Assembly (NCBI RefSeq): GCF_007988805.1
Contig: NZ_BJUV01000012.1
Coordinates: 1-64,000, forward strand
Reading direction: 5' to 3'
From: Frigoribacterium faeni
Lineage (GTDB): Bacteria > Actinomycetota > Actinomycetes > Actinomycetales > Microbacteriaceae
Length of the DNA stretch: 64,000 nt
This document shows, in pieces, positions 1 through 64,000 of the stretch (position 1 is the stretch's first letter; each line of letters begins with the position of its first letter). A program made the position numbers and the translations under genes. Under the pieces are notes generated by a model. The model was not told the origin of the DNA and made no database searches. It was given only the letters and a program-made list of their open reading frames with translations.

Positions 1-767
1 CCGAGCCGCTCTCGCTCGTGGTCGTCGACAACGGCTCGACCGACGGCGCCCCCGAACGCCTCCGCGACGCGCGTCCCGAGGCCTCGGTCCTGATGCTGAG
101 CGAGAACAAGGGGTACGGAGGCGCGGTGAACGCCGCCTGCGTCGGCCTCGGCCCCGAGATCGACTGGATCCTGGTCGCGAACCCCGACGTCGAGCTCGGC
201 CGCGGCTCCGTCGACGAGCTGCTCGACGAGCTCGATCGGCACGACGACGTCGCCGCGGTGGGCCCGCACATCGCCGACGCCGCGGGGAGGACCTACCCGT
301 CGGCCCGGCGCTTCCCGTCGTTCACCGACGGCATCGGCCACGCTCTGCTGGTGCGGATCTGGCCCGGCAACCCCTGGTCCCGGCACTACCTGCAGACCAG
401 CACCGCGGTCGAGCCGCGCGACGTCGACTGGCTGAGCGGAGCGTGCATCCTGCTCCGCCGGTCCGCCTTCGACGAGGTCGGGGGCTTCGACGAGCGGTAC
501 TTCATGTACTTCGAGGACGTCGACCTCTGCTTCCGCCTCGGCCAGGCCGGCTGGCGGCGCCGCTACCGGCCGTCGTCCGAGATCATGCACGTCGGCGCGC
601 ACTCGACCACCACCCGCCAGGCGGCCATGGTCCGGGCCCACCACGAGAGCGCGGCCCGCTTCGTGGCTACGCGGTATCCCGGCCCCCTGTGGGCTCCCGT
701 GCGCGGGCTCGTCCGGGTGGGTCTCCGGGTCCGAGCCGCTCTCGGCACGCGGGCCGGACGCGGCTGA
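1..767 (+). CDS. Family 2 glycosyltransferase, WbbL-like rhamnosyltransferase (5' end missing)
   Basis: The reading frame is open from the first bases of the window (E-P-L-S-L-V-V-V-D-N-G), so the gene begins upstream. It is a GT-A fold family 2 transferase: the nucleotide-binding DNGSTDG segment, an NPDVE segment in the DxD position, and the late motif GGFDERYFMYFEDVDLCFRL that carries the catalytic-base region. This layout is typical of WbbL-type enzymes that add rhamnose from dTDP-rhamnose to a lipid-linked sugar on the inner face of the membrane. The rml genes nearby would supply the donor. The C-terminus is basic. Acceptor and exact sugar are inference. Confidence 0.85.
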   Translation, partial: EPLSLVVVDNGSTDGAPERLRDARPEASVLMLSENKGYGGAVNAACVGLGPEIDWILVANPDVELGRGSVDELLDELDRHDDVAAVGPHIADAAGRTYPSARRFPSFTDGIGHALLVRIWPGNPWSRHYLQTSTAVEPRDVDWLSGACILLRRSAFDEVGGFDERYFMYFEDVDLCFRLGQAGWRRRYRPSSEIMHVGAHSTTTRQAAMVRAHHESAARFVATRYPGPLWAPVRGLVRVGLRVRAALGTRAGRG

Positions 768-782
768 GGCCCACCTCGTCGC

Positions 783-788
783 TACCAT
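783..788 (+). promoter_or_regulatory. -10 box TACCAT
   Basis: A TANNNT box lies 15 bases after the preceding stop codon and about 50 bases before the probable start of the next gene. It matches the -10 pattern seen repeatedly in this window. The gggagg ribosome binding site at 825-830 lies downstream of the expected transcript start. Confidence 0.5.
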
Positions 789-837
789 CGAGCGACAGCA
801 CTGACCGACGTCGGCCACGGCCGCGGGAGGCGAGATC

Positions 838-3324
838 ATCATCGGAACACGGACACCCTCGCTGGGCGACCTGAAGGGCGCCCTCTCCCGATCGTCGGCC
901 GCGTCGCTCGCCCGCCGGGAGGCCTGGGCCCGGCGACTCGATCGCGCCGGAGTCCTCGACCGCGAGTACTACGAGCTGCAGACCGGCGAGGTCTTCCGAT
1001 CCGATCTCGACGCCCTGCGGCACGCCGTCACGCGGCCGAGCGGCAGCGATCTCTCGATCAGCCCCTTCTTCGAGCCCGAGTGGCTGAGCGCCCGGCACGG
1101 TGACGGCACCTCGAGCATGGCGCAGCTGCTGGCGCCGGAGCCCGGCCGCGCCCCCGGGCCGTTCTGGTCCGACCAGGTCGACGTCAGCCCCGTCGAGGCC
1201 CTCCGCGCGGCGACCGCCGAGTCCGACCGCGACCCGGGCTCGGCCGAGGCGCGCTTCCGCGCCGCCGTCGTCGCGAACGCCCGGCGACTGCGCACGCTGG
1301 CCGACGCCGCCCGCATGGTCGAGACCGCCCCCGCCCCCGCGGCGGGCGGCCCGCTGCCCGTCGACGTCGTCGTGCCCACGGGCGACGACCCCACCGACCT
1401 CGCCCTCCGTCTCGACGGTCTGCTCGCGCAGACCACGACCTCCTGGCACGCCGTGGTGGTCGCCGAGCCCCACCCGGGCGAGACGGTCGCGATCGCCCGG
1501 AGCTACGCCGACCGCGACGCCAGGGTCTCGGTGCTCGACGCCGAGAGCGGCAGCCACGGCGAGAGCCTCGACGGGGCGATCGCCCAGGGCTCCGCTCCCC
1601 TGGTCGCGTTCCTCCCGGTCGGCTCACGCTGGTCGCCGACCCACCTGTCGACCATGACCGCCGCGCTCGGGACCGACCCGACCGCCGTCGCCGTCGCCCG
1701 CTCGACGAACACCATCTCGGGTCCCGGGATCGACCGGTCGGCCGGCGTCTCGGCCGAGTCCCTGCTCGTCCTGGGCGACGTCGTGCCGCTCGCGGCCCTC
1801 CTCGTGCCCCGCGGAGTCCTCGCCTCGATCGGCCCGGTGGACACGACGCTGGGAGGCGGTCACGACTTCGACCTCGTGCTGCGGATCGTCGAGACCGCAC
1901 CCGTCCGGCCCGTGCCGGGTGCGCAGGTCCGCCACCGCGCACCCTCTCGGCCCGGCCTCCCGACCTCGCCCGACGACCCCCGTGTCTGGGACAAGCACGT
2001 CATCGAGCGTCGCGTCGTCGACTGGGCCGCGCAGCGTGCCGGTCTCGCCGGCCGCACCGCGGGTCGTCTGTCGATCTGCATGCCGACCTACGAGGACTGG
2101 TCGATGACGATCCGCGCCGTCGAGGCCGTCCTCGCGACCGCCGACGGGCGCGACGTCGAGGTGATCGTCGTCGACAACGGGTCGCGCCGCTCGGTCTCGA
2201 GCATCCTCAGCGGCCGCTTCGCCGACGACGACCGCGTGACGATCGTGCGGGCGCCGCAGAACCTCAACTTCGCCCTGGGCTCGAACCTCGCCTTCGCGCT
2301 CTCGACCGGCGCCGAGGTGCTGTTCCTCAACAACGACACGGTCCTGCAGCCGGAGGCCCTCGACCTGCTGGTCGCGCGCCTCCGCTCCGACGACACGATC
2401 GTCGCCGTGCAGCCGCTGCTCCTCTACCCGGACGGCTCGGTGCAGACGGCGGGCACCTTCTTCGGCGGCGAGCGCATCCTGCCCTGGCATCTCCTCGCCG
2501 GACACCCGCGGGAGGACGCGATCCGCGGCGGCGTCCGGCGATTCAGCGCCGTGACCGCGGCGGCCATGCTGATGCGCGCCTCCGACGTCGTCGCCCTCGA
2601 GGGCTTCGACACGCGGTTCACCAACGGCCTCGAAGACGTCGACCTGTGCCTCCGCGGCCTCGCCCTCCGACCGGGCGCCCACCACGAGGTGGAGCACGCG
2701 GCCGTCGTCGAGCACCACGAGAGCAAGAGCACCGGGCGCAAGGTCACCAACACGGTCAATCGCGCCCTCTTCGACGAGCGCTGGGCGGGGGCCTACCCCG
2801 GCTCCGACCTGCCGCGCTACGAGGCCTTCGGGTTCGACGCCCCGCACCTCGAGTCGACTCCCCCGGCCGAGTTCCGGCTGCTGCGCCGGGCGTACCCGAT
2901 CGTGGTCCGCCCGCGCCGCGACGTGGTCGACGGCCTCCGGGCCGGCAGCCCGTGCCTCCGCTGGGCCGTCAAGACGCCCGGCGACGGCACGGCACGCGCC
3001 CGGGCCCTCGACCCGACCGTCGGCCGGATCGTCGCCGCGCTCGAGCGGAACGGGCAGGAGGTCGTCGTCGACGGCCGCCAGAACCACTACCGGCCCTCGG
3101 GCCACCTCGACGACGTCACGCTCACGATCGAGGGCGACGAACCCGTCAGCCCTCAGCCCGGCTCGTTCGCCGTGCTGTGGCGCACCGATGGCCGCACCCT
3201 CGACCCCCTCGAGGCCCGAATCCACCACGTCGTCGTCCCCGTCACCGCCGGGCACGACGTCGACGCCGAGACAGACCGCCTCGTCGAGCTCGCGCTCGAC
3301 CGGGTACGGAAGGACCCCCTGTGA
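838..3324 (+). CDS. Two-domain family 2 glycosyltransferase, probable ATC start
   Basis: A large glycosyltransferase, about 828 residues if it starts at 838. After an N-terminal segment (Y-Y-E-L-Q-T-G ... S-D-L-D-A-L-R-H ... P-F-F-E-P-E-W) come a degenerate GT2-like domain and then a full GT2 domain (SICMPTYEDWS, VVDNGS, LNNDTVLQPEA, DVDLCLRG). The first ATG in frame (1117) would remove the conserved-looking N-terminal segment, which has good coding character up to about 841. No ATG, GTG or TTG exists in any frame between the likely transcript start and 841. The only good ribosome binding site (825-830) sits 7 bases before ATC at 838. The gene overlaps the next one by four bases. Likely role: chain building of the surface glycan. 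Confidence 0.75.
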   Translation: MIGTRTPSLGDLKGALSRSSAASLARREAWARRLDRAGVLDREYYELQTGEVFRSDLDALRHAVTRPSGSDLSISPFFEPEWLSARHGDGTSSMAQLLAPEPGRAPGPFWSDQVDVSPVEALRAATAESDRDPGSAEARFRAAVVANARRLRTLADAARMVETAPAPAAGGPLPVDVVVPTGDDPTDLALRLDGLLAQTTTSWHAVVVAEPHPGETVAIARSYADRDARVSVLDAESGSHGESLDGAIAQGSAPLVAFLPVGSRWSPTHLSTMTAALGTDPTAVAVARSTNTISGPGIDRSAGVSAESLLVLGDVVPLAALLVPRGVLASIGPVDTTLGGGHDFDLVLRIVETAPVRPVPGAQVRHRAPSRPGLPTSPDDPRVWDKHVIERRVVDWAAQRAGLAGRTAGRLSICMPTYEDWSMTIRAVEAVLATADGRDVEVIVVDNGSRRSVSSILSGRFADDDRVTIVRAPQNLNFALGSNLAFALSTGAEVLFLNNDTVLQPEALDLLVARLRSDDTIVAVQPLLLYPDGSVQTAGTFFGGERILPWHLLAGHPREDAIRGGVRRFSAVTAAAMLMRASDVVALEGFDTRFTNGLEDVDLCLRGLALRPGAHHEVEHAAVVEHHESKSTGRKVTNTVNRALFDERWAGAYPGSDLPRYEAFGFDAPHLESTPPAEFRLLRRAYPIVVRPRRDVVDGLRAGSPCLRWAVKTPGDGTARARALDPTVGRIVAALERNGQEVVVDGRQNHYRPSGHLDDVTLTIEGDEPVSPQPGSFAVLWRTDGRTLDPLEARIHHVVVPVTAGHDVDAETDRLVELALDRVRKDPL

Positions 3325-4424
3325 CCCTCGCCATGACCATGATGGTCCGAGACGAAGCCGACATCGTCGAGGCCATGCTCGAGTTCCACCTCGCCCAGGG
3401 CGTCGACGTCGTGATCGTCACGGACAACGGCTCTCTCGACGGCACCGCCGAGATCCTCGAGCGCTACGCCGCCGACGGCCGGATCGTGCTGCACCACGAC
3501 CCCGTCCAGAAGAAGCAGCAGGGCGACGTCGTCACGAAGATGGCGCGCGAGGCCCACACCGAGCACGGTGCCGACTGGGTCATCAACGCCGACGCCGACG
3601 AGTTCATCCGCCCCGTCGACCCCGAGCTCACGCTCGGCGAGGTCTTCGCCCGGATGCCCGTCGAGCTGCAGTCGTTCCCCGTCCCGGTCACGAACATGGT
3701 CGGACGGCCCGCCCGGAGCGGCGCCGGCCTCGACCGCCTCGTCTGGCGCGACCACCGCAGCGAGGCGGCGCTCCGAGCGGTCGGAGTGCACGCCCAACCC
3801 ACCCCCAACGCCGTGCACGTCGGCTCGCCCGACGTCGTGGTCCGCCAGGGCAATCACTACGTGTCGATCACGAGCAAGGGCCGTCCTCCCGCCGGTCTCG
3901 AGCTCGAGGTGCTGCACCTGCCCTGGCGCTCGTGGGCGCAGTTCGAGCACAAGGTCGAGATCGCCGGCCGCTCGTACCGGAACAACCCCGACCTCAAGCC
4001 GAGCCCGAACCACCACGGCATGCGCGACTTCGCGCGACTCGAACAGGACCGTCTCCTCCCGGCGTACCTGATCCGGCAGCCCGACCCGCGCCTCCTCGAC
4101 GCCGACAGCGCCGAGTTCGTCCGGGACGACTCGCTCGCCCGGGCCCTCGCGCAGCTGCCCCGCCCCACCAGCCCGGCGGCGACCGCGGACGACGACGTCA
4201 TCCCCGACGACGAGGTCGCGGCCCAGCGCGCGATCGGTCTGCACAACCTGATGATCGAGCTCGACGGCCAGGCGATCCTCGAGGCGAGCAGGGTCCGCTG
4301 GGACGAGGAGCGCCGCCGCCTCCTGGGCGCCATCGCGACCAAGGACGCCGAGCTCGCGAGCTTCCGTCGTCGCCGGATCGTCCGGATCGCCGACAGGCTC
4401 GGCTCCACGCTCCGCCGCGGCTGA
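3321..4424 (+). CDS. Glycosyltransferase family 2 (Glyco_tranf_2_4-like)
   Basis: A protein of 367 residues starting with GTG inside the stop of the previous gene (GTGA overlap), so translation is probably coupled. The N-terminus MTMMVRDEADIVEAMLEFH, then DNGSLDGT and NADADEFI, are the marks of the GT2 subfamily that Pfam calls Glyco_tranf_2_4; the DADE segment is the likely metal/nucleotide site. The last 60 residues are charged and probably form a coiled coil ending in a basic tail, which may hold the enzyme to a partner or the membrane. Donor and acceptor cannot be read from the sequence. Confidence 0.8.
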   Translation: MTLAMTMMVRDEADIVEAMLEFHLAQGVDVVIVTDNGSLDGTAEILERYAADGRIVLHHDPVQKKQQGDVVTKMAREAHTEHGADWVINADADEFIRPVDPELTLGEVFARMPVELQSFPVPVTNMVGRPARSGAGLDRLVWRDHRSEAALRAVGVHAQPTPNAVHVGSPDVVVRQGNHYVSITSKGRPPAGLELEVLHLPWRSWAQFEHKVEIAGRSYRNNPDLKPSPNHHGMRDFARLEQDRLLPAYLIRQPDPRLLDADSAEFVRDDSLARALAQLPRPTSPAATADDDVIPDDEVAAQRAIGLHNLMIELDGQAILEASRVRWDEERRRLLGAIATKDAELASFRRRRIVRIADRLGSTLRRG

Positions 4425-4429
4425 CAGCC

Positions 4430-4473
4430 GGCCCCGCCGACCGCCGGCCCGGCCGGCCTCCGCCGGCGGGGTC
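4430..4473. terminator. GC hairpin between convergent genes
   Basis: ggccccgccg (4430-4439) pairs with cggcggggtc (4464-4473) with one G-U, and the enclosed bases contain a further gccggc/gccggc stem. It lies exactly between two converging genes, so it may stop transcription from both sides. There is no T-tract. Confidence 0.45.
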
Positions 4474-4488
4474 GCACGTCCCCGGGCC

Positions 4489-6375
4489 TCAGCGGGCGCG
4501 TGCCTCCAGAGCGGCCTCGAGCAGGGTCCGCGCCCGGTGGGCGAACGAGTGCTCGGCCCCGACGGCGAGGGCACGGGCGTGCCGCTCCGCGTCGGTGGGC
4601 CAGACCCGTGCCGGATCCAGAGCGGCGGCCATGTCGGTGTCGGATCCGACCTGGACCACGCTGTCGCCGAAGAGCTCGTCGAGGCCGGCCACCGGATCGG
4701 AGACCACCCGAGCCCCCGACGCGACGGCGTCGAAGAGGCGGTTGCTGATGAAGCCGCTCTCGGCCATGTCGGCCCAGTGGTCGTTGAGCACGATCCGCGC
4801 GCTGCGGTAGGCGGCGGAGAGGGTGTCGTTGGGCAGGAACGGGCCCCGCACGAACCGGGGGTCGATGTGGTCGGCCCAGCCGCCGCCGTACACGGCCAGG
4901 TCGGCGCCGGCGCTCACGGCCTCGCGGACCAGGGGGCGGAACTCCCCCCGGGTCGAGCCGACGAACAGGACGTCGGAGGCGAGGTCGTCCACGGGCTCGC
5001 CCGGGTGGAACCGGGCCGGGTCGGTGGCCTGCAGCAGGGGATCGATCCGTCGTCCCGTGCGCGCGGAGGTCTCGGCGGCCCAGCGGGCCGACGCCGCGAA
5101 GACGCGATCGTAGGGTGCGATCTCGTCGCCGGTGACCTGGTCGGGATGGCTGATCACCCAGAGCAGGCTGGTCACGTCCGCGCGCGGCTCGGGCGACTCG
5201 AGGCCGCGGATCACGAGCGAGACGTCGTCGAGCTGGTCGGAGACCGCGCGGCGATGCGAGTGACGCCGGTCGATCACGACGCGCTGTCCGAGCTCGCGCA
5301 GCTCGTCGGCGAGGTCGTCGGCGAAGTAGACGTCGCCCCAGGTGTCCCCGAGCGGCCCGGCGCTGGCCGCGATCTTGATCGACCAGCGGAGTCGAGGCAG
5401 GCCCTCGACGACGGTGAATCGGGGGTCGATCCGTCCGCCGATCACGGTCGACCGGCCGTCGTCGTCTCGGAGCGACCGGGAGGGGTCGACCGTGAAGCCC
5501 GCGCTCTCGAGCACGGCGGCGGCCTCGCCGGCGGGACGCAGCCCCGCGAGGAGGGCGGTGTCCGAGGGTGTCTCGAGACCCCGTTGCACCTTGCCGACCC
5601 GGTTGAGCCGTCCGGCGACGACGAAGGAGGCGCCGCCCGGGATCCGACCCGTGACGGCGGAGATGGCCGTCGCCTGATGCCCTGTGCGCGGCGCCGGCGC
5701 GAGCTCGGCGGTCGCCGTCGCGAAGGCGGGCTGGTCGGCCGCGGTCACCCGCGACTCGGCGGCGAGCCGGACGTCCTCGATCGGGAACCCCCGGAAGAGC
5801 GACTCGTAGGGATCCCCCGGACGATGCCGCACGGCGCCGGCGCTGACGACGACGTCGTCCTTGCTCTGGACGACGGCCTGGACCACGCCGCCGCGTTCGG
5901 CATACGCGTCGAGCAGACCGACGACCGTGACGGGCTCGATCTCCAGAGCGCCGTCGACGACGACGGTCGTCGCTCCACGCAGGAGAGGGAGGGACCGGGT
6001 GTAGGCGGCCTCCCACGACGGCGCGAGACCCCGACCCGCCCACGTCGCCCCGTCGAGGGCGGGTGCCCGCCACCGCCACGGCGGCGACTTCTCGGGCACG
6101 AGGTAGCCCGAGACGACGATCTGGAGCTCGGACGAGGGCAGGGAGCGCCGGAGCCGGTCGACGCGGTCCTGCGTGACGTGCAGGTGGTCCTGACGGACGG
6201 TCAGCAGGACGCTCACCGTGGCCGCGTCGAGATCGGCCCGCGGAATGGCCTGCTCGTCGGCCAGGCGCTCCCGCTCGGCCGCCCGCCGCGCCACCGGCGC
6301 CGCGAGGCGGGTCAGCGCCGTGCGCGGTCGACGCACCAGCCCCAGAGCCGATCGCACCCGCGTGGTGAGCCCCAT
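4489..6375 (-). CDS. CgeB-type glycosyltransferase
   Basis: A protein of 628 residues, third gene of the rmlC-rmlA operon, starting 4 bases after the rmlA stop. The C-terminal third (DVLFVGSTRGEF, YGGGWADHIDPRF, LPNDTLSAAYRSARIVLNDH, FISNRLFDAVASGARVVSD) is the sugar-nucleotide-binding half of a GT-B fold enzyme of the CgeB / Glyco_trans_1_2 type. The middle part holds a matching first Rossmann-like half. The first 150 residues contain a short region that recalls a GT2 start (VLLTVRQDHLHVTQDRVDRL) and may be a separate degenerate domain. Co-transcription with dTDP-rhamnose genes suggests a rhamnose- or glycan-related transfer; the substrate is unknown. Confidence 0.75.
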   Translation of the reverse strand: MGLTTRVRSALGLVRRPRTALTRLAAPVARRAAERERLADEQAIPRADLDAATVSVLLTVRQDHLHVTQDRVDRLRRSLPSSELQIVVSGYLVPEKSPPWRWRAPALDGATWAGRGLAPSWEAAYTRSLPLLRGATTVVVDGALEIEPVTVVGLLDAYAERGGVVQAVVQSKDDVVVSAGAVRHRPGDPYESLFRGFPIEDVRLAAESRVTAADQPAFATATAELAPAPRTGHQATAISAVTGRIPGGASFVVAGRLNRVGKVQRGLETPSDTALLAGLRPAGEAAAVLESAGFTVDPSRSLRDDDGRSTVIGGRIDPRFTVVEGLPRLRWSIKIAASAGPLGDTWGDVYFADDLADELRELGQRVVIDRRHSHRRAVSDQLDDVSLVIRGLESPEPRADVTSLLWVISHPDQVTGDEIAPYDRVFAASARWAAETSARTGRRIDPLLQATDPARFHPGEPVDDLASDVLFVGSTRGEFRPLVREAVSAGADLAVYGGGWADHIDPRFVRGPFLPNDTLSAAYRSARIVLNDHWADMAESGFISNRLFDAVASGARVVSDPVAGLDELFGDSVVQVGSDTDMAAALDPARVWPTDAERHARALAVGAEHSFAHRARTLLEAALEARAR

Positions 6376-6379
6376 GCGA

Positions 6380-7240
6380 TCAGGCGAGCAGTCGACGGAG
6401 GTAGACCCCGTAACCGCTCTTGGCGAGCGGTGCGGCGAGCGCCTCGAGCTGGGCGTCGTCGATCCAGCCGGCGCGCCAGGCGATCTCCTCGACGCAGCCG
6501 ATCTTGAAGCCCTGGCGGTCCTCGATGACGCGCACGTACTCGCTGGCCTGCATCATCGACTCGAAGGTGCCGGTGTCGAGCCAGGCCGTGCCGCGGTCGA
6601 GCACCTGCACCCGGAGGCGTCCGGCCTCGAGGTAGCGCTCGTTGACCGTCGAGATCTCGAGCTCGCCGCGCGCGCTCGGCTCGATCGTCTTGGCGATGCG
6701 GACGACGTCGTTGTCGTAGAAATAGAGACCCGGCACCGCGTAGTTGCTCTTCGGCTCGGTCGGCTTCTCCTCGATCGAGACGGCCGTGAAGTCGTCGTCG
6801 AACTCGACGACGCCGTAGGCGGTCGGGTCGGCCACGTGGTACGCGAAGATCGTGGCGCCCTCGACCTCGGCGTTCTTGCGGAGGTTCGACCCGAGGCCGA
6901 CTCCGTGGAAGATGTTGTCGCCGAGCACGAGCGCGACGCTGTCGTCGCCGATGAAGTCCTCGCCGATCACGAAGGCCTGGGCGAGCCCGTCGGGCGACGG
7001 CTGGACGGCGTACTCGATGGTCATCCCGAGGTGCGAGCCGTCGCCGAGCAGCGCCCGGAACTGGTCGTTGTACTCGGGGGTCGTGATCACGAGGACCTCG
7101 TTGATCCCGGCCATCATGAGGGTCGACAGGGGGTAGTAGACCATCGGCTTGTCGTAGATCGGCATCAGCTGCTTGGAGATGCCCTTGGTGATCGGCCAGA
7201 GGCGCGTGCCGCTGCCGCCCGCGAGGATGATGCCCTTCAT
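6380..7240 (-). CDS. rmlA: Glucose-1-phosphate thymidylyltransferase
   Basis: The first step of dTDP-L-rhamnose synthesis: glucose-1-phosphate plus dTTP gives dTDP-glucose and pyrophosphate. At 286 residues it has the normal length. The signature GGSGTRLWP (residues 8-16) followed by SKQ and the [11 protein letters not shown] segment are diagnostic; later VLGDNIFHG and [10 protein letters not shown] are also typical. It starts with ATG inside the rmlC stop (ATGA overlap, 7237-7240), so the two are coupled. The remaining rhamnose genes, rmlB and rmlD, are about 12.7 kb away on the other strand. Confidence 0.97.
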
Positions 7241-7851
7241 CGTCCGGCCTCCGCCCGCAGGGTGTCGTAGTAGGCGCGCGCGGCGTCCCAGGTCGGCAGC
7301 AGGCCCGCCTCGGCGGCCTCGGCCAGCGTCGGGGCGTCGGTGTCCTTCGGCGAGAGCAGGAGCTCGCCGGCCTCGTCCGGGAACGCGAGGGCGACCGTCG
7401 CATCGAGCGGGTCGATGCCGTGCTCACGGGTCGGCTGGTAGACGTCGGTCACCAGGTAGCTGACGGTGGCGCCCTCGGTCAGCGCGACGAAGCAGTGGCC
7501 GAGCCCCTCGGAGACGAAGATGGCCCTGCGGTCGACGTCGTCGAGGCGCACGGAGTCCCACTGTCCGAAGGTCGGCGAGCCGACGCGGATGTCGACCACG
7601 AAGTCGAGGACGGCGCCGTGCGTCGCCGTGACGTACTTGGCCTGGCTCGGCGGCACGTCGGCGAAGTGGACGCCGCGCACGGTGCCGCGCTTGGAGACCG
7701 ACGTGTTGGCCTGGCGGAGATCGACCGAGCGGCCGGTGGCCTTCTCGAGCTCGTCGAACCGGTACCACTCGAGGAAGGTCCCTCGATCGTCGTCGAACTG
7801 GCGGGGGGTCACTTCGTACGCGTCGGGGACGCTCAACTCGCGGATCTGCAC
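7237..7851 (-). CDS. rmlC: dTDP-4-dehydrorhamnose 3,5-epimerase
   Basis: The third step of dTDP-L-rhamnose synthesis, epimerising C3 and C5 of the 4-keto sugar. It is 204 residues, a little longer than the usual 180-200. The cupin signature TVRGVHFA carries the catalytic His62, and YLVTDVYQP is the usual second active-site strand. It starts with GTG at 7851, only 7 bases after a TAGACT -10 box, so the mRNA is probably leaderless. It heads the rmlC-rmlA-CgeB-type glycosyltransferase operon. Confidence 0.95.
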
Positions 7852-7858
7852 GGCCCCG

Positions 7859-7864
7859 AGTCTA
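7859..7864 (-). promoter_or_regulatory. -10 box TAGACT of rmlC
   Basis: Minus-strand TAGACT, 7 bases before the rmlC GTG. No ribosome binding site fits in between, which implies a leaderless transcript. Confidence 0.65.
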
Positions 7865-7901
7865 GACGACGCCGTCTCCCCGGCCCAGGGAGGCCTCCGG
7901 C

Positions 7902-7907
7902 TAGCAT
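7902..7907 (+). promoter_or_regulatory. -10 box TAGCAT
   Basis: Plus-strand TAGCAT, 57 bases before the GTG of the following glycosyltransferase. The leader contains an aaagga ribosome binding site near 7950. Confidence 0.5.
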
Positions 7908-7964
7908 GGCGGGCGGCCCACCGGCCCGGGAGCGCCTCCCGGGCGTCGACGAAAGGACTGCGTC

Positions 7965-9704
7965 GTGTCGACCGAGACGCTCACCCCCACGCCCGTCCCC
8001 CTGCTCTCCGTCGTCGTGCCCGTCCACGACGTGGCGACCTGGCTGACCGAGTGCCTCGACACCATCGCCGCCCAGCAGGTCGACCTCGAGGTCCTCGTGA
8101 TCGACGACCACTCGACCGACGGCTCCCTCGCCGTCGCGCGGCGCCACGCGGCGGCCGACCCGAGGTTCCGCGTCGTCGAGGCCGTCGAACGCGGCGGGGC
8201 CGCCGCCCGGGACCTCGGGGTCTCGCTCGCCCGCGGCCGGTACCTCGTCTTCGCCGACGGCGACGACCTGGTGCCCCGCGGCGCGTACCGGGCGCTCGTC
8301 GAGGCGCTGGAGTCCTCCGGCGACGACGTCGCGGTCGGCGACTTCCTGAAGTTCGACGCCCGGAGCACCTGGCGGCCGTCCGACGGCTTCGACGCCTTCG
8401 CGACCGAGCGCCGCGGCGCCTCCCTCGCCGACGTGCCCTCGCTCCTGCGCTTCCGCGCCTGCTGGCACAAGCTGTTCCGTCTCGACCGGTGGCGCGAGCT
8501 CGGGGTGACGTTCCCGTCGGTCCCGCGGTCGAACGACATCGTGCCGATGACGACCGTGCTGACCCGCGCCTCCTCGATCTCGGTCGTGACCGACGTCGTC
8601 TACGCCTATCGCGACCGTCCGGGGCACGGCTCCATGACGCGCAGGGCGGGGCAGCTCGTCGGCACCCTGAGCTACTTCGACCAGGAGGCGCGGTGCGCGG
8701 AGCTCGTCGTCGCCGACGGCCGCGAGGCGGTCGCGTCGGAGTACTTCTCGATGGTGCTGGTCAACGACGGCTGGGTCCACCTCCGGAAGCTCATGGCCGG
8801 CGGGCCGGTCGAGATCGACGACGATCGGCGTCGCGCTCTCGGCGCCTCGGTGTCCGCCCTCCTCGAGCAGGCGCCGCCGGAGCTGGTCGGTCGTCTCGGT
8901 GCGACGCAGCGTCGGCTCTACCGCCTGGTCGCCACGGGCCGGGCCGACCTCCTCTGGTCGATGCCGGACGTGCCCGGATCGACCGACGACGTCCCCGTCG
9001 ACGGGGCCGAGGCCACGACGTCGCTGTCCCGGGCCGTCGACCTCGTCGACGTGCTGCGCGGTCTCGGCGAGCACGGCACGGCGACGACGGTGGTCGAGCG
9101 GCGCGTGGTGCCGCATCTGATCGCGATCGCCGGGCTCGGCTCGTCCGAGGCGCACGACACGGCCGCCTCGCTGGCCTCGCGGATCCCGGCCGACGCGATC
9201 CCGGCGTCGTCGTCCGCGGTCGTCCGACTCGCCCGCGAGGGCTCCTGGCCGGCCCTGGCCCGCCTCGCGGACGTCGTCCGCGACGTCCGCGTCGACGTGA
9301 CGGGGTTCGAGCGGTCGGCCCCGGTCGTCGTGTCGACGGGAGCACCCGACGCCGGGACGATCACGTTGACGCTGCGTCACGAGACGGGCACCACCGCGAC
9401 CTGGACGACCCTGACGCCGGGCGCGACGTCGCGGGCGGCCCTGCCCCGTCTCGTCCGCACCACTCCCGGGCGCTGGACGGCCCAGGTCCGGGTCGACCTC
9501 CGGGGCTCGACCGCCGAGGTGCCCGCACGGGCGTCGCGACCCGCCCTCCAGCGGCCGGACGGCGCCCTCGCGCCGGTCGTCGTCGCCCAGGTGGACGCCG
9601 CGGGCGACGATCTGGTCTTCGTCACCCGATCGCGTCTGATGCGACGCCTGGCCGGGGCGGTCCTGCGGCGGGCGCGATCGGTCGCGCGCCGGGTCAGACG
9701 CTGA
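7965..9704 (+). CDS. Family 2 glycosyltransferase, cassette copy A
   Basis: A protein of 579 residues. The N-terminal 220 residues are a clear GT2 domain: LLSVVVPVHDVATWL, VIDDHSTDGS and the metal-binding VFADGDDLVPRGAYR. The later CWHKLFR and RSNDIVPMT segments occur in poly-glycosyl and teichoic-acid-like transferases. The C-terminal 300 residues are unassigned and end in a strongly basic tail, which suggests contact with anionic lipids. It is a paralogue of the gene at 10878 and converges on a GT4 gene, sharing 11 bases with it at the 3' ends. The start is GTG at 7965 behind a purine-rich site. Confidence 0.83.
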   Translation: MSTETLTPTPVPLLSVVVPVHDVATWLTECLDTIAAQQVDLEVLVIDDHSTDGSLAVARRHAAADPRFRVVEAVERGGAAARDLGVSLARGRYLVFADGDDLVPRGAYRALVEALESSGDDVAVGDFLKFDARSTWRPSDGFDAFATERRGASLADVPSLLRFRACWHKLFRLDRWRELGVTFPSVPRSNDIVPMTTVLTRASSISVVTDVVYAYRDRPGHGSMTRRAGQLVGTLSYFDQEARCAELVVADGREAVASEYFSMVLVNDGWVHLRKLMAGGPVEIDDDRRRALGASVSALLEQAPPELVGRLGATQRRLYRLVATGRADLLWSMPDVPGSTDDVPVDGAEATTSLSRAVDLVDVLRGLGEHGTATTVVERRVVPHLIAIAGLGSSEAHDTAASLASRIPADAIPASSSAVVRLAREGSWPALARLADVVRDVRVDVTGFERSAPVVVSTGAPDAGTITLTLRHETGTTATWTTLTPGATSRAALPRLVRTTPGRWTAQVRVDLRGSTAEVPARASRPALQRPDGALAPVVVAQVDAAGDDLVFVTRSRLMRRLAGAVLRRARSVARRVRR

Positions 9705-10749
9705 GCGAGTCGTACAGCGCCAGCATGTCGGTCGACATCGCGTAGGGCGTGTACCGCAGGGCGTAGCGTCGGGCGGCGGCACGGAGGTCGTCCGACGGCG
9801 CGAACGCGTCGATCGCGGCGGCGAGGCCCTCCTCACCGCCCTCGGGATCGGAGAACACGACCCACGGCTCGTCCCGGAACTGCTCGACGAGGTGCGCGAA
9901 CCCGGGCACGATCACCGGCAGGCCGAAGGTCGACGCGAGGTGGATGCTGCCCGAGTTGAGGATGGCGGCGTACGGCACGACGAGCACGTCGGCCGCGGCG
10001 AACCAGCGGCCCGCGTCGTCGTCGGGGACGTAGCCGTAATGGGCGTGCACCGTCGCGTCCGAGGGGACGAGCGCCTCCGTCGTCAGGCGGTCGGCGTGCG
10101 ACACGTGTCCGGCCAGCAGGAGCGTCGCCCCCGTCGTGCCGATCGCGCCGAGGAGGGTCGAGACCCCTTTGTAGGGCTTGATGTGCCCGAAGAACAGCAC
10201 GGTCTTCTCGGCGGGTCCGAGGCCGAACGAGCCGCGCGCCTCGTCCCGGGTCCAGGCCTGGTCGTAGAGCCCCTCGTAGCTCGGGTGCGGGACGATCGCC
10301 TGCTTCTCGAGCGGAATGTCGACGACGTCGGCGACGACGTCGCGGGTCTGGGCCGACATCACGTGGACGGCGCTCGAGAGCCCGACGATCGCCCGGCTGA
10401 GCTCGATCTCCTGCCGAGGCCAGGGGCAGTCGTGAGGGAGGCGGTTGTGGACCGTCCAGACCAGCCGGACGCCGCGCCCGGTCGCGTCGGTCAGAGCCCG
10501 CACGACGGTCGCGAGCCGGCGGTCCGCCTCGCGCTCGTCGGGCGCGTTCTGGACGAGGAGGGACGTCCAGTGCAGGTGCACCACGTCACCCGGTGCCGCG
10601 ACGGCCACTGCGTCGAGGAAGCCGGCGAGGTCGCGCTGCTCGGAGATCGTCCAGCCGTCGGCGCGGAGGGCGAGGTAGGCGATGTTCAGGAACGGGTTCT
10701 CGGGCCAGTACGGGAACACCACGGCGGTGCCGGTCGATCGGTCGCTCAC
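9694..10749 (-). CDS. GT4-type glycosyltransferase, cassette copy A
   Basis: A protein of 351 residues with a GT-B fold. The first half has AVVFPYWPENPFLNIAYLAL, VVHLHWTS and WTVHNRLPHD. The second half has VLFFGHIKPYKGVSTLL, which is the usual position of the glycosyltransferase group 1 domain, and NSGSIHLASTFGLPVIVPG in place of the common E-x7-E region. It is strongly similar to the gene at 13784-14887. The GTG start at 10749 has a ggagg site 5 bases upstream. Its 3' end overlaps the convergent GT2 gene by 11 bases, so the mRNAs are antisense there. The donor sugar is unknown. Confidence 0.82.
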   Translation of the reverse strand: MSDRSTGTAVVFPYWPENPFLNIAYLALRADGWTISEQRDLAGFLDAVAVAAPGDVVHLHWTSLLVQNAPDEREADRRLATVVRALTDATGRGVRLVWTVHNRLPHDCPWPRQEIELSRAIVGLSSAVHVMSAQTRDVVADVVDIPLEKQAIVPHPSYEGLYDQAWTRDEARGSFGLGPAEKTVLFFGHIKPYKGVSTLLGAIGTTGATLLLAGHVSHADRLTTEALVPSDATVHAHYGYVPDDDAGRWFAAADVLVVPYAAILNSGSIHLASTFGLPVIVPGFAHLVEQFRDEPWVVFSDPEGGEEGLAAAIDAFAPSDDLRAAARRYALRYTPYAMSTDMLALYDSLSV

Positions 10750-10775
10750 GGGTCCTCCTGGGGTCTCGGCTCACG

Positions 10776-10781
10776 ATTCTA
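10776..10781 (-). promoter_or_regulatory. -10 box TAGAAT
   Basis: Minus-strand TAGAAT, 26 bases before the GTG at 10749, with a ggagg ribosome binding site (10754-10758) in the short leader. Confidence 0.6.
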
Positions 10782-10820
10782 GGACAGCCCCGGCTCCGGA
10801 TCGGCGGGCGGCGCCCCTGG

Positions 10821-10826
10821 TACTGT
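10821..10826 (+). promoter_or_regulatory. -10 box TACTGT
   Basis: Plus-strand TACTGT in the 128-base divergent gap, about 50 bases before the GTG at 10878. An aagga site is at 10865-10869. Confidence 0.5.
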
Positions 10827-10877
10827 CGTGACGGATCATCCACGCGCGACCGAGCGCGGCCCGGAAGGACAAGCCCC

Positions 10878-12839
10878 GTGACAATCGCCGAGACCGGGAC
10901 CGACGCCGTCGAGCTCTCGGTCGTCGTCCCCGTGCACAACGTCGGCCCGTGGATCGAGCAGTGCCTCACCAGCATCCTCGACCAGGACGTCTCCTCGATG
11001 GAGGTCATCGTCGTCGACGACCACTCGACGGACGACACCGTCGAGCGGATCCTCGCCGTCGCCGGAGACGACCCGCGCCTCCGGCTGATCACCGCCCCGC
11101 CCCGTCGCGGCGGCGCGCACGCCCGCAACCGCGGAGTCGATCTCGCCGTCGGCGAGTTCCTCGTCTTCGCCGACGGCGACGACCTCGTGCCTCGAGGGGC
11201 CTACCGGCGGATGGTGACGGCGCTGCGCGAGTCGGGCGACGACATGGCGGTGGGCGACTTCCTCAAGTTCCGGTCGGGCGCGACCGTGTCCCATACGAAG
11301 CGGTCCAAGCTCTTCGTGCGCCCCCGGTCGCACGTGACGATCGTCGACCTGCCGGCGCTGCTGCGCAACCGGGCCATCTGGCACAAGATGTTCCGTCTCC
11401 GTTTCTGGCTCGACACCGGCATCACGTTCCCCCAGGCCGCCCGGTCGAACGACATCGTCCCCATGACCCGCGCCGTCACCGAGGCCCGGGGCATCACGAT
11501 CGTCCCCCACGTCGTCTACCTCTACCGCGACCGCCCCGGCACGCAGTCGATGACGCGCAGGGCCACCCTGCTGACCGGCGTGCTGAGCTACTTCGAGCAG
11601 GAGCTCGAGTGCGCCCGCCTCGTCGTGGCGACACGGCACCTGCACGTCATCCAGGAGTACTTCGACGTCTTCCTGTTCGCCGACGGCTGGGTGCACCTGC
11701 GCGGCTATCTGCAGACCCACGACGTCGACGCCGATCCCGACGACCTCGAGCGCCTGGCCGCCGCCCTGCGCGGGCTGCTCTCGCTGGCCACCCGACAGCA
11801 GCTCGACCGACTCGGCGACTCCGCCCGCCGGTCGTTCCTGCTGATGGCGAACGGCCGCCTCGATCTGGCCCTGCGCCTCCCGGACTTCTCGGGTCGGGCC
11901 CCCGTCTCCGATCAGCCCGACCGGAGCGATCGCATCGACCGCGCCGCCCTCGCCGGCGCCCTCGACCTGAGCAACGAGATGTACATGCGGGTCCCCGACG
12001 ACACCGAGATCATCGCGCGGATCTTCCTCGACCAGGTCGCGCGCCCCCTGGCGCGGGCCCTGCCGACCGCGGCCGACGACGAGGTCGTCGAGCTCGGCGA
12101 CTTCTTCCGTCGCCTGGGGCGCCGTCACGGACGGCCCATCCGTCAGCACACCGACTGGCGGAGCGTCGAGCCGCTGCTCCGCCTCGGGACGAAGGGCCGG
12201 CCCGCGCCGCTGCGCGTCTGGGGCGCCCTCGTCTCCTCGGTGCGCGCCGACGTCTCCGTCGATGGAGCGGATCTCGTGATCGACTCCGTCCGCGGCCCGG
12301 TCGGCGACGCGGTCGATCTCTCGGGGACCCGACTCCTCTTCGTCCACACCACCACCGGCGCCCAGGTCGAGGGGCCGGTGCTCGACCTGCCCGTCGGCTC
12401 GGCGCGCACGACCGTCGCCCTTCCGGACGAGGTCGCCTCGGGCCCGGGGCCGTGGCGCCTCTACCTGTCGGCGCGCCTCGGCGACGACCACGTGCACCAC
12501 CGACTCGCGCGGGAGGCCCTGCCGGGCGAACGGCCGAACGGCGGCTTCGTCCCCACGCCGGTGCCGACTCCCGTGGCCCTGCCGCAGACCGCCGGCGCGA
12601 CGACCTCGCCCTCGCCCTCGCCGACACCCTCTCCCGCCGGCACCGGGCGCTCCCCCGAGGTCGACGGCGTCGACGGCGAGGCCACGCTCGACGAGACGCC
12701 CCCGACCGAGCTCACCGCGCTCACGCCGGCGACCCCCGACGAGGCCTGGACGATCGTGGTGCCACCGGCGGCCGTCCGCCCCGTCCACGAGGCCCTGGCC
12801 CGCGTCCGACGCCGTCTCGGCCCGCGCGCCGGTCGCTGA
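10878..12839 (+). CDS. Family 2 glycosyltransferase with Pro/Ser/Thr-rich linker, cassette copy B
   Basis: A protein of 653 residues, paralogue of the gene at 7965. The GT2 domain begins at once (ELSVVVPVHNVGPWI, VVDDHSTDD, VFADGDDLVPRGAYR), then IWHKMFRL and RSNDIVPMTRAV. GTG at 10878 was chosen because it has aagga 8 bases upstream and matches the N-terminus of the paralogue; the frame stays open further upstream. Near the C-terminus there is a low-complexity stretch rich in Pro, Ser and Thr (about residues 558-590), then a final helix with a basic end. Such linkers are unusual in cytoplasmic transferases. It is followed 15 bases later by the pyruvyl transferase. Confidence 0.83.
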   Translation: MTIAETGTDAVELSVVVPVHNVGPWIEQCLTSILDQDVSSMEVIVVDDHSTDDTVERILAVAGDDPRLRLITAPPRRGGAHARNRGVDLAVGEFLVFADGDDLVPRGAYRRMVTALRESGDDMAVGDFLKFRSGATVSHTKRSKLFVRPRSHVTIVDLPALLRNRAIWHKMFRLRFWLDTGITFPQAARSNDIVPMTRAVTEARGITIVPHVVYLYRDRPGTQSMTRRATLLTGVLSYFEQELECARLVVATRHLHVIQEYFDVFLFADGWVHLRGYLQTHDVDADPDDLERLAAALRGLLSLATRQQLDRLGDSARRSFLLMANGRLDLALRLPDFSGRAPVSDQPDRSDRIDRAALAGALDLSNEMYMRVPDDTEIIARIFLDQVARPLARALPTAADDEVVELGDFFRRLGRRHGRPIRQHTDWRSVEPLLRLGTKGRPAPLRVWGALVSSVRADVSVDGADLVIDSVRGPVGDAVDLSGTRLLFVHTTTGAQVEGPVLDLPVGSARTTVALPDEVASGPGPWRLYLSARLGDDHVHHRLAREALPGERPNGGFVPTPVPTPVALPQTAGATTSPSPSPTPSPAGTGRSPEVDGVDGEATLDETPPTELTALTPATPDEAWTIVVPPAAVRPVHEALARVRRRLGPRAGR

Positions 12840-12854
12840 CCGACCACCCGACCC

Positions 12855-13832
12855 GTGCCCGACCACCACACCGTCGTCCGCGGGGTGCGGGTCGTCCGCT
12901 GGGATCCGTCTCGCCCCGGCCCGGCGGGCCCGCGGCGGGTGGGGAACTTCGGCGATCTCCTCGGCCCCCTCGTCGTCCGCTCCCTCCTCGGCGACGTGCC
13001 GGTCGCGGCGCCGTCGTCGCGCCGCCTGGTGGCCGTCGGGTCGATCCTGCATCTCTCGCGACCCGGCGACGTCGTCTGGGGTGCCGGCGTCAACGGCAAG
13101 ATGCCCCTGCACCTGCGCGACCCCGCCGGCCTCGACGTCCGATCGGTCCGCGGGCCCCTGACCCGCGCGCTCCTCGCCGCGCACGGCGTCGACGTGCCGT
13201 CCGTGTTCGGCGACCCGGGCCTCCTCGTCGCCGATGCCGTGCCCGACCTGCACGACGCGGCCGCCCGGAGCCCCCGCCGGGACGTCACGATCGTCCCGAA
13301 CCTCAACGACCGGGCGGCCTTCCGCGACGACCCCCGCGCGATCGATCCGACGGGACCGGTCCACGACGTCCTGCGGGCCATCGCCGAGAGCCGGATCGTC
13401 GTGGCCTCGTCGTTGCACGGTCTCGTCGTGGCCGATGCGCTGGGCATCGACGCCCGACCCCTCGTGTCCCGTTCCGAGCACCCCTTCAAGTACGCCGACC
13501 ACTACGCGGGCACCGGGCGACCCGAGGTGCGGGCGGCCGCCGACGTCGACGCCGCGCTGGCCGGCGACGGCACGGGCCCCGCCGTCGTCGATCTCGAGGC
13601 ACTGCGAGCGGCGTTCCCGGCCGACCTCTGGACCGATCCCCCTGCGCCGCGGGGTCGTGACCGCCGGATGCACGACCCCGCCGCCGAGACCGTCTCGGAC
13701 GCCGAGCGCGCCCGGGCGGACGAGGTCCTCTCGGCGTGGGTCGGGTCGTCAGGGACGCCGAGCGACGGCGGCGGCCCCTCCGGTCACGACGTCGCGGCGA
13801 CGGCCTCCGAGCGGGGACGCACCCGGCGGTAG
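12855..13832 (+). CDS. Polysaccharide pyruvyl transferase family protein
   Basis: A protein of 325 residues in the same unit as the GT2 gene before it. The family moves pyruvate from phosphoenolpyruvate to a sugar, making an acidic ketal on cell-wall or capsular glycans. Supporting features are the N-terminal VGNFGDLLGPLVVRSLLG, the VWGAGVNGK segment, the RGPLTRALL motif, and the late ASSLHGLVVADALGI segment that carries the family's Ser-Leu-His-Gly. The start is GTG; an ATG is not available. The last 49 bases overlap the 3' end of the convergent GT4 gene. Pyruvylated glycans are known in Microbacteriaceae cell walls, which fits, but the acceptor is not shown. Confidence 0.85.
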   Translation: MPDHHTVVRGVRVVRWDPSRPGPAGPRRVGNFGDLLGPLVVRSLLGDVPVAAPSSRRLVAVGSILHLSRPGDVVWGAGVNGKMPLHLRDPAGLDVRSVRGPLTRALLAAHGVDVPSVFGDPGLLVADAVPDLHDAAARSPRRDVTIVPNLNDRAAFRDDPRAIDPTGPVHDVLRAIAESRIVVASSLHGLVVADALGIDARPLVSRSEHPFKYADHYAGTGRPEVRAAADVDAALAGDGTGPAVVDLEALRAAFPADLWTDPPAPRGRDRRMHDPAAETVSDAERARADEVLSAWVGSSGTPSDGGGPSGHDVAATASERGRTRR

Positions 13833-14887
13833 AGGTCGAGGAATCTGTTGGCCATGTCCCACGGCGTGTAGCCCCGGGCGTAGTCGCGTGCGGCCCGGCG
13901 GTCGGAGTCGGAGGCGCGGAACGCCACGATCGCGTCGGCGAGAGCGGGGGCCCCGCCCTCGGCGTCGAAGAAGTGCACCCAGGGCTGGTCGCCGTACTGC
14001 TCGACGAGGTGCGGGAACGACGGCAGCAGCACCGGCAGCCCGAAGGTCGACGCGAGGTGCATGCTGCCGGAGTTGAGGATGCTCGCGTACGGCAGCACCA
14101 TGACGTCGGCTCCCACGAGCCAGTCGGCCACGGCGCCGTCGGGCACGAAGTCCAGGTGCGTGATCGTCCGGAGGCCGGTGGTCAGCAGGGGCTCGACGAT
14201 CACGCGATCCTCCTCGCGGGTGCGTCCGGCGACGAGCAGCGCGAGGTCGTCGCGACGGCGGCTCGCCTCGGCGAACGCCTCGATCAGGACGTCGACGCCC
14301 TTGTAGGCGCGGACCTGACCGAAGAAGAGGACGGCCGTCTCGCCGTCCGCGACGCCGACCGCGCGACGAGCGTCCGCGCGGTCCACCCCGGAGTCGTAGA
14401 AGCCGTCGTAGCTGCTGTGCTCGATGAGCTCGACCTTGGCGGGGTCGATGGGCGACACGTCGGCGACCTCGTCGAGAGTCGCCGGCGAGAGGACGTGCAC
14501 GACGTCGGCCCGGTCGGCCAGGAACCGCACCAGCGCGCGCTCGGACTCGGGATGCGCCAGCTCGTGCGGCAGCTTGTTGTGGACCGTCCAGAGGAGGCGC
14601 ACCCCGCGCTCCTGCGCCGCCGTCACCGTCCGTTCGAACCGGTCGAGCCGTGCTCGCGCCTCGGCCTCGTCGGCGGCCGACTCGAGCAGCACGCCCGTCC
14701 AGTGGAGGTGGAGGATGTCGCCGGCTCCGCGGAGGTCGACCGACTCGAGGAGCTCGTCGTAATCGCGCTGCCGGTCGACGACGAAGCCGTCGGCCGCGAT
14801 GGCGAGGTAGGCCATGTTGAGGTACGGGTTCTGCTCCCAGAACGGGAAGACGACGGCGACCGGGCGGGGTTCGTTCGTGCTGTCCAC
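13784..14887 (-). CDS. GT4-type glycosyltransferase, cassette copy B
   Basis: A protein of 367 residues, close paralogue of the gene at 9694-10749: AVVFPFWEQNPYLNMAYLA, ILHLHWTG, WTVHNKLPHE, VLFFGQVRAYKGVDVLI and NSGSMHLASTFGLPVLLPS all match copy A. The open frame runs much further upstream, but that part overlaps the acyltransferase gene. The GTG at 14887 begins where similarity to copy A begins and lies 6 bases after a TACGCT -10 box. A GTG ten codons upstream is the alternative. It shares 49 antisense bases with the pyruvyl transferase. Confidence 0.82.
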   Translation of the reverse strand: MDSTNEPRPVAVVFPFWEQNPYLNMAYLAIAADGFVVDRQRDYDELLESVDLRGAGDILHLHWTGVLLESAADEAEARARLDRFERTVTAAQERGVRLLWTVHNKLPHELAHPESERALVRFLADRADVVHVLSPATLDEVADVSPIDPAKVELIEHSSYDGFYDSGVDRADARRAVGVADGETAVLFFGQVRAYKGVDVLIEAFAEASRRRDDLALLVAGRTREEDRVIVEPLLTTGLRTITHLDFVPDGAVADWLVGADVMVLPYASILNSGSMHLASTFGLPVLLPSFPHLVEQYGDQPWVHFFDAEGGAPALADAIVAFRASDSDRRAARDYARGYTPWDMANRFLDLYRRVRPRSEAVAATS

Positions 14888-14893
14888 CGTTCG

Positions 14894-14899
14894 AGCGTA
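14894..14899 (-). promoter_or_regulatory. -10 box TACGCT
   Basis: Minus-strand TACGCT, 6 bases before the GTG at 14887; a leaderless arrangement. Confidence 0.5.
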
Positions 14900-14913
14900 C
14901 CCGTCGGCCGTCG

Positions 14914-17016
14914 TCACGCGGAGACCATCGGGCGGAGCCGCTCGACCAGGTACGGTGCGAGCGTCTTGCTGAAGGTCGCCGTGATGTGGTGCTGGTCCCG
15001 GTAGACGATGACGTTGCCGATCACGATGGGGCAGGTGTCGTCGCGGCAGAAGAACGATGCGAGGTCGATGACGTCGGCCCCCGTTCCCTGCGCCGCGGTG
15101 ACGAGGTCGTCCGTGCCGGCGAAGCCGTCGGCCTCGGAGACGGCGCACGACGACGTGTCGGCCCCGGCCGGGGCCTGGGTGACGCAGTCGAGCGCGCCCT
15201 GGGTGATGGTCGGGTTGTCACGGACGACCACGACGCGGGTCCCGGCGTCCTGCGCCTGCCGCCAGACGGTCTCGGTCGCCGCCACCCGGCGCTGGCTCGT
15301 CGCGGCGGACTCGGCCGGATCGCGTCGCGCCGTCGTGAGGACGACGTCGTAGTCGCCGCCCTGCAGCGCCGTGTCGACGGCCGCCGAGTACTCCCGCTGC
15401 GGCCCCGCGCCGACGGTGGTCGGGTCGACCCAGGAGCCGCCCCACCCCACGTAGACGTCGAGGCTCCAACCGAGATCGCCGACCTGCTCGGCGAGACCGG
15501 GCACCAGCATGGCGGCGTGCGAGTCGCCGACGAGGGCGACCCGGGGGGCGTCCGACGCGTCCGAACCGAAGTGGCAGGTGCTGAGGTCGGGCGAGTTCTG
15601 CGGCCGATAGCAGTCGAAGGCTCCGCCGGTGTCGTCGAACACCGCGGCGGTCGCCGGCACGAGCGTGCCGTCGAGCTCGGGGTTGACGCAGTCGTCGGGG
15701 CCGGCGAAGGCCGAGGCGCCGAAGCAGGCGACCTCGCCCGACAGCAGCGCCTGCGCCTCGCGCGCGCTCTCGTCGGCGACGGCCCGGGCCTGGACGATGC
15801 CCACGGTGGGCACGATCAGGGCCAGGACCATGCCGACGGCGACGGCGCCGAAGGTCCAGGAGGGACGCCGCAGGGTCAGCGCCTTCGCGGTGCGGGCCGG
15901 GTCCTCGATGACGACCTTGGAGATCCAGGCGAGGGCGATCGCCAGCACGAGCAGGACGATCTTGACCGGGGTGTCGAGTGCGCGGCCCAGGATGAACGGC
16001 GTGAGGACGATCAGCGGCCAGTGCCAGAGATAGAGGGAGTACGACACGTCGCCGAGCAGCCGCACCGGCCCGAACTCCGCCAGCGGGGTGGGCGACCAGC
16101 GACCGTCGGGGCTTCCCGCCGCGATGACGAGGAGGCTCCCGACGACGGGCAGCAGCGCGGTGTAGCTCGGGAACGGCATGGCCCCGGTGTAGGTGAGGAC
16201 GGAGATCGCGATCATCGCCCATCCGGCCCACGAGACCAGCGTGCGGGTGCGGGCTCCCCTGCGGATGACCTCGGGCGCGAAGATGGCGAGGAGACCGCCG
16301 GCCGCGAACTCCCAGGCGCGGGTGTGGGTCACGAAGTAGGCGCTGGCCGGGTCGGTGGCGGTCAGCCAGATCGACAGCGTGAGCGACACCGCGAAGACGA
16401 CTCCGAGCAGCAGAGCGACCATGCGGCGACGCGCGGGCGCCGAGCCCCGACGGGTGATCAGCAGCGCCAGCGCGATCAGCAGGGGCCAGGCGATGTAGAA
16501 CTGCTCCTCGACGCCCAGCGACCAGAAGTGCTGGACCGGCGTCTCGACGTTGTCCGCCGCGAGGTAGTCGACCGAGTCGGACGCGAGCACCCAGTTCTGC
16601 ACGTAGAGGACGCTGCCGCCGATCGCGCGGAAGAACTGCTGCCAGAGGGACTGCGGCACCGCGACGAGCACCGTGATCGCCGTGACGACGAGCACCGTCA
16701 GGGAGGCGGGGAGGAGGCGCCGGGCACGTCGCGCCCAGAACTGCCCCAACCGCACGCGGCCGGTCTTCTGCACCTCGCGCATGAGGTGCCCGGTGATCAG
16801 GAACCCGGAGATCGCGAAGAAGATGTCGACGCCGACGAAGCCGCCGGGCAGCCGCGCGGGCCAGAGGTGGTAGAGCACCACGACGAGGACGGCCGCCGCG
16901 CGGAGCGCCTGGATCTCGGGTCGCAGACCCGAGGGGGCCGGTCGACTGCCGGCTTGCCGTCGTCCCCCGGAAGGGCCGGTCGAGACGGGCGCGCGTTCGG
17001 GGGACTGGACTGACAC
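14914..17016 (-). CDS. OafA/YrhL-like acyltransferase with C-terminal SGNH domain
   Basis: A membrane protein of 700 residues. After a short cytoplasmic tail comes an acyltransferase-3 domain of about ten transmembrane helices, opening with LRPEIQALRAAAVLVVVLYH (the catalytic His of the family) and GGFVGVDIFFAISGFLITGH, with FWARRARRLLPA in the next loop. The last 250 residues form an extracytoplasmic SGNH domain with VALVGDSHAAML and a terminal YRDQHHIT that supplies the catalytic Asp and His. Such proteins O-acetylate surface glycans. The start is GTG at 17016, 6 bases after a TATGAT box. Confidence 0.9.
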   Translation of the reverse strand: MSVQSPERAPVSTGPSGGRRQAGSRPAPSGLRPEIQALRAAAVLVVVLYHLWPARLPGGFVGVDIFFAISGFLITGHLMREVQKTGRVRLGQFWARRARRLLPASLTVLVVTAITVLVAVPQSLWQQFFRAIGGSVLYVQNWVLASDSVDYLAADNVETPVQHFWSLGVEEQFYIAWPLLIALALLITRRGSAPARRRMVALLLGVVFAVSLTLSIWLTATDPASAYFVTHTRAWEFAAGGLLAIFAPEVIRRGARTRTLVSWAGWAMIAISVLTYTGAMPFPSYTALLPVVGSLLVIAAGSPDGRWSPTPLAEFGPVRLLGDVSYSLYLWHWPLIVLTPFILGRALDTPVKIVLLVLAIALAWISKVVIEDPARTAKALTLRRPSWTFGAVAVGMVLALIVPTVGIVQARAVADESAREAQALLSGEVACFGASAFAGPDDCVNPELDGTLVPATAAVFDDTGGAFDCYRPQNSPDLSTCHFGSDASDAPRVALVGDSHAAMLVPGLAEQVGDLGWSLDVYVGWGGSWVDPTTVGAGPQREYSAAVDTALQGGDYDVVLTTARRDPAESAATSQRRVAATETVWRQAQDAGTRVVVVRDNPTITQGALDCVTQAPAGADTSSCAVSEADGFAGTDDLVTAAQGTGADVIDLASFFCRDDTCPIVIGNVIVYRDQHHITATFSKTLAPYLVERLRPMVSA

Positions 17017-17022
17017 CGGAGG

Positions 17023-17028
17023 ATCATA
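17023..17028 (-). promoter_or_regulatory. -10 box TATGAT
   Basis: Minus-strand TATGAT, 6 bases before the GTG at 17016. It implies a leaderless transcript and fixes the start well downstream of the open frame's limit. Confidence 0.65.
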
Positions 17029-17066
17029 ACCCGGGGGCCGCGGCCGCTCCGGACGCCACGGTGGCG

Positions 17067-17840
17067 TCAGGGGGCCTGGGCGGCCTCGGTGTCCGCGGAC
17101 TCCCGGGCGACCCCGACGTCGACGAGGGTCTCGGCCACCGCCTCGGCGATCACCCGGTGACCGGCGTCGTTCGGATGGATGCCGTCGTCGATCATCAGGT
17201 CGGGGCGGGCGTACAGCGGCTGGCCGATGTCGAGGTAGGTGCCGTCGACCTTGGCGACCGCCGTCTCGACGATCGCGCCCAGGATGGTGATGGTCGACGG
17301 TGTGCGACCGGCGCCCCACAGCGGGGAGACGGCCACGATCTCCGCGTCGGGCAGGGCGATGCGCAGATCGGCGAAGGTCTTGTCGACCTCCTTCTTGAGC
17401 TCGTTCAGGTCGTCCGTCGTCCGGACGTCGTTGAGTCCGCCGGAGACGATGACGGCGTCGGGCCTCGCCGCCACGACGTCGGAGATGCGCTTGTCGTAGG
17501 CCTTCTTGCACGAGCCTCCCGGGGCGACGTACCCCGATCCGCCGCAGCCGAGGTTGGTCCCCTGCCAGCCGAAGACGTCGTCGAGCTGCGACACCCAGCC
17601 GTCGGCCTCCGTGGTGGCGCCGGTGCCCACCGTGTACGAGTCGCCCAGGTACGCGACGCGCGCGGCCGAGGCCGTGGCGCGGGGCGAGGAGGCGGGCGCG
17701 GAGGTCCCTGCAGCGGCCGAGGCGGACTCCGGGTCGCGGGGTCCCGACAGGGCGACGCCCGCGACGACGGCCGTCGCGACGACGGCGGTCACGGCCACGG
17801 CGGCCAGGATCCGCGGGCCGACGGAGGGTGTGGGGCTCAT
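17067..17840 (-). CDS. Secreted SGNH/GDSL hydrolase
   Basis: A protein of 257 residues with an N-terminal hydrophobic segment (ILAAVAVTAVVATAVVAGVA) followed by an Ala/Ser-rich spacer, so it is exported or membrane-anchored. The SGNH blocks are complete: YLGDSYTVGTG with the nucleophile Ser, SGGLNDV with the Asn, and DGIHPNDAGH with the catalytic Asp-His. The ATG at 17840 has a gaggag ribosome binding site. Likely role: an esterase or acyl-transfer enzyme acting on surface glycan acyl groups, perhaps working with the acyltransferase just downstream. The substrate is unknown. Confidence 0.85.
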   Translation of the reverse strand: MSPTPSVGPRILAAVAVTAVVATAVVAGVALSGPRDPESASAAAGTSAPASSPRATASAARVAYLGDSYTVGTGATTEADGWVSQLDDVFGWQGTNLGCGGSGYVAPGGSCKKAYDKRISDVVAARPDAVIVSGGLNDVRTTDDLNELKKEVDKTFADLRIALPDAEIVAVSPLWGAGRTPSTITILGAIVETAVAKVDGTYLDIGQPLYARPDLMIDDGIHPNDAGHRVIAEAVAETLVDVGVARESADTEAAQAP

Positions 17841-17905
17841 GCTTCTCCTCTGGGGGCTCGATCCCGGGGCCCGTCGGATGGGTTCGGCGAGATCGTCGCA
17901 GGTCG

Positions 17906-17911
17906 ATAATA
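17906..17911 (-). promoter_or_regulatory. -10 box TATTAT of the SGNH hydrolase
   Basis: Minus-strand TATTAT about 65 bases before the ATG at 17840. It shares two bases with the plus-strand -10 box of the divergent acetyltransferase. Confidence 0.55.
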
Positions 17912-17915
17912 GAGT
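17910..17915 (+). promoter_or_regulatory. -10 box TAGAGT of the acetyltransferase
   Basis: Plus-strand TAGAGT, 6 bases before the GTG at 17922; a leaderless arrangement. It overlaps the divergent -10 box at 17906-17911. Confidence 0.65.
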
Positions 17916-17921
17916 GGCGTC

Positions 17922-18572
17922 GTGTTCAAGACGATGAGCCGATGGCTGCGCGCCGTGTCGCGGGCCCACCGCCTGGACGACCGTCTCACGGCGCTCGAGG
18001 CCGCGGTCCGACAGGCCGAGGCCCGAGCCGCCGGGCCCCGTCGTCCTCGCCCGGCGTACGTCGAGATCGGCTCCGGCGCGAAGATCGGCGACCAGGTCGC
18101 GTTCTTCGGAACCGACCGCGCTCGCGTGGTCCTGGGCGCCTCGACGCGGGTCCTCGACGGCACGCGGATCTTCGGCCCGGCCTCCGTCGGCGCGGGGACG
18201 TTCCTCAACCGCGACGTCTACATCCGGCCTCGGACGACCATCGGCGTCGACGTGTCGGTCGGGCCCTTCGCCCGGTTCGTCACCGAGACGCACGACGTCG
18301 GCCCCTCCGACAACCGCACGGGCGCCGGCCGCACCGAGCCGATCGTGATCGGCGACGGGTGCTGGATCGGAGCCGACGTCACCGTGCTCGGCGGTGTCAC
18401 GGTCGGGCCCGGCAGCGTCGTCGCGGCGGGCAGCGTCGTGATCCGCGACGTGCCGCCGAACTCGCTCGTCGCCGGCGTGCCGGCCCGTGTCATCCGGGCG
18501 CTCGACGGCCCGGACGAGAGCGCGGGTCCCGAGGGCGCATCACCCGCCCGGGGCGATCAGCGCCCGGAGTAG
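17922..18572 (+). CDS. Hexapeptide-repeat (left-handed beta-helix) acyltransferase
   Basis: A protein of 216 residues. A short, basic, partly helical N-terminus is followed by repeated [LIV]-G-x-x-x turns (VEIGSGAKIG, VLGASTRVLDG, VGAGTFLNRDVYIRP, IGVDVSVGPFARF) that build the left-handed beta-helix. It then has the closing pattern of the xenobiotic/maltose acetyltransferase group: IGDGCWIGADVTVLGGVTVG, VVAAGSVVIRDVPPNSLVAG and VPARVIR. The likely catalytic His is in the FVTETHDVG loop. It probably O-acetylates a sugar of the local glycan. Its 3' end overlaps the next minus-strand gene by 16 bases. Confidence 0.88.
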   Translation: MFKTMSRWLRAVSRAHRLDDRLTALEAAVRQAEARAAGPRRPRPAYVEIGSGAKIGDQVAFFGTDRARVVLGASTRVLDGTRIFGPASVGAGTFLNRDVYIRPRTTIGVDVSVGPFARFVTETHDVGPSDNRTGAGRTEPIVIGDGCWIGADVTVLGGVTVGPGSVVAAGSVVIRDVPPNSLVAGVPARVIRALDGPDESAGPEGASPARGDQRPE

Positions 18573-18787
18573 TCCGCCGACTGCTTCACGGCCGTCTTCG
18601 GCACGGACATCGAGCTCAGCACGTTGTAGAACCCCACGCTGTTGACCTCCCGGTAGGTCACGCCGATCGACTTCAGCGACGAGACCATGGCGGACGTCGA
18701 GAGGTGGCGGAGCGTGCGGACGTCGACGAGGCAGGTGAAGCCGCGGCCGACGCCGCTGAGCGAATCGGTGCATCGGAGGATGATCAT
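18557..18787 (-). CDS. Small protein, stand-alone relative of the M15 peptidase C-terminal domain
   Basis: A protein of 76 residues that starts with ATG at 18787 behind an agaggaa ribosome binding site. It is 47 bases downstream of the M15 peptidase gene and on the same strand, so the two are probably co-transcribed. Nearly the whole protein aligns without gaps to the last 75 residues of that peptidase. I count about 32 identities, including L-R-x-T, VR-LRHLST, Y-EVN, FYNV and S-SVP. It has no signal peptide or membrane helix. I do not recognise the domain. Possible roles are a regulator or inhibitor of the peptidase, or a wall-binding module lacking its own export signal. Confidence 0.75.
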   Translation of the reverse strand: MIILRCTDSLSGVGRGFTCLVDVRTLRHLSTSAMVSSLKSIGVTYREVNSVGFYNVLSSMSVPKTAVKQSADYSGR

Positions 18788-18834
18788 GGGTTGTTCCTCT
18801 GGTGGTGGGACGGTGAGCAGGCGGGCCGGTTCGG

Positions 18835-19737
18835 TCAGCGACGCCAGTAGTTCGAATCGTTCGTGAGCGCCGCGAGCGGCACGGACAGCGAGGCCATGAC
18901 GTTGTAGAACACGCTGGCGTTGACCTCGAAGTACGGGGTGGAGATCACACGCATCGAGTTGATCATGTCGATCGTCGACAGGTGCCGGAGGCTGCGCACC
19001 CCGAGCAGAGCCGTGTAGCCGGCCGGCATGTTCCCGACGGCCTGCGTGCTGCGGAGGACGACGACGTCGCCGCTGCCGACCTTGGGATTCGCCGTCGCCG
19101 ACGATCCGACCCAGGCGCCGACGTAGTCGAAGTGCCACGGCTCGGGACGGGAGAAGCCGTTGCCGGTGGGCGTCCAGCCGTACGACGGCCCGTTGGCGTC
19201 CATCCAGCGCTTGGCCGTGGTGCCCGCCGTCTCGACGCCGGAGCCGAAGTCGCACGAGATGGCCCAGCCGTGGTTGGACGTGCCGGGGTAGGCGGCGAGG
19301 TTGCCGGTGCCGTTCTGGTAGCGGTTCCAGTAGTCGACCTGGCGCGCGTAGGTGCGGTAGCCCTCCGTGATGACGAGGGGGCGTCCGACGGCACGGGAGA
19401 ACGCCAGGCTCATCGAGAGGTACTGCCTCGCGGCGTCCTCTCGGAGGTACCCCGATCCGGCGACGGTCGAGACGACGGGGGTGAGGGCCGAGACCGGGAT
19501 CTTGCCGTTCGCGTAGCCGCCCCACGACGAGGCCTGCGCGGCGGCCAGAGCCTGCGCGATGGTCGCGACGCCGTTCGAGGTCTCGCCGAGCGAGGTGGCG
19601 GCCGAGGCGGGCAGGGCCTGGGCGCCGGCGAGCGCCACTCCCCCGGCGGCCGCCGCGGCGAAGGTCAGCACGCGTCGGCGGTCGACGGATCGGGAGGCGG
19701 CGGGGGCAGCCTCGGCGAGGGCGTCGCGAATGTCCAT
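18835..19737 (-). CDS. Tat-exported M15 (VanY-like) peptidase with unusual C-terminal domain
   Basis: A protein of 300 residues. The N-terminus has a twin-arginine signal (DRRRVLTF near residues 19-26, then an Ala-rich core ending about residue 47). The M15B peptidase core is complete: GYRTYARQ at 127-134, TSNHGWAISCDFG with zinc ligands His156 and Asp163, and EPWHFDYV with His202. Such enzymes cut D-Ala-D-Ala or related peptidoglycan bonds. Residues 226-300 are a separate domain that also occurs alone in the next gene. The ATG at 19737 begins the signal peptide. Location outside the membrane is inferred from the signal. Confidence 0.88.
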   Translation of the reverse strand: MDIRDALAEAAPAASRSVDRRRVLTFAAAAAGGVALAGAQALPASAATSLGETSNGVATIAQALAAAQASSWGGYANGKIPVSALTPVVSTVAGSGYLREDAARQYLSMSLAFSRAVGRPLVITEGYRTYARQVDYWNRYQNGTGNLAAYPGTSNHGWAISCDFGSGVETAGTTAKRWMDANGPSYGWTPTGNGFSRPEPWHFDYVGAWVGSSATANPKVGSGDVVVLRSTQAVGNMPAGYTALLGVRSLRHLSTIDMINSMRVISTPYFEVNASVFYNVMASLSVPLAALTNDSNYWRR

Positions 19738-19850
19738 GGGTACACGTTCACATGGATTTGTCCCCCGATCCACCCCCCGAGTGAGGTTCGGCGGAAGGGG
19801 GGACGCCGGCTCCCCGCGGTGTCGCCGACCCTCTCCGGACCCCCTCCCCC

Positions 19851-19856
19851 TAAGAT
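19851..19856 (+). promoter_or_regulatory. -10 box TAAGAT of rmlB
   Basis: Plus-strand TAAGAT after a C-rich tract. The GTG of rmlB follows 37 bases later, with an aaggaa ribosome binding site in between, so this transcript has a short leader. Confidence 0.6.
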
Positions 19857-19893
19857 CGATTGACCCTTCCGCGACCGACCACCAAGGAACAGT

Positions 19894-20880
19894 GTGAAAA
19901 TCCTCGTCACCGGCGGCGCCGGCTTCATCGGCTCGAACTTCGTCCGACGCACCCTCGAAGACGCCTACCCGGGCCTCGAAGGCGCCGAGGTGGTCGTGCT
20001 CGACGCCTTGACCTACTCGGGCAACGAGGCGAACCTCGCCTCCGTCGCCGACTCCCCGCGCTACACCTTCGTCCAGGGCGACATCCGCGACGGCGCCCTG
20101 CTCGACCGGCTCTTCCCCGAGGTCGACGCCGTCGTCCACTTCGCCGCCGAGTCGCACGTCGACCGCTCGGTCCGGGACGCCTCGATCTTCGTCGAGACCA
20201 ACGTGCTCGGCACGCAGCAGCTGCTCGACGCCGCGCTCCGGAACGACCTGAAGCGCTTCGTCCACGTCTCGACGGACGAGGTCTACGGCTCGATCGCCGA
20301 GGGCTCGTGGGCGGAGGACCGCCCCCTCGAGCCGAACTCGCCCTACTCGGCGTCGAAGGCCGGCAGCGACCTGCTCGCCCGCAGCTACCACCGCACGCAC
20401 GGCCTCGACGTCTCCATCACGCGCTGCAGCAACAACTACGGGCCCTTCCACTTCCCCGAGAAGGTCATCCCCCTCTTCGTCACGAACCTCATCGACGACC
20501 AGCACGTCCCCCTCTACGGCGAGGGGAACAACATCCGCGACTGGCTGCACGTCGACGACCACACCCGCGGCATCGCCATGGTGCTCGTGGGCGGCCGCGC
20601 CGGCGAGATCTACAACATCGGCGGCGGCACCGAGCTGACCAACAAGGAGCTCACCGGGATGCTGCTCGAGTCGACCGGCAAGGACTGGTCGTACGTCGAC
20701 CGGGTCCAGGACCGTCTCGGGCACGACCTCCGCTACTCGGTCGACATCTCGAAGATCCGCGAGGAGCTCGGCTACGAGCCGCTCGTCCCCTTCGAGAAGG
20801 GCCTGGCCGAGGTCGTGCAGTGGTACCGCGACAACCGCGAGTGGTGGGAGCCCCTCAAAGAGCGCGCGGCTCTCTCGTGA
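19894..20880 (+). CDS. rmlB: dTDP-glucose 4,6-dehydratase
   Basis: The second step of dTDP-L-rhamnose synthesis: it removes water from dTDP-glucose to give the 4-keto-6-deoxy sugar, using bound NAD. At 328 residues it has the usual length. The Rossmann start is GGAGFIG (residues 7-13). The catalytic triad region is STDEVYG (Thr127-Asp128-Glu129) with Tyr151 and Lys155 in SPYSASK. RCSNNYGP and LYGEGNNIRDWLHVDDH are also typical. GTG at 19894 has aaggaa upstream. The rmlD start overlaps its stop. Confidence 0.97.
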   Translation: MKILVTGGAGFIGSNFVRRTLEDAYPGLEGAEVVVLDALTYSGNEANLASVADSPRYTFVQGDIRDGALLDRLFPEVDAVVHFAAESHVDRSVRDASIFVETNVLGTQQLLDAALRNDLKRFVHVSTDEVYGSIAEGSWAEDRPLEPNSPYSASKAGSDLLARSYHRTHGLDVSITRCSNNYGPFHFPEKVIPLFVTNLIDDQHVPLYGEGNNIRDWLHVDDHTRGIAMVLVGGRAGEIYNIGGGTELTNKELTGMLLESTGKDWSYVDRVQDRLGHDLRYSVDISKIREELGYEPLVPFEKGLAEVVQWYRDNREWWEPLKERAALS

Positions 20881-21767
20881 CCTCCGCTCAGAACCGCCGG
20901 TACCTCGTCACCGGAGCCCGGGGCATGCTCGGCTCCGACCTGCTCGAGGCGCTCTTCGGACGTGAGGTGACCGTGCTCGGCCGGGCCGACCTCGACGTCA
21001 CCGACCGCGACGCCGTCTTCGCCGCCGTCGCCGGCCACGACGTCGTCATCAACGCCGCCGCCTACACCGCGGTGGATGCGGCGGAGACGGACGAGGAGGC
21101 GGCGCTGGCGGTCAACGGGACCGCAGCGGGCCTGCTCGGCGAGGCCACCGCCTCCTCGGGCGCCCGGCTCGTCCAGGTCTCGACCGACTACGTGTTCGAC
21201 GGCCGGGCCACGACGCCCTACGCCGAGTCCACGCCCCTGGCGCCGGTCAGCGCCTACGGTCGCACGAAGGCCGAGGGCGAGCGCCTCGCCCTCGAGGCGA
21301 ACCCCGACGGCACCTACATCGTCCGCACGGCCTGGCTCTACGGCCGCCACGGGTCGAACTTCGCGCGCACGATGCTGAAGCTCGCCGCGACCCACGACAC
21401 GGTGAGCGTCGTCGACGACCAGGTCGGGCAGCCCACCTGGACCCTCGACCTCGCCGAGCAGATCGTCCGGCTGGTCGACTCCGACGCCCCCGCGGGCGTC
21501 TATCACGGCACCAACGGCGGGCAGGCCAGCTGGTACGACTTCGCCCGGGCCGTCTTCCAGGAAGCCGGTCTCGACGCTGCTAGGGTCGAACCGACCGATA
21601 GCTCGAGCTTCGTCCGCCCTGCGCCTCGACCCGGCTACAGCGTGCTCGGTCACGACGCGTGGGCGACGGCGGGGCTGGCCCCGATGCGCGCATGGAACGA
21701 CGCCTTGACCGAGGCCGCCAGCAGGGGAGTTCTCGAGACCGATGACAACGCTTCGAGTGGTCGTTGA
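20877..21767 (+). CDS. rmlD: dTDP-4-dehydrorhamnose reductase
   Basis: The last step of dTDP-L-rhamnose synthesis, an NAD(P)H-dependent reduction of the 4-keto group. It is 296 residues. The cofactor site is YLVTGARGMLGSDL. NAAAYTAVDAAE and the catalytic STDYVFDG ... SAYGRTKAEGE (Tyr-x3-Lys) are diagnostic; VDDQVGQPTW is the usual C-terminal mark. GTG lies inside the rmlB stop (GTGA). Its last 26 bases overlap the start of the following glycosyltransferase, so the three genes form a coupled unit. Confidence 0.96.
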   Translation: MTSAQNRRYLVTGARGMLGSDLLEALFGREVTVLGRADLDVTDRDAVFAAVAGHDVVINAAAYTAVDAAETDEEAALAVNGTAAGLLGEATASSGARLVQVSTDYVFDGRATTPYAESTPLAPVSAYGRTKAEGERLALEANPDGTYIVRTAWLYGRHGSNFARTMLKLAATHDTVSVVDDQVGQPTWTLDLAEQIVRLVDSDAPAGVYHGTNGGQASWYDFARAVFQEAGLDAARVEPTDSSSFVRPAPRPGYSVLGHDAWATAGLAPMRAWNDALTEAASRGVLETDDNASSGR

Positions 21768-22881
21768 CCAGATCCTCGCTCCCGTCCCGGGCGGGATCGG
21801 CCGCTACACCGTCGAGCTCACCCGGGGCCTGATCGCGACCGCCCCTCGGTCGTGCGACGTCGAGGGCGTGGTCGCGGCGCACCCGCAGGCCGAGTACGAC
21901 CGGCTGACCGATCTGCTGCCGGGCCTCTCCGGACTCGCCAAGGCCCCGCTGGGCCGCCGTGAGCTGTCGGTCGCCTGGCAGACGGGCGTGGTCGGTCTGC
22001 CCGGTCGGGGCATGATCCACTCCACGAGCCTGCTCGCGCCGCTCTTCCGCCACGACCGCTCCCTGGACCCGGCGACCCAGTCCGTGGTCACCATCCACGA
22101 CACCGTCCCGTGGACGCACCCGAAGACCCTCACGCCGCGCGGCGTCCGCTGGCACAAGGCGATGGCCAGGAGGGCGCACCGCTTCGCGGACGCGGTGGTC
22201 GTCCCGACGCACGCCGTGGCCGACGAGCTGTCGGAGCACTTCGACTTCGGCGACCGCCTGCGCGTGGTCGGCGGGGCCGTGAGCGCCGATCTGAGGGTCC
22301 CCGACGACGCCGACTCGCTCGCCGACGACCTCGACCTGCCTCCCGCCTACGCGCTCAGCGTCGGCACGCTCGAACCCCGGAAGGGCATCGAGCCGCTCAT
22401 CCAGGCCATGGGGCACCCCGACGCCCCCGACGTCCCCCTGCTGATCGTGGGTCCCGACGGATGGGGCGAGGTCAGCATCGCCGACATCGTCGCCCGCGAG
22501 GGCCTGGCCGAAGGCCGCGTCCGATCGCTCGGGTTCGTCTCCGACGCGCAGCTCGCGGTGCTGCTGCAGCGAGCCAGCGTCTTCGTGTTCCCGAGCCTCG
22601 CCGAGGGGTTCGGACTGCCGGTCATCGAGGCCCTGAGCCTCGGCACCCCCACCGTGATCTCCGACACCCCGGCGCTCGTCGAGGTGGCGGCCGACGCCGC
22701 CATCGTGGTCCCCCGTGACGACCCCGAGCACTACCCCGAGCGGCTCGCCCAGGCCATGTTCCAGGTCGTCGGCGATCTCGAGCTGAGCACGCGTCTCGGG
22801 GTCATCGGCCTCGACCGCTCGCACGCGTTCAGCTGGACGGACTCGGCCGACAAGGTCTGGCAGCTGCACGCCGACCTCTGA
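21742..22881 (+). CDS. GT4 family glycosyltransferase
   Basis: A protein of 379 residues translated from an ATG inside rmlD. It is a GT-B transferase of family 4: VDQILAPVPGGIGRYTVEL at the N-terminus, VVTIHDTVPWTHP in the first domain, then ALSVGTLEPRKGIEPLIQA. The E-x7-E region FPSLAEGFGLPVIEALSLG binds the donor nucleotide sugar. This pattern is common in rhamnosyl- and mannosyltransferases of O-antigen-like and mycobacterial glycans. Its place right after rmlBD makes a rhamnosyltransferase plausible, but the donor is not proven. It is followed by a convergent LCP gene. Confidence 0.85.
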   Translation: MTTLRVVVDQILAPVPGGIGRYTVELTRGLIATAPRSCDVEGVVAAHPQAEYDRLTDLLPGLSGLAKAPLGRRELSVAWQTGVVGLPGRGMIHSTSLLAPLFRHDRSLDPATQSVVTIHDTVPWTHPKTLTPRGVRWHKAMARRAHRFADAVVVPTHAVADELSEHFDFGDRLRVVGGAVSADLRVPDDADSLADDLDLPPAYALSVGTLEPRKGIEPLIQAMGHPDAPDVPLLIVGPDGWGEVSIADIVAREGLAEGRVRSLGFVSDAQLAVLLQRASVFVFPSLAEGFGLPVIEALSLGTPTVISDTPALVEVAADAAIVVPRDDPEHYPERLAQAMFQVVGDLELSTRLGVIGLDRSHAFSWTDSADKVWQLHADL

Positions 22882-22950
22882 CCCCCGGCCCGACGAGCAC
22901 CGAGGCCGTTCCCGCGGCAGCGCCGTGCGACGAGCCGGTGGGCGGGTCGC

Positions 22951-24294
22951 TCAGCCTGCGGACGACGCCGTCGCCGCCGCCACGTCGGCGCGGATCACGC
23001 TGAAGTCCGGGTAGACGTTGTCGTAGGTCGGCGGCACGATCTCGAGGTCGGCGATCTCCTGGCCCTTCGTCTTGAGCGCGAGCTCGACGAACGCGCTCAA
23101 CGCACCACGAGGGATGTCCGTGTCGACGGTCTGCACCCCGGCGCTGGCCACCGACTGGAACTTCGCCAGCACGGTCGCCGGCTGGAACTGCGTCAGCAGC
23201 GCCTGCTGCACCTCGCGCTGCCGGGCCATCCGGTGGTAGTCGTCCGACCCGTGGCGGGCGCGGGCGTACCAGAGGGCGTGGTACCCATCCAGGGTCTGCT
23301 TGCCGGGCTCGATCCAGCCGTCGACGTTGATCGGCTGACCGGCGGCGTCGACGCCGCCGTTGATCGGCAAGCGCCCCTCGGTGTTGTCGACCTCGATGCC
23401 GCCCAGGGCGTCGATCAGCTGAGCGAAGCCCTCCATGTCGATGAGCACGTAGTACTGCAGGGTCAGCCCCGTGACGCCGGAGATCGCGTCGCGCATGGCC
23501 TCGACGCCCGGGTTCGACCCGTTCTCCTCCGCGTCGGGATACAGCTCGGGGTGCTCCTCGCCGTAGGTGTACAGGTAGCTGACGAGACAGTCGTCGCCAC
23601 AGGAGTAGCCGTCGGGGTAGGCGCCCCAGAGGGGCGACCCCTCCGAGAACGGCGCGTTGTAGAGGTTGCGCGGGATGCCGATCAGGGTGGCCGCACCGGT
23701 CTCCGCGTCGATGCTCGCCACCGAGATGCTGTCGGGCCGCAGACCGGTGCGGTCGGCCCCGGCGTCGCCGCCGAGCAGCAGGATGTTGTATCGACCGTCG
23801 ACGGGATCGGCGGCCTGCGCCTGCGACGTGAAGAGATCGTTGAGCAGCCCGTGCTGGACTCCCGACAGGTACGCGCCCCACGCCGCGGGACCCACCGTCG
23901 CGAACAGCAGCAGCGCCATGGCGCCCGCCAGGAATCCGCGCGCGGTCGGGGCCGTCCGGACGATGCGCAGCAGCCGGAGGGTGTCGAGCGTCAGCACCAC
24001 CCAGAGGACCGCGTAGTACACCAGGAAGACCTGGACCACGGTGAGGGCGACGACGCTCGTCGCCATCTCGATCAGCGGTCGTCGGAAGAACAGCGCCAGC
24101 GCGATCATCACGACGGCGACGGCCCAGAACACCAGGGTGGACGCCAGCCCGATCCGTCCGAGGCGACGGTTCCCCGCGAGGACCTGCGCCGACCCGGGCA
24201 CCAGCACGTTCAGCACGACCAGCACCCAGGCGCGCCGGGTCATGAACGGCTCCGACCCGAGGTCGGGATGCCGGACGGGCAGCGTGGCGCTCAC
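22951..24294 (-). CDS. LytR-CpsA-Psr (LCP) family glycopolymer ligase
   Basis: A protein of 447 residues. The N-terminal 150 residues contain about four hydrophobic helices, more than the single anchor of classic LCP proteins. The LCP domain follows: [51 protein letters not shown] and [20 protein letters not shown], with the conserved Arg and Asp residues that bind the polyprenyl pyrophosphate. LCP enzymes transfer finished glycans from the lipid carrier to peptidoglycan outside the membrane, which fits the preceding gene cluster. GTG overlaps the purE stop (GTGA), so it is coupled to purKE. Confidence 0.92.
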
Positions 24295-24836
24295 AGCGAC
24301 CGCTGGAGGGCCGTGTTCTTCTCCTCGACGAGTTCGCCGAGGCTGATCGCGTACTCGGCCAGGCGCGTCGCGACGCCGGGGTCCGAGACGCCGAGGATGC
24401 GCGCGGCGAGCAGTCCCGCGTTCGCCGCGCCGCCGATCGACACCGTCGCGACCGGGATCCCCGCCGGCATCTGCACGATGGACAGCAGCGAGTCCAGGCC
24501 GTCGAGCTTCGCCAGGGCGACCGGGACGCCGATCACCGGGAGGGTCGTGACCGAGGCGAGCATCCCCGGCAGGTGCGCCGCGCCTCCTGCACCCGCGATG
24601 ATCACGCCGAGCCCGCGGCCCGCGGCCTCGCGCCCGAAACGGATCATCTTGTCGGGAGTGCGGTGGGCGGACACGACCTCGACCTCGTGGGCGACGCCGA
24701 ACTCCGAGAGGATCTCGGACGCGCTGCGCATGGTCGGCCAGTCGCTGTCCGACCCCATGACGATGGCCACCCGAGGCGGCACGGACGGGTCGTTCGGCGT
24801 CGAGGGAGCGGAGGAGGCGCGGTTCGGGTCGGACAC
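24291..24836 (-). CDS. purE: N5-carboxyaminoimidazole ribonucleotide mutase
   Basis: Purine synthesis: converts N5-CAIR made by PurK into CAIR. It is 181 residues, with a 20-residue polar N-terminal extension. The core motifs are [19 protein letters not shown] with the catalytic His, and the glycine-rich [14 protein letters not shown] at 24836 is 7 bases after a TATCCT box that lies just behind the purK stop, so purE may have its own leaderless promoter besides read-through from purK. Confidence 0.96.
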
Positions 24837-24843
24837 GGACTTG

Positions 24844-24849
24844 AGGATA
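24844..24849 (-). promoter_or_regulatory. -10 box TATCCT of purE
   Basis: Minus-strand TATCCT between the purK stop and the purE GTG, 7 bases from the start codon. Any -35 region would lie inside the purK coding sequence. Confidence 0.55.
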
Positions 24850-24852
24850 GCG

Positions 24853-25980
24853 TCAGCCCTGGAAGAACTCCGCAGCGGCGCGCGCCCGATAGGTCGCGTC
24901 GTCGAGGTCGTCGCCGGTGGCCGTGACGTGGCCGACCTTGCGGCCGGGTCGCGGATCCTTGCCGTAGTCGTGCACCTTGACCGAGGGCAGGTCCTCCATC
25001 AGAGCGGGGAGGCGCGCGGCGAGGGTGCCCTGCTCGGGCCCGCCGAGCACGTTGACCATGACGCTCCAGCGGTCGTGCATGCCCGTGTCGCCGAGCGGCA
25101 GGTCGAGCACGGCGCGCAGATGCTGCTCGAACTGGCTCGTGGTCGAGCCGTCGATGCTCCAGTGGCCGGTGTTGTGCGGGCGCATCGCCAGCTCGTTGAC
25201 CAGCAGGCGGTCGTCGGTGGTCTCGAAGAGCTCCACGGCGAGGACGCCGGTCACCCCGAGCTCGTCGGCGATGGTCCGCGCGATCTGCTCGGCGACGTCC
25301 GCGAGTCGGCCCGCGCTGTTCGGGGCGGGGGCGATCACCTCGGCGCAGACGCCGTCGCGCTGGATGCTCTCGACGAGGGGCCACGCGACGATCTCGCCGC
25401 TCGGCCGCCGGGCCACGGACTGGGCCAGCTCGCGACGGAACTCGACCAGCTCCTCGACCAGCAGCGCCTCGCCCTCGGCGAGCGCGGCGAACCAGTCGTC
25501 GGCCCCGTCGGCGGACCGCACGACCCGGACGCCCTTGCCGTCGTAGCCTCCTCGCGCCGTCTTGACGACCGCGCGCCCGTCGTGCTCGGCGAGGAAGACC
25601 CCGAGGGCGCCCGCGTCGCGGACGGCGGCCCAGTCGGGCACGGGGAGGCCGAGGTCGGTGAGTCGTCGACGCATGACGATCTTGTCCTGCGCGACGAAGA
25701 GGGCCTCCGGGGACGGGTGCACGGCGACGCCGGCGTCGACCAGAGCGGCCAGGACGTCCTGCGGCACGTGCTCGTGGTCGAAGGTGACGGCGTCGACGTC
25801 ACGGGCGAAGGCCAGGACGGTCTCGGCGTCGTGGTAGTCGCCGACCCGGGTCGCCGCCAGCCGGGCCGAGCTGCCCTCGGTCTCGGCGAGGACCCGGATG
25901 TCGAGTCCGAGGTGGATCGCCGGGGGCACCATCATGCGGGCCAGCTGCCCGCCTCCGATCACGCCGATCACGTAGGCCAT
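24853..25980 (-). CDS. purK: 5-(carboxyamino)imidazole ribonucleotide synthase
   Basis: Purine synthesis: ATP-dependent carboxylation of AIR. The protein is 375 residues with the ATP-grasp layout: [13 protein letters not shown] at the N-terminus, [16 protein letters not shown] (the ATP-binding loop with Lys), [15 protein letters not shown], and [17 protein letters not shown] near the end. The ATG at 25980 has a gaggagac ribosome binding site; the open frame continues upstream without coding features. It is first in the purK-purE-LCP unit and diverges from the GtrA gene across a 129-base gap. Confidence 0.96.
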
Positions 25981-26051
25981 GCTGTCTCCTCGGTGCGAGG
26001 CGCCCTCGCGATCGCCTCCGACTCGAAGCCGGGGCGGCGCAGGGGGCGCGG

Positions 26052-26057
26052 TACGAT
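26052..26057 (+). promoter_or_regulatory. -10 box TACGAT of the GtrA gene
   Basis: Plus-strand TACGAT. The leader that follows contains a perfect 7-bp hairpin (ggggctc/gagcccc, 26062-26078) and an aggagg ribosome binding site at 26101-26106. Confidence 0.6.
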
Positions 26058-26109
26058 CTCTGGGGCTCGTCGAGCCCCACCCATCTTGGCCGATCACCCG
26101 AGGAGGCGC

Positions 26110-26568
26110 ATGCGCCGGCTCGTCCTGCAGCTCGCGCGGTACGGCACGGTCGGAGCGCTCGGCGTCGTGGTCGACCTCGGTCTCTTCAACGTCCTCCGCG
26201 CGACCGTGTTCGATCCGGAGCGACTGGACTCCGGCCCCGTGCTCGCCAAACTGGCCTCGGGGCTGATCGCCATCGTCGTCGTCTGGCTGGGCAACCGCTA
26301 CTGGACGTTCCGCGCGACGCGACGCCGTCGGGCGTTCCGCGAAGCCGCGGAATTCTTCGCCGTCGCGCTCGGGGGTCTGCTGATCGGGCTCGCCTGCCTC
26401 GGCGTGTCGCACTACGTGCTCGGCTTCCGCTCCGCGGCGGCCGACAACCTGTCGAGCAACGTGATCGGCCTCGCCCTGGGCTCGGCCTTCCGGTTCACCC
26501 TCTACAAGCTGTGGGTGTTCCACCCGGCTCGCACGTCCGTCGAGACGGACCCGGCACCGGCGCGCTGA
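26110..26568 (+). CDS. GtrA family membrane protein
   Basis: A protein of 152 residues with four hydrophobic helices. The family marks are the N-terminal ARYGTVGALGVVVDLGLFNV, NRYWTFR in the middle, and the C-terminal FRFTLYKLWVFH. GtrA-type proteins are thought to flip polyprenyl-linked sugars or assist their synthesis for decoration of surface glycans. ATG at 26110 has a strong aggagg site 3 bases away, so its spacing is a little short. It shares a bidirectional terminator with the convergent UDP-glucose dehydrogenase gene. Confidence 0.92.
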   Translation: MRRLVLQLARYGTVGALGVVVDLGLFNVLRATVFDPERLDSGPVLAKLASGLIAIVVVWLGNRYWTFRATRRRRAFREAAEFFAVALGGLLIGLACLGVSHYVLGFRSAAADNLSSNVIGLALGSAFRFTLYKLWVFHPARTSVETDPAPAR

Positions 26569-26578
26569 CCGCGGGACG

Positions 26579-26627
26579 CCGAGACGGGCGGGCGCCGGGC
26601 CTCGGCCCGTGCACCCGCCCGTCTCGG
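26579..26627. terminator. Bidirectional terminator, 14-bp stem
   Basis: ccgagacgggcggg (26579-26592) pairs perfectly with cccgcccgtctcgg (26614-26627) across a 21-base loop. It lies between the ends of two converging genes. Confidence 0.8.
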
Positions 26628-26637
26628 CTCCCCCGGC

Positions 26638-27942
26638 TCAGGGGCGGCCGAGACCGCGGTACTCGAATCCGGCGGCGCGGTAGGCGGCCGCGTCCAGCGT
26701 GTTGCGACCGTCGACGACGCGGGCGTGCGACACCAGCCCGGCCACGGCGGCGGGCTCGAGCTCGCGGAACTGCTTCCACTCGGTCAGGACGAGCACGACG
26801 TCGGCGCCGCGCAGAGCGGACTCGACGTCGGCGGCGTACTCCAGCTCGGGGGCGACGCGGCCCGCCGTGCCGTTCGCCTCGGGGTCGAAGGCGACGACCG
26901 ACGCGCCCCGGCCGTGGAGGCGGCGAGCCACGTCGAGGGCGGGCGAATCGCGGACGTCGTCGCTGTCGGGCTTGAAGGCGAGACCGAGGACGGCCACCCG
27001 GGCGCCGGAGACGTCGCCCACGAGCTCCTCGGCGAGAGCCACGACGCGGTCACGGCGGCGCAGGTTGATCGCGTCGACGTCGGAGAGGAACGCGAGCGAG
27101 TCGAGACCCAGCTCGTCGGCGCGCGCCTGGAAGGCGCGGATGTCCTTCGGCAGGCAGCCGCCGCCGAAGCCGATGCCGGCGTTGAGGAACCGACGGCCGA
27201 TGCGGGCGTCGTGCCCGATCGCGTCGGCGAGCTGGGTGACGTCCGCCCCGGTCGCCTCGGCGATCTCCGCTATGGCGTTGATGAACGAGATCTTCGTGGC
27301 CAGGAAGGCGTTGGCCGAGACCTTGACGAGCTCCGCCGTGGCGTAGTCCGTCACCAGTCGCGGCGTACCCGCCTCGAGCGCGGTGGCGTAGATGGCGTCG
27401 AGCTGGGCCGTGGCGCGCTCCCCCGCCTCGCCCGCCGGGACGCCGTACACGAAGCGGTCGGGGGTGATGGTGTCCTTCACGGCGAAACCCTCGCGGAGGA
27501 ACTCGGGGTTCCAGGCGAGGTCGGCTCCCGAGGAGGCGCGGACGAGCTCGCCGAGGCGGCTGGCCGTCCCGACCGGCACGGTCGACTTGCCGACGACGAG
27601 GTCGCCGTCCGCCAGGTGCGGCAGGAGGCCGCGGACGGCGGCGTCGACGTAGGTCAGGTCGGCCGCGTGGCTGCCCTTGGTCTGCGGCGTGCCGACGGCG
27701 ACGAAGTGGACCTCGGCGCCCGCGGCGTCGGCGAGGTCGGTCGAGAAGCGCAGCCGTCCCGACTCGAGCGCACGGGTCAGCACCTCGGGGAGCCCGGGCT
27801 CGAAGAACGGCGCCCGGCCGGCCGACAGCTCGTCGACCTTGTGCTGATCGACGTCGATGCCGACGACCTCGTGGCCGAGTTCGGCCATGCAGGCCGCGTG
27901 CACCGCGCCGAGATAACCGCAGCCGATCACAGAAATACGCAT
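26638..27942 (-). CDS. ugd: UDP-glucose 6-dehydrogenase
   Basis: Oxidises UDP-glucose to UDP-glucuronate with two NAD, giving an acidic sugar donor for surface polymers or glycolipids. It is 434 residues. The NAD site is MRISVIGCGYLG; GKSTVPVGT is the usual loop; the catalytic Cys263 sits in GFGGGCLPKDI; AVLGLAFKPDSDDVRDSPA opens the C-terminal UDP-binding domain. It starts with ATG 36 bases after the PH-domain gene, with an aaagg site, and likely shares its mRNA. Confidence 0.95.
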   Translation of the reverse strand: MRISVIGCGYLGAVHAACMAELGHEVVGIDVDQHKVDELSAGRAPFFEPGLPEVLTRALESGRLRFSTDLADAAGAEVHFVAVGTPQTKGSHAADLTYVDAAVRGLLPHLADGDLVVGKSTVPVGTASRLGELVRASSGADLAWNPEFLREGFAVKDTITPDRFVYGVPAGEAGERATAQLDAIYATALEAGTPRLVTDYATAELVKVSANAFLATKISFINAIAEIAEATGADVTQLADAIGHDARIGRRFLNAGIGFGGGCLPKDIRAFQARADELGLDSLAFLSDVDAINLRRRDRVVALAEELVGDVSGARVAVLGLAFKPDSDDVRDSPALDVARRLHGRGASVVAFDPEANGTAGRVAPELEYAADVESALRGADVVLVLTEWKQFRELEPAAVAGLVSHARVVDGRNTLDAAAYRAAGFEYRGLGRP

Positions 27943-27978
27943 GAAGACACCTTTTGTCGTTCGAGGAGCGGAACGGGG

Positions 27979-28530
27979 CTAGTCGCCGTTCCAGAAGGTC
28001 GATCCGTCGGCGCCCGCCGACTGATCGTGTTGCCGCCGCTGCGCGACGAAGTTCGTGTTCGATTCCATCATGTCGTGAAGCGTCGACTGCACGAGGTCCG
28101 CGCCCGGCACGTCCCACAACACGACCGGACGGTCGAGTCCGCTGTTGATCAGCACGTCGCCGCTGCGGAAGAGGCTCTGCACGCCGTTCTTCCGGACCGT
28201 CAGGTCGTAGCCGCGGCTGTGCAGGAGCTCCTGGCGGGTGCGGACCAGCAGGCCGCGACGCAGGATGATGCGCCGGGTGGTGATCACGTAGTGACGGCCG
28301 AGCCACACCAGCAGCGGCACGACCCAGACCAGCACGATGACGACGACGGCCGCCCCGAGCAGCGCCCAGTTCTGCCAGTCCGCCTCGAAGCGGCCGCCGA
28401 AGTAGCCGGCGGCGCCGCAGACGGCCACGAGGGCGACGGACGGCCAGAACATGACCCGCGAGTGCGGTCGGAGCCGCGCGACGACGGCCTCGGGGGCCTG
28501 CTGGTCGACGGAGCTCATGGGGTCATTCAT
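27979..28530 (-). CDS. Membrane protein with bacterial PH (DUF304-like) domain
   Basis: A protein of 183 residues. Two hydrophobic helices (about residues 35-75) are followed by a PH-like beta region (YVITTRRIILRRGLLVRTRQ, LWDVPGADLVQSTLHD) that resembles bPH_2 / DUF304 proteins. These are membrane proteins of unclear role. ATG at 28530 overlaps the birA stop by eight bases; a second ATG four codons later (28518) is just as likely, since neither has a clear ribosome binding site. The end is polar and rich in Gln and Asp. Confidence 0.8.
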   Translation of the reverse strand: MNDPMSSVDQQAPEAVVARLRPHSRVMFWPSVALVAVCGAAGYFGGRFEADWQNWALLGAAVVVIVLVWVVPLLVWLGRHYVITTRRIILRRGLLVRTRQELLHSRGYDLTVRKNGVQSLFRSGDVLINSGLDRPVVLWDVPGADLVQSTLHDMMESNTNFVAQRRQHDQSAGADGSTFWNGD

Positions 28531-29302
28531 AGCGCAGATGGGTGACGTCACCGGAGGACACCGCCACGTCGTGTCCGGAACGGGACCGGACGACGAGTCG
28601 ACCCGAGGGGTCGAGCTCCGTGGCGACCCCCACCAGATCGGACCCGTCGGGCAGCTCGACGCGGACGTCCCTCCCGAGGGTCGTGCATTCGGACGAGACG
28701 CGGGAGCGCAGCCCGGCGGCCTCGGCGTCGCCGCCCGCGGCCGACAGCGCGTCGAGCGCGGAGAGGACCTCGTCGAGGAACCCGGCCAGGACCCGGTCCG
28801 CGATGTCGGCGGCCGGGCCGTCGACCCCGTGCAGGGCGAGGGACGTCGACGTGGGGGTGGGCAGCCGGTCCGCCGGGATGGTGAGGTTCACGCCCACGCC
28901 GACCACGACCGCGCCGTCGGGTCGGAGCTCGGCGAGGATGCCGCACACCTTGAGACCGTCGATCTGCACGTCGTTGGGCCACTTGACCCCGATGACCCCG
29001 GCGTCGGCCGCCACCAGGCCGGACAGGGAGGCGCGCATCGCGACGCCGGCGATCAGCGGCAGCCAGCCCAGCGCGGCCGCGTCGAGCCCGCGGGGCTCGA
29101 GGACGACGCTCGCGGCCAGGGTCTCGCCGTCGGGCGCCGACCACGACCGGTCGAGACGGCCACGACCGGACGTCTGACGGAGCGTCGCGACGACGCTGCC
29201 GTGCCGGAGGTCGGTCCGGCCGAGCAGATCGGCGTTGGTCGACCCGGTCGTCTCGGGATGCTCGAGGTGCGCCGCCCGCGAGGAGCTGAGAGGGAAGGTC
29301 AC
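28523..29302 (-). CDS. birA: Biotin-[acetyl-CoA-carboxylase] ligase
   Basis: Attaches biotin to the carrier lysine of acyl-CoA carboxylase. It is 259 residues and lacks the N-terminal DNA-binding domain of E. coli BirA, so it is a mono-functional ligase. The core motifs are [21 protein letters not shown] (the biotinyl-AMP loop) and [21 protein letters not shown]. It lies divergent to accD, its client pathway. GTG at 29302 is 6 bases after a TAGGCT box, implying a leaderless transcript. Confidence 0.95.
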
Positions 29303-29308
29303 CGCGAC

Positions 29309-29314
29309 AGCCTA
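29309..29314 (-). promoter_or_regulatory. -10 box TAGGCT of birA
   Basis: Minus-strand TAGGCT, 6 bases before the birA GTG. Confidence 0.6.
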
Positions 29315-29404
29315 CGGCTCGTGGCGCCGGGTGTTGACGAGTTCCACCACAGAGCGGTCCGCGCACGCGTGGAAACCTCCAACGGCTCGCGTCGACGTGG
29401 TCAG

Positions 29405-29410
29405 TAGAGT
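29405..29410 (+). promoter_or_regulatory. -10 box TAGAGT of accD
   Basis: Plus-strand TAGAGT, 7 bases before the accD GTG. No ribosome binding site fits in the space. Confidence 0.65.
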
Positions 29411-29417
29411 GAAGCGC

Positions 29418-31043
29418 GTGACTTCCGACGCGACTCCCTCCCCCGAGACGACCGACAGCGCCCAGCCCGATCTGCACACGACGGCCGGCAAGCTGGCCGA
29501 CCTCCGGGCCCGCTATCACGAGGCCGTGACCGCGAGCGGCGAGGCGGCCGTCGCCAAGCAGCACGCCAAGGGCAAGAAGACGGCCCGCGAGCGCATCGAC
29601 CAGCTGCTCGACCCGGGGTCCTTCGTCGAGCTCGACGAGTTCGTCCGGCACCGCACCCACGCCTTCGGCATGGAGGCCAAGCGCCCCTACGGCGACGCCG
29701 TGGTCACCGGCACGGGCACCATCCACGGGCGTCAGGTCGCCGTCTACAGCCAGGACTTCACCATCTTCGGCGGATCGCTCGGCGAGGTCGCCGGCGAGAA
29801 GATCATCAAGGTCATGGAGCTCGCCATCAAGACCGGCGTGCCGATCCTGGGCATCCTCGACTCCGGCGGGGCGCGCATCCAGGAGGGCGTCGTCGCCCTC
29901 GGCAAGTACGGCGAGATCTTCCGCCTGAACACGGCCGCCTCCGGCGTCATCCCGCAGATCTCGCTCATCATGGGCCCGGCGGCCGGAGGCGCGGTGTACT
30001 CCCCCGCGCTCACCGACTTCGTGATCATGGTCGACAAGACGAGCCACATGTTCGTCACCGGACCGGACGTCATCAAGACCGTCACCGGCGAGGACGTCGG
30101 CTTCGAGGAGCTCGGCGGCGCGCTGACCCACAACAAGGTCAGCGGCGTCTCGCACTACCTCGCCAGCGACGAGGACGACGCGCTCGACTACGCCCGGTCG
30201 CTGCTGTCGTTCCTGCCCGACAACAACCTGTCCGAGCCCCAGATCTTCGAGCGGACCGTCGAGCTCGAGACCACGGACCACGACCGCGTGCTCGACACAC
30301 TGATCCCCGACAGCCCCAACCAGCCCTACGACGTGACGACCGTCATCGAGCACGTGGTCGACGACGGCGAGTTCCTCGAGGTGCAGCCGCTGTTCGCCCC
30401 GAACATCGTGATCGGCTTCGGCCGGGTCGAGGGCCGCTCGGTCGGCATCATCGCGAACCAGCCCTCCGCGATGGCCGGCACGCTGAACATCGAGGCCGGC
30501 GAGAAGGCGAGCCGCTTCGTCCGGTTCTGCGACGCGTTCGGCATCCCAATCCTCACGCTCGTCGACGTGCCGGGCTACCTGCCCGGCACCGACCAGGAGT
30601 GGACCGGCGTCATCCGACGCGGGGCCAAGCTGCTCTACGCCTACGCCGAGGCGACGGTCCCGCTCGTGACCGTCATCACCCGCAAGGCCTATGGCGGCGC
30701 GTACATCGTCATGGGCTCCAAGCAGCTCGGAGCCGACATCAACCTCGCCTGGCCGACGGCGGAGATCGCCGTCATGGGCGGTCAGGGCGCGGTGAACATC
30801 CTGTACCGCAACGAGATCAAGGCGGCCGAGGCCGCAGGCGAGGACGTCGCCGCCGTCAGGACCCGACTCGCCAACGAGTACACCTACAACGTGGCGAGCC
30901 CGTTCCTCGCCGCCGAGCGCGGCGAGCTCGACGGCGTGATCGAGCCCTCGGCGACCCGGGTCGCCGTCGTCAAGGCCCTCCGCGCCCTGCGCACGAAGCG
31001 CGCCACCCAGCCGCCCAAGAAGCACGGGAACATCCCCCTGTGA
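29418..31043 (+). CDS. accD: Acyl-CoA carboxylase beta (carboxyltransferase) subunit
   Basis: Transfers CO2 from biotin to acetyl- or propionyl-CoA, giving malonyl- or methylmalonyl-CoA. It is 541 residues, normal for actinobacterial AccD/PccB proteins. Two carboxyltransferase domains are visible: the N-terminal one with [26 protein letters not shown] and the oxyanion-hole [10 protein letters not shown]; the C-terminal one with [12 protein letters not shown] and [16 protein letters not shown] at 29418 was chosen from the -10 box 7 bases before it. The epsilon subunit follows with a GTGA overlap, and accBC lies 5.8 kb downstream. Confidence 0.95.
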
Positions 31044-31309
31044 GCGGGCGGCACGCGGCGGAGACTCCGGTGGACCCCGAGGAGGCGCGCCCGATGGACG
31101 ACGTCGTGCTCCGGGTCGTGGCGGGTCGGCCCACCGACGACGAGCTCGCGGCCGTGACCGCGGTGCTCGCGGCGCTGGAGGCCGAGGCGGCCGCCACCGC
31201 CGAGGTGGCGCACGCTCCCGCGGCGGTGTCGGCCTGGTACCGCTCCTCTCGCCGGCTCCGTGGCCCCGTCGTGCCCGGCCCCGGGCACTGGCGCGGGTTC
31301 TCCGGCTGA
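31040..31309 (+). CDS. accE: Acyl-CoA carboxylase epsilon subunit
   Basis: A protein of 89 residues, or 71 if the ATG at 31094 is used. Small epsilon subunits are specific to actinobacterial acyl-CoA carboxylases, where they stabilise or stimulate the alpha-beta complex. The family features are [20 protein letters not shown] and the C-terminal aromatic/basic stretch ([12 protein letters not shown]). The upstream GTG overlaps the accD stop (GTGA), while the ATG has gaggag about 10 bases before it; the length of the polar N-terminus is therefore uncertain. Confidence 0.88.
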
Positions 31310-31520
31310 CCCCGCGTCCACCGGTCCGCTCTCCGTACCATCTGGTTTGTCCCCCGGCCCGACGGGTCGATCGCGCCTCCTGATCGGCCGATCCCCGCCG
31401 TTGCGGGCACCCGAACGGGGGTAGACCGGTCAATCGTCCCCTGACTGTCCCCCTAAATGACGACTTTGCACTTCGAGCCGCGACCGGCATTATTACTTGT
31501 GCTAGGTGTCTCTCTCAGAG

Positions 31521-31550
31521 TTACACCACCGTTTGAGAACCAACTAGGGT
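31521..31550 (+). promoter_or_regulatory. Candidate promoter TTACAC-18-TAGGGT
   Basis: TTACAC (31521-31526) and TAGGGT (31545-31550) are spaced by 18 bases. An inverted repeat gagaacc/ggttctc (31535-31541 and 31556-31562) flanks the -10 box, and ggtgt/acacc (31505-31509 and 31523-31527) overlaps the -35 box. Either could be an operator. Confidence 0.4.
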
Positions 31551-31575
31551 AAGCGGGTTCTCTTTCGGGGGCGGG

Positions 31576-31604
31576 TCAGGGCGGCATTCGGGTTGCCGCC
31601 CTGA
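31576..31604. terminator. Hairpin, 11-bp stem
   Basis: tcagggcggca (31576-31586) and tgccgccctga (31594-31604) pair perfectly. It may terminate accDE read-through or be part of the RNA candidate. Confidence 0.45.
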
Positions 31605-31616
31605 TCCGGGATCTTC

Positions 31617-31647
31617 CAGAAGGGCCGGACATCGTCCGGCCCTTCTG
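31617..31647. terminator. Hairpin, 14-bp stem, between convergent units
   Basis: cagaagggccggac (31617-31630) and gtccggcccttctg (31634-31647) pair perfectly around a 3-base loop. In the minus direction it follows the two-component operon; in the plus direction it would end the RNA candidate. Confidence 0.7.
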
Positions 31648-31703
31648 TTCGTCCCCCGCCGTTCGCTTCCGCCGACGCGTCCCGTGGCCTCGGAGGCCGG
31701 GAC

Positions 31704-32762
31704 TCAGGCTCGGACGTCGTCCGACGACCGCGGGATCTGCAGCCAGAGCTGGACCTCGTCGTCGTCGTCGTCCTCGTCGGCACCGACCGAGCCGGCCCGG
31801 CCGAGGGCGTTCGAGCTGAGGTCCGGCGACCCCAGGCCCACGACCGTCACGGCGTCGTCCCCGCCGCCGGGGACGGTGCGGATGATGATGCGGTCCGCCG
31901 TCGATCCGTGCAGGGCCTCCGCCAGCGACCGATGGATGCGGGCCAGCTCGTCGCCCTCGATGTCGTCGATGCCGCCCTCGTCGAGCAGGCTCACCACGGC
32001 GCCGCGTCGCCGGGCCGCCATGACCTCGCGTCGGACGTCGTCGTCGAGGAGGCGCCTCCCGCGGATCTCGTCGCGGATCGCGCCCTCGAGGTTGAGGCAC
32101 TCCTGTCGCTGCTCGGGCGTCAGGTCGCCGTCCTGCGCGACGATGGCGAGCAACATGGGCCGCGCGGTCCGGCCGGTCTGCACCAGACGGTACTGGCGCT
32201 CGTTGATGTGCGCCTCCTGGGCCGCCTGCCAGTCCGCCGCCTCGTGCTCCGCGAGGATGAACTCCCGGGTCTCGCGACTGGCCCGCGTGAGGGTCGACGA
32301 GATGGCCGTGGCGAACGCCACCCAGGTCACGCTCCCGACCACGCCGAGGTCGGCGAGCGAGCCGAGGCCGCTCCACGCCACGCCGTGCACCGCCATGAAC
32401 CCGACGCCCAGCCACGCGAACCACTGACGTCGCCGCGTCGCGACGATCACCATGAGGGTCCCGATGGCGGCCACGTACCAGGTCGCGTAGCCGTTCGCGT
32501 CGCCGGGGTCGAGCTGAGAGGTGATCTGGAGCGGGATGACGACGCTGACGGCGAGGGCGAAGGCGGCCGTCCAGGCCGGCATCGCCGCGCGCCTGCTCGG
32601 CCACAGCGCGGCCACCGTCGCGGTCGCGTAGGCGACCATGCAGGCGAGGACGGGCCACGGGTCGTCGAACCGGTCGAGGGAGACCCCCGCGAGCACCAGG
32701 TGGTAGCAGGAGAAGACCGCGGCGAGGAGGACGATGAGCCACCGCGGGACGGAGACCCTCAC
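31704..32762 (-). CDS. Membrane protein with degenerate histidine-kinase-like cytoplasmic part
   Basis: A protein of 352 residues, last gene of the two-component operon, starting with GTG inside the stop of the kinase before it. About five or six hydrophobic helices fill residues 8-150. The cytoplasmic part has a helical stretch (TREFILAEHEAADWQAAQEA) where a dimerisation domain would be, but no phosphorylatable His box. The region where the ATPase would lie (RIHRSLAEALHGSTADRIII) lacks clear N and G boxes. There is an acidic run (five Asp in a row) near the end. It may be a non-catalytic kinase partner or sensor. Confidence 0.7.
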   Translation of the reverse strand: MRVSVPRWLIVLLAAVFSCYHLVLAGVSLDRFDDPWPVLACMVAYATATVAALWPSRRAAMPAWTAAFALAVSVVIPLQITSQLDPGDANGYATWYVAAIGTLMVIVATRRRQWFAWLGVGFMAVHGVAWSGLGSLADLGVVGSVTWVAFATAISSTLTRASRETREFILAEHEAADWQAAQEAHINERQYRLVQTGRTARPMLLAIVAQDGDLTPEQRQECLNLEGAIRDEIRGRRLLDDDVRREVMAARRRGAVVSLLDEGGIDDIEGDELARIHRSLAEALHGSTADRIIIRTVPGGGDDAVTVVGLGSPDLSSNALGRAGSVGADEDDDDDEVQLWLQIPRSSDDVRA

Positions 32763-34015
32763 GAGAGGCGCCCCGGCAACGGCCCGGCGACGTCGCCGCT
32801 CGGCCAGAGCAGGCGAATGACGGTCCCGACCCCCGGGCGCGACTCGATGCAGGCCCGACCGCCGGCGTTGCCGAGGCGCTCCACGATCGAGACGCGCACT
32901 CCCAGCCGCTCCGCCGGGACGACCTCGGGGTCGAAGCCCGCGCCGGTGTCGCCGACCTCGATCAGGGCGCCTCCCTCGGGGCTCGCCTCGACGCTGATCC
33001 ACCGGTGCACGCCCGGTCCGTCCCCCGCGTGCTGCGAGCTGTTCACGAACGCCTGGACGGCGGCACTGTACAGGGCCTCCGCGGCCGCGGCCGGGACGGA
33101 GCGATCGCCGAGGTCGTGCGCCCGCAGCTCGACGGCCACGCCCATCTCGGCGCTGACCGTCACGAGCCTCCCGCGCATCGACTCGAGGGTCGTCGTCGAC
33201 TCGTCGAACGGCGTCGACGCGGCCGCCGACGCCAGGTGGGCGACGGCGTTCCGAGCCATGTTGGTCGCGAGCACCCTCTCATCCGGCGAGTAGGCGCGAG
33301 CGGCCTGGATGAACGTGGTCAGCACGCTGTCGTGCACGATGGCGTCGACCTGCACGCGCTCGAGCTCCGTGGCGTGCTCGCGGATCGCGTTCGAGTATCG
33401 GGCGACGGCCGTCGCCTGGGCGGCGTCGACGTTGGCCGACGCCTGCCGCAGGATCAGCACGAGGATGAGCACCGCACCGCCGAGCAGGATCGCGTACGTC
33501 GAGTCCAGGGTCGCCCGCGACAACGACACCGCGCCTCCCGACGGGGTCAGCCGGATGAGCCCGTAGACCAGAGGCGCGACGAAGAGGTACCCGATGGCGA
33601 TCCACGCGGTGAACGCGTAGGCCGCGGCCGCCGTGGCGACGGTGCAGAGGTACCAGAGCCAGGGCACCGACGGCTGGACGACGCTCGGATCCTGGACGGC
33701 GAGGGGCCAGGTGATCAGGGCGATCAGGTACGAGATCGCGACGAACGCGCTGGCGGTGTCGACGCCCCGGACGACGACGCTCGCGACGCCGATGGCGAGG
33801 AAGCCGCCGAACATGGCGATGCCGAAGATCCACGCCCAGGCGATCTGCATGGTGCCGATCTGGCCGAGCATCGTCGGGAACGTCTGGATGCCGAAGACGA
33901 GTCCGGCCACGGCGACGACGCGGCCGAGCACCTTCTCGAACAGAGCCCGACTGATCGGGTTCCGCGAGGTGCGCGGCGGCGGGGTCGGCCCGGCGGGTGC
34001 CGGGTCAGCGGCCAT
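32759..34015 (-). CDS. Sensor histidine kinase (NarL-type partner)
   Basis: A protein of 418 residues. About six membrane helices (residues 28-205) precede a dimerisation segment with VDAIVHDSVLTTFIQAAR, where His in IVHD is the likely phosphorylation site. The ATPase domain has VNSSQHAGDG (N box), VGDTGAGFDP (G1) and RLGVRVSIVERLGNAGG. This layout matches the LiaS/NarX-like kinases that pair with LuxR-type regulators. ATG at 34015 lies 11 bases inside the regulator gene; its stop overlaps the next gene. The signal sensed is unknown, as the extracytoplasmic loops are short, which suggests sensing in the membrane. Confidence 0.88.
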   Translation of the reverse strand: MAADPAPAGPTPPPRTSRNPISRALFEKVLGRVVAVAGLVFGIQTFPTMLGQIGTMQIAWAWIFGIAMFGGFLAIGVASVVVRGVDTASAFVAISYLIALITWPLAVQDPSVVQPSVPWLWYLCTVATAAAAYAFTAWIAIGYLFVAPLVYGLIRLTPSGGAVSLSRATLDSTYAILLGGAVLILVLILRQASANVDAAQATAVARYSNAIREHATELERVQVDAIVHDSVLTTFIQAARAYSPDERVLATNMARNAVAHLASAAASTPFDESTTTLESMRGRLVTVSAEMGVAVELRAHDLGDRSVPAAAAEALYSAAVQAFVNSSQHAGDGPGVHRWISVEASPEGGALIEVGDTGAGFDPEVVPAERLGVRVSIVERLGNAGGRACIESRPGVGTVIRLLWPSGDVAGPLPGRLS

Positions 34016-34709
34016 CGCCGCCGTCCGCGTCGAGGCCGGGCAGGATGCCGTCCTCGACGGCGCGGCGGAGCAGGTCGACCTTGGTCGGCGCCGGGCGGCC
34101 CACCTCGACGTACTTCACCCGGATCCGGTCGAGGTACTCCCGCGCCGTGGAGTAGCCGATGCCGAGCTGCTGCGCGGCCAGCTTGAGGGGCAGGCCCGAG
34201 GCGTAGAGATGCAGGATCTCGCGCTCGCGTCGACCGAGCTGGGCCTTGGCGAAGTCGCGGTCGGCGTCGATCGCGCTGGCCCACTCGAGGTTGTTCAGCA
34301 CGTCGCCCCGGGCGACGGTGGCGACGGCGGCCATGACGGTCTTGGTCGCGGACGATTTGGGGATCACGCCGGCGGCGCCGGCGGCGAGGGCCTCGCGGAC
34401 CGAGGCGACCCGGTCGGCGATGCTGTGCACGAGCACGGCCGAGCCGGTCGCCTGGACGCGCTTGACGTTCTCGGTGACGGTCGACCCGTCGCCGAGCGAG
34501 AGGTCGAGCACGACGACGTCGACCTCACGGCCGGCGAGGTTCTCGACGAACTCCTGCACGCCGGCCGCGGTGAGGATCACGTCGAAGCCCTCGTTCTGAC
34601 AGGCGGCCGGGATGCCGAGGCGGACGGACTCGTGGTCGTCGACGATGGCGACGCGGACGGCCGGGGACGAGGCGGCGTGGGTGGTCGGGTCCGTCGAGAG
34701 CTCTGTCAC
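34005..34709 (-). CDS. LuxR/NarL-family response regulator
   Basis: A protein of 234 residues. The receiver domain has the acidic pair Asp24-Asp25 (IVDDHES), the phosphorylated Asp69 in VVVLDLSLGDGS, a Ser in VHSIADR and Lys in IPKSSA. The output domain is a LuxR-type helix-turn-helix (LGRREREILHLYASGLPLKL ... YSTAREYLDRIRVKY). It is first in the operon with the two membrane partners. GTG at 34709 has gaaggaac upstream and a TACGAT -10 box about 60 bases away. Target genes are not visible from the sequence. Confidence 0.93.
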   Translation of the reverse strand: MTELSTDPTTHAASSPAVRVAIVDDHESVRLGIPAACQNEGFDVILTAAGVQEFVENLAGREVDVVVLDLSLGDGSTVTENVKRVQATGSAVLVHSIADRVASVREALAAGAAGVIPKSSATKTVMAAVATVARGDVLNNLEWASAIDADRDFAKAQLGRREREILHLYASGLPLKLAAQQLGIGYSTAREYLDRIRVKYVEVGRPAPTKVDLLRRAVEDGILPGLDADGGDGR

Positions 34710-34768
34710 GGTGTTCCTTCGGTCGATGTGCGTCCGGGTCCCTGAATTCCCGGGCGTGCACGTCGGCC

Positions 34769-34774
34769 ATCGTA
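34769..34774 (-). promoter_or_regulatory. -10 box TACGAT of the two-component operon
   Basis: Minus-strand TACGAT, 59 bases before the response regulator GTG, in the gap behind the methyltransferase gene. Confidence 0.55.
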
Positions 34775-34806
34775 TCGGCTGAACGAGGGCCGGACAGAGC
34801 CCGGGG

Positions 34807-36048
34807 CTACGGCCGGATCAGCCTGGCGACGGTCTCGACGTGGTGCGTGTTCGGGAACAGGTCATGGGCGGTCAGGGCGTCGACCTCGTACCCGCGGTCG
34901 CGGAACAGGGCGATGTCCCGCGCCAGTGCGACGGGATCGCACGCGACGTAGACGACCTGCGCCGGCGCCAGCTCGGCGATCTCGGCGACCACGTCGCGTC
35001 CGGCTCCCGACCGCGGCGGGTCGAGCACGACCGTGGCGGCCCGATGGCGGGCCCGCTCGAGCGAGCCGGCCTGGGCGGCGGTCTCGCGGATCCACCGCTC
35101 GACCCGGCCCGTGACGGCGGAGGCGCCCAGCCAGTCGGCGAGGTTCTCCGAGGCGTGCTCGGTCGCGCGTTCGTCGCTCTCGACGCTCGTGATGCGGGTG
35201 CCGGCGCCGAAGGCGTCGCCGACCGCGGCCGCGAGCAGACCGACGCCGCCGTAGAGGTCGAGGTTGGCGGCCTTCGGGTCGAAGAGGTCGGCCCGGATCA
35301 TGCGCTGCACGGACGCCGTGAGCGTCGAGGCGGCCTCGCGGTGGACCTGCCAGAAGCCCCCGTCGTCGAGCTGGAACTCGCGATCGCCGACCACCTCGGT
35401 GATGGTGCTGCGCGCCTGGTCGCCGATGATCAGGCGGGCGCCGCCGGTGCTCGGCGACAGCACGTCGACGTGCGCCTCGCCGGGGAACGCGTCACCCAGG
35501 GGCGCCGCCTCGACGAGCTCGGGCGTCGCGAGGGGGAGGTCGTCGACGTGGACGACGGTGTGCGAGCGCGCGGCGTAGGGCCCGGGACGGCCCTCGGCGT
35601 CGAGGTGGAGCCGGACGCGGGTCCGCCAGCCGGTGCCGCCGTGCTCGTCGTCGCCGGGCAGCGGCTCGACGACGACGTCCGACCGCTCGGCGTCGAGACC
35701 GCCGGTGCGGGTGAGCGCATCGCGGATGACCTGCCGCTTGAGCTCGCGCTGGTGAGCGAGGTCGATGTGGCCGAACTCCGCCCCGCCCGCCCGGTCGACC
35801 GGGTCGACCTCGAGCGCCGCGGCCCCCCACACGTGCGGGCGGCGGTGCTCGCTCGCCTCGAGGACCCGGACCGTGTCGGCGCGCCAGAACGACTTCTTGC
35901 GGTCCTCGGTGATGCGCGCCACGACGCGTTCGCCGGGCAGGGTGTCCGAGACGAACACCACCCGGCCGTCGAGTCGGGCGACCGAGATCCCCCCGTGTGC
36001 GATGCCCGTCACGTCCAGTTCGACCTCTCGGCCCTGCATGTCTCCCAT
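34807..36048 (-). CDS. TrmA/RumA-type RNA m5U methyltransferase
   Basis: A protein of 413 residues that probably methylates C5 of a uridine in rRNA or tRNA with S-adenosylmethionine. An N-terminal TRAM domain (residues 8-62) is followed by the methyltransferase fold: LDLYGGVGLLAAAVGDAFG (SAM site), VVLDPPRSGAG and the catalytic Cys in VYVACDP. The catalytic Cys is the only cysteine in the protein, so the iron-sulphur cluster of RlmD is absent. ATG at 36048 is 6 bases after a CAGACT box, suggesting a leaderless mRNA. Target site unknown. Confidence 0.9.
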   Translation of the reverse strand: MGDMQGREVELDVTGIAHGGISVARLDGRVVFVSDTLPGERVVARITEDRKKSFWRADTVRVLEASEHRRPHVWGAAALEVDPVDRAGGAEFGHIDLAHQRELKRQVIRDALTRTGGLDAERSDVVVEPLPGDDEHGGTGWRTRVRLHLDAEGRPGPYAARSHTVVHVDDLPLATPELVEAAPLGDAFPGEAHVDVLSPSTGGARLIIGDQARSTITEVVGDREFQLDDGGFWQVHREAASTLTASVQRMIRADLFDPKAANLDLYGGVGLLAAAVGDAFGAGTRITSVESDERATEHASENLADWLGASAVTGRVERWIRETAAQAGSLERARHRAATVVLDPPRSGAGRDVVAEIAELAPAQVVYVACDPVALARDIALFRDRGYEVDALTAHDLFPNTHHVETVARLIRP

Positions 36049-36054
36049 GCGTCG

Positions 36055-36060
36055 AGTCTG
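36055..36060 (-). promoter_or_regulatory. -10 box CAGACT of the methyltransferase gene
   Basis: Minus-strand CAGACT, 6 bases before the ATG at 36048. It lacks the first T of the consensus and lies one base from the divergent box. Confidence 0.45.
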
Positions 36061-36061
36061 A

Positions 36062-36067
36062 CAGGCT
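36062..36067 (+). promoter_or_regulatory. -10 box CAGGCT of maf
   Basis: Plus-strand CAGGCT, 7 bases before the maf ATG. Two divergent starts are separated by only 26 bases, so each promoter's upstream part lies inside the other gene. Confidence 0.45.
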
Positions 36068-36074
36068 GGTCGGC

Positions 36075-36764
36075 ATGACCGTTCCCCTGTACCTGGCGAG
36101 CACCTCTCCCGCCCGGCTGGCGCTGCTGCGCGCCGCGGGCGTCGAGCCGATCCTGATCAGCCCCGGAGTCGACGAGGACGCGGCCGTGGCGGAGGCGGAA
36201 CGCGCGGCGGGGCGCCGCCTCGACGCCGCCGAGACGGTGTCGCTGCTGGCCCGGGCGAAGGCCGAGGCCGTGCTCGACGTCCGCATCGGCGGCGCTCCCC
36301 TCGACGGCCTCGTGCTGGGCGGCGACTCGGCCTTCGAGTTCGACGGCGAGGTGCACGGCAAGCCGCACGAGCCGGCCGTGGCCCTCGACCGGTGGCGGCG
36401 GATGGCCGAGGTCGGCCACGGGACGCTCTGGTCGGGGCACTGGCTGATCGACCACCGCGGCGGGGCTCCGCGGGCCACGCCCGAGAACCCGTCAGGAGGC
36501 GCGGGTCGCGTCGCGAGCGCCTCCCTCGCCTTCGCCGACGACCTCGACCCGCGCGAGATCGCCGCCTACGTCGAGACCGGCGAGCCGCTCGAGGTCGCCG
36601 GCGCCTTCACCATCGACGGCCGCGCCTCGGCCTTCATCACGCACATCGAGGGCACCCCCAGCGCCGTGGTGGGGCTCTCGGTGCCGGTGCTGCGCTCGCT
36701 GGTGCGCGGCTTCGGGATCGCGTGGTCGGATCTCTGGACCCCGCCCCGGGGGGCCGACTTGTAG
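36075..36764 (+). CDS. maf: Maf-type nucleoside triphosphate pyrophosphatase
   Basis: Hydrolyses non-canonical or excess nucleoside triphosphates, part of nucleotide housekeeping and linked to division control. It is 229 residues. The diagnostic opening is [20 protein letters not shown]; the catalytic Asp region is [31 protein letters not shown] and [14 protein letters not shown] close the fold. A polar insertion (about residues 137-148) is common in actinobacterial copies. The start is the ATG at 36075, placed by the -10 box. Confidence 0.92.
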
Positions 36765-36775
36765 GTCTCGTCACG

Positions 36776-36793
36776 CGCCTCCCGGGCGTTTTT
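36776..36793 (+). terminator. Short hairpin with T-tract after maf
   Basis: cgcc (36776-36779) and ggcg (36785-36788) form a small stem followed by five T. The stem is weak but this is one of the few T-tracts in the window. Confidence 0.4.
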
Positions 36794-36829
36794 GTGCACG
36801 TCAGCCAAAGAAGGGTGCGGGAGGCGCAA

Positions 36830-36835
36830 TAGGCT
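36830..36835 (+). promoter_or_regulatory. -10 box TAGGCT of the alpha-subunit gene
   Basis: Plus-strand TAGGCT, 8 bases before the ATG at 36844. Confidence 0.6.
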
Positions 36836-36843
36836 GGGGAACT

Positions 36844-38601
36844 ATGCCGCGTATCAGCAAGGTCCTCATCGCCAACCGTGGAGAGATCGCCGTCCGGGTG
36901 ATCCGGGCCGCGCGAGACTCCGGCATCGGCTCCGTCGCCGTCTACGCCGACCAGGACCGCGACGCCCAGCACGCCCGCCTGGCCGACGAGGCCTACGCCC
37001 TCGACGGCACGACGAGCGCCGACACGTACCTCGTCATCGACAAGATCCTCTCGGTGGCCCGCCGTTCCGGCGCCGACGCCGTGCACCCCGGCTACGGGTT
37101 CCTCGCCGAGAACGCCGACTTCGCCCGCGCCGTGCAGGCCGCGGGACTGATCTGGATCGGCCCGTCGCCCGAGGCCATCGAGCAGCTCGGCGACAAGGTC
37201 TCGGCCCGTCACATCGCCGAACGCGTAGGGGCCCCGCTCGCCCCCGGCACCCTCAACCCCGTCTCGGGCGCCGACGAGGTGCTCGAGTTCGTCGACCAGC
37301 ACGGCCTGCCCGTCGCGATCAAGGCGGCGTTCGGCGGCGGCGGTCGCGGCCTCAAGGTCGCCCGCACCCGCGACGAGGTCCCCGAGCTGTTCGAGTCGGC
37401 CACCCGCGAGGCCGTCGCCGCCTTCGGACGCGGCGAGTGCTTCGTCGAGAAGTACCTCGACCAGCCGCGCCACGTCGAGACCCAGTGCCTGGCCGACGAG
37501 CACGGCAACGTCGTCGTCGTGTCGACCCGCGACTGCTCGCTGCAGCGCCGCCACCAGAAGCTCGTCGAGGAGGCCCCCGCGCCGTTCCTGACCGACGCGC
37601 AGACCGCCGAGCTCTACGAGTCGTCGAAGGCCATCCTGCGCGAGGTCGGCTACGTCGGGGCCGGCACCTGCGAGTTCCTGATCGGGAGAGACGGGACGGT
37701 GTCGTTCCTCGAGGTCAACACCCGGCTGCAGGTCGAGCACCCCGTCTCGGAGGAGGTCACCGGCATCGACCTGGTCCGCGAGCAGTTCCGTCTCGCCGAG
37801 GGCGGCGTGCTCGACTACGCCGACCCCGAGGCCCGAGGCCACTCGTTCGAGTTCCGCATCAACGGCGAGGACGCCGGTCGGGGCTTCATGCCCGCCCCCG
37901 GCCCGATCCACGTCTTCAAGGCCCCCGGCGGCCCCGGCGTGCGCGTCGACAGCGGCGTCCAGGCCGGCGACGAGATCAGCGGCTCGTTCGACTCGCTGCT
38001 GGCCAAGCTGATCGTCACGGGATCCTCGCGAGAGGACGCCCTCGAGCGCTCGCGCCGCGCCCTCGCCGAGTTCGAGGTCGCCGGGCTCCCGACCGTGCTG
38101 CCGTTCCACCGCGCGATCGTCGACGACCCCGCGTTCGCACCCGCCGACGGCGAGCCGTTCTCGATCTACACCCGCTGGATCGAGACCGAGTTCGACAACA
38201 CCATCCCGGCGTGGAGCGGCGAGGCCGAGGCCCCCCGACCCGACGACGAGCGCACCACGGTCGTCGTCGAGGTGGGTGGCAAGCGGGTCGAGGTCTCGCT
38301 GCCGGCCGGCCTGGGCGCCCGCACCGCGCCTCCCGCCGCCGCCCCCAAGCGACGCGGAGCCTCGCGCGCGGGCGTGGTCACGGCCACCGGCGCGTCGGTG
38401 ACGTCCCCGATGCAGGCCACCGTCGTCAAGCTGGCGGTCGCCGACGGCCAGCAGGTCGTCAAGGGCGACCTGCTGCTCGTCCTCGAGGCCATGAAGATGG
38501 AGCAGCCCGTCGCCGCGCACCGCGACGGCGTGGTGTCGTCCATCGACGCCACCGTCGGCCAGACGGTGTCGTCCGGTCACGTCCTGCTCAGCATCGACTG
38601 A
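36844..38601 (+). CDS. accBC: Acyl-CoA carboxylase alpha subunit (biotin carboxylase + BCCP)
   Basis: Carboxylates biotin with ATP and bicarbonate and carries it to the AccD subunit. It is 585 residues. The N-terminal biotin carboxylase shows [20 protein letters not shown], the ATP-grasp loop [15 protein letters not shown] and [21 protein letters not shown] Pro/Ala-rich linker (about residues 490-510) leads to the biotinyl domain with LEAMKMEQP, whose Lys551 is biotinylated by BirA. ATG at 36844 lies 8 bases after the -10 box. It stands apart from accD-accE, as in many actinobacteria. Confidence 0.96.
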
Positions 38602-38680
38602 CGCCGCGGCCGCGCCTCGCGTCCGCCGCCTCTCGCGGCCCGGGAGGCGCGGCTCGGCGGTTCGACGGGCGAGCAGACTC

Positions 38681-38686
38681 TAGAGT
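38681..38686 (+). promoter_or_regulatory. -10 box TAGAGT of the phosphorylase gene
   Basis: Plus-strand TAGAGT, 7 bases before the ATG at 38694; leaderless arrangement. Confidence 0.65.
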
Positions 38687-38693
38687 GGTCGGC

Positions 38694-39527
38694 ATGTCTG
38701 AGACACCCACGCACCCGCTCGACGACCGCGCCGCCGACCCGTTCGAGGTCGCCCGCACCGCCGCCGCCGAGATCGCCGAGAAGACCGGCGTCGCCCGGCA
38801 CGACATCGCCCTGACCCTGGGCAGCGGCTGGGCCAAGGCCGCCGACCTGATCGGCGAGACCGTCGCCGAGGTCCCCGCCACCGAGATCACCGGGTTCAGC
38901 GCCTCGGCCGTCGTCGGCCACACCGGCTCGATCCGCAGCATCGCGCTGCCGAGCGGCAAGCACGCCCTCGTCATCGGCGCTCGTACGCACTACTACGAGG
39001 GCCACGGCGTCCGCCGCGTCGTCCACAGCGTCCGCACCGCCGCCGCGACCGGTGCCGACACGATGATCCTCACCAACGGCGCCGGCGGCATCCGCGAGAC
39101 CTGGACACCCGGCACGCCCGTGCTGATCAGCGATCACATCAACCTCACCGCCGACTCGCCCCTCGAGGGCGCCACGTTCATCGACCTGACCGACCTGTAC
39201 TCGGCCCGGCTCCGCGAGATCGCCCGCGGCATCGACCCGACCCTCGACGAGGGCGTCTACACGCAGTTCCGCGGCCCGCACTACGAGACCCCGGCCGAGG
39301 TCCAGATGGCGAAGGCCATGGGCGGGCACATCGTCGGCATGTCGACCGCCCTCGAGGCCATCGCCGCCCGTCAGGCCGGCATGGAGGTCCTCGGCATGTC
39401 GCTGATCACGAACCTCGCCGCCGGCATCCAGAAGACCCCGCTGAGCCACGCCGAGGTGCTCGAGGCCGGTCGGGACGCCGAGGCGGGCATCAGCGCCCTG
39501 CTCGCCCGCATCGTGGCGGCGCTGTGA
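38694..39527 (+). CDS. Purine-nucleoside phosphorylase (trimeric type)
   Basis: Splits purine nucleosides with phosphate into the base and (deoxy)ribose-1-phosphate. It is 277 residues, normal for the type I trimeric family. Diagnostic segments are LTLGSGW near the phosphate site, THYYEGHGVRRV, LTNGAGGIRETW, GPHYETPAEVQMAK and GMSTALEAIAARQAGMEVLG. ATG at 38694 follows the -10 box; the open frame further upstream is not coding. It is coupled (GTGA) to a phosphohexomutase gene, which can handle the released sugar phosphate. Confidence 0.95.
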   Translation: MSETPTHPLDDRAADPFEVARTAAAEIAEKTGVARHDIALTLGSGWAKAADLIGETVAEVPATEITGFSASAVVGHTGSIRSIALPSGKHALVIGARTHYYEGHGVRRVVHSVRTAAATGADTMILTNGAGGIRETWTPGTPVLISDHINLTADSPLEGATFIDLTDLYSARLREIARGIDPTLDEGVYTQFRGPHYETPAEVQMAKAMGGHIVGMSTALEAIAARQAGMEVLGMSLITNLAAGIQKTPLSHAEVLEAGRDAEAGISALLARIVAAL

Positions 39528-41224
39528 GCGACGGCACCACGTCGGACGGCGCCGTCGACGGCCGGGACGCCCTCCTGGCGACCGCGCGGGCCTGGCGCGA
39601 CCAGGACCCCGACGACCGGACCCGTGCCGAGCTCGACGCCGTGATCACCCGCGTCGAGAGCGGCGACGACGCCGCGGCCGCCGACCTCGCCGACCGGTTC
39701 GCCGGTCGCCTGCAGTTCGGCACGGCCGGGCTGCGGGGCGCTCTCGGGGCCGGCTCCAACCGGATGAACCGCGTCCTCGTCGCCCAGGCGGCCGCCGGCT
39801 TCGCCGCGTTCCTCCTCGGGCGCGAGGCCGAGCCGTCGATCGTCATCGGCTACGACGGCCGGACGAACTCCGACGTGTTCGCCCGCGACACCGCCGAGAT
39901 CATGGCGGCCGCCGGCGTCGCGGCGACCATCCTGCCGCGTGCCCTGCCGACCCCCGTGCTCGCGTTCGCGGTCCGCCACCTCGACGTCAGCGCGGGCGTG
40001 ATGGTGACCGCGAGCCACAACCCGCCACAGGACAACGGCTACAAGGTGTACCTCGGCGGCGTCGACCGCGGCTCGCAGATCGTCTCCCCCGTCGACGGCG
40101 AGATCGCGGCGGAGATCGAACGCGCCGCCGCGGCCCCCGTCACGGGCATCGCCCGCTCCGACGACTACCGCGAGGCCGGTGACGACCTCGTCATGGAGTA
40201 CGTCCGCCGCACCGCCGCCGTGGCCGGGACGGCCGCCACCGGTCGGCAGCCGCGCGTCGTCTACACGGCCCTGCACGGAGTCGGGTGGGAGGTCGCCCGA
40301 CGCGTCTTCGCGACGGCCGGCTTCGCCGAGCCGATCCCCGTCAGCGAGCAGAGCGCCCCCGACGCGGCCTTCCCGACCGTGGCGTTCCCGAACCCGGAGG
40401 AGCCCGGGGCGATGGACCTCTCGTTCGCCACGGCGGACCGCGTCGAGGCCGACCTGATCATCGCCAACGACCCCGACGCCGACCGCCTCGCCGTGGCGAT
40501 CCCGGTCGACGGCGGCTGGCGCCGACTCAGCGGCAACGAGGTCGGCTCGCTGCTCGGCTGGCGCGCGGCCGAGCGCGCCCGCGAGGCCGACGTCGACGGC
40601 ACCCTCGCGGCGAGCATCGTCTCGTCCCCCGCGCTGCGGGAGATCGCCCGGGTCCACGGACTCGACTACGTCGACACCCTCACCGGGTTCAAATGGGTGT
40701 CGCGCGTCGGCGGCTTGCTCTACGGCTACGAGGAGGCCCTCGGCTACCTCGTCGACCCCGACGTCGTCCGCGACAAGGACGGCATCTCGGCCGCCGTCGA
40801 CCTGCTGGCCCTGGCGACGGAGCTGCACACCGCGGGCTCGAGCCTCGCCGAGCACCTCGTCGCCTTCGACGAGCGGTTCGGAGCCTACGCGTCGTCGCAG
40901 GTCTCGATCCGCGTCGACGACCTCGCGACGATCTCGGCCCTGACGGCACGACTGCGCCGCCAGCCGCCCGCCGCCATCGGGTCGCGCCGCGTCGACCGCG
41001 TCGACGACTTCCGCGACGGTTTCGGCGCGTTCCCGGCCGGCGACATCCTCCGCTACTGGCTGACCGACGGGTCGCGGGTCATCGTCCGTCCGAGCGGCAC
41101 CGAGCCCAAGCTCAAGGTCTACATCGACGCCTCGAGCACCGAGGGCGACGCACGGGCACGCCGTGCGTCGGCCGAGGCGGCCGTCGCCGACCTCGAGTCG
41201 GGCATGCGCGGGCTGCTCGCCTGA
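39524..41224 (+). CDS. Phosphohexomutase (phosphomannomutase/phosphoglucomutase family)
   Basis: A protein of 566 residues, the length of the long PgcA/PGM2-like forms. The catalytic phosphoserine loop is TASHNPPQDNGYKVY, metal-binding is NDPDADRLAV, the sugar loop is GNEVGSLLGW / YGYEEALGY, and the phosphate-binding C-terminus is VRPSGTEPKLKVY. Long forms act on glucose-, mannose- or pentose-1-phosphates; coupling with purine-nucleoside phosphorylase makes (deoxy)ribose-1-phosphate conversion plausible. Which sugar it prefers is not shown. The GTG start overlaps the previous stop. Confidence 0.88.
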   Translation: MSDGTTSDGAVDGRDALLATARAWRDQDPDDRTRAELDAVITRVESGDDAAAADLADRFAGRLQFGTAGLRGALGAGSNRMNRVLVAQAAAGFAAFLLGREAEPSIVIGYDGRTNSDVFARDTAEIMAAAGVAATILPRALPTPVLAFAVRHLDVSAGVMVTASHNPPQDNGYKVYLGGVDRGSQIVSPVDGEIAAEIERAAAAPVTGIARSDDYREAGDDLVMEYVRRTAAVAGTAATGRQPRVVYTALHGVGWEVARRVFATAGFAEPIPVSEQSAPDAAFPTVAFPNPEEPGAMDLSFATADRVEADLIIANDPDADRLAVAIPVDGGWRRLSGNEVGSLLGWRAAERAREADVDGTLAASIVSSPALREIARVHGLDYVDTLTGFKWVSRVGGLLYGYEEALGYLVDPDVVRDKDGISAAVDLLALATELHTAGSSLAEHLVAFDERFGAYASSQVSIRVDDLATISALTARLRRQPPAAIGSRRVDRVDDFRDGFGAFPAGDILRYWLTDGSRVIVRPSGTEPKLKVYIDASSTEGDARARRASAEAAVADLESGMRGLLA

Positions 41225-41264
41225 CGTCGGCCACGGCGGCCGAGGCGACCGCCTCGACGACGGA

Positions 41265-41303
41265 AGGAGCCCCGGAGGCGCGCATCGCGCCTCCGGGGCT
41301 CCT
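41265..41303. terminator. Perfect 18-bp terminator hairpin
   Basis: The arms 41265-41282 and 41286-41303 pair perfectly around a 3-base loop. It lies between the phosphohexomutase and the convergent EIIB gene and can serve both. Confidence 0.85.
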
Positions 41304-41343
41304 CTCGTCTCGCGGGCGGCCGGTCGACACCGCCCCGTCGGGC

Positions 41344-41616
41344 TCAGCCCAGCGACTTCTGCAGCTTGTCGGCCAGCTCCTGCTGGTCGAAGTGGTTCTG
41401 GATCACGATCACGTCCGCGAAGGTCCGACCGATCGCGTCGACGAACTCGGCCGACGTCAGGATGACCTGGGCGTCGTCGGCCACGGCCGCGATGGACGCG
41501 ATGTCGGCCGCGACCACGTCGGCCTCGATGTCGAGCCGGGCCAGCACCCGCTCGGCGTTGACCTTGAGGATGCCGCTGCTGCCGATGCCGGCGCCGCAGA
41601 TGGTGACGATCTTCAT
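41344..41616 (-). CDS. PTS EIIB component, ascorbate (SgaB/UlaB) type
   Basis: A protein of 90 residues with the phosphate-accepting Cys7 in ICGAGIGSSGILK, the P-loop of the lactose/ascorbate EIIB fold. It takes phosphate from EIIA and passes it to the incoming sugar. It is last in the ada-EIIA-EIIB unit, 28 bases after EIIA. No EIIC permease is present in the window, so either it works with a distant EIIC or it has a regulatory role. Confidence 0.9.
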   Translation of the reverse strand: MKIVTICGAGIGSSGILKVNAERVLARLDIEADVVAADIASIAAVADDAQVILTSAEFVDAIGRTFADVIVIQNHFDQQELADKLQKSLG

Positions 41617-41644
41617 GAGAGGGCTCGCGTTCCGTCGAGGGGGG

Positions 41645-42091
41645 TCATGCGGTGACGCCCATCAGGCCGCGGACCTCGTCGGCGGTCGTCGCGGCCGCCA
41701 GCGCCGGGATCACGGCGGCGTCGTTGAAGACGTTCGCCAGGTCGGCCACGGACTCGAGGTGCGCGCCGACCGTCGGCAGGGCGAGGCCCAGCACGACCGA
41801 CACGGGATCGTTGTGCGGGTGTCCGAAGGGGACGGGTTCGGCCAGGGTGACCACGGCCAGCCCGTCGCGGACCACGCTGTCGCCGGGTCGGGCGTGGGCG
41901 AGCACGAGACCCGGGGCGATGACCACGTACGGGCCGTGCTCCTCGATCATCCGCACCATCTCGTCGCCGTAGCCGTCGAGCGCGGCACCCGACGCGACCA
42001 GTGCCTCGCCGGCGACCCGGACGGCGGCGCGCCAGTCGTCGACCTCGGTCGAGATGACGATGGCGCTGTCGGGCAGCGGAGGCAGCGCCAT
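41645..42091 (-). CDS. PTS EIIA component, mannitol/ascorbate type
   Basis: A protein of 148 residues of the PTS_EIIA_2 family. The phosphorylated His66 sits in VLAHARPGD; VIAPGLVL just before it and the late FGHPHNDPVSVVLGLALP segment are typical. It receives phosphate from HPr. ATG at 42091 is one base from the adenosine deaminase stop, so the genes are co-transcribed. Pairing with EIIB is clear; the transported substrate is not. Confidence 0.9.
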   Translation of the reverse strand: MALPPLPDSAIVISTEVDDWRAAVRVAGEALVASGAALDGYGDEMVRMIEEHGPYVVIAPGLVLAHARPGDSVVRDGLAVVTLAEPVPFGHPHNDPVSVVLGLALPTVGAHLESVADLANVFNDAAVIPALAAATTADEVRGLMGVTA

Positions 42092-42092
42092 G

Positions 42093-43217
42093 TCAGACCG
42101 CCTCGAAGCCGAGGGTGATGCGGTCGGCCAGGTCGTCGCGGTCCTCGAGCGGCAGGAACGACGCCGCCGCCGCGTTGAGCTGGAACGCCAGCACGTCGGA
42201 GAGGTCGTAGTCGAACGCCTGCGTGAGCAGGGCGAGCTCGCGACTGAGGCTGGTCGCGCTCATCAGGCGGTTGTCGGTGTTCACCGTCACCCGGTAGCCG
42301 AGCTGGTAGAGCAGGTCGAAGGGGTGGTCGTCGAGGTCGGCGCCCCACGCGGCGATGGCGCCGGTCTGCAGGTTCGACTGGGGCGCGAGCTCGAGGGCGA
42401 TCTCGCGGTCGCGGACCCACGACGCGATCGGCCCGAGCTCGACCGTGGTCTGACCGCCGCGGCTCTGAATCACACGGATGTCCTCGGCGATGCGGACGCC
42501 GTGACCGAGCCGGAGCGCCCGGCCGTCGAGCAGCGCCCCGCGGATGCTGTCGAGCCCGTCGGCCTCGCCGGCGTGCACGGTGACGGGGAGGAACTCGCGG
42601 GCCAGGAGGTCGAAGGCGGCGCGGTGGTCGCCGGCCGGGTGCCCCTCCTCGGCACCGGCGATGTCGAAGCCGAGCACCCCCGCCTCGCGGTGGCGGACGG
42701 CCAGCGTCGCGATCTCGAGCGAGCGGTCGGCGTGCCGCATGGCGGACAGGATCTGACCGACCGAGAGCTCGTGGTCGTCGTCCGCGAGAGCGCTCACGGC
42801 CTCGTCGATGCCGGCCTGGACCGCCTCGACCGCCTGGTCGAGCGAGAGCCCGCCGCGCAGGTGCTGCTCGGGCGCCCAGCGCACCTCGGCGTGCACGACG
42901 CCGTCGGCCGCGAGGTCGAGCACGAACTCGCGGGCCACGCGCTGGAGGGCGGACTCGGTCTGCATCACGGCAACCGTGACGTCGAACGTCGCGATGTAGT
43001 CGGTCAGGCTGCCGGCCGTCGCCGACTCGACGAACCAGCGGTCGAGATCCGCTGACCCGCCGGTGACGGGCAGCGTGACGCCGGCCTCGTCGGCGAGCTC
43101 CACCACGGTCTCGGGTCGGAGACCCCCGTCGAGGTGGTCGTGCAACGACACCTTCGGGAGCGAGGCGATGCTCGGCCCTCCGTTGGGCATGCGGTAGTCC
43201 TTGTCCGGTGCGCTCAT
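42093..43217 (-). CDS. add: Adenosine deaminase
   Basis: Converts adenosine or deoxyadenosine to inosine or deoxyinosine for salvage. It is 374 residues with the zinc TIM-barrel motifs: SLHDHLDGGLRP (His26 and His28), VTVHAGEADG with the third His and catalytic Glu, RLGHGVRI, and VTVNTDNRLMS where the second Asp of the common NTDDP is Asn. ATG at 43217 is 6 bases after TAGATT, so the mRNA is probably leaderless. It is followed directly by PTS EIIA and EIIB genes. Product inosine would feed the purine-nucleoside phosphorylase nearby. Confidence 0.94.
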   Translation of the reverse strand: MSAPDKDYRMPNGGPSIASLPKVSLHDHLDGGLRPETVVELADEAGVTLPVTGGSADLDRWFVESATAGSLTDYIATFDVTVAVMQTESALQRVAREFVLDLAADGVVHAEVRWAPEQHLRGGLSLDQAVEAVQAGIDEAVSALADDDHELSVGQILSAMRHADRSLEIATLAVRHREAGVLGFDIAGAEEGHPAGDHRAAFDLLAREFLPVTVHAGEADGLDSIRGALLDGRALRLGHGVRIAEDIRVIQSRGGQTTVELGPIASWVRDREIALELAPQSNLQTGAIAAWGADLDDHPFDLLYQLGYRVTVNTDNRLMSATSLSRELALLTQAFDYDLSDVLAFQLNAAAASFLPLEDRDDLADRITLGFEAV

Positions 43218-43223
43218 GCCCTC

Positions 43224-43229
43224 AATCTA
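43224..43229 (-). promoter_or_regulatory. -10 box TAGATT of the adenosine deaminase operon
   Basis: Minus-strand TAGATT, 6 bases before the ATG at 43217. Confidence 0.65.
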
Positions 43230-43272
43230 CCCGCGCGCACCCGACCGGATCTGGACGCGGGCCACAAGGTTC

Positions 43273-43319
43273 CGGGACGAGCGTTGGAGGCGCGCCCCGC
43301 GCCTCCGACGCCCGTCCCG
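43273..43319. terminator. Long terminator hairpin after thymidine phosphorylase
   Basis: Stems of 7, 4 and 9 bp stack with one mismatch and one wobble: cgggacg/cgtcccg outside, gcgt/acgc in the middle, ggaggcgcg/cgcgcctcc inside, with a 3-base loop. It separates the nucleoside transport operon from the adenosine deaminase promoter. Confidence 0.8.
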
Positions 43320-43337
43320 GAGGCCGACCGCGACCGG

Positions 43338-44630
43338 CTACGAGATGCGCTCGGCGACGATCCGGCGCGCCGCCGGCGCCTCGTCGCCGATGGCCCATCC
43401 GCCGTCGACGGCCTCGAGGGCGCGGGCGAAGCGGTCGGGCTCGTCGGTGTGCAGCGTGAAGAGCGGCTGCCCCTCCACCACGGAGTCGCCCGGCTTGGCG
43501 TGCAGCTCGATGCCCGCCGCGGCCTGGACGGGGTCCTGCTTGCGGGCACGACCCGCGCCGAGGCGCCAGGCGGCGATGCCGAAGGGGAGGGCGTGCTGCT
43601 CGGTCACGAAGCCGGAGCGCTCCGCGGTCACGACGTGGGTCTCGCGGGCGGTCGGCAGCGCGGCGTCGGGGTCGCCGCCCTGCGCGCGGATCATGCGCTT
43701 CCAGGCGTCCATGGCGCGACCGTCGTCGAGGGCCGCCTCGACGTCGGCGTCGGGCAGTCCCGCCGAGGCGAGCATCTCGCGCGCGAGCGCCACGGTCAGC
43801 TCGCGGATGTCGGCCGGCCCGCCTCCGGCGAGCGTCTCGACCGACTCGCGGACCTCGAGCGCGTTGCCGATGGTCAGCCCGAGCGGGACGTTCATGTCGG
43901 TCAGCAGCGCGGTGGTGGCGACGCCGGCGTCGGTGCCCAGGTCGACCATGGTCCGCGCGAGCAGCCGCGACTGGTCGATGTCCTGGATGAACGCGCCCGA
44001 GCCGAACTTCACGTCGAGCACGAGGGCCGCGGTGCCCTCGGCGATCTTCTTGCTCATGATCGACGACGCGATCAGGGGGATCGCCTCGACCGTGCCGGTG
44101 ATGTCGCGCAGGGCGTAGAGCTTGCCGTCGGCGGGCGCGAGACCCGATCCGGCCGCGCAGACCACCGCGCCGCTGTCGGCCATGATCTCGCGCATCCGGT
44201 CGTTCGAGATCGACGCCTGCCAGCCCGGGATCGACTCGAGCTTGTCGAGGGTGCCGCCGGTGTGGCCGAGTCCCCGGCCCGAGAGCTGCGGCACGGCGAC
44301 GCCGAACGACGCGACGAGCGGGGCCAGGGGCAGCGTGATCTTGTCGCCCACTCCCCCGGTCGAGTGCTTGTCGACGGTCGTCTTGCCGAGGCCGGTGAAG
44401 TCCATCGTCTCGCCGCTGCGGATCATGGCCATCGTCATGTCGCGGATCTCGCGCCGGTCCATGCCGTTGAGGAAGATCGCCATCGTCAGGGCGGACATCT
44501 GCTCGTCGGCCACGTAGCCCCGCGTGTAGGCGTCGATCAGCCAGTCGATCTGGGCGGTGCTCAACTCGCCCGATCCCCGCTTCACGCGGATCAGGTCGAC
44601 GGTGTCGAACGGTTCGACGGTGGTGGCCAT
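43338..44630 (-). CDS. deoA: Thymidine phosphorylase
   Basis: Splits thymidine or deoxyuridine with phosphate to base and deoxyribose-1-phosphate. It is 430 residues. The signature KHSTGGVGDKITL starts at residue 88; MDFTGLGKTTVD just before it and VPQLSGRGLGHTGGTLDKLE follow the nucleoside-phosphorylase II pattern; the C-terminal domain with FVTEQHALPFG is typical. ATG at 44630 has a clear aaggag site. It sits 92 bases behind cdd in the transporter operon; that gap could hold a weak promoter but I saw no clear box. Confidence 0.95.
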   Translation of the reverse strand: MATTVEPFDTVDLIRVKRGSGELSTAQIDWLIDAYTRGYVADEQMSALTMAIFLNGMDRREIRDMTMAMIRSGETMDFTGLGKTTVDKHSTGGVGDKITLPLAPLVASFGVAVPQLSGRGLGHTGGTLDKLESIPGWQASISNDRMREIMADSGAVVCAAGSGLAPADGKLYALRDITGTVEAIPLIASSIMSKKIAEGTAALVLDVKFGSGAFIQDIDQSRLLARTMVDLGTDAGVATTALLTDMNVPLGLTIGNALEVRESVETLAGGGPADIRELTVALAREMLASAGLPDADVEAALDDGRAMDAWKRMIRAQGGDPDAALPTARETHVVTAERSGFVTEQHALPFGIAAWRLGAGRARKQDPVQAAAGIELHAKPGDSVVEGQPLFTLHTDEPDRFARALEAVDGGWAIGDEAPAARRIVAERIS

Positions 44631-44722
44631 GGTTCTCCTTCGCGGCGCGCGGGGTCGGTACCGCCGCCTCCGCCATGGTGCCAGATGCACCGAGGAGGCG
44701 CGGGCCGGGTCGACCGCGGCCC

Positions 44723-45142
44723 CTACGCCTGCGAGGCCCTGAACTCCTCGAGCTGGCGCGGGCCGAAGGCGTCGGGAATGACCTCGTCGATCGTCTTGAA
44801 GCCGGAGACCGTGTCGAGCACCATCGACGCGTCGGAGTGCTCGTACAGCAGCTGCCGGCAGCGCCCGCAGGGCATCAGCACGTCGCCGTTGCCGTCGACG
44901 CAGGCGAAGGCGACCAGGCGGCCTCCTCCGCCCATCACCAGGTCGGTGACGAGGGAGCACTCGGCGCAGAGCGTGATGCCGTACGACGCGTTCTCGATGT
45001 TGCAGCCCGACACCAGACGCCCGTCGGTGGTGATCGCGGCCGCCCCCACGGGGAACCTCGAGTACGGCACGTAGGCCTTGGTCATCGCCGTCCGGGCGGC
45101 CTCGCGGAGGGCCTCCCAGTCGGTCGTCTCGACGACGCTCAC
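44723..45142 (-). CDS. cdd: Cytidine deaminase
   Basis: Deaminates cytidine and deoxycytidine to uridine forms. It is 139 residues, the small homotetrameric type. Zinc and catalysis: Cys59-Ala-Glu61 in ITLCAECSLV, and Cys92, Cys95 in MPCGRCRQLL. YVPYSRFPVGAA and GCNIENASYG bind the substrate. GTG at 45142 overlaps the stop of the permease gene (GTGA), so it is coupled to uptake, and thymidine phosphorylase follows. Confidence 0.95.
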   Translation of the reverse strand: MSVVETTDWEALREAARTAMTKAYVPYSRFPVGAAAITTDGRLVSGCNIENASYGITLCAECSLVTDLVMGGGGRLVAFACVDGNGDVLMPCGRCRQLLYEHSDASMVLDTVSGFKTIDEVIPDAFGPRQLEEFRASQA

Positions 45143-46428
45143 GATTTGATGTAGGGCTTGCCCGACGCGGCGGGACCCCGGGACTGGCCGACGAGCCCCG
45201 CGACGGCGAAGATCGTGACGATGTACGGCAGCATGAGCATGAACTCGCTCGGCACCGGCGACCCGATGGCGCCGAGCACGTTCTGCAGGTTGCTGGCGAA
45301 GCCGAACAGCAGGGCGGCCAGAGTGGCGCGGATCGGGTCCCACCGTCCGAAGATGACCGCGGCCAGCGCGATGAACCCGGCGCCCGCCGTCATCTCCTTC
45401 TGGAAGTTGCCCAGCGAGCCGAGGGTGAAGTACGCCCCGCCGAGCCCGGCGATGGCGCCGGCGAGCGAGACGTTCCAGAAGCGGGTCGCGTTGACCTTGA
45501 TGCCGACCGTGTCGGCGGCCTGCGGGTGCTCGCCGACCGACCGGAGGCGCAGACCCCAGCGCGTGCGGAACAGGCCGTAGAAGACCAGGGCGATGGCCAC
45601 GTACATCAGGTAGACGATGATCGTCTGACGGAAGAACACCGGCCCGATGATCGGGATCTGGCTCAGGACCGGGATGTCCAGCTGCGGGAACCGCACGCCG
45701 CGGCTGAGCGAGTCGGATCGGGCCAGCACCTGCGAGTACAGGAAGCTCGTCAGACCGGTCACGAGGACGTTGAGCACGACGCCGACGATCACCTGGTCGA
45801 CGATGTAGCGGATGCTGAACACGGCCAGCACCATCGAGACCAGCACGCCGGCGATCATCGCGCCGATCAGGCCGACGTAGGCCGAGCCCGTGGCGGAGGC
45901 GACGAGCGCCGAGACGAAGGCGCCGGCCAGCAGCTGCCCCTCGATCGCGACGTTGACGACGCCGACGCGCTCGGAGATCACGCCGCCGAGGGCGCCGAAG
46001 ATCAGCGGGGTGCTGAGCGCCAGCGCGCCCAGCAGCAGCCCGGGCACGGGGATCGTGGCGCCGGCGCTCGTCCAGGTGAGGAACGCCACCAGGAACACCA
46101 CGCCGAAGACGGCGACGAGCCAGATCGGGACCTTCTGCGCCCGGACGACGAGGGCGACCGACGCCCCGGTGATCAGCGCGAGGACGATCGACAGCACCAG
46201 ACCGGTGCCCGAGGAGGGCAGCACGGCGTCGGGCAGGGCGAAGAAGTCCGTCGCGGTGGCGAGACGGAACGTGCTCGACCCCTCGCGGCCGAAGCCGACG
46301 AAGAGGACGAAGGCGACGACCGTGAAGACGCCGAACGCGAGGGGCGCCTTGTAGCTGCGGGTGACCGCACGGGCGAGATCGGGCGACGCGGCGGCGGGGA
46401 CCGCGGTGTCGGGGCTGAGGGTGCTCAC
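45139..46428 (-). CDS. Nucleoside ABC transporter permease (second, YufQ-like)
   Basis: A protein of 429 residues with about ten membrane helices, BPD_transp_2 family. The core ALSTPLIFGALGGVISERVG and NVAIEGQLLAGAF, then VGEHPQAADTVGIKV, which is the loop that touches the ATPase, match the permeases of BMP-type nucleoside transporters. Compared with the usual 300-320 residues it has an N-terminal extension with two or three extra helices. GTG overlaps the stop of the first permease. Confidence 0.9.
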   Translation of the reverse strand: MSTLSPDTAVPAAASPDLARAVTRSYKAPLAFGVFTVVAFVLFVGFGREGSSTFRLATATDFFALPDAVLPSSGTGLVLSIVLALITGASVALVVRAQKVPIWLVAVFGVVFLVAFLTWTSAGATIPVPGLLLGALALSTPLIFGALGGVISERVGVVNVAIEGQLLAGAFVSALVASATGSAYVGLIGAMIAGVLVSMVLAVFSIRYIVDQVIVGVVLNVLVTGLTSFLYSQVLARSDSLSRGVRFPQLDIPVLSQIPIIGPVFFRQTIIVYLMYVAIALVFYGLFRTRWGLRLRSVGEHPQAADTVGIKVNATRFWNVSLAGAIAGLGGAYFTLGSLGNFQKEMTAGAGFIALAAVIFGRWDPIRATLAALLFGFASNLQNVLGAIGSPVPSEFMLMLPYIVTIFAVAGLVGQSRGPAASGKPYIKS

Positions 46429-47710
46429 TTGGTGACCACCGCCTCCTTGGTCGAGGCCTTGCGCACCGGGCGGGCGCCCGGAGCCGGCAGACGGAAGATG
46501 CTGCGCACGAGCGGCGGGGCCGCTACGAACAGCACGATGAGGGACTGCACGACGAGCACGATGTCGATCGGCACGCCGTTGGCGGCCTGCATCGAGTACC
46601 CGCCGGCCTTGAGCGCGCCGAACAGCACGCCGGCGGCGAACACGCCCCAGGGGCGGGACCGGCCGAGCAGCGCCACGGTGATCGCGTCGAAGCCGATGCC
46701 GGCGTCGATGCCCGAGGTGAAGCCCGACGTCAGCGTGCCGAGCACCTGGGTCGAGCCGGCCACGCCGGCCAGGGCCCCGGAGATGAGCATCGCGTAGAGG
46801 TAGATGTTCTTGACGTTCATCCCCGCCGTGCGGGCCGCGTGCGGGTTCTCGCCCACCGCCCGGAAGCGGAAGCCGAGCGTCGAGCGGTTGATCAGCCACC
46901 AGACCGCCGCCGTGATCGCGATCACCAGGATGAAGCCCCAGTTCAGGCCGTAGCTCGGGCCGAACAGGTCGGGCAGGATGGCCGTCTCGAGCGTGGCCGG
47001 CGACTTCGGGTTGTTGCTGCCCGGCGCCTGGAGGAGGCCCTGCGTGCGCAGCATGAAGGCCAGCAGGTAGAAGGCGATGTAGTTGAGCATGATCGTGAGG
47101 ATCACCTCATGCGCACCGGTGCGGGCCTTGAGCAGACCCACGATGCCGCCCCAGAGGGCGCCGGCCGCGATCCCCGCCGCGAGGGCGAGGGGCAGGTGCA
47201 GGGCGAGCGGCAGGTGGAACGAGAACCCGACCCAGCCCGCGGCGGCCGACGCCATCAGCATCTGCCCGCGGGCGCCGATGTTGAACAGGCCGACGCGGAA
47301 GGCCACCGCGACGCCCAGACCCGCCGCGATCAGCGGCACCGCGTAGTTGAGGGTCTCGGTCAGCGGCCGGATGCCCGCGGCGAAGCCGTCGACCCGGAAG
47401 TTGTAGACGGCGCCCTGGAAGAGCGACACGTAGGCCCCGCCCACCGAGGCGCCGAACGCCTGCAGGAAGTCGGTCGGGCGCGAGAAGAAGTACCCCATCG
47501 TGCTCTGGACGTCCTGGTCGGTGAACCCGATCAGGAGGCCCGAGACCACCAGCGCGAGCACGACGGCGAGCACGGAGATCGCGGCGTTGCCGGTCGTGAT
47601 CTCCCGGAGGAGGCGCGAGCCGCGCGAGTCGCCGCCGTCGCCTCCCGAGGGGGTCGGCGGGGTGGGGACGGTCGGCGGGGTCGCGCCCGACGTCGTGGTG
47701 GTGGCGTCGC

Positions 47711-47714
<4 letters not shown>
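46425..47714 (-). CDS. Nucleoside ABC transporter permease (first, YufP-like)
   Basis: A protein of 429 residues. A polar, Thr/Pro-rich N-terminus of about 35 residues precedes about ten helices. VAFRVGLFNIGARGQMLMAS and VGENPHAARTAGMNVKNIYL are the conserved helix and coupling loop of BMP-type permeases; AGIGFDAITVALLGRSRPWG is typical of the C-terminal half. GTG overlaps the ATPase stop (GTGA). It forms a heterodimeric channel with the permease encoded next. Confidence 0.92.
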
Positions 47715-49231
<1,517 letters not shown>

Positions 49232-49310
49232 CTCAGGTGTCTACCTCGGGTCGGGTGTCGAGTCGGGCGCGGGGAGCACGTCGGGTCGGCGTGCGCCCGC
49301 AGGCGTTGCG

Positions 49311-49349
49311 AGGGCCGGGAGCGACGGGGTGGCCGTCGCTCCCGGCCCT
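49311..49349 (-). terminator. 17-bp hairpin between lipoprotein and ATPase genes
   Basis: agggccgggagcgacgg (49311-49327) pairs perfectly with 49333-49349 around 5 bases. It sits inside the probable operon and may let only part of the transcripts continue, giving more binding protein than transporter. Confidence 0.7.
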
Positions 49350-49387
49350 GGGTCAGTCGATGCTAATCGATGACGGGAGGTGCGTCG

Positions 49388-50473
49388 TTACTCGGTCAGC
49401 GCCGACGGCGACTCGACGGTGATCGAACCGTCGATGATGCCGGCCTTGATCGTGTCGAGCTCGTCCTGCAGACCGGAGTCGACCTGGTCCTCGTAGTCGT
49501 GGAACGGCGCGATGCCGACGCCGTCGTTCTCGAGCGTGCCGACGTAGGGCTCGTTCGTGAAGTCGCCGTCGGCGGCCTGCGTCACGACGTCGTTCGTCGC
49601 CTGCTTGATGCCCTTGAGCACCGAGGTGAGGAACAGGTCGCTGTTGGCGCTGTCGGTCTCGTAGGTGTCGCTGTCGGCGCCGATCAGCACGATCTCGTCG
49701 CCCGAGTCGCGGATCGCCTCGGCGGCGCTCTGGTAGATCGGTCCGCCGACGGGCAGGATCACGTCGGCGCCCTGCTCGATCAGCGTCTGCGCGCTCTGCT
49801 TGGCGACGGTGCCGGCCTCGAAGCCGCCCGTGAAGGTGCCCGTCTGGCTCTCGACGTCCCAGCCGACCGTCTTGACGTCGGTGCCCTTCTGCTCGTTGTA
49901 GTACTCGACGCCGTCGGCGAAGCCGTCCATGAAGATCGTGACGGTCGGGAACTGCATGCCGCCGAAGGTGCCGACGGTTCCGGTCTTCGTGAAGCTGGCC
50001 GCCGCGTAGCCGGCGAGGAACGCCGCCTCGGAGGTGTTGAACGTGATGGGGCGGATGTTCTCGGCGTCGTTGGCCGCGTCGTCGATCGTCGCGTAGTCGA
50101 TGTCGGGGTTCGCCGCGGCGGCGGTGCCGGTCGCCTCGGAGAGCGCGAAGCCGACCGTGACGATCAGGTTGCAGCCCTCGGCGGCCAGGTTCGACAGGTT
50201 GGCGTCGTAGACGGTCTCGTCGGCCGACTCGACGTCCTTGGGCGTCGCGCCGATGGCGTCCGCGGCCTCGTTCAGGCCCTCGAAGCCGAGCTGGTTGAAC
50301 GACTTGTCGTCGAACCCGCCCGCGTCGGAGACCATGCAGGGGATGAAGTCGCTCGTGGCGGCGTCGGTCGAGCCGCCGTCGGCCTCGGGAGCCGAGGCAC
50401 AGCCGGCCAGGATCGCGGCGGTGCCGAACAGGGCGATACCGCTGAGCACGGCCTTGCGCGCAGTTGTAGTCAA
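49388..50473 (-). CDS. BMP-family nucleoside-binding lipoprotein
   Basis: A protein of 361 residues when started at TTG 50473. That TTG has ggagg 5 bases upstream; a TTG four codons earlier overlaps this ggagg and is therefore unlikely. The signal peptide (TTTARKAVLSGIALFGTAAI) ends in the lipobox LAGC with Cys25 as lipid anchor. The mature part follows the basic membrane protein (BMP/PnrA) pattern: MVSDAGGFDDKSFNQLGFEG, NLIVTVGFALSEAT, GFEAGTVAKQSAQTLIEQGA and VLPVGGPIY. It captures nucleosides outside the cell for the ABC transporter. Regulation probably acts at the leader, which contains a hairpin. Confidence 0.93.
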   Translation of the reverse strand: MTTTARKAVLSGIALFGTAAILAGCASAPEADGGSTDAATSDFIPCMVSDAGGFDDKSFNQLGFEGLNEAADAIGATPKDVESADETVYDANLSNLAAEGCNLIVTVGFALSEATGTAAAANPDIDYATIDDAANDAENIRPITFNTSEAAFLAGYAAASFTKTGTVGTFGGMQFPTVTIFMDGFADGVEYYNEQKGTDVKTVGWDVESQTGTFTGGFEAGTVAKQSAQTLIEQGADVILPVGGPIYQSAAEAIRDSGDEIVLIGADSDTYETDSANSDLFLTSVLKGIKQATNDVVTQAADGDFTNEPYVGTLENDGVGIAPFHDYEDQVDSGLQDELDTIKAGIIDGSITVESPSALTE

Positions 50474-50491
50474 GTTGTCCTCCAAGATGCA

Positions 50492-50511
50492 GCCCGGCAG
50501 AGCAGCCGGGC
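50492..50511 (-). promoter_or_regulatory. Leader hairpin of the nucleoside transport operon
   Basis: gcccgg (50492-50497) and ccgggc (50506-50511) form a 6-bp stem with 8-base loop just upstream of the ribosome binding site in the transcript. It may affect translation or mRNA stability. Confidence 0.4.
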
Positions 50512-50524
50512 ACGTATGGCTGTC

Positions 50525-50530
50525 AGGTTA
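50525..50530 (-). promoter_or_regulatory. -10 box TAACCT of the nucleoside transport operon
   Basis: Minus-strand TAACCT, 51 bases before the TTG start. This is one of the transcripts with a real leader. Confidence 0.5.
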
Positions 50531-50636
50531 CCCAGTGCGACGGACGCCGATGACCGCGGAGGTGTAGTGATGCCGTCCTGTTACACAAGCGGGACCACCG
50601 CGTAACGGGCGCGAAACGTCGCGCCCGCTCCGGGGG

Positions 50637-51755
50637 TCAGAGGACGTCGCTGCGGCCGCTCAGCTTGAGGGCGTCGACGACCGACTTCACGCGCTGCGCG
50701 TTCGCCGTCGTGGTCACCAGCAGGGCGTCGGGGGTGTCGACGACGATGATGTCGTTGACGCCGATCAGCGAGATCAGCCGGTCGCTGCCGGCGACGACGA
50801 TGCCGCTCGACGCGTCGGCGAGCACCCGCGCGTTCTCGCCGAGGATGGCGAGGTCGCTCTTGCGACCGCCCGAGTGCAGCTTGGCGATCGAGGCGAAGTC
50901 CCCCACGTCGTCCCAGTCGAAGTCTCCCGGGATCACGGCGAGCCGCCCGGACGCCGCGGCGGGCTCGGCGACGGTGTAGTCGATGGCGATCTTCTCGAGC
51001 GACGGCCACACGGCGTCGACGACGGCGCCGCGCCGCGGGGTGTCCCAGGCCTCGGCCAGCTCCTCGATGCCGGCGAGCAGCGCGGGGCTGGTCTCGCCCA
51101 GCTGCTCGAGGAGGCGGTCGGCGCGCGAGATGAACATGCCCCCGTTCCAGAGGTAGTCGCCTCCCGCCACGTACTGCTCGGCCGTCTCGAGGTCGGGCTT
51201 CTCGACGAAGGACTCCACCATGCGGGCCGAGGGGGCGCCCTCGACCGGGAGCGCGCCGCCGACGTGGATGTAGCCGAATCCGATCGCGGGCTCCGTCGGC
51301 GTGATGCCGATCGTGGTGATGTACCCGGCGTCGGCGACCACGATGGCCTCGCGCACGGCGCGCCCGAACCCGCGGGTGTCGGCGATGACGTGGTCGGCTG
51401 CGAACGACCCGATGATCACGTCGGGCTCGCGGCGGCGGAGGATCGCCGCGGCCAGGCCGATGGCCGCCGTGCTGTCCTTCGGCTCGCTCTCGAGCACGAC
51501 GTTGTGATCGAGGAGCGCCGGGAGCTGCTTCTCGACGGCCGCCCGGTGCGCTCGCCCGGTCACGACCATGATCCGCTGCTCGCCGTTCAGCGGCGCCAGG
51601 CGGTCCCAGGTGCCCCGGAGCAGCGTCGAGCCGCTGCCGGTCAGGTCGTGCAGGAACTTGGGGGCGTCGGCCCGGCTCAGCGGCCACAGCCGGGAGCCGA
51701 TGCCACCGGCCGGGATGATGCTGTAGAACCGGTCGAGGCTGTCCTGGGTCGTCAT
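50637..51755 (-). CDS. manC: Mannose-1-phosphate guanylyltransferase
   Basis: Makes GDP-mannose from mannose-1-phosphate and GTP, for mannolipids and glycans. It is 372 residues. The nucleotidyltransferase signature IIPAGGIGSRLWPLSRADAP is at the N-terminus; FAADHVI and VESFVEKPD follow the GMP family; the end is a beta-rich tail without the isomerase domain found in bifunctional enzymes. ATG at 51755 is 7 bases after TAGGGT, so it is probably leaderless; the frame is open further upstream but would run through the promoter. It is divergent to a mannosyltransferase gene. Confidence 0.92.
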   Translation of the reverse strand: MTTQDSLDRFYSIIPAGGIGSRLWPLSRADAPKFLHDLTGSGSTLLRGTWDRLAPLNGEQRIMVVTGRAHRAAVEKQLPALLDHNVVLESEPKDSTAAIGLAAAILRRREPDVIIGSFAADHVIADTRGFGRAVREAIVVADAGYITTIGITPTEPAIGFGYIHVGGALPVEGAPSARMVESFVEKPDLETAEQYVAGGDYLWNGGMFISRADRLLEQLGETSPALLAGIEELAEAWDTPRRGAVVDAVWPSLEKIAIDYTVAEPAAASGRLAVIPGDFDWDDVGDFASIAKLHSGGRKSDLAILGENARVLADASSGIVVAGSDRLISLIGVNDIIVVDTPDALLVTTTANAQRVKSVVDALKLSGRSDVL

Positions 51756-51762
51756 GGACCCC

Positions 51763-51768
51763 ACCCTA
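51763..51768 (-). promoter_or_regulatory. -10 box TAGGGT of manC
   Basis: Minus-strand TAGGGT, 7 bases before the manC ATG. Confidence 0.65.
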
Positions 51769-51936
51769 GCGATCAGGGGCCGACCGGCCGGGCGACGACG
51801 CGACCTCGCGGGCGAGGAGCCACCCGGCGGCTCACCCGGGCGTTCACGCACCCGCCACCCGGCGGCCACGGCAGGGCACCGCCGCCGACACGTCACCGGC
51901 GCAGCCTGGGCTCACCACGAGCCTGAGGAGACACCG

Positions 51937-53121
51937 GTGAGAGTCGTCGTCGTGACCGAGAGCTTCCTGCCCACCGTGAACGGGGTGACGACCAGCGTCC
52001 TCCGGGTCCTAGACCACCTGGCGGCCCGCGGCCACGAGGCGCTGATCGTCGCACCGGCCGGACGCGGGCACGAGTCCTACGCCGGGTTCCCCGTCCACCG
52101 GGTGCCGTCCGTGGCCTACCGGCAGTTCCCGGTCGGGCTGCCCAACCCCCAGGTCGCGAGCGCGATCGCCGCCTTCGGGCCGGACGTGGTGCACGTGGCC
52201 TCCCCGTTCCTCCTCGGCGCCCAGGCGATCTCGGCCGCGACGCGCCTCGGCGTCCCGAGCGTCGCGGTGTTCCAGACCGACGTCGCCCGCTACGCCGCGG
52301 CCGCCGGTCTCGGGGCGACCGGCGCCTCCCTGGCCTGGCGCCTCGTCCGTCGGATCCACGACCAGGCCACGCTCACGCTCGTCCCCTCGTCGGCGTCCCG
52401 TCGCGATCTGGAAGCGGCCGGGGTGACCCGCCTGGCGACCTGGGGTCGCGGCGTCGACGCCGTGCGGTACCACCCGAACCGACGGCACTCCCCCGCCACG
52501 GCCGCCTTCCGGGCCACGCTGGCCCGGCCGGACGAGGTCGTCGTCGGCTACGTCGGCCGGCTCGCCGCCGAGAAGGAGGTCGACCGTCTCGCGGCGCTCC
52601 GCGCCGTCGACGGGCTGCGGCTGGTCGTCGTGGGCGGTGGACCGAGCCTCCCGGCCCTCCGACGGCGACTGCGTCACCTCGACCCCGTCTTCACCGGCCC
52701 CCTGCACGGCGACGACCTGGCGACGGCCTACGCGGTGCTCGACGTGTTCGTCCACACGGGCACGACGGAGACCTTCGGCCAGACGATCCAGGAGGCGCAC
52801 GCCAGCGGCGTTCCCGTGGTGGCGCCCGCCGCGGGCGGACCGCTCGACCTCGTCCGGCACGGCGTGGACGGCTACCTGGTCGATCCTCGGCACGACCACT
52901 CGCTCCGTCTGGCCGTCCGACGACTCGTCGGCTCGCCCGAGCTGCGCGCCCGCTTCGGCGAGGCCGGTCGGCGAGCCGTCGTCGGACGGACCTGGCAGCG
53001 CCTCGGCGACGAGCTGATCGAGCACTACGACACGGCCCGTCGAGCCGCCGTGGCGCCGACGCCCGTGGCCCTCCGCCGGCGCCCCGCCGCACCCGGTCGC
53101 AGTGTCTCGACATCGAACTAG
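51937..53121 (+). CDS. GT4 glycosyltransferase, MgtA-like mannosyltransferase
   Basis: A protein of 394 residues with the GT-B fold of family 4. RVVVVTESFLPTVNGVTTSV at the N-terminus is typical of GDP-mannose-dependent alpha-mannosyltransferases such as MgtA and PimB. VVGYVGRLAAEKEVDRLAAL and the E-x7-E-like TTETFGQTIQEAHASGVPVV bind the donor. GTG at 51937 was chosen for its gaggag site 6 bases upstream. The neighbour manC would supply GDP-mannose. The acceptor is likely a glycolipid, by analogy. Confidence 0.85.
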   Translation: MRVVVVTESFLPTVNGVTTSVLRVLDHLAARGHEALIVAPAGRGHESYAGFPVHRVPSVAYRQFPVGLPNPQVASAIAAFGPDVVHVASPFLLGAQAISAATRLGVPSVAVFQTDVARYAAAAGLGATGASLAWRLVRRIHDQATLTLVPSSASRRDLEAAGVTRLATWGRGVDAVRYHPNRRHSPATAAFRATLARPDEVVVGYVGRLAAEKEVDRLAALRAVDGLRLVVVGGGPSLPALRRRLRHLDPVFTGPLHGDDLATAYAVLDVFVHTGTTETFGQTIQEAHASGVPVVAPAAGGPLDLVRHGVDGYLVDPRHDHSLRLAVRRLVGSPELRARFGEAGRRAVVGRTWQRLGDELIEHYDTARRAAVAPTPVALRRRPAAPGRSVSTSN

Positions 53122-53160
53122 TTAGGCGGGCCTTGGCGGCGCCGCGAGCGGGGCCGACCG

Positions 53161-53166
53161 TAGACT
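53161..53166 (+). promoter_or_regulatory. -10 box TAGACT of the sdh operon
   Basis: Plus-strand TAGACT, 88 bases before sdhC. The leader starts within the palindrome at 53172-53184. Confidence 0.6.
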
Positions 53167-53171
53167 GCAGA

Positions 53172-53184
53172 CGTTCTGAGAACG
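53172..53184. promoter_or_regulatory. Perfect 13-bp palindrome at the sdh transcript start
   Basis: cgttctgagaacg is a perfect odd-centred inverted repeat located 6 bases after the -10 box, where a repressor would block transcription. No regulator is assigned. Confidence 0.4.
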
Positions 53185-53253
53185 AATACGGCGGACACGG
53201 CTGTCCTCTCCCGACGACAGCCTCACCGCCCACGTCCGCGAGGAGGGCCGGTC

Positions 53254-53706
53254 ATGGCCGAGCAGTCGACAGGAACCCTGCCACCACCGGCGGGTCGACG
53301 GGGAGCACCCGAGATCGGCGCCCCGCGCGCGAAGAACCGCCTGGCGGGCACGCTCTACCGCGGCCGGGAGGGCATGTGGTCGTGGGTGCTGCACCGCATC
53401 ACCGGCGTGAGCATCTACTTCTTCCTCCTGGTGCACATCCTCGACACGGCCCTCGTGCGGATCAGCCCCGAGGCCTACAACGCCGTCATCGGCACGTACA
53501 AGAACCCGGTCATGGGGCTGGGCGAGACCGCCCTGGTCGCGGCCATCCTCTTCCACGCCCTCAACGGCCTGCGGATCATCCTCATCGACTTCTGGGGCCC
53601 CGGCACCAAGTACCAGCGGGTCATGTTCTGGATCGTCATCGGCCTGGCCGTCGTGCTGTTCGCCGGCTTCGCTCCCCGCCACCTCATGAACGTCTTCTCG
53701 GAGTAG
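53254..53706 (+). CDS. sdhC: Succinate dehydrogenase cytochrome b556 subunit
   Basis: A membrane anchor of 150 residues with three helices after a polar, Pro/Gly-rich N-terminus of about 45 residues. WVLHRITGVSIYFFLLVHIL is the conserved first helix with the quinone-site Arg and the His that may bind haem; FHALNGLRIILIDFW is the typical second helix. It holds SdhAB to the membrane and passes electrons to menaquinone. ATG at 53254 follows gaggaggg. It is first of four co-directional genes. Confidence 0.92.
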   Translation: MAEQSTGTLPPPAGRRGAPEIGAPRAKNRLAGTLYRGREGMWSWVLHRITGVSIYFFLLVHILDTALVRISPEAYNAVIGTYKNPVMGLGETALVAAILFHALNGLRIILIDFWGPGTKYQRVMFWIVIGLAVVLFAGFAPRHLMNVFSE

Positions 53707-53710
53707 AACG

Positions 53711-54154
53711 ATGACCACCGACACCATCGAGGCCCCCCGTTCGGCTCGCCCCGCCTCGCGCAGCAGCAACCTCGAGAAGTGGGGCTGGATCTACATGCGC
53801 GCCAGCGGGGTCGTGCTCGTCGTCCTCGTCTTCGGGCACCTCTTCATCAACCTGCTCGCCGCCGAGGGCGGCATCAAGGCGATCGACTTCGCCTTCGTGG
53901 CCGGCAAGTGGGCCTCGCCGTTCTGGCAGGTCTACGACACCCTCCTGCTCTGGCTGGCTCTGATCCACGGTTCGAACGGCATGCGGACCATCGTGAACGA
54001 CTACGTCTCGAAGCCCCTCGTGCGTCGGGTGCTGCTCGGAGCCCTCCTGGTCTCGGCCGTCGTGCTCCTCACCCTCGGCACCCTCGTCATCTACACGTTC
54101 GACCCGTGCCCGGCCGGCGCCCCCGCCGACCTGCTGCCCTCGATCTGCTCGTAG
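53711..54154 (+). CDS. sdhD: Succinate dehydrogenase membrane anchor subunit
   Basis: A protein of 147 residues with three helices, starting 5 bases after sdh[21 protein letters not shown] opens the first helix with a candidate haem His; [16 protein letters not shown] is the conserved loop after the second. It completes the quinone site with SdhC. The C-terminus has two Cys in a short tail. sdhA follows 56 bases later. Confidence 0.9.
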
Positions 54155-54209
54155 ACCGACCCGCGCCTCCTCGCCCACACGCCCGCACCACCCACCGACG
54201 GAAAGCACC

Positions 54210-56018
54210 GTGACCACACCTTCTCCCGCTCCCGAGAGCACCATCGTCGACGGCATCCACTACCACCAGCACGACATCGTGATCGTCGGCGCCGGCGGCG
54301 CAGGCATGCGGGCGGCCATCGAAGCCGGGCCGAACGCCAGCACGGCGGTCATCTCGAAGCTCTACCCGACCCGGTCGCACACCGGCGCCGCGCAGGGCGG
54401 CATGGCCGCGGCCCTCGCCAACGTCGAGGACGACAACTGGGAGTGGCACACCTTCGACACCGTCAAGGGCGGCGACTACCTCGTCGACCAGGACGCCGCG
54501 GAGATCCTCGCCAAAGAGGCCATCGACGCCGTGCTGGACCTCGAGAACATGGGCCTGCCGTTCAACCGCACCCCCGAGGGCAAGATCGACCAGCGCCGCT
54601 TCGGCGGGCACACGGCCGAGCACGGCAAGAACCCCGTCCGCCGGGCCTGCTACGCCGCCGACCGCACCGGCCACATGATCCTCCAGACGCTCTACCAGAA
54701 CTGCGTCAAGCACGGGATCAACTTCTTCAACGAGTTCTACGTGCTCGACCTGATCATGGGCGAGATCGACGGCGAGGAGCGCCCGGCCGGCGTCATCGCC
54801 TACGAGCTCTCGACGGGCGACCTGCACGTGTTCCAGGGCAAGGCCGTCATCTTCGCCACCGGCGGCTTCGGCAAGATCTACAAGACGACCTCGAACGCCC
54901 ACACCCTCACCGGCGACGGCGTCGGCATCATCTGGCGCAAGGGCCTCCCCCTCGAGGACATGGAGTTCTTCCAGTTCCACCCGACCGGTCTCGCGGGCCT
55001 CGGCATCCTCCTCAGCGAGGCCGCCCGCGGCGAGGGCGCCATCCTGCGCAACAGCGAGGGCGAGCGCTTCATGGAGCGCTACGCCCCCACGATCAAGGAC
55101 CTGGCTCCGCGCGACATCGTCGCCCGCTGCATGGCGACGGAGATCCGCGAGGGGCGGGGCGCGGGTCCCCACAAGGACTACGTCTACCTCGACATCACGC
55201 ACCTCGACCCGGCCGTGATCGACGCGAAGCTCCCGGACATCACCGAGTTCGCCCGCACCTACCTCGGCGTCGAGCCGTACACGGAGCCCGTCCCCGTGCT
55301 GCCGACCGCGCACTACGCCATGGGCGGCATCCCGACCAACGTCAAGGCCGAGGTGCTCCGCGACAACACGACCGTCGTGCCGGGTCTGTACGCCGCCGGC
55401 GAGTGCGCCTGCGTCAGCGTGCACGGGTCGAACCGCCTCGGCACGAACTCGCTGCTGGACATCAACGTCTTCGGCAAGCGCGCCGGCAACAACGCCGTGG
55501 AGTTCGTCAAGGACGCCCCCTGGGTCCCGCTGCCCGACGACCCCGCCGCATTCGTGCGCGGGCTCGTCGACGACGTCCGATTCGCCACGGGCACCGAGCG
55601 CATCGCCACGCTGCGCAAGGAGCTGCAGGACAGCATGGACCGCAACGCCCAGGTCTTCCGCACCGAGGAGACCCTCGACGAGGTGACCCACGTCATCGCC
55701 GACCTGCGCGAGCGGTTCAAGAACATCAGCGTGCAGGACAAGGGCAAGCGGTTCAACACCGACCTCCTCGAGGCCATCGAGCTCGGATTCCTGCTCGACC
55801 TCGCCGAGGTCGTCGTCTACTCCGCCCGGTCGCGGCAGGAGAGCCGCGGCGGGCACTTCCGCGAGGACTACCCGACACGCGACGACGAGAACTGGCTGGT
55901 GCACACGATGGCCTACCTCACCGGCGACGCGCACTCGTCGCTGGCCGGCGACCACATCCGCCTCGACACCAAGCCCGTCGTGATCACGAACTACCAGCCG
56001 ATGGAACGGAAGTACTGA
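54210..56018 (+). CDS. sdhA: Succinate dehydrogenase flavoprotein subunit
   Basis: Oxidises succinate to fumarate in the citric acid cycle and respiratory chain. It is 602 residues. FAD is bound by [13 protein letters not shown] and covalently at His57 in [11 protein letters not shown]; substrate and proton-shuttle residues lie in [20 protein letters not shown] and [23 protein letters not shown] is usual near the FAD domain end. GTG at 54210 has a ggaaag site. The [Fe-S] subunit starts 2 bases after its stop. Confidence 0.97.
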
Positions 56019-56019
56019 C

Positions 56020-56775
56020 ATGAGCACCGCAGTCCTCGAGAACTCCCCCGCGGGCGCCGACGCCGTCCCCACCTTCACGGCCACGCTGATCATCCGTCGA
56101 TTCGACCCGGAGGTCGACAGCGAACCGCGCTGGCAGGACTTCGACGTCGAGGTCCTCCCCACCGACCGCGTCCTCGACGCGCTGCACCAGATCAAGTGGG
56201 AGCAGGACGGCTCGCTCACGTTCCGTCGCTCGTGCGCCCACGGCATCTGCGGCTCCGACGCCATGCGCATCAACGGCCGCAACCGCCTCGCCTGCAAGAC
56301 GCTCATCAAGGACCTCGATCTGACGCAGCCGATCTACGTCGAGGCCATCAAGGGGCTCCCTCTCGAGAAGGACCTCGTCGTCGACATGGAGCCCTTCTTC
56401 AAGTCCTACCGGGAGATCCAGCCGTTCCTGATGGCGTCGAGCAAGCCCGAGAAGGAGCGCCTGCAGAGCGCGACCGAGCGTGCCCGCTTCGACGACACGA
56501 CCAAGTGCATCCTCTGCGCGGCCTGCACCTCGAGCTGCCCCGTCTTCTGGACGGACGGCCAGTACTTCGGCCCCGCCGCCATCGTCAACGCGCACCGCTT
56601 CATCTTCGACTCGCGCGACGAGGGATCCCAGGTCCGCCTCGACATCCTCAACGACAAAGAGGGCGTCTGGCGCTGCCGCACGACCTTCAACTGCACCGAG
56701 GCCTGCCCCCGCGGCATCCAGGTGACCCAGGCCATCGCCGAGGTCAAGCAGGCGGTGCTGCGCGGCCACGCCTGA
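56020..56775 (+). CDS. sdhB: Succinate dehydrogenase iron-sulphur subunit
   Basis: Carries electrons from FAD to quinone through three clusters. It is 251 residues. The [2Fe-2S] ligands are Cys72, Cys77 and Cys92, with Asp80 in the fourth position as in E. coli. The C-terminal ferredoxin domain has Cys163, Cys166, Cys169 and Cys173 (CILCAACTSSCP) and Cys219, Cys225, Cys229 (CRTTFNCTEACPRG) for the [4Fe-4S] and [3Fe-4S] clusters. A 14-bp terminator follows. Confidence 0.97.
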   Translation: MSTAVLENSPAGADAVPTFTATLIIRRFDPEVDSEPRWQDFDVEVLPTDRVLDALHQIKWEQDGSLTFRRSCAHGICGSDAMRINGRNRLACKTLIKDLDLTQPIYVEAIKGLPLEKDLVVDMEPFFKSYREIQPFLMASSKPEKERLQSATERARFDDTTKCILCAACTSSCPVFWTDGQYFGPAAIVNAHRFIFDSRDEGSQVRLDILNDKEGVWRCRTTFNCTEACPRGIQVTQAIAEVKQAVLRGHA

Positions 56776-56788
56776 GAGACGATCCTCA

Positions 56789-56820
56789 CGACGGCGCCGG
56801 GCTCACGCCCGGCGCCGTCG
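56789..56820. terminator. Perfect 14-bp terminator after sdhB
   Basis: cgacggcgccgggc (56789-56802) and gcccggcgccgtcg (56807-56820) pair perfectly around tcac. It lies between sdhB and a convergent small gene. Confidence 0.85.
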
Positions 56821-56847
56821 TCGGTCGTGGCGTGGATCCGGCGCAGG

Positions 56848-57195
56848 TCAGTCGTCTTCGACGATGCAGACGGCGTCGAGCGCCAGGGCCAGTCGCAGGG
56901 CGACCGAGACGCCGATCTCGCCGTCGTCGCCGAGCGGGGCCGACGCGTCGATCCAGAACACGGGGAGGCTCACCTCGGGAGGGTGGGGCAGCAGCCGTTC
57001 GATCTCTCCGGCGGTCGCCAGCTCCTGGGCGCCGTAGACGGTCAGAAGCGCCCGGCCGCCGCGGGCGAAGACCTGCGACGCCGTACCGCCGTCGATCTCG
57101 CGTACGCCGAACGACTCGTCGACGGCGCGGGCGGCCGTGGCGAGGTCGAGCCCGTCGGGGATCTGGGGACTCAGGATCGTGACGTCACGGGGCAC
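56848..57195 (-). CDS. Hypothetical protein, 115 residues
   Basis: I do not recognise this protein. It starts with GTG 11 bases inside the end of the gene before it, so it is coupled to it. It has no signal peptide or membrane helix, is rich in Ala, Leu and acidic residues, and shows alternating strands and helices (FARGGRALLTVYGAQELATA, VSLPVFWIDASA). The end is acidic (ALDAVCIVEDD). Its role is probably tied to the upstream gene. Confidence 0.6.
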   Translation of the reverse strand: MPRDVTILSPQIPDGLDLATAARAVDESFGVREIDGGTASQVFARGGRALLTVYGAQELATAGEIERLLPHPPEVSLPVFWIDASAPLGDDGEIGVSVALRLALALDAVCIVEDD

Positions 57196-58360
57196 CGTCG
57201 CGTGCCTCCTCGGCTCCGTCGTCGTCCGGGTCGGCGTCGCTCGCCGACGACCCCGCGATGCCGATGACGCCGGGCATCCGGCTCTCGTGCAGCAGGTCGA
57301 ACTCGTGGAGGTCCTCCTCCCACGCCTGGAGGAGAGGCGTCGACACGAGGGTCGCGAGCCGATCCGGGCCGACGGCCTCGAGCGTCTCGTGGAGGGCGTC
57401 CCAGCCCGACGTCGTGGCATCGCCGAGAGGGACGACGTAGGCCGGCAGTCGAGGGCGACCCACGACCCTGACGGTGTCGCGGGTGGGCAGCACCGACAGG
57501 TCGAGGCCGAGGCGCTTGACCGACGGCGCACCGATCAGGAGGGCGACGGGGTTCGGGGGCGGGTAGGTGACGGCCCGCGCACAGCGATCGATCTCGCCCT
57601 CGCGCGCGACGACGAGCGCGAACGTGGGCAGGGTCGTCTCGGCGATCTCGGTGAGGGCGTCGGTGAGCCGGCCGATGGCCGCGTCGAGGTCCCGACCGTC
57701 GACCGGGTGGGTGACGTCGGCGGTCAGAGCGGTGGTCTCCTCGATGCCGTGCTCGGTCACCCGGGCGGTGATCGTCGCCGACACGTGCGGCCCCTCGGCG
57801 ATGAAGCGCACGGTGTCGGGGGCGGAGTGCCGCGCGTGCTGCGTCATCACCCAGCGGTCCCAGCCGTGCAGGAGCGGTTCGGTGGTGCCCCAGGAGACCG
57901 GCGACCCGCCTGAGATGGCCGACGTCAGGACCTCGAGCGCACCTCCGAGGCTGGTGTCGTGGGAGGCGCGGTGCAGGACGGTCAGGTCGACGGTCAACTG
58001 CGGGGTCGTGTCGACGGCGGGGCGGATGACGGGCGGCGCGGCGGCGACGGAGCCGTCCTCCTCGACCGGCGCTCCGGCCGCGTCGACGTCCTCGTAGGGC
58101 AGGCCGCTCAACCCGTCGCGATAGCCGCCCTCGTCGTCCCGGACGACCCAGGCGCCACCCGCCTCGACCAGGGCGGAGCGGAACCCGACGGTCAGACGAG
58201 AGCGTTCTCCCGTGACCAGGACGACGCGTCGTCGGTGGCGCTTCCGTCTCAGGAGGTCGGACATCGGCCGGCTGAGGCGGACGACCCCGGCACGACCGTC
58301 GATGCGGACGACGCGCGGAGTGACCGCATCGACCAACGGGTGTCGTATTGGGGTTCCCAC
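57185..58360 (-). CDS. Uncharacterised protein, possibly DUF6177-like
   Basis: A protein of 391 residues. The N-terminus (LVDAVTPRVVRIDGRAGVVR, then VVLVTGERSRLTVGFRSALVE and VVRDDEGGYRDGLSGLPYED) resembles, from memory, the actinobacterial family DUF6177, often found near type VII secretion genes; this is unverified. No signal peptide or membrane segment is seen. GTG at 58360 was chosen because it lies 6 bases after a CAGACT box and the frame upstream looks non-coding. The last 50 residues are acidic and low in complexity. It is followed by the 115-residue gene with an 11-base overlap. Confidence 0.6.
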   Translation of the reverse strand: MGTPIRHPLVDAVTPRVVRIDGRAGVVRLSRPMSDLLRRKRHRRRVVLVTGERSRLTVGFRSALVEAGGAWVVRDDEGGYRDGLSGLPYEDVDAAGAPVEEDGSVAAAPPVIRPAVDTTPQLTVDLTVLHRASHDTSLGGALEVLTSAISGGSPVSWGTTEPLLHGWDRWVMTQHARHSAPDTVRFIAEGPHVSATITARVTEHGIEETTALTADVTHPVDGRDLDAAIGRLTDALTEIAETTLPTFALVVAREGEIDRCARAVTYPPPNPVALLIGAPSVKRLGLDLSVLPTRDTVRVVGRPRLPAYVVPLGDATTSGWDALHETLEAVGPDRLATLVSTPLLQAWEEDLHEFDLLHESRMPGVIGIAGSSASDADPDDDGAEEARDGAP

Positions 58361-58366
58361 ACCACC

Positions 58367-58372
58367 AGTCTG
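58367..58372 (-). promoter_or_regulatory. -10 box CAGACT
   Basis: Minus-strand CAGACT, 6 bases before the GTG at 58360; same form as the box of the RNA methyltransferase gene. Confidence 0.4.
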
Positions 58373-58476
58373 CTCCGCGGACGTCCGAGTCGACCGGATC
58401 CACGACGATCGACCAGGAACCGCGGGGAGCGACGAGGGCGCCGTGACGGGCGGCGCACCGACCGGGACGGTCCGCC

Positions 58477-58482
58477 TAAGCT
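58477..58482 (+). promoter_or_regulatory. -10 box TAAGCT
   Basis: Plus-strand TAAGCT, 75 bases before the ATG at 58558. The leader has a small gtgag/ctcac inverted repeat right after the box. Confidence 0.5.
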
Positions 58483-58557
58483 GGTGAGAGCTCCTCACGG
58501 GTCGGCACATCCCCCGCGGCGGCGCAGACCCCCACCCCGACCGAGAGGCCGAGACGC

Positions 58558-59001
58558 ATGGACGTCACCCGCCAGCAGCAGCTGCAGAACGAGATCGCCG
58601 CGACGTTCGCGGAGTCGCTCGTCGATCACGACTGGGCGGAGGCGACGCTGTTCCTGATCGAGGTCGGCTCGATCTCGCGCGTCTGGGTCGATGCCCTCGA
58701 CGCGACGGGCAGCGCCCGACAGGGCCTCTCCGTGCCCGACGTGGCGCCGACCGGCTCGCTCCTCCGCGAGACGATGGCCGACCCCGACAAGGGCGCCTGG
58801 TTCTCGCTCGCACTGACCCTGACGCGCGACGGCTCGTTCACGGCGAGGTTCAACCTCGATCGCCGTGTCTACGACGACGCCGCCTCGCCGTTCGAGCCCG
58901 GTGGGGCCGGCGAGGTGCCGTCGGACTCCGACTACCTCGCCGACCTCGAACGGTTCCCGCGGGCGGAGAAGTACCGCCCGTCGTGGCTGCCGGTCGGCTG
59001 A
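58558..59001 (+). CDS. Hypothetical protein, possibly YezG-like immunity protein
   Basis: A soluble protein of 147 residues. The opening (QQQLQNEIAATFAESLVDHD then ATLFLIEVGS), the middle (WFSLALTLTRDGSFTARFNL) and the end (YLADLERFPRAEKYRPSWLP) resemble, by pattern, the immunity proteins of the YezG/DUF600 kind that neutralise secreted nuclease toxins in Gram-positive bacteria. No toxin gene lies next to it. Nothing in the sequence proves the assignment. It lies between the DUF6177-like gene and ptsI and has its own promoter. Confidence 0.6.
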   Translation: MDVTRQQQLQNEIAATFAESLVDHDWAEATLFLIEVGSISRVWVDALDATGSARQGLSVPDVAPTGSLLRETMADPDKGAWFSLALTLTRDGSFTARFNLDRRVYDDAASPFEPGGAGEVPSDSDYLADLERFPRAEKYRPSWLPVG

Positions 59002-59017
59002 CCGGGCCGCCCGTGGG

Positions 59018-60667
59018 CTAGACGGCGACGGCCTCGGCCGCTTCGCGGGCTCCGGAGGCGGTGCTGGCGTCGACCGCGGCGGCCGCCAGCGCGCGTGCCT
59101 GCTCGAGCGTGTACTTCGACAGCTCGAGACGGACGTCGGCGAGCGCCGCGGGGGTCATCGACAGCGTGGTCGCGCCGAGTCCGACGAGCACGACGGCCAG
59201 CAGCGGATCGGCCGCGGCCTCGCCGCAGATGCCCACCGGCTTGCCGGCGGTCGCGCCGGCCTCGCCCAGGGCGCGCACCAGCCGCAGCACAGCGGGGTGC
59301 CACGGGTCCTGATAGGACGCGACCGACCCGAGCATGCGGTCGGCGGCGAGGGTGTACTGCGTGAGGTCGTTCGTCCCGATGCTGACGAAGTCGGCACTGC
59401 GGAACACCTGGTCGGCCAGCACGGCGAGCGACGGCACCTCGGCCATCACGCCGACGGTCTTCAGGCCGAGCTCCCGGCCGAGGGCCACGAAGTACTCGGT
59501 CTCCTCCGCGTCGCTGACCATCGGGGCCATGACCCAGAGATCGGCCGTCGTGGCGGCCTGCGCCGCGGCGAGCGCCGTGAGCTGGTCGCGCAGGATCTGC
59601 TCCTTGACGCGCAGCGCGCGGAGTCCGCGGAGGCCGAGGGCCGGGTTCTCCTCGTGGGCGTCGTTGAGGAAGCTCAGGGGCTTGTCGGCGCCGGCGTCGA
59701 GCGCCCGGACGACGACCTTCTTACCCGGGAACGCCTCGAGCAGTGCGGTGTAGCTGGCGGTCTGACTCTCGACGGTCGGGGCGGTCGACGAGCCGAGGAA
59801 GAGGAACTCGGTTCGGAACAGGCCGACGCCCTCGGCTCCGAGCGCGACGGCACCCGCCGCCTCGTCGGGCGACCCGAGGTTGGCGAGCAGGGGCACGGCG
59901 TGGCCGTCGGCGAGGGCGCCGTCGGTGAGGGGCGCGGCGGCGGCGACGAGGCGGTCCGCGATGCGCTTCTCGGCGGCCGCGACCTCGTCGGCGCCGGGGT
60001 CGACGGTCACGACGCCGGTCGCGGCGTCGGCCACGACGACGGTGCCGTCGGCGAGGTCGAGAGCGCCGGTCACGCCGACGATGGCGGGGATCGACTTCGA
60101 CCGGGCGAGGATCGCGGTGTGCGAGGTCGGCCCCCCGTCGCGGGTGATCAGCGCCAACACCTTGTCGAGGTCGAGCAGCGCGGTGTCGGCGGGGGCCAGG
60201 TCGGGTGCGACCAGGACGAACGGGGTGTCGCTCTCGGGGACGCCGGGGGCCGGCACGCCGCGCAGGGAGGCGATGACGCGCTGGGAGACGTCGCCGAGGT
60301 CGGCGGCCCGCTCGGCCATGTAGCCGCCCATTCCCACGAGCATGTCCTGGAAGGCCGCGAACGCCTCGAAGACGGCCCGCTCGCCCGTCGCGCCGTCGGC
60401 GATCCGCTGCTCGACGTCGTCGGTGAGGGTCGGGTCCTGCGCCATGAGGGCCTGGGCGTCGAGGACGTCCTTCGCCTCGCCGCCCGCCTTCTCGCCTCGG
60501 GCGGCGAGGTCGTCCGCCACGAGTCCGAGCGACCGGGTCACCGCGGCGAACTCGACGTCCGCCTCGGCCGTGCGCTTGTCGGCGCTCGGCTCGGGGAGGG
60601 GATCCGGCATCCGGAGGATCGGGCCGACGGCCACTCCGCGTCCGACGCCAACGCCCTGTAGTGCCAC
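59018..60667 (-). CDS. ptsI: Phosphoenolpyruvate-protein phosphotransferase (PTS enzyme I)
   Basis: Starts PTS phosphate flow from phosphoenolpyruvate to HPr. It is 549 residues, slightly shorter than the usual 560-575. The phosphorylated His183 is in DGGPTSHTAILARS; GVGLFRTEFLFL and FVSIGTNDLTQYTLA are the PEP-domain signatures, and VGICGEAAADP holds the catalytic Cys. GTG at 60667 has gaagagg 7 bases upstream and gives the expected N-terminus. No HPr gene is nearby. It would energise the EIIA/EIIB pair at 41344-42091. Confidence 0.95.
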   Translation of the reverse strand: MALQGVGVGRGVAVGPILRMPDPLPEPSADKRTAEADVEFAAVTRSLGLVADDLAARGEKAGGEAKDVLDAQALMAQDPTLTDDVEQRIADGATGERAVFEAFAAFQDMLVGMGGYMAERAADLGDVSQRVIASLRGVPAPGVPESDTPFVLVAPDLAPADTALLDLDKVLALITRDGGPTSHTAILARSKSIPAIVGVTGALDLADGTVVVADAATGVVTVDPGADEVAAAEKRIADRLVAAAAPLTDGALADGHAVPLLANLGSPDEAAGAVALGAEGVGLFRTEFLFLGSSTAPTVESQTASYTALLEAFPGKKVVVRALDAGADKPLSFLNDAHEENPALGLRGLRALRVKEQILRDQLTALAAAQAATTADLWVMAPMVSDAEETEYFVALGRELGLKTVGVMAEVPSLAVLADQVFRSADFVSIGTNDLTQYTLAADRMLGSVASYQDPWHPAVLRLVRALGEAGATAGKPVGICGEAAADPLLAVVLVGLGATTLSMTPAALADVRLELSKYTLEQARALAAAAVDASTASGAREAAEAVAV

Positions 60668-60749
60668 TGTGAAACCTCTTCGTGTCGGTGAGTCCGGGTA
60701 CGCGAGCGCGGGCACCCGGTGGTGCGCGTCGTGCTCGCAGTCGCCTGAC

Positions 60750-60755
60750 ATCGTA
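60750..60755 (-). promoter_or_regulatory. -10 box TACGAT of ptsI
   Basis: Minus-strand TACGAT, 82 bases before the ptsI GTG. Confidence 0.5.
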
Positions 60756-60804
60756 CGCGAGAGCCGCCTGGGAGCGGGGACCGGACGCGGGGTCCGACCG
60801 CCCC

Positions 60805-60810
60805 TAACCT
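60805..60810 (+). promoter_or_regulatory. -10 box TAACCT of the yihY-like gene
   Basis: Plus-strand TAACCT, 6 bases before the ATG at 60817; leaderless arrangement. Confidence 0.6.
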
Positions 60811-60816
60811 GGGACG

Positions 60817-61953
60817 ATGCGACGACGACGAGACGATGAGCCGTCGACGGACGCGCCGGGGTCGGTCGAGGCCGGGCCGCAGGGCGACGCTCGCGCCCGA
60901 CCCGCGACCGCGGTGCGGGCGACCGGCGCGCGCGTCGCCGCCGCCCGCCCGGTCCGGGTCGTCGGCCGCTACGTGGCCGCCAAGGGGCCGCTCCTGGCGG
61001 CCGGTCTCACCTACCAGGCCCTGTTCGCGCTCTTCGCGGGGCTCTGGGTCGGCTTCTCCGTCGCCGGGTTCGTCGTGTCCGGCGACGAGGCCCTGAGCGA
61101 TCAGCTCGTGGTCTTCATCCGCTCGGCGGTGCCCGGTCTCATCCAGGACGAGTCCGGCGCCGGCGTCGTCGACCCCGAGGCGCTGCTCGACGCGAGCGTC
61201 TTCGGCTGGACGGGCGCCATCGCCCTCGTCGGTCTGCTCTTCTCGTCGATCGCGCTCTTCGGCAGCATGCGGGACTCCGTCCGCACGATCTTCCGGGCCG
61301 CCTCCCCCGCGACCCCGCTCGTCCGCCTGCTGCTGCGCGACCTGGCCCTCGCGCTGGCGTTCGGGGCCGCCGTGGTCGTCTCGGCCGCCCTGTCGCTGCT
61401 CAGCACCTCGGCCGTCCGCTGGGTCCTGCATCTGCTCGATCTGTCGACGACCTCCCCGACGGCGGTCGTCCTGCTGCGCGTGACGGCGCTGCTGCTCGTG
61501 TTCGCCTTCGACGCCGCCGTGCTCGCCGCTCTGTTCCGGGTGCTGGCGGGGCTGCACATCCCCGGCCGGCGCCTCCTCGTCGGATCGTCGATCGGCGCCG
61601 CGGGCTTCGTCCTGCTCACGGTCGTCGGCGCGACGCTGCTGCGCGCGACGGGCAACAACCCGCTGCTGGCGTCGTTCGCCGCGATCATCGGGCTGCTGAT
61701 CGTGATCGACCTGCTCTGCCAGGTGCTGCTGCTCGCGGCCTCGTGGATCGCCGTCGGCATGGACGACATCGGCGTGCTCGCCGATCCGCACCAGGAGGCC
61801 GAACGTCTGCGGCTGCTCGAGGAGGAGCGGATCGCCCAGGAGGCGCGGGTCGCGACCCGGTCGGGGCGCCTCGTCGAGGCCGTCCGAGGGGTCGTCCACC
61901 GCCTGCCCCGGCCCTCACGCGGTCGCGGCACGGGTGACGGTGGCCGCCGGTAG
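60817..61953 (+). CDS. YihY/BrkB family membrane protein
   Basis: A protein of 378 residues. A charged N-terminus of about 45 residues is followed by about six membrane helices in the YihY/virulence-factor BrkB pattern: AAKGPLLAAGLTYQALFALF in helix 1 and GLHIPGRRLLVGSSIGAAGF between later helices. The C-terminal tail is charged, helical and basic. The function of the family is not settled; the early name ribonuclease BN is wrong for it. ATG at 60817 follows the -10 box by 6 bases. Its stop TAG forms part of the next promoter. Confidence 0.88.
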   Translation: MRRRRDDEPSTDAPGSVEAGPQGDARARPATAVRATGARVAAARPVRVVGRYVAAKGPLLAAGLTYQALFALFAGLWVGFSVAGFVVSGDEALSDQLVVFIRSAVPGLIQDESGAGVVDPEALLDASVFGWTGAIALVGLLFSSIALFGSMRDSVRTIFRAASPATPLVRLLLRDLALALAFGAAVVVSAALSLLSTSAVRWVLHLLDLSTTSPTAVVLLRVTALLLVFAFDAAVLAALFRVLAGLHIPGRRLLVGSSIGAAGFVLLTVVGATLLRATGNNPLLASFAAIIGLLIVIDLLCQVLLLAASWIAVGMDDIGVLADPHQEAERLRLLEEERIAQEARVATRSGRLVEAVRGVVHRLPRPSRGRGTGDGGRR

Positions 61954-61956
61954 TGT
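61951..61956 (+). promoter_or_regulatory. -10 box TAGTGT of the exonuclease gene
   Basis: Plus-strand TAGTGT, 7 bases before the ATG at 61964. Its first three bases are the stop codon of the preceding gene. Confidence 0.6.
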
Positions 61957-61963
61957 TCTGCCC

Positions 61964-63872
<1,909 letters not shown>

Positions 63873-63874
63873 CG

Positions 63875-64000
63875 ATGCGCCCGTTCGTGCTCGAGTCCGA
63901 TGCGGTGCGTCTGTCCGTGCCCGAACGGGGCGACATCGACGCCATCGTCGAGTCCTGCCAGGACCCCGAGCTGCAGAGGTTCACCACCGTCCCGACGCCC
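63875..64000 (+). CDS. GNAT family N-acetyltransferase (3' end missing)
   Basis: Only the first 42 codons are inside the window, starting with ATG 2 bases after the trpS stop. VRLSVPERGDIDAIVESCQD followed by PELQRFTTVPTP is the usual opening of RimJ/RimL-like acetyltransferases. The acetyl-CoA site lies beyond the window. The assignment rests on this opening only. Confidence 0.65.
   Translation, partial: MRPFVLESDAVRLSVPERGDIDAIVESCQDPELQRFTTVPTP

Follow-up and report, generated by a model that had tools for sequence, protein, structure and literature searches.

The window, by which we mean the whole 64,000-nt stretch of DNA analysed here from Frigoribacterium faeni, a bacterium of soil and plants, carries on its minus strand the gene for a peptidase of the M15 class and, next to it, the gene for a protein of 76 residues. 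The features of the pair are listed below, together with a divergent neighbour.

18835..19737, minus strand: gene for the Tat-type M15 (VanY) peptidase, 300 amino acids (from the translation and the Pfam VanY match)
19597..19737, minus strand: putative signal, residues 1-47, with RR at 20-21 and A-x-A near 44-46
19123..19524, minus strand: catalytic domain, residues 72-205 (VanY match)
19249..19278, minus strand: S154-D163 (SNHGWAISCD), expected zinc-ligand motif
19132..19143, minus strand: E199-H202 (EPWH), expected catalytic/zinc motif
19066..19122, minus strand: linker, residues 206-224, a boundary without a start codon and Shine-Dalgarno (SD) sequence
18838..19065, minus strand: C-terminal domain of wall-binding type, copy 1, residues 225-300 (from the alignment and secondary structure)
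18795..18800, minus strand: AGAGGA 5' of the small gene, resembling a ribosome-binding site, weak (4 nt by the script's score)
18557..18787, minus strand: gene for the free 76-residue domain, copy 2, without a signal peptide
18770..18772, minus strand: Cys6 of the small protein
18731..18733, minus strand: Cys19 of the small protein
19894..20880, plus strand: RmlB-like dTDP-glucose dehydratase gene (label by eye), the divergent neighbour, given for context only

Residues 1-76 of the small protein align without gaps to residues 225-300 of the peptidase, with 32 of 76 positions identical and 52 of 76 positive (BLASTP; the E value, 6e-20, is that of a single comparison). When the small protein was searched against all six frames of the genome at E values up to 10, it matched itself (2.6e-45), the peptidase C-terminus (1.3e-15) and nothing else. 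Judged from these alignments, the paralogy of the two domains is far beyond chance. An earlier note on this DNA had reported a gapless duplication with about 32 identities, clustered in motifs; its count, motif clusters and coordinates are all right. The ten neighbouring genes scanned include glycosyltransferases, a pyruvyltransferase, an acyltransferase with an SGNH domain, a GDSL hydrolase, a hexapeptide transferase, RmlD and a LytR-CpsA-Psr protein, in keeping with the glycan locus that the same note had recognised; no phage gene or phage lysis cassette is found among these ten. An RmlB-like frame lies within the 17-kb locus in eight of ten named Frigoribacterium loci. The further suggestion that the pair links wall remodelling to polymer attachment is guilt by location.

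The peptidase is matched by Pfam VanY over residues 97-207 (E 1.6e-11; 44.6 bits against a cut-off of 25). H156 and D163, which we take to be zinc ligands, and E199 and H202, presumably catalytic or zinc-binding, are invariant in all 13 aligned orthologues. Equally invariant in this set are R20 and R21, followed by a hydrophobic stretch and an A-x-A-like site, and on the strength of this motif we take the N-terminus to be a Tat signal; the NCBIfam Tat model scores it under its cut-off (E 7.3). The genome of the window carries two TatC genes. The VanY match and the invariant arginine pair thus agree with the type assigned before, a Tat-exported M15 peptidase, export itself being predicted from the sequence. 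An AlphaFold2 model of the full-length peptidase is poor as a whole (mean pLDDT 52). Among 11 named loci encoding relatives of the peptidase, ten are from Frigoribacterium (58-81% identical) and one is from a Galactobacter bin (36%). In the family draw, matches at E 1e-20 or better came from nine genomes of other genera (39-59% identity), the best-scoring one being 50% identical across residues 44-209. Outside the genus, the closest match that we found for the catalytic domain comes from a viral contig in IMG/VR, whose lysin-like gene (L025) is 66% identical over residues 77-207.

To judge whether the small frame is translated, we rely on closely related genomes. Between G000 and G330, the small genes differ by 21 synonymous and 5 non-synonymous changes, distributed 4, 1 and 21 over the first, second and third codon positions, with a dN/dS ratio of 0.06. 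Other close pairs gave similar figures (G167/G218, 0.06; G167/G110, 0.04; G218/G110, 0.10; G357/G401, 0.14). Values as high as 1.2 occur between distant strains, in which synonymous sites are probably saturated, and for this reason the claim rests on the close pairs. By this measure the small frame is a translated gene under purifying selection in close pairs; a translation artefact is ruled out by this selection and by the conserved start. In 9 of 14 genomes, the stretch from the in-frame stop upstream to the conserved ATG is free of ATG, GTG and TTG codons, which makes a signal peptide on the small protein impossible there, and the earlier observation that this copy lacks an export signal holds; in the other five genomes, upstream in-frame starts exist on paper. 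The SD sequences of the small genes span at least 5 nt in 5 of the 14 genomes and 4 nt in eight, with none recognised in the remaining one.

The two copies differ at characteristic positions. Cys6 and Cys19 occur as a pair in all 14 small copies and in none of the peptidase copies; close to the C-terminus, the latter carry W or F (13 of 13 distinct copies) where the small copies have S, A or T. The conserved cysteines and the different C-terminus argue that the small copy is not simply interchangeable with the peptidase copy. Perhaps the two have specialised, either as ring subunit and arm subunit or through a disulfide in an exported small protein.

None of the family libraries searched names the shared domain. 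All matches of the small protein stayed below threshold (Pfam, E 0.013; PHROGs, 0.41; NCBIfam, 0.082; PADLOC, none), its best match among PDB sequences had an E value of 0.99, and the domain profile did no better than 0.34 in that database, to immunoglobulin mu. The earlier failure to recognise the domain is thus matched by profile and family searches, which gave no named family covering both copies. The AlphaFold2 model of the small protein has a mean pLDDT of 95, with strands at residues 2-6, 18-22, 25-28, 44-48 and 72-74 and helices at 32-40 and 50-59. Once an offset of 224 is subtracted, the elements predicted in the peptidase C-terminus (225-230, 242-246, 249-252, 256-264, 269-272, 274-283 and 296-298) coincide with these to within one residue.

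Comparison of this model with the PDB by Foldseek gave nothing significant, all E values being above 0.7. An unrelated hydrolase ranks first (E 0.74), followed at ranks 2, 3 and 4 by LysIME-EF1, the Lys170 binding domain and again LysIME-EF1, with non-significant E values of 0.9-1.2 and TMq of 0.48-0.59; seven PlyCB chains are among the first 50 matches. LysIME-EF1, Lys170 and PlyCB matches all represent binding domains of known multimeric lysins. A comparison of the LysIME-EF1 binding domain with our domain profile found no sequence kinship, and the modelled fold is no more than suggestive of the known multimeric lysin domains. Against the viral library, Foldseek ranked first a protein of 111 residues from Microbacterium phage Min1 (E 0.007, TMq 0.74). 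Min1 has two proteins of this length, and gp60 is likelier to be the one matched; it is encoded in the lysis region behind gp59, in which a cysteine-type lysin catalytic domain is discernible by eye and Pfam finds nothing. Gp60 was the best of the 22 Min1 proteins (out of 77) compared by hhalign, yet with an E value of 0.011 and a probability of 4, a score reached by 77 of 300 shuffles. The two-gene arrangement of Min1 is only a lead.

A search of 16 Frigoribacterium genomes with the domain profile identified exactly two copies in 14 and none in two. The peptidase was not found in these two genomes either, G382 showing only a weak match with an internal stop. In all 14 pairs, the small gene follows the peptidase gene at a distance of 15-106 nt. 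Among 398 genomes of the family draw, confident domain matches were confined to Frigoribacterium (nine of the ten genomes in the draw) and a genus designated g34, which has one copy in each of its four genomes; among 396 genomes of the order draw, the window's own genome was the sole match. Four marginal matches of the family draw were discarded, G074 and G219 for a stop inside the match and G233 and G238 (E 0.007 and 0.005) as unrelated proteins or chance by eye. In g34, the domain forms the C-terminus of a twin-arginine M23 peptidase (Pfam matched M23 in one of the four). On the evidence of the ten neighbouring genes scanned and of the distribution across the genus, we reject a prophage remnant.

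A domain tree was built from 13 distinct pairs and the four M23 copies (G399 was omitted, its small copy being identical to that of G357) and rooted at the midpoint only. A branch supported at 97/95 sets the peptidase copies apart; on its far side are the small copies, not resolved as one group. This topology fits a single duplication older than the sampled strains and speaks against a recent tandem duplication separately in each strain. Over 13 genomes, mean pairwise identity is 80% for the catalytic domain, 48% for the C-terminal domain of the peptidase and 55% for the small protein. The divergence of both domain copies is correlated after correction for that of the catalytic domain (partial r 0.64, permutation p 0.0002, 13 genomes). 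Such correlated divergence could also stem from lineage rate or from a common ligand without contact.

In tblastn searches, the peptidase matched 197 phage records, 114 of them from Microbacterium phages, 54 from Synechococcus phages, 22 from Curtobacterium phages and a few from others. A profile of nine C-termini of Microbacterium-phage lysins, compared with the domain profile by hhalign, gave a probability of 90 and an E value of 1.5e-6 in local mode and a probability of 66 and an E value of 7.2e-6 in global mode, each a single comparison. Taken individually, the C-terminus of the Jovita lysin scored a z of 5.8, which 1 of 300 shuffles reached, and that of the PermaG lysin a z of 5.3, which none of 300 reached. 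Profiles thus link the shared domain to the C-termini of Microbacterium-phage endolysins, a kinship read from sequence comparison. Direct searches were less productive. The small protein had no tblastn match in 50,697 phage records at E values up to 10; the M23 copy of the domain had matches in five of these records, at E 1 or worse, which were discarded. A search of viral contigs with the Jovita lysin confirmed nothing, and one with the M23 protein found a single locus, matched by the catalytic part. In lysins of Curtobacterium podophages such as Fairywren, the tblastn alignments of the peptidase reach through the C-terminal domain; these were not counted since the domain profile fails to find their C-termini.

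Phage lysin genes often yield two products, the full enzyme and its C-terminal part, the latter by an internal start. In PMC9430671, such starts are predicted for 51.5% of a set of 3,780 Gram-positive phage endolysins, compared with 15.2% of portal genes; the same source describes complexes at ratios of 1:3, 2:2 and 1:5. We inspected the junction between catalytic and C-terminal domains in 16 phage or viral M15 lysins, chosen from the matches and partly near-copies of one another. Eleven have an ATG preceded by a 5-7 nt SD sequence at this point (AAGGAGG in nine of them), one further lysin has a GTG, and four have no junction start. In g34, all four M23 genes have an SD sequence and an ATG exactly at the start of the domain, where the Frigoribacterium small protein begins. 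The junction reads GAC CTC GAA AGG CTC GAC ATG, the second CTC being CAC in one genome. All four genes use the same codons for D, L, E, R and D, though the linker before the ATG is not conserved; over the gene as a whole, codons are identical in 63 of 154 conserved columns. The rare AGG serves for the junction arginine in four of four genes, as against 2 of 64 other arginine codons. This looks like selection at the nucleotide level for ribosome binding, in four related genomes only.

The Frigoribacterium peptidases were scanned in the same manner, from 25 codons before to 7 codons after the boundary and with an SD threshold of 5 nt. None of the 14 has a start codon with an SD sequence of at least 5 nt in this interval. 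In G330 and G403, a start codon at or near the boundary is accompanied by a 4-nt match, and the other 12 lack even a 4-nt site. Most small genes themselves have SD sequences of less than 5 nt, and weak sites are therefore evidently used in Frigoribacterium. The two scans set the genera apart: g34 has an internal start and no separate gene, Frigoribacterium a separate gene and no recognisable internal start.

We propose, giving the idea about an even chance, that the pair constitutes the two polypeptides of a domesticated wall hydrolase of the phage-lysin type, with a free wall-binding subunit supplied by a duplicated gene and exported as a Tat hitchhiker. The large subunit would comprise the Tat signal, the M15 metallopeptidase and a C-terminal domain of wall-binding type, and the small subunit would be a free copy of that domain, the duplicated gene replacing the internal start as its source. 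Free domains would oligomerise with the C-terminal domain of the peptidase into a ring or cluster capable of avid binding. The product would carry one or a few catalytic arms on a multivalent base, as do LysIME-EF1, Lys170, CTP1L and PlyC. In the phage setting, both lysin products pass the holin lesion. Here, the small protein being devoid of a signal, the folded complex would form in the cytoplasm and exit through Tat, using the signal that the peptidase carries. The suggestion of hitchhiking draws on the properties of Tat, which is described in PMC4273604 as exporting folded complexes in which partners without a signal travel with signal-bearing ones, on the two TatC genes, and on the fact that the g34 M23 enzymes are Tat-type too and would have a similar need. 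Ring formation has a precedent in LysIME-EF1, for which PMC7098653 describes a ring of four binding domains and a need for tetramerisation to attain full activity.

Once outside, the complex would keep the peptidase on the cell's own wall glycan. For the ligand of the domain, the natural candidate is a variable wall glycan that the neighbouring genes would make; the location is only suggestive in this respect because the M23 genes of g34 lie outside such a locus in both of the genomes inspected, two of the four (labels by eye). On a wider view, which we hold tentatively and would sooner doubt than assert, Microbacteriaceae may have converted phage lysins of the heteromeric type into wall hydrolases that they export themselves, with the free subunit as a folded Tat hitchhiker, and may have arrived at two genetic solutions: an internal start in the Tat-type M23 gene of one genus and a duplicated, diverged gene in Frigoribacterium.

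Other readings place the small protein differently. It could be a Tat chaperone or guard dedicated to the peptidase, attaching to its C-terminal domain ahead of export and remaining inside, which we regard as unlikely. Dedicated Tat chaperones exist, and the adjacent gene, the copy-specific residues and the genomes in which a signal is impossible all suit such a role; however, the chaperone would be a paralogue of its cargo's own domain, and we know of no such case. Moreover, phage relatives, which do without Tat, obtain the free domain from the gene of the enzyme, and the conserved cysteine pair would equally suit an exported protein. The idea of a cytoplasmic guard, raised in the earlier note, is not supported, since what the two proteins have in common is not the catalytic domain, the enzyme's substrate is found outside the cytoplasm, and comparison with relatives favours the free binding-domain subunit of a two-polypeptide lysin. 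The alternative offered there, a wall-binding module whose second copy works inside the cell, survives in part: wall binding is the better option, but the second copy is more probably outside with the enzyme.

The small protein might also act apart from the peptidase and, inside the cytoplasm, bind the same glycan or precursors of it, for example to sense them on behalf of the polymer locus. This would agree with a single old duplication, marked by residues specific to each copy and a branch support of 97/95, and with the glycan neighbours in the window; the strict adjacency in 14 of 14 pairs, their presence as both or neither and the correlated divergence of the two copies speak against it, and we think it quite improbable. 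Finally, there is very little to commend a bacteriolysin, in which the exported peptidase would kill competitors, its fast-evolving domain (48% mean identity, against 80% for the catalytic part) would be aimed at their walls and the small protein would shield the producer by occupying or masking the target, since this protein lacks a signal that would take it to the producer's wall, and the gene, found in most of the genus, sits in the glycan locus of the cell itself.

If the wider view of Microbacteriaceae is true, their heteromeric hydrolases would represent a new class of Tat cargo, and their use of Tat instead of Sec would be explained. Should co-export be confirmed, Tat would be seen to export a wall hydrolase pre-assembled on its binding base, and the same reason could hold for other actinobacterial hydrolases of the Tat type. 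The unnamed small domain gains a probable role and a testable mechanism, and the two-polypeptide design of lysins, known from phage lysis, would extend to exported wall enzymes belonging to a bacterium. With its fast evolution, the domain could also act as a probe for strain-specific wall glycans.

Several known systems share parts of this arrangement. Lys170, LysIME-EF1, CTP1L, CD27L and LysP7951, each made as two polypeptides from a single gene, likewise combine a catalytic and a C-terminal binding domain with extra free binding domains, and genes with relatives of the present domain show an internal start in the corresponding position. For CTP1L (PMC4777826) and LysIME-EF1 (PMC7098653), solved complexes that include free binding domains are described in these sources. 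Unlike this group, the Frigoribacterium pair is chromosomal and Tat-type, lacks a recognised internal start and obtains its free domain from a separate, diverged gene; the fold match to this group is weak and not significant, comparison with the LysIME-EF1 binding domain found no sequence kinship, and the complex in Frigoribacterium is putative. In PlyC of streptococcal phage C1 (PlyCA and PlyCB), the gene for the binding subunit lies beside that for the enzyme, according to PMC7098653. PlyCB also figures among the non-significant Foldseek matches to the PDB given above. The PlyC enzyme subunit has, to our knowledge, no copy of the PlyCB fold, unlike the Frigoribacterium enzyme, which keeps its own copy of the domain.

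The M15 endolysins of Microbacterium phages (Jovita, IndyLu, Typher, PermaG and their kin) have a VanY-type catalytic domain (in Jovita), a related C-terminal domain and a predicted free domain, there by internal start; features of their own are the position of the lysis genes by genes for membrane proteins or holins, the lack of an export signal and the single gene. The Tat hitchhikers HybOC and PaoABC resemble the proposed pair in having one subunit with a Tat signal, a partner without a signal and assembly before export, as stated in PMC4273604; they are redox enzymes, unlike this pair of wall-hydrolase components. Our search of a library of open papers found no exported wall hydrolase, encoded on a chromosome, whose binding domain has a second copy in a gene of its own, nor Tat co-export of such a copy. 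The parts are of known kinds, and their combination appears to be new.

Among the Frigoribacterium loci, the distance between the M15 peptidase gene and the adjoining small gene widens to 106 nt in G260 (L008), where the gap contains a run of GTC/GTCGTC repeats, and to 102 nt in G035 (L010), compared with 15-62 nt otherwise. In G382 (L079), a Frigoribacterium genome without the pair, a weak M15 match is interrupted by one TGA.

A further chromosomal M15 peptidase gene of the Tat type, its twin-arginine motif judged by eye, lies on the minus strand of L089 in a genome from another Microbacteriaceae genus (G150). The C-terminal part of its product differs, and the border between the catalytic and C-terminal parts carries CCGGAGGACGACATG, a sequence from which we infer that a free C-terminal product may be made from this gene too.

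In one genome of genus g34, a frame adjoining the M23 peptidase gene looks barstar-like by eye:

L102 (G165), 7301-7693, minus strand: 130-residue open reading frame

In phage lysins, AAGGAGG followed by ATG was present at the border between the catalytic and C-terminal parts in all nine Microbacterium phage lysin genes of this type examined (L031, L069-L074, L078 and L027); no annotation of a second lysin product was seen in the fetched regions of these loci. In two small Curtobacterium phages, M15 and M23 endolysin genes adjoin within one genome:

L026, 2498-3837: M15 and M23 endolysin genes of phage Fairywren, annotated
L030, 1495-2835: M15 and M23 endolysin genes of phage Trapezoid, annotated

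Microbacterium phage Min1 possibly encodes a two-gene lysin:

L099, 35913-36694: gp59 and gp60 of phage Min1

A strong ribosome site, GAGGAGGACGACATG, precedes gp60, whose product probably resembles in fold the domain shared by the peptidase C-terminus and the small protein.
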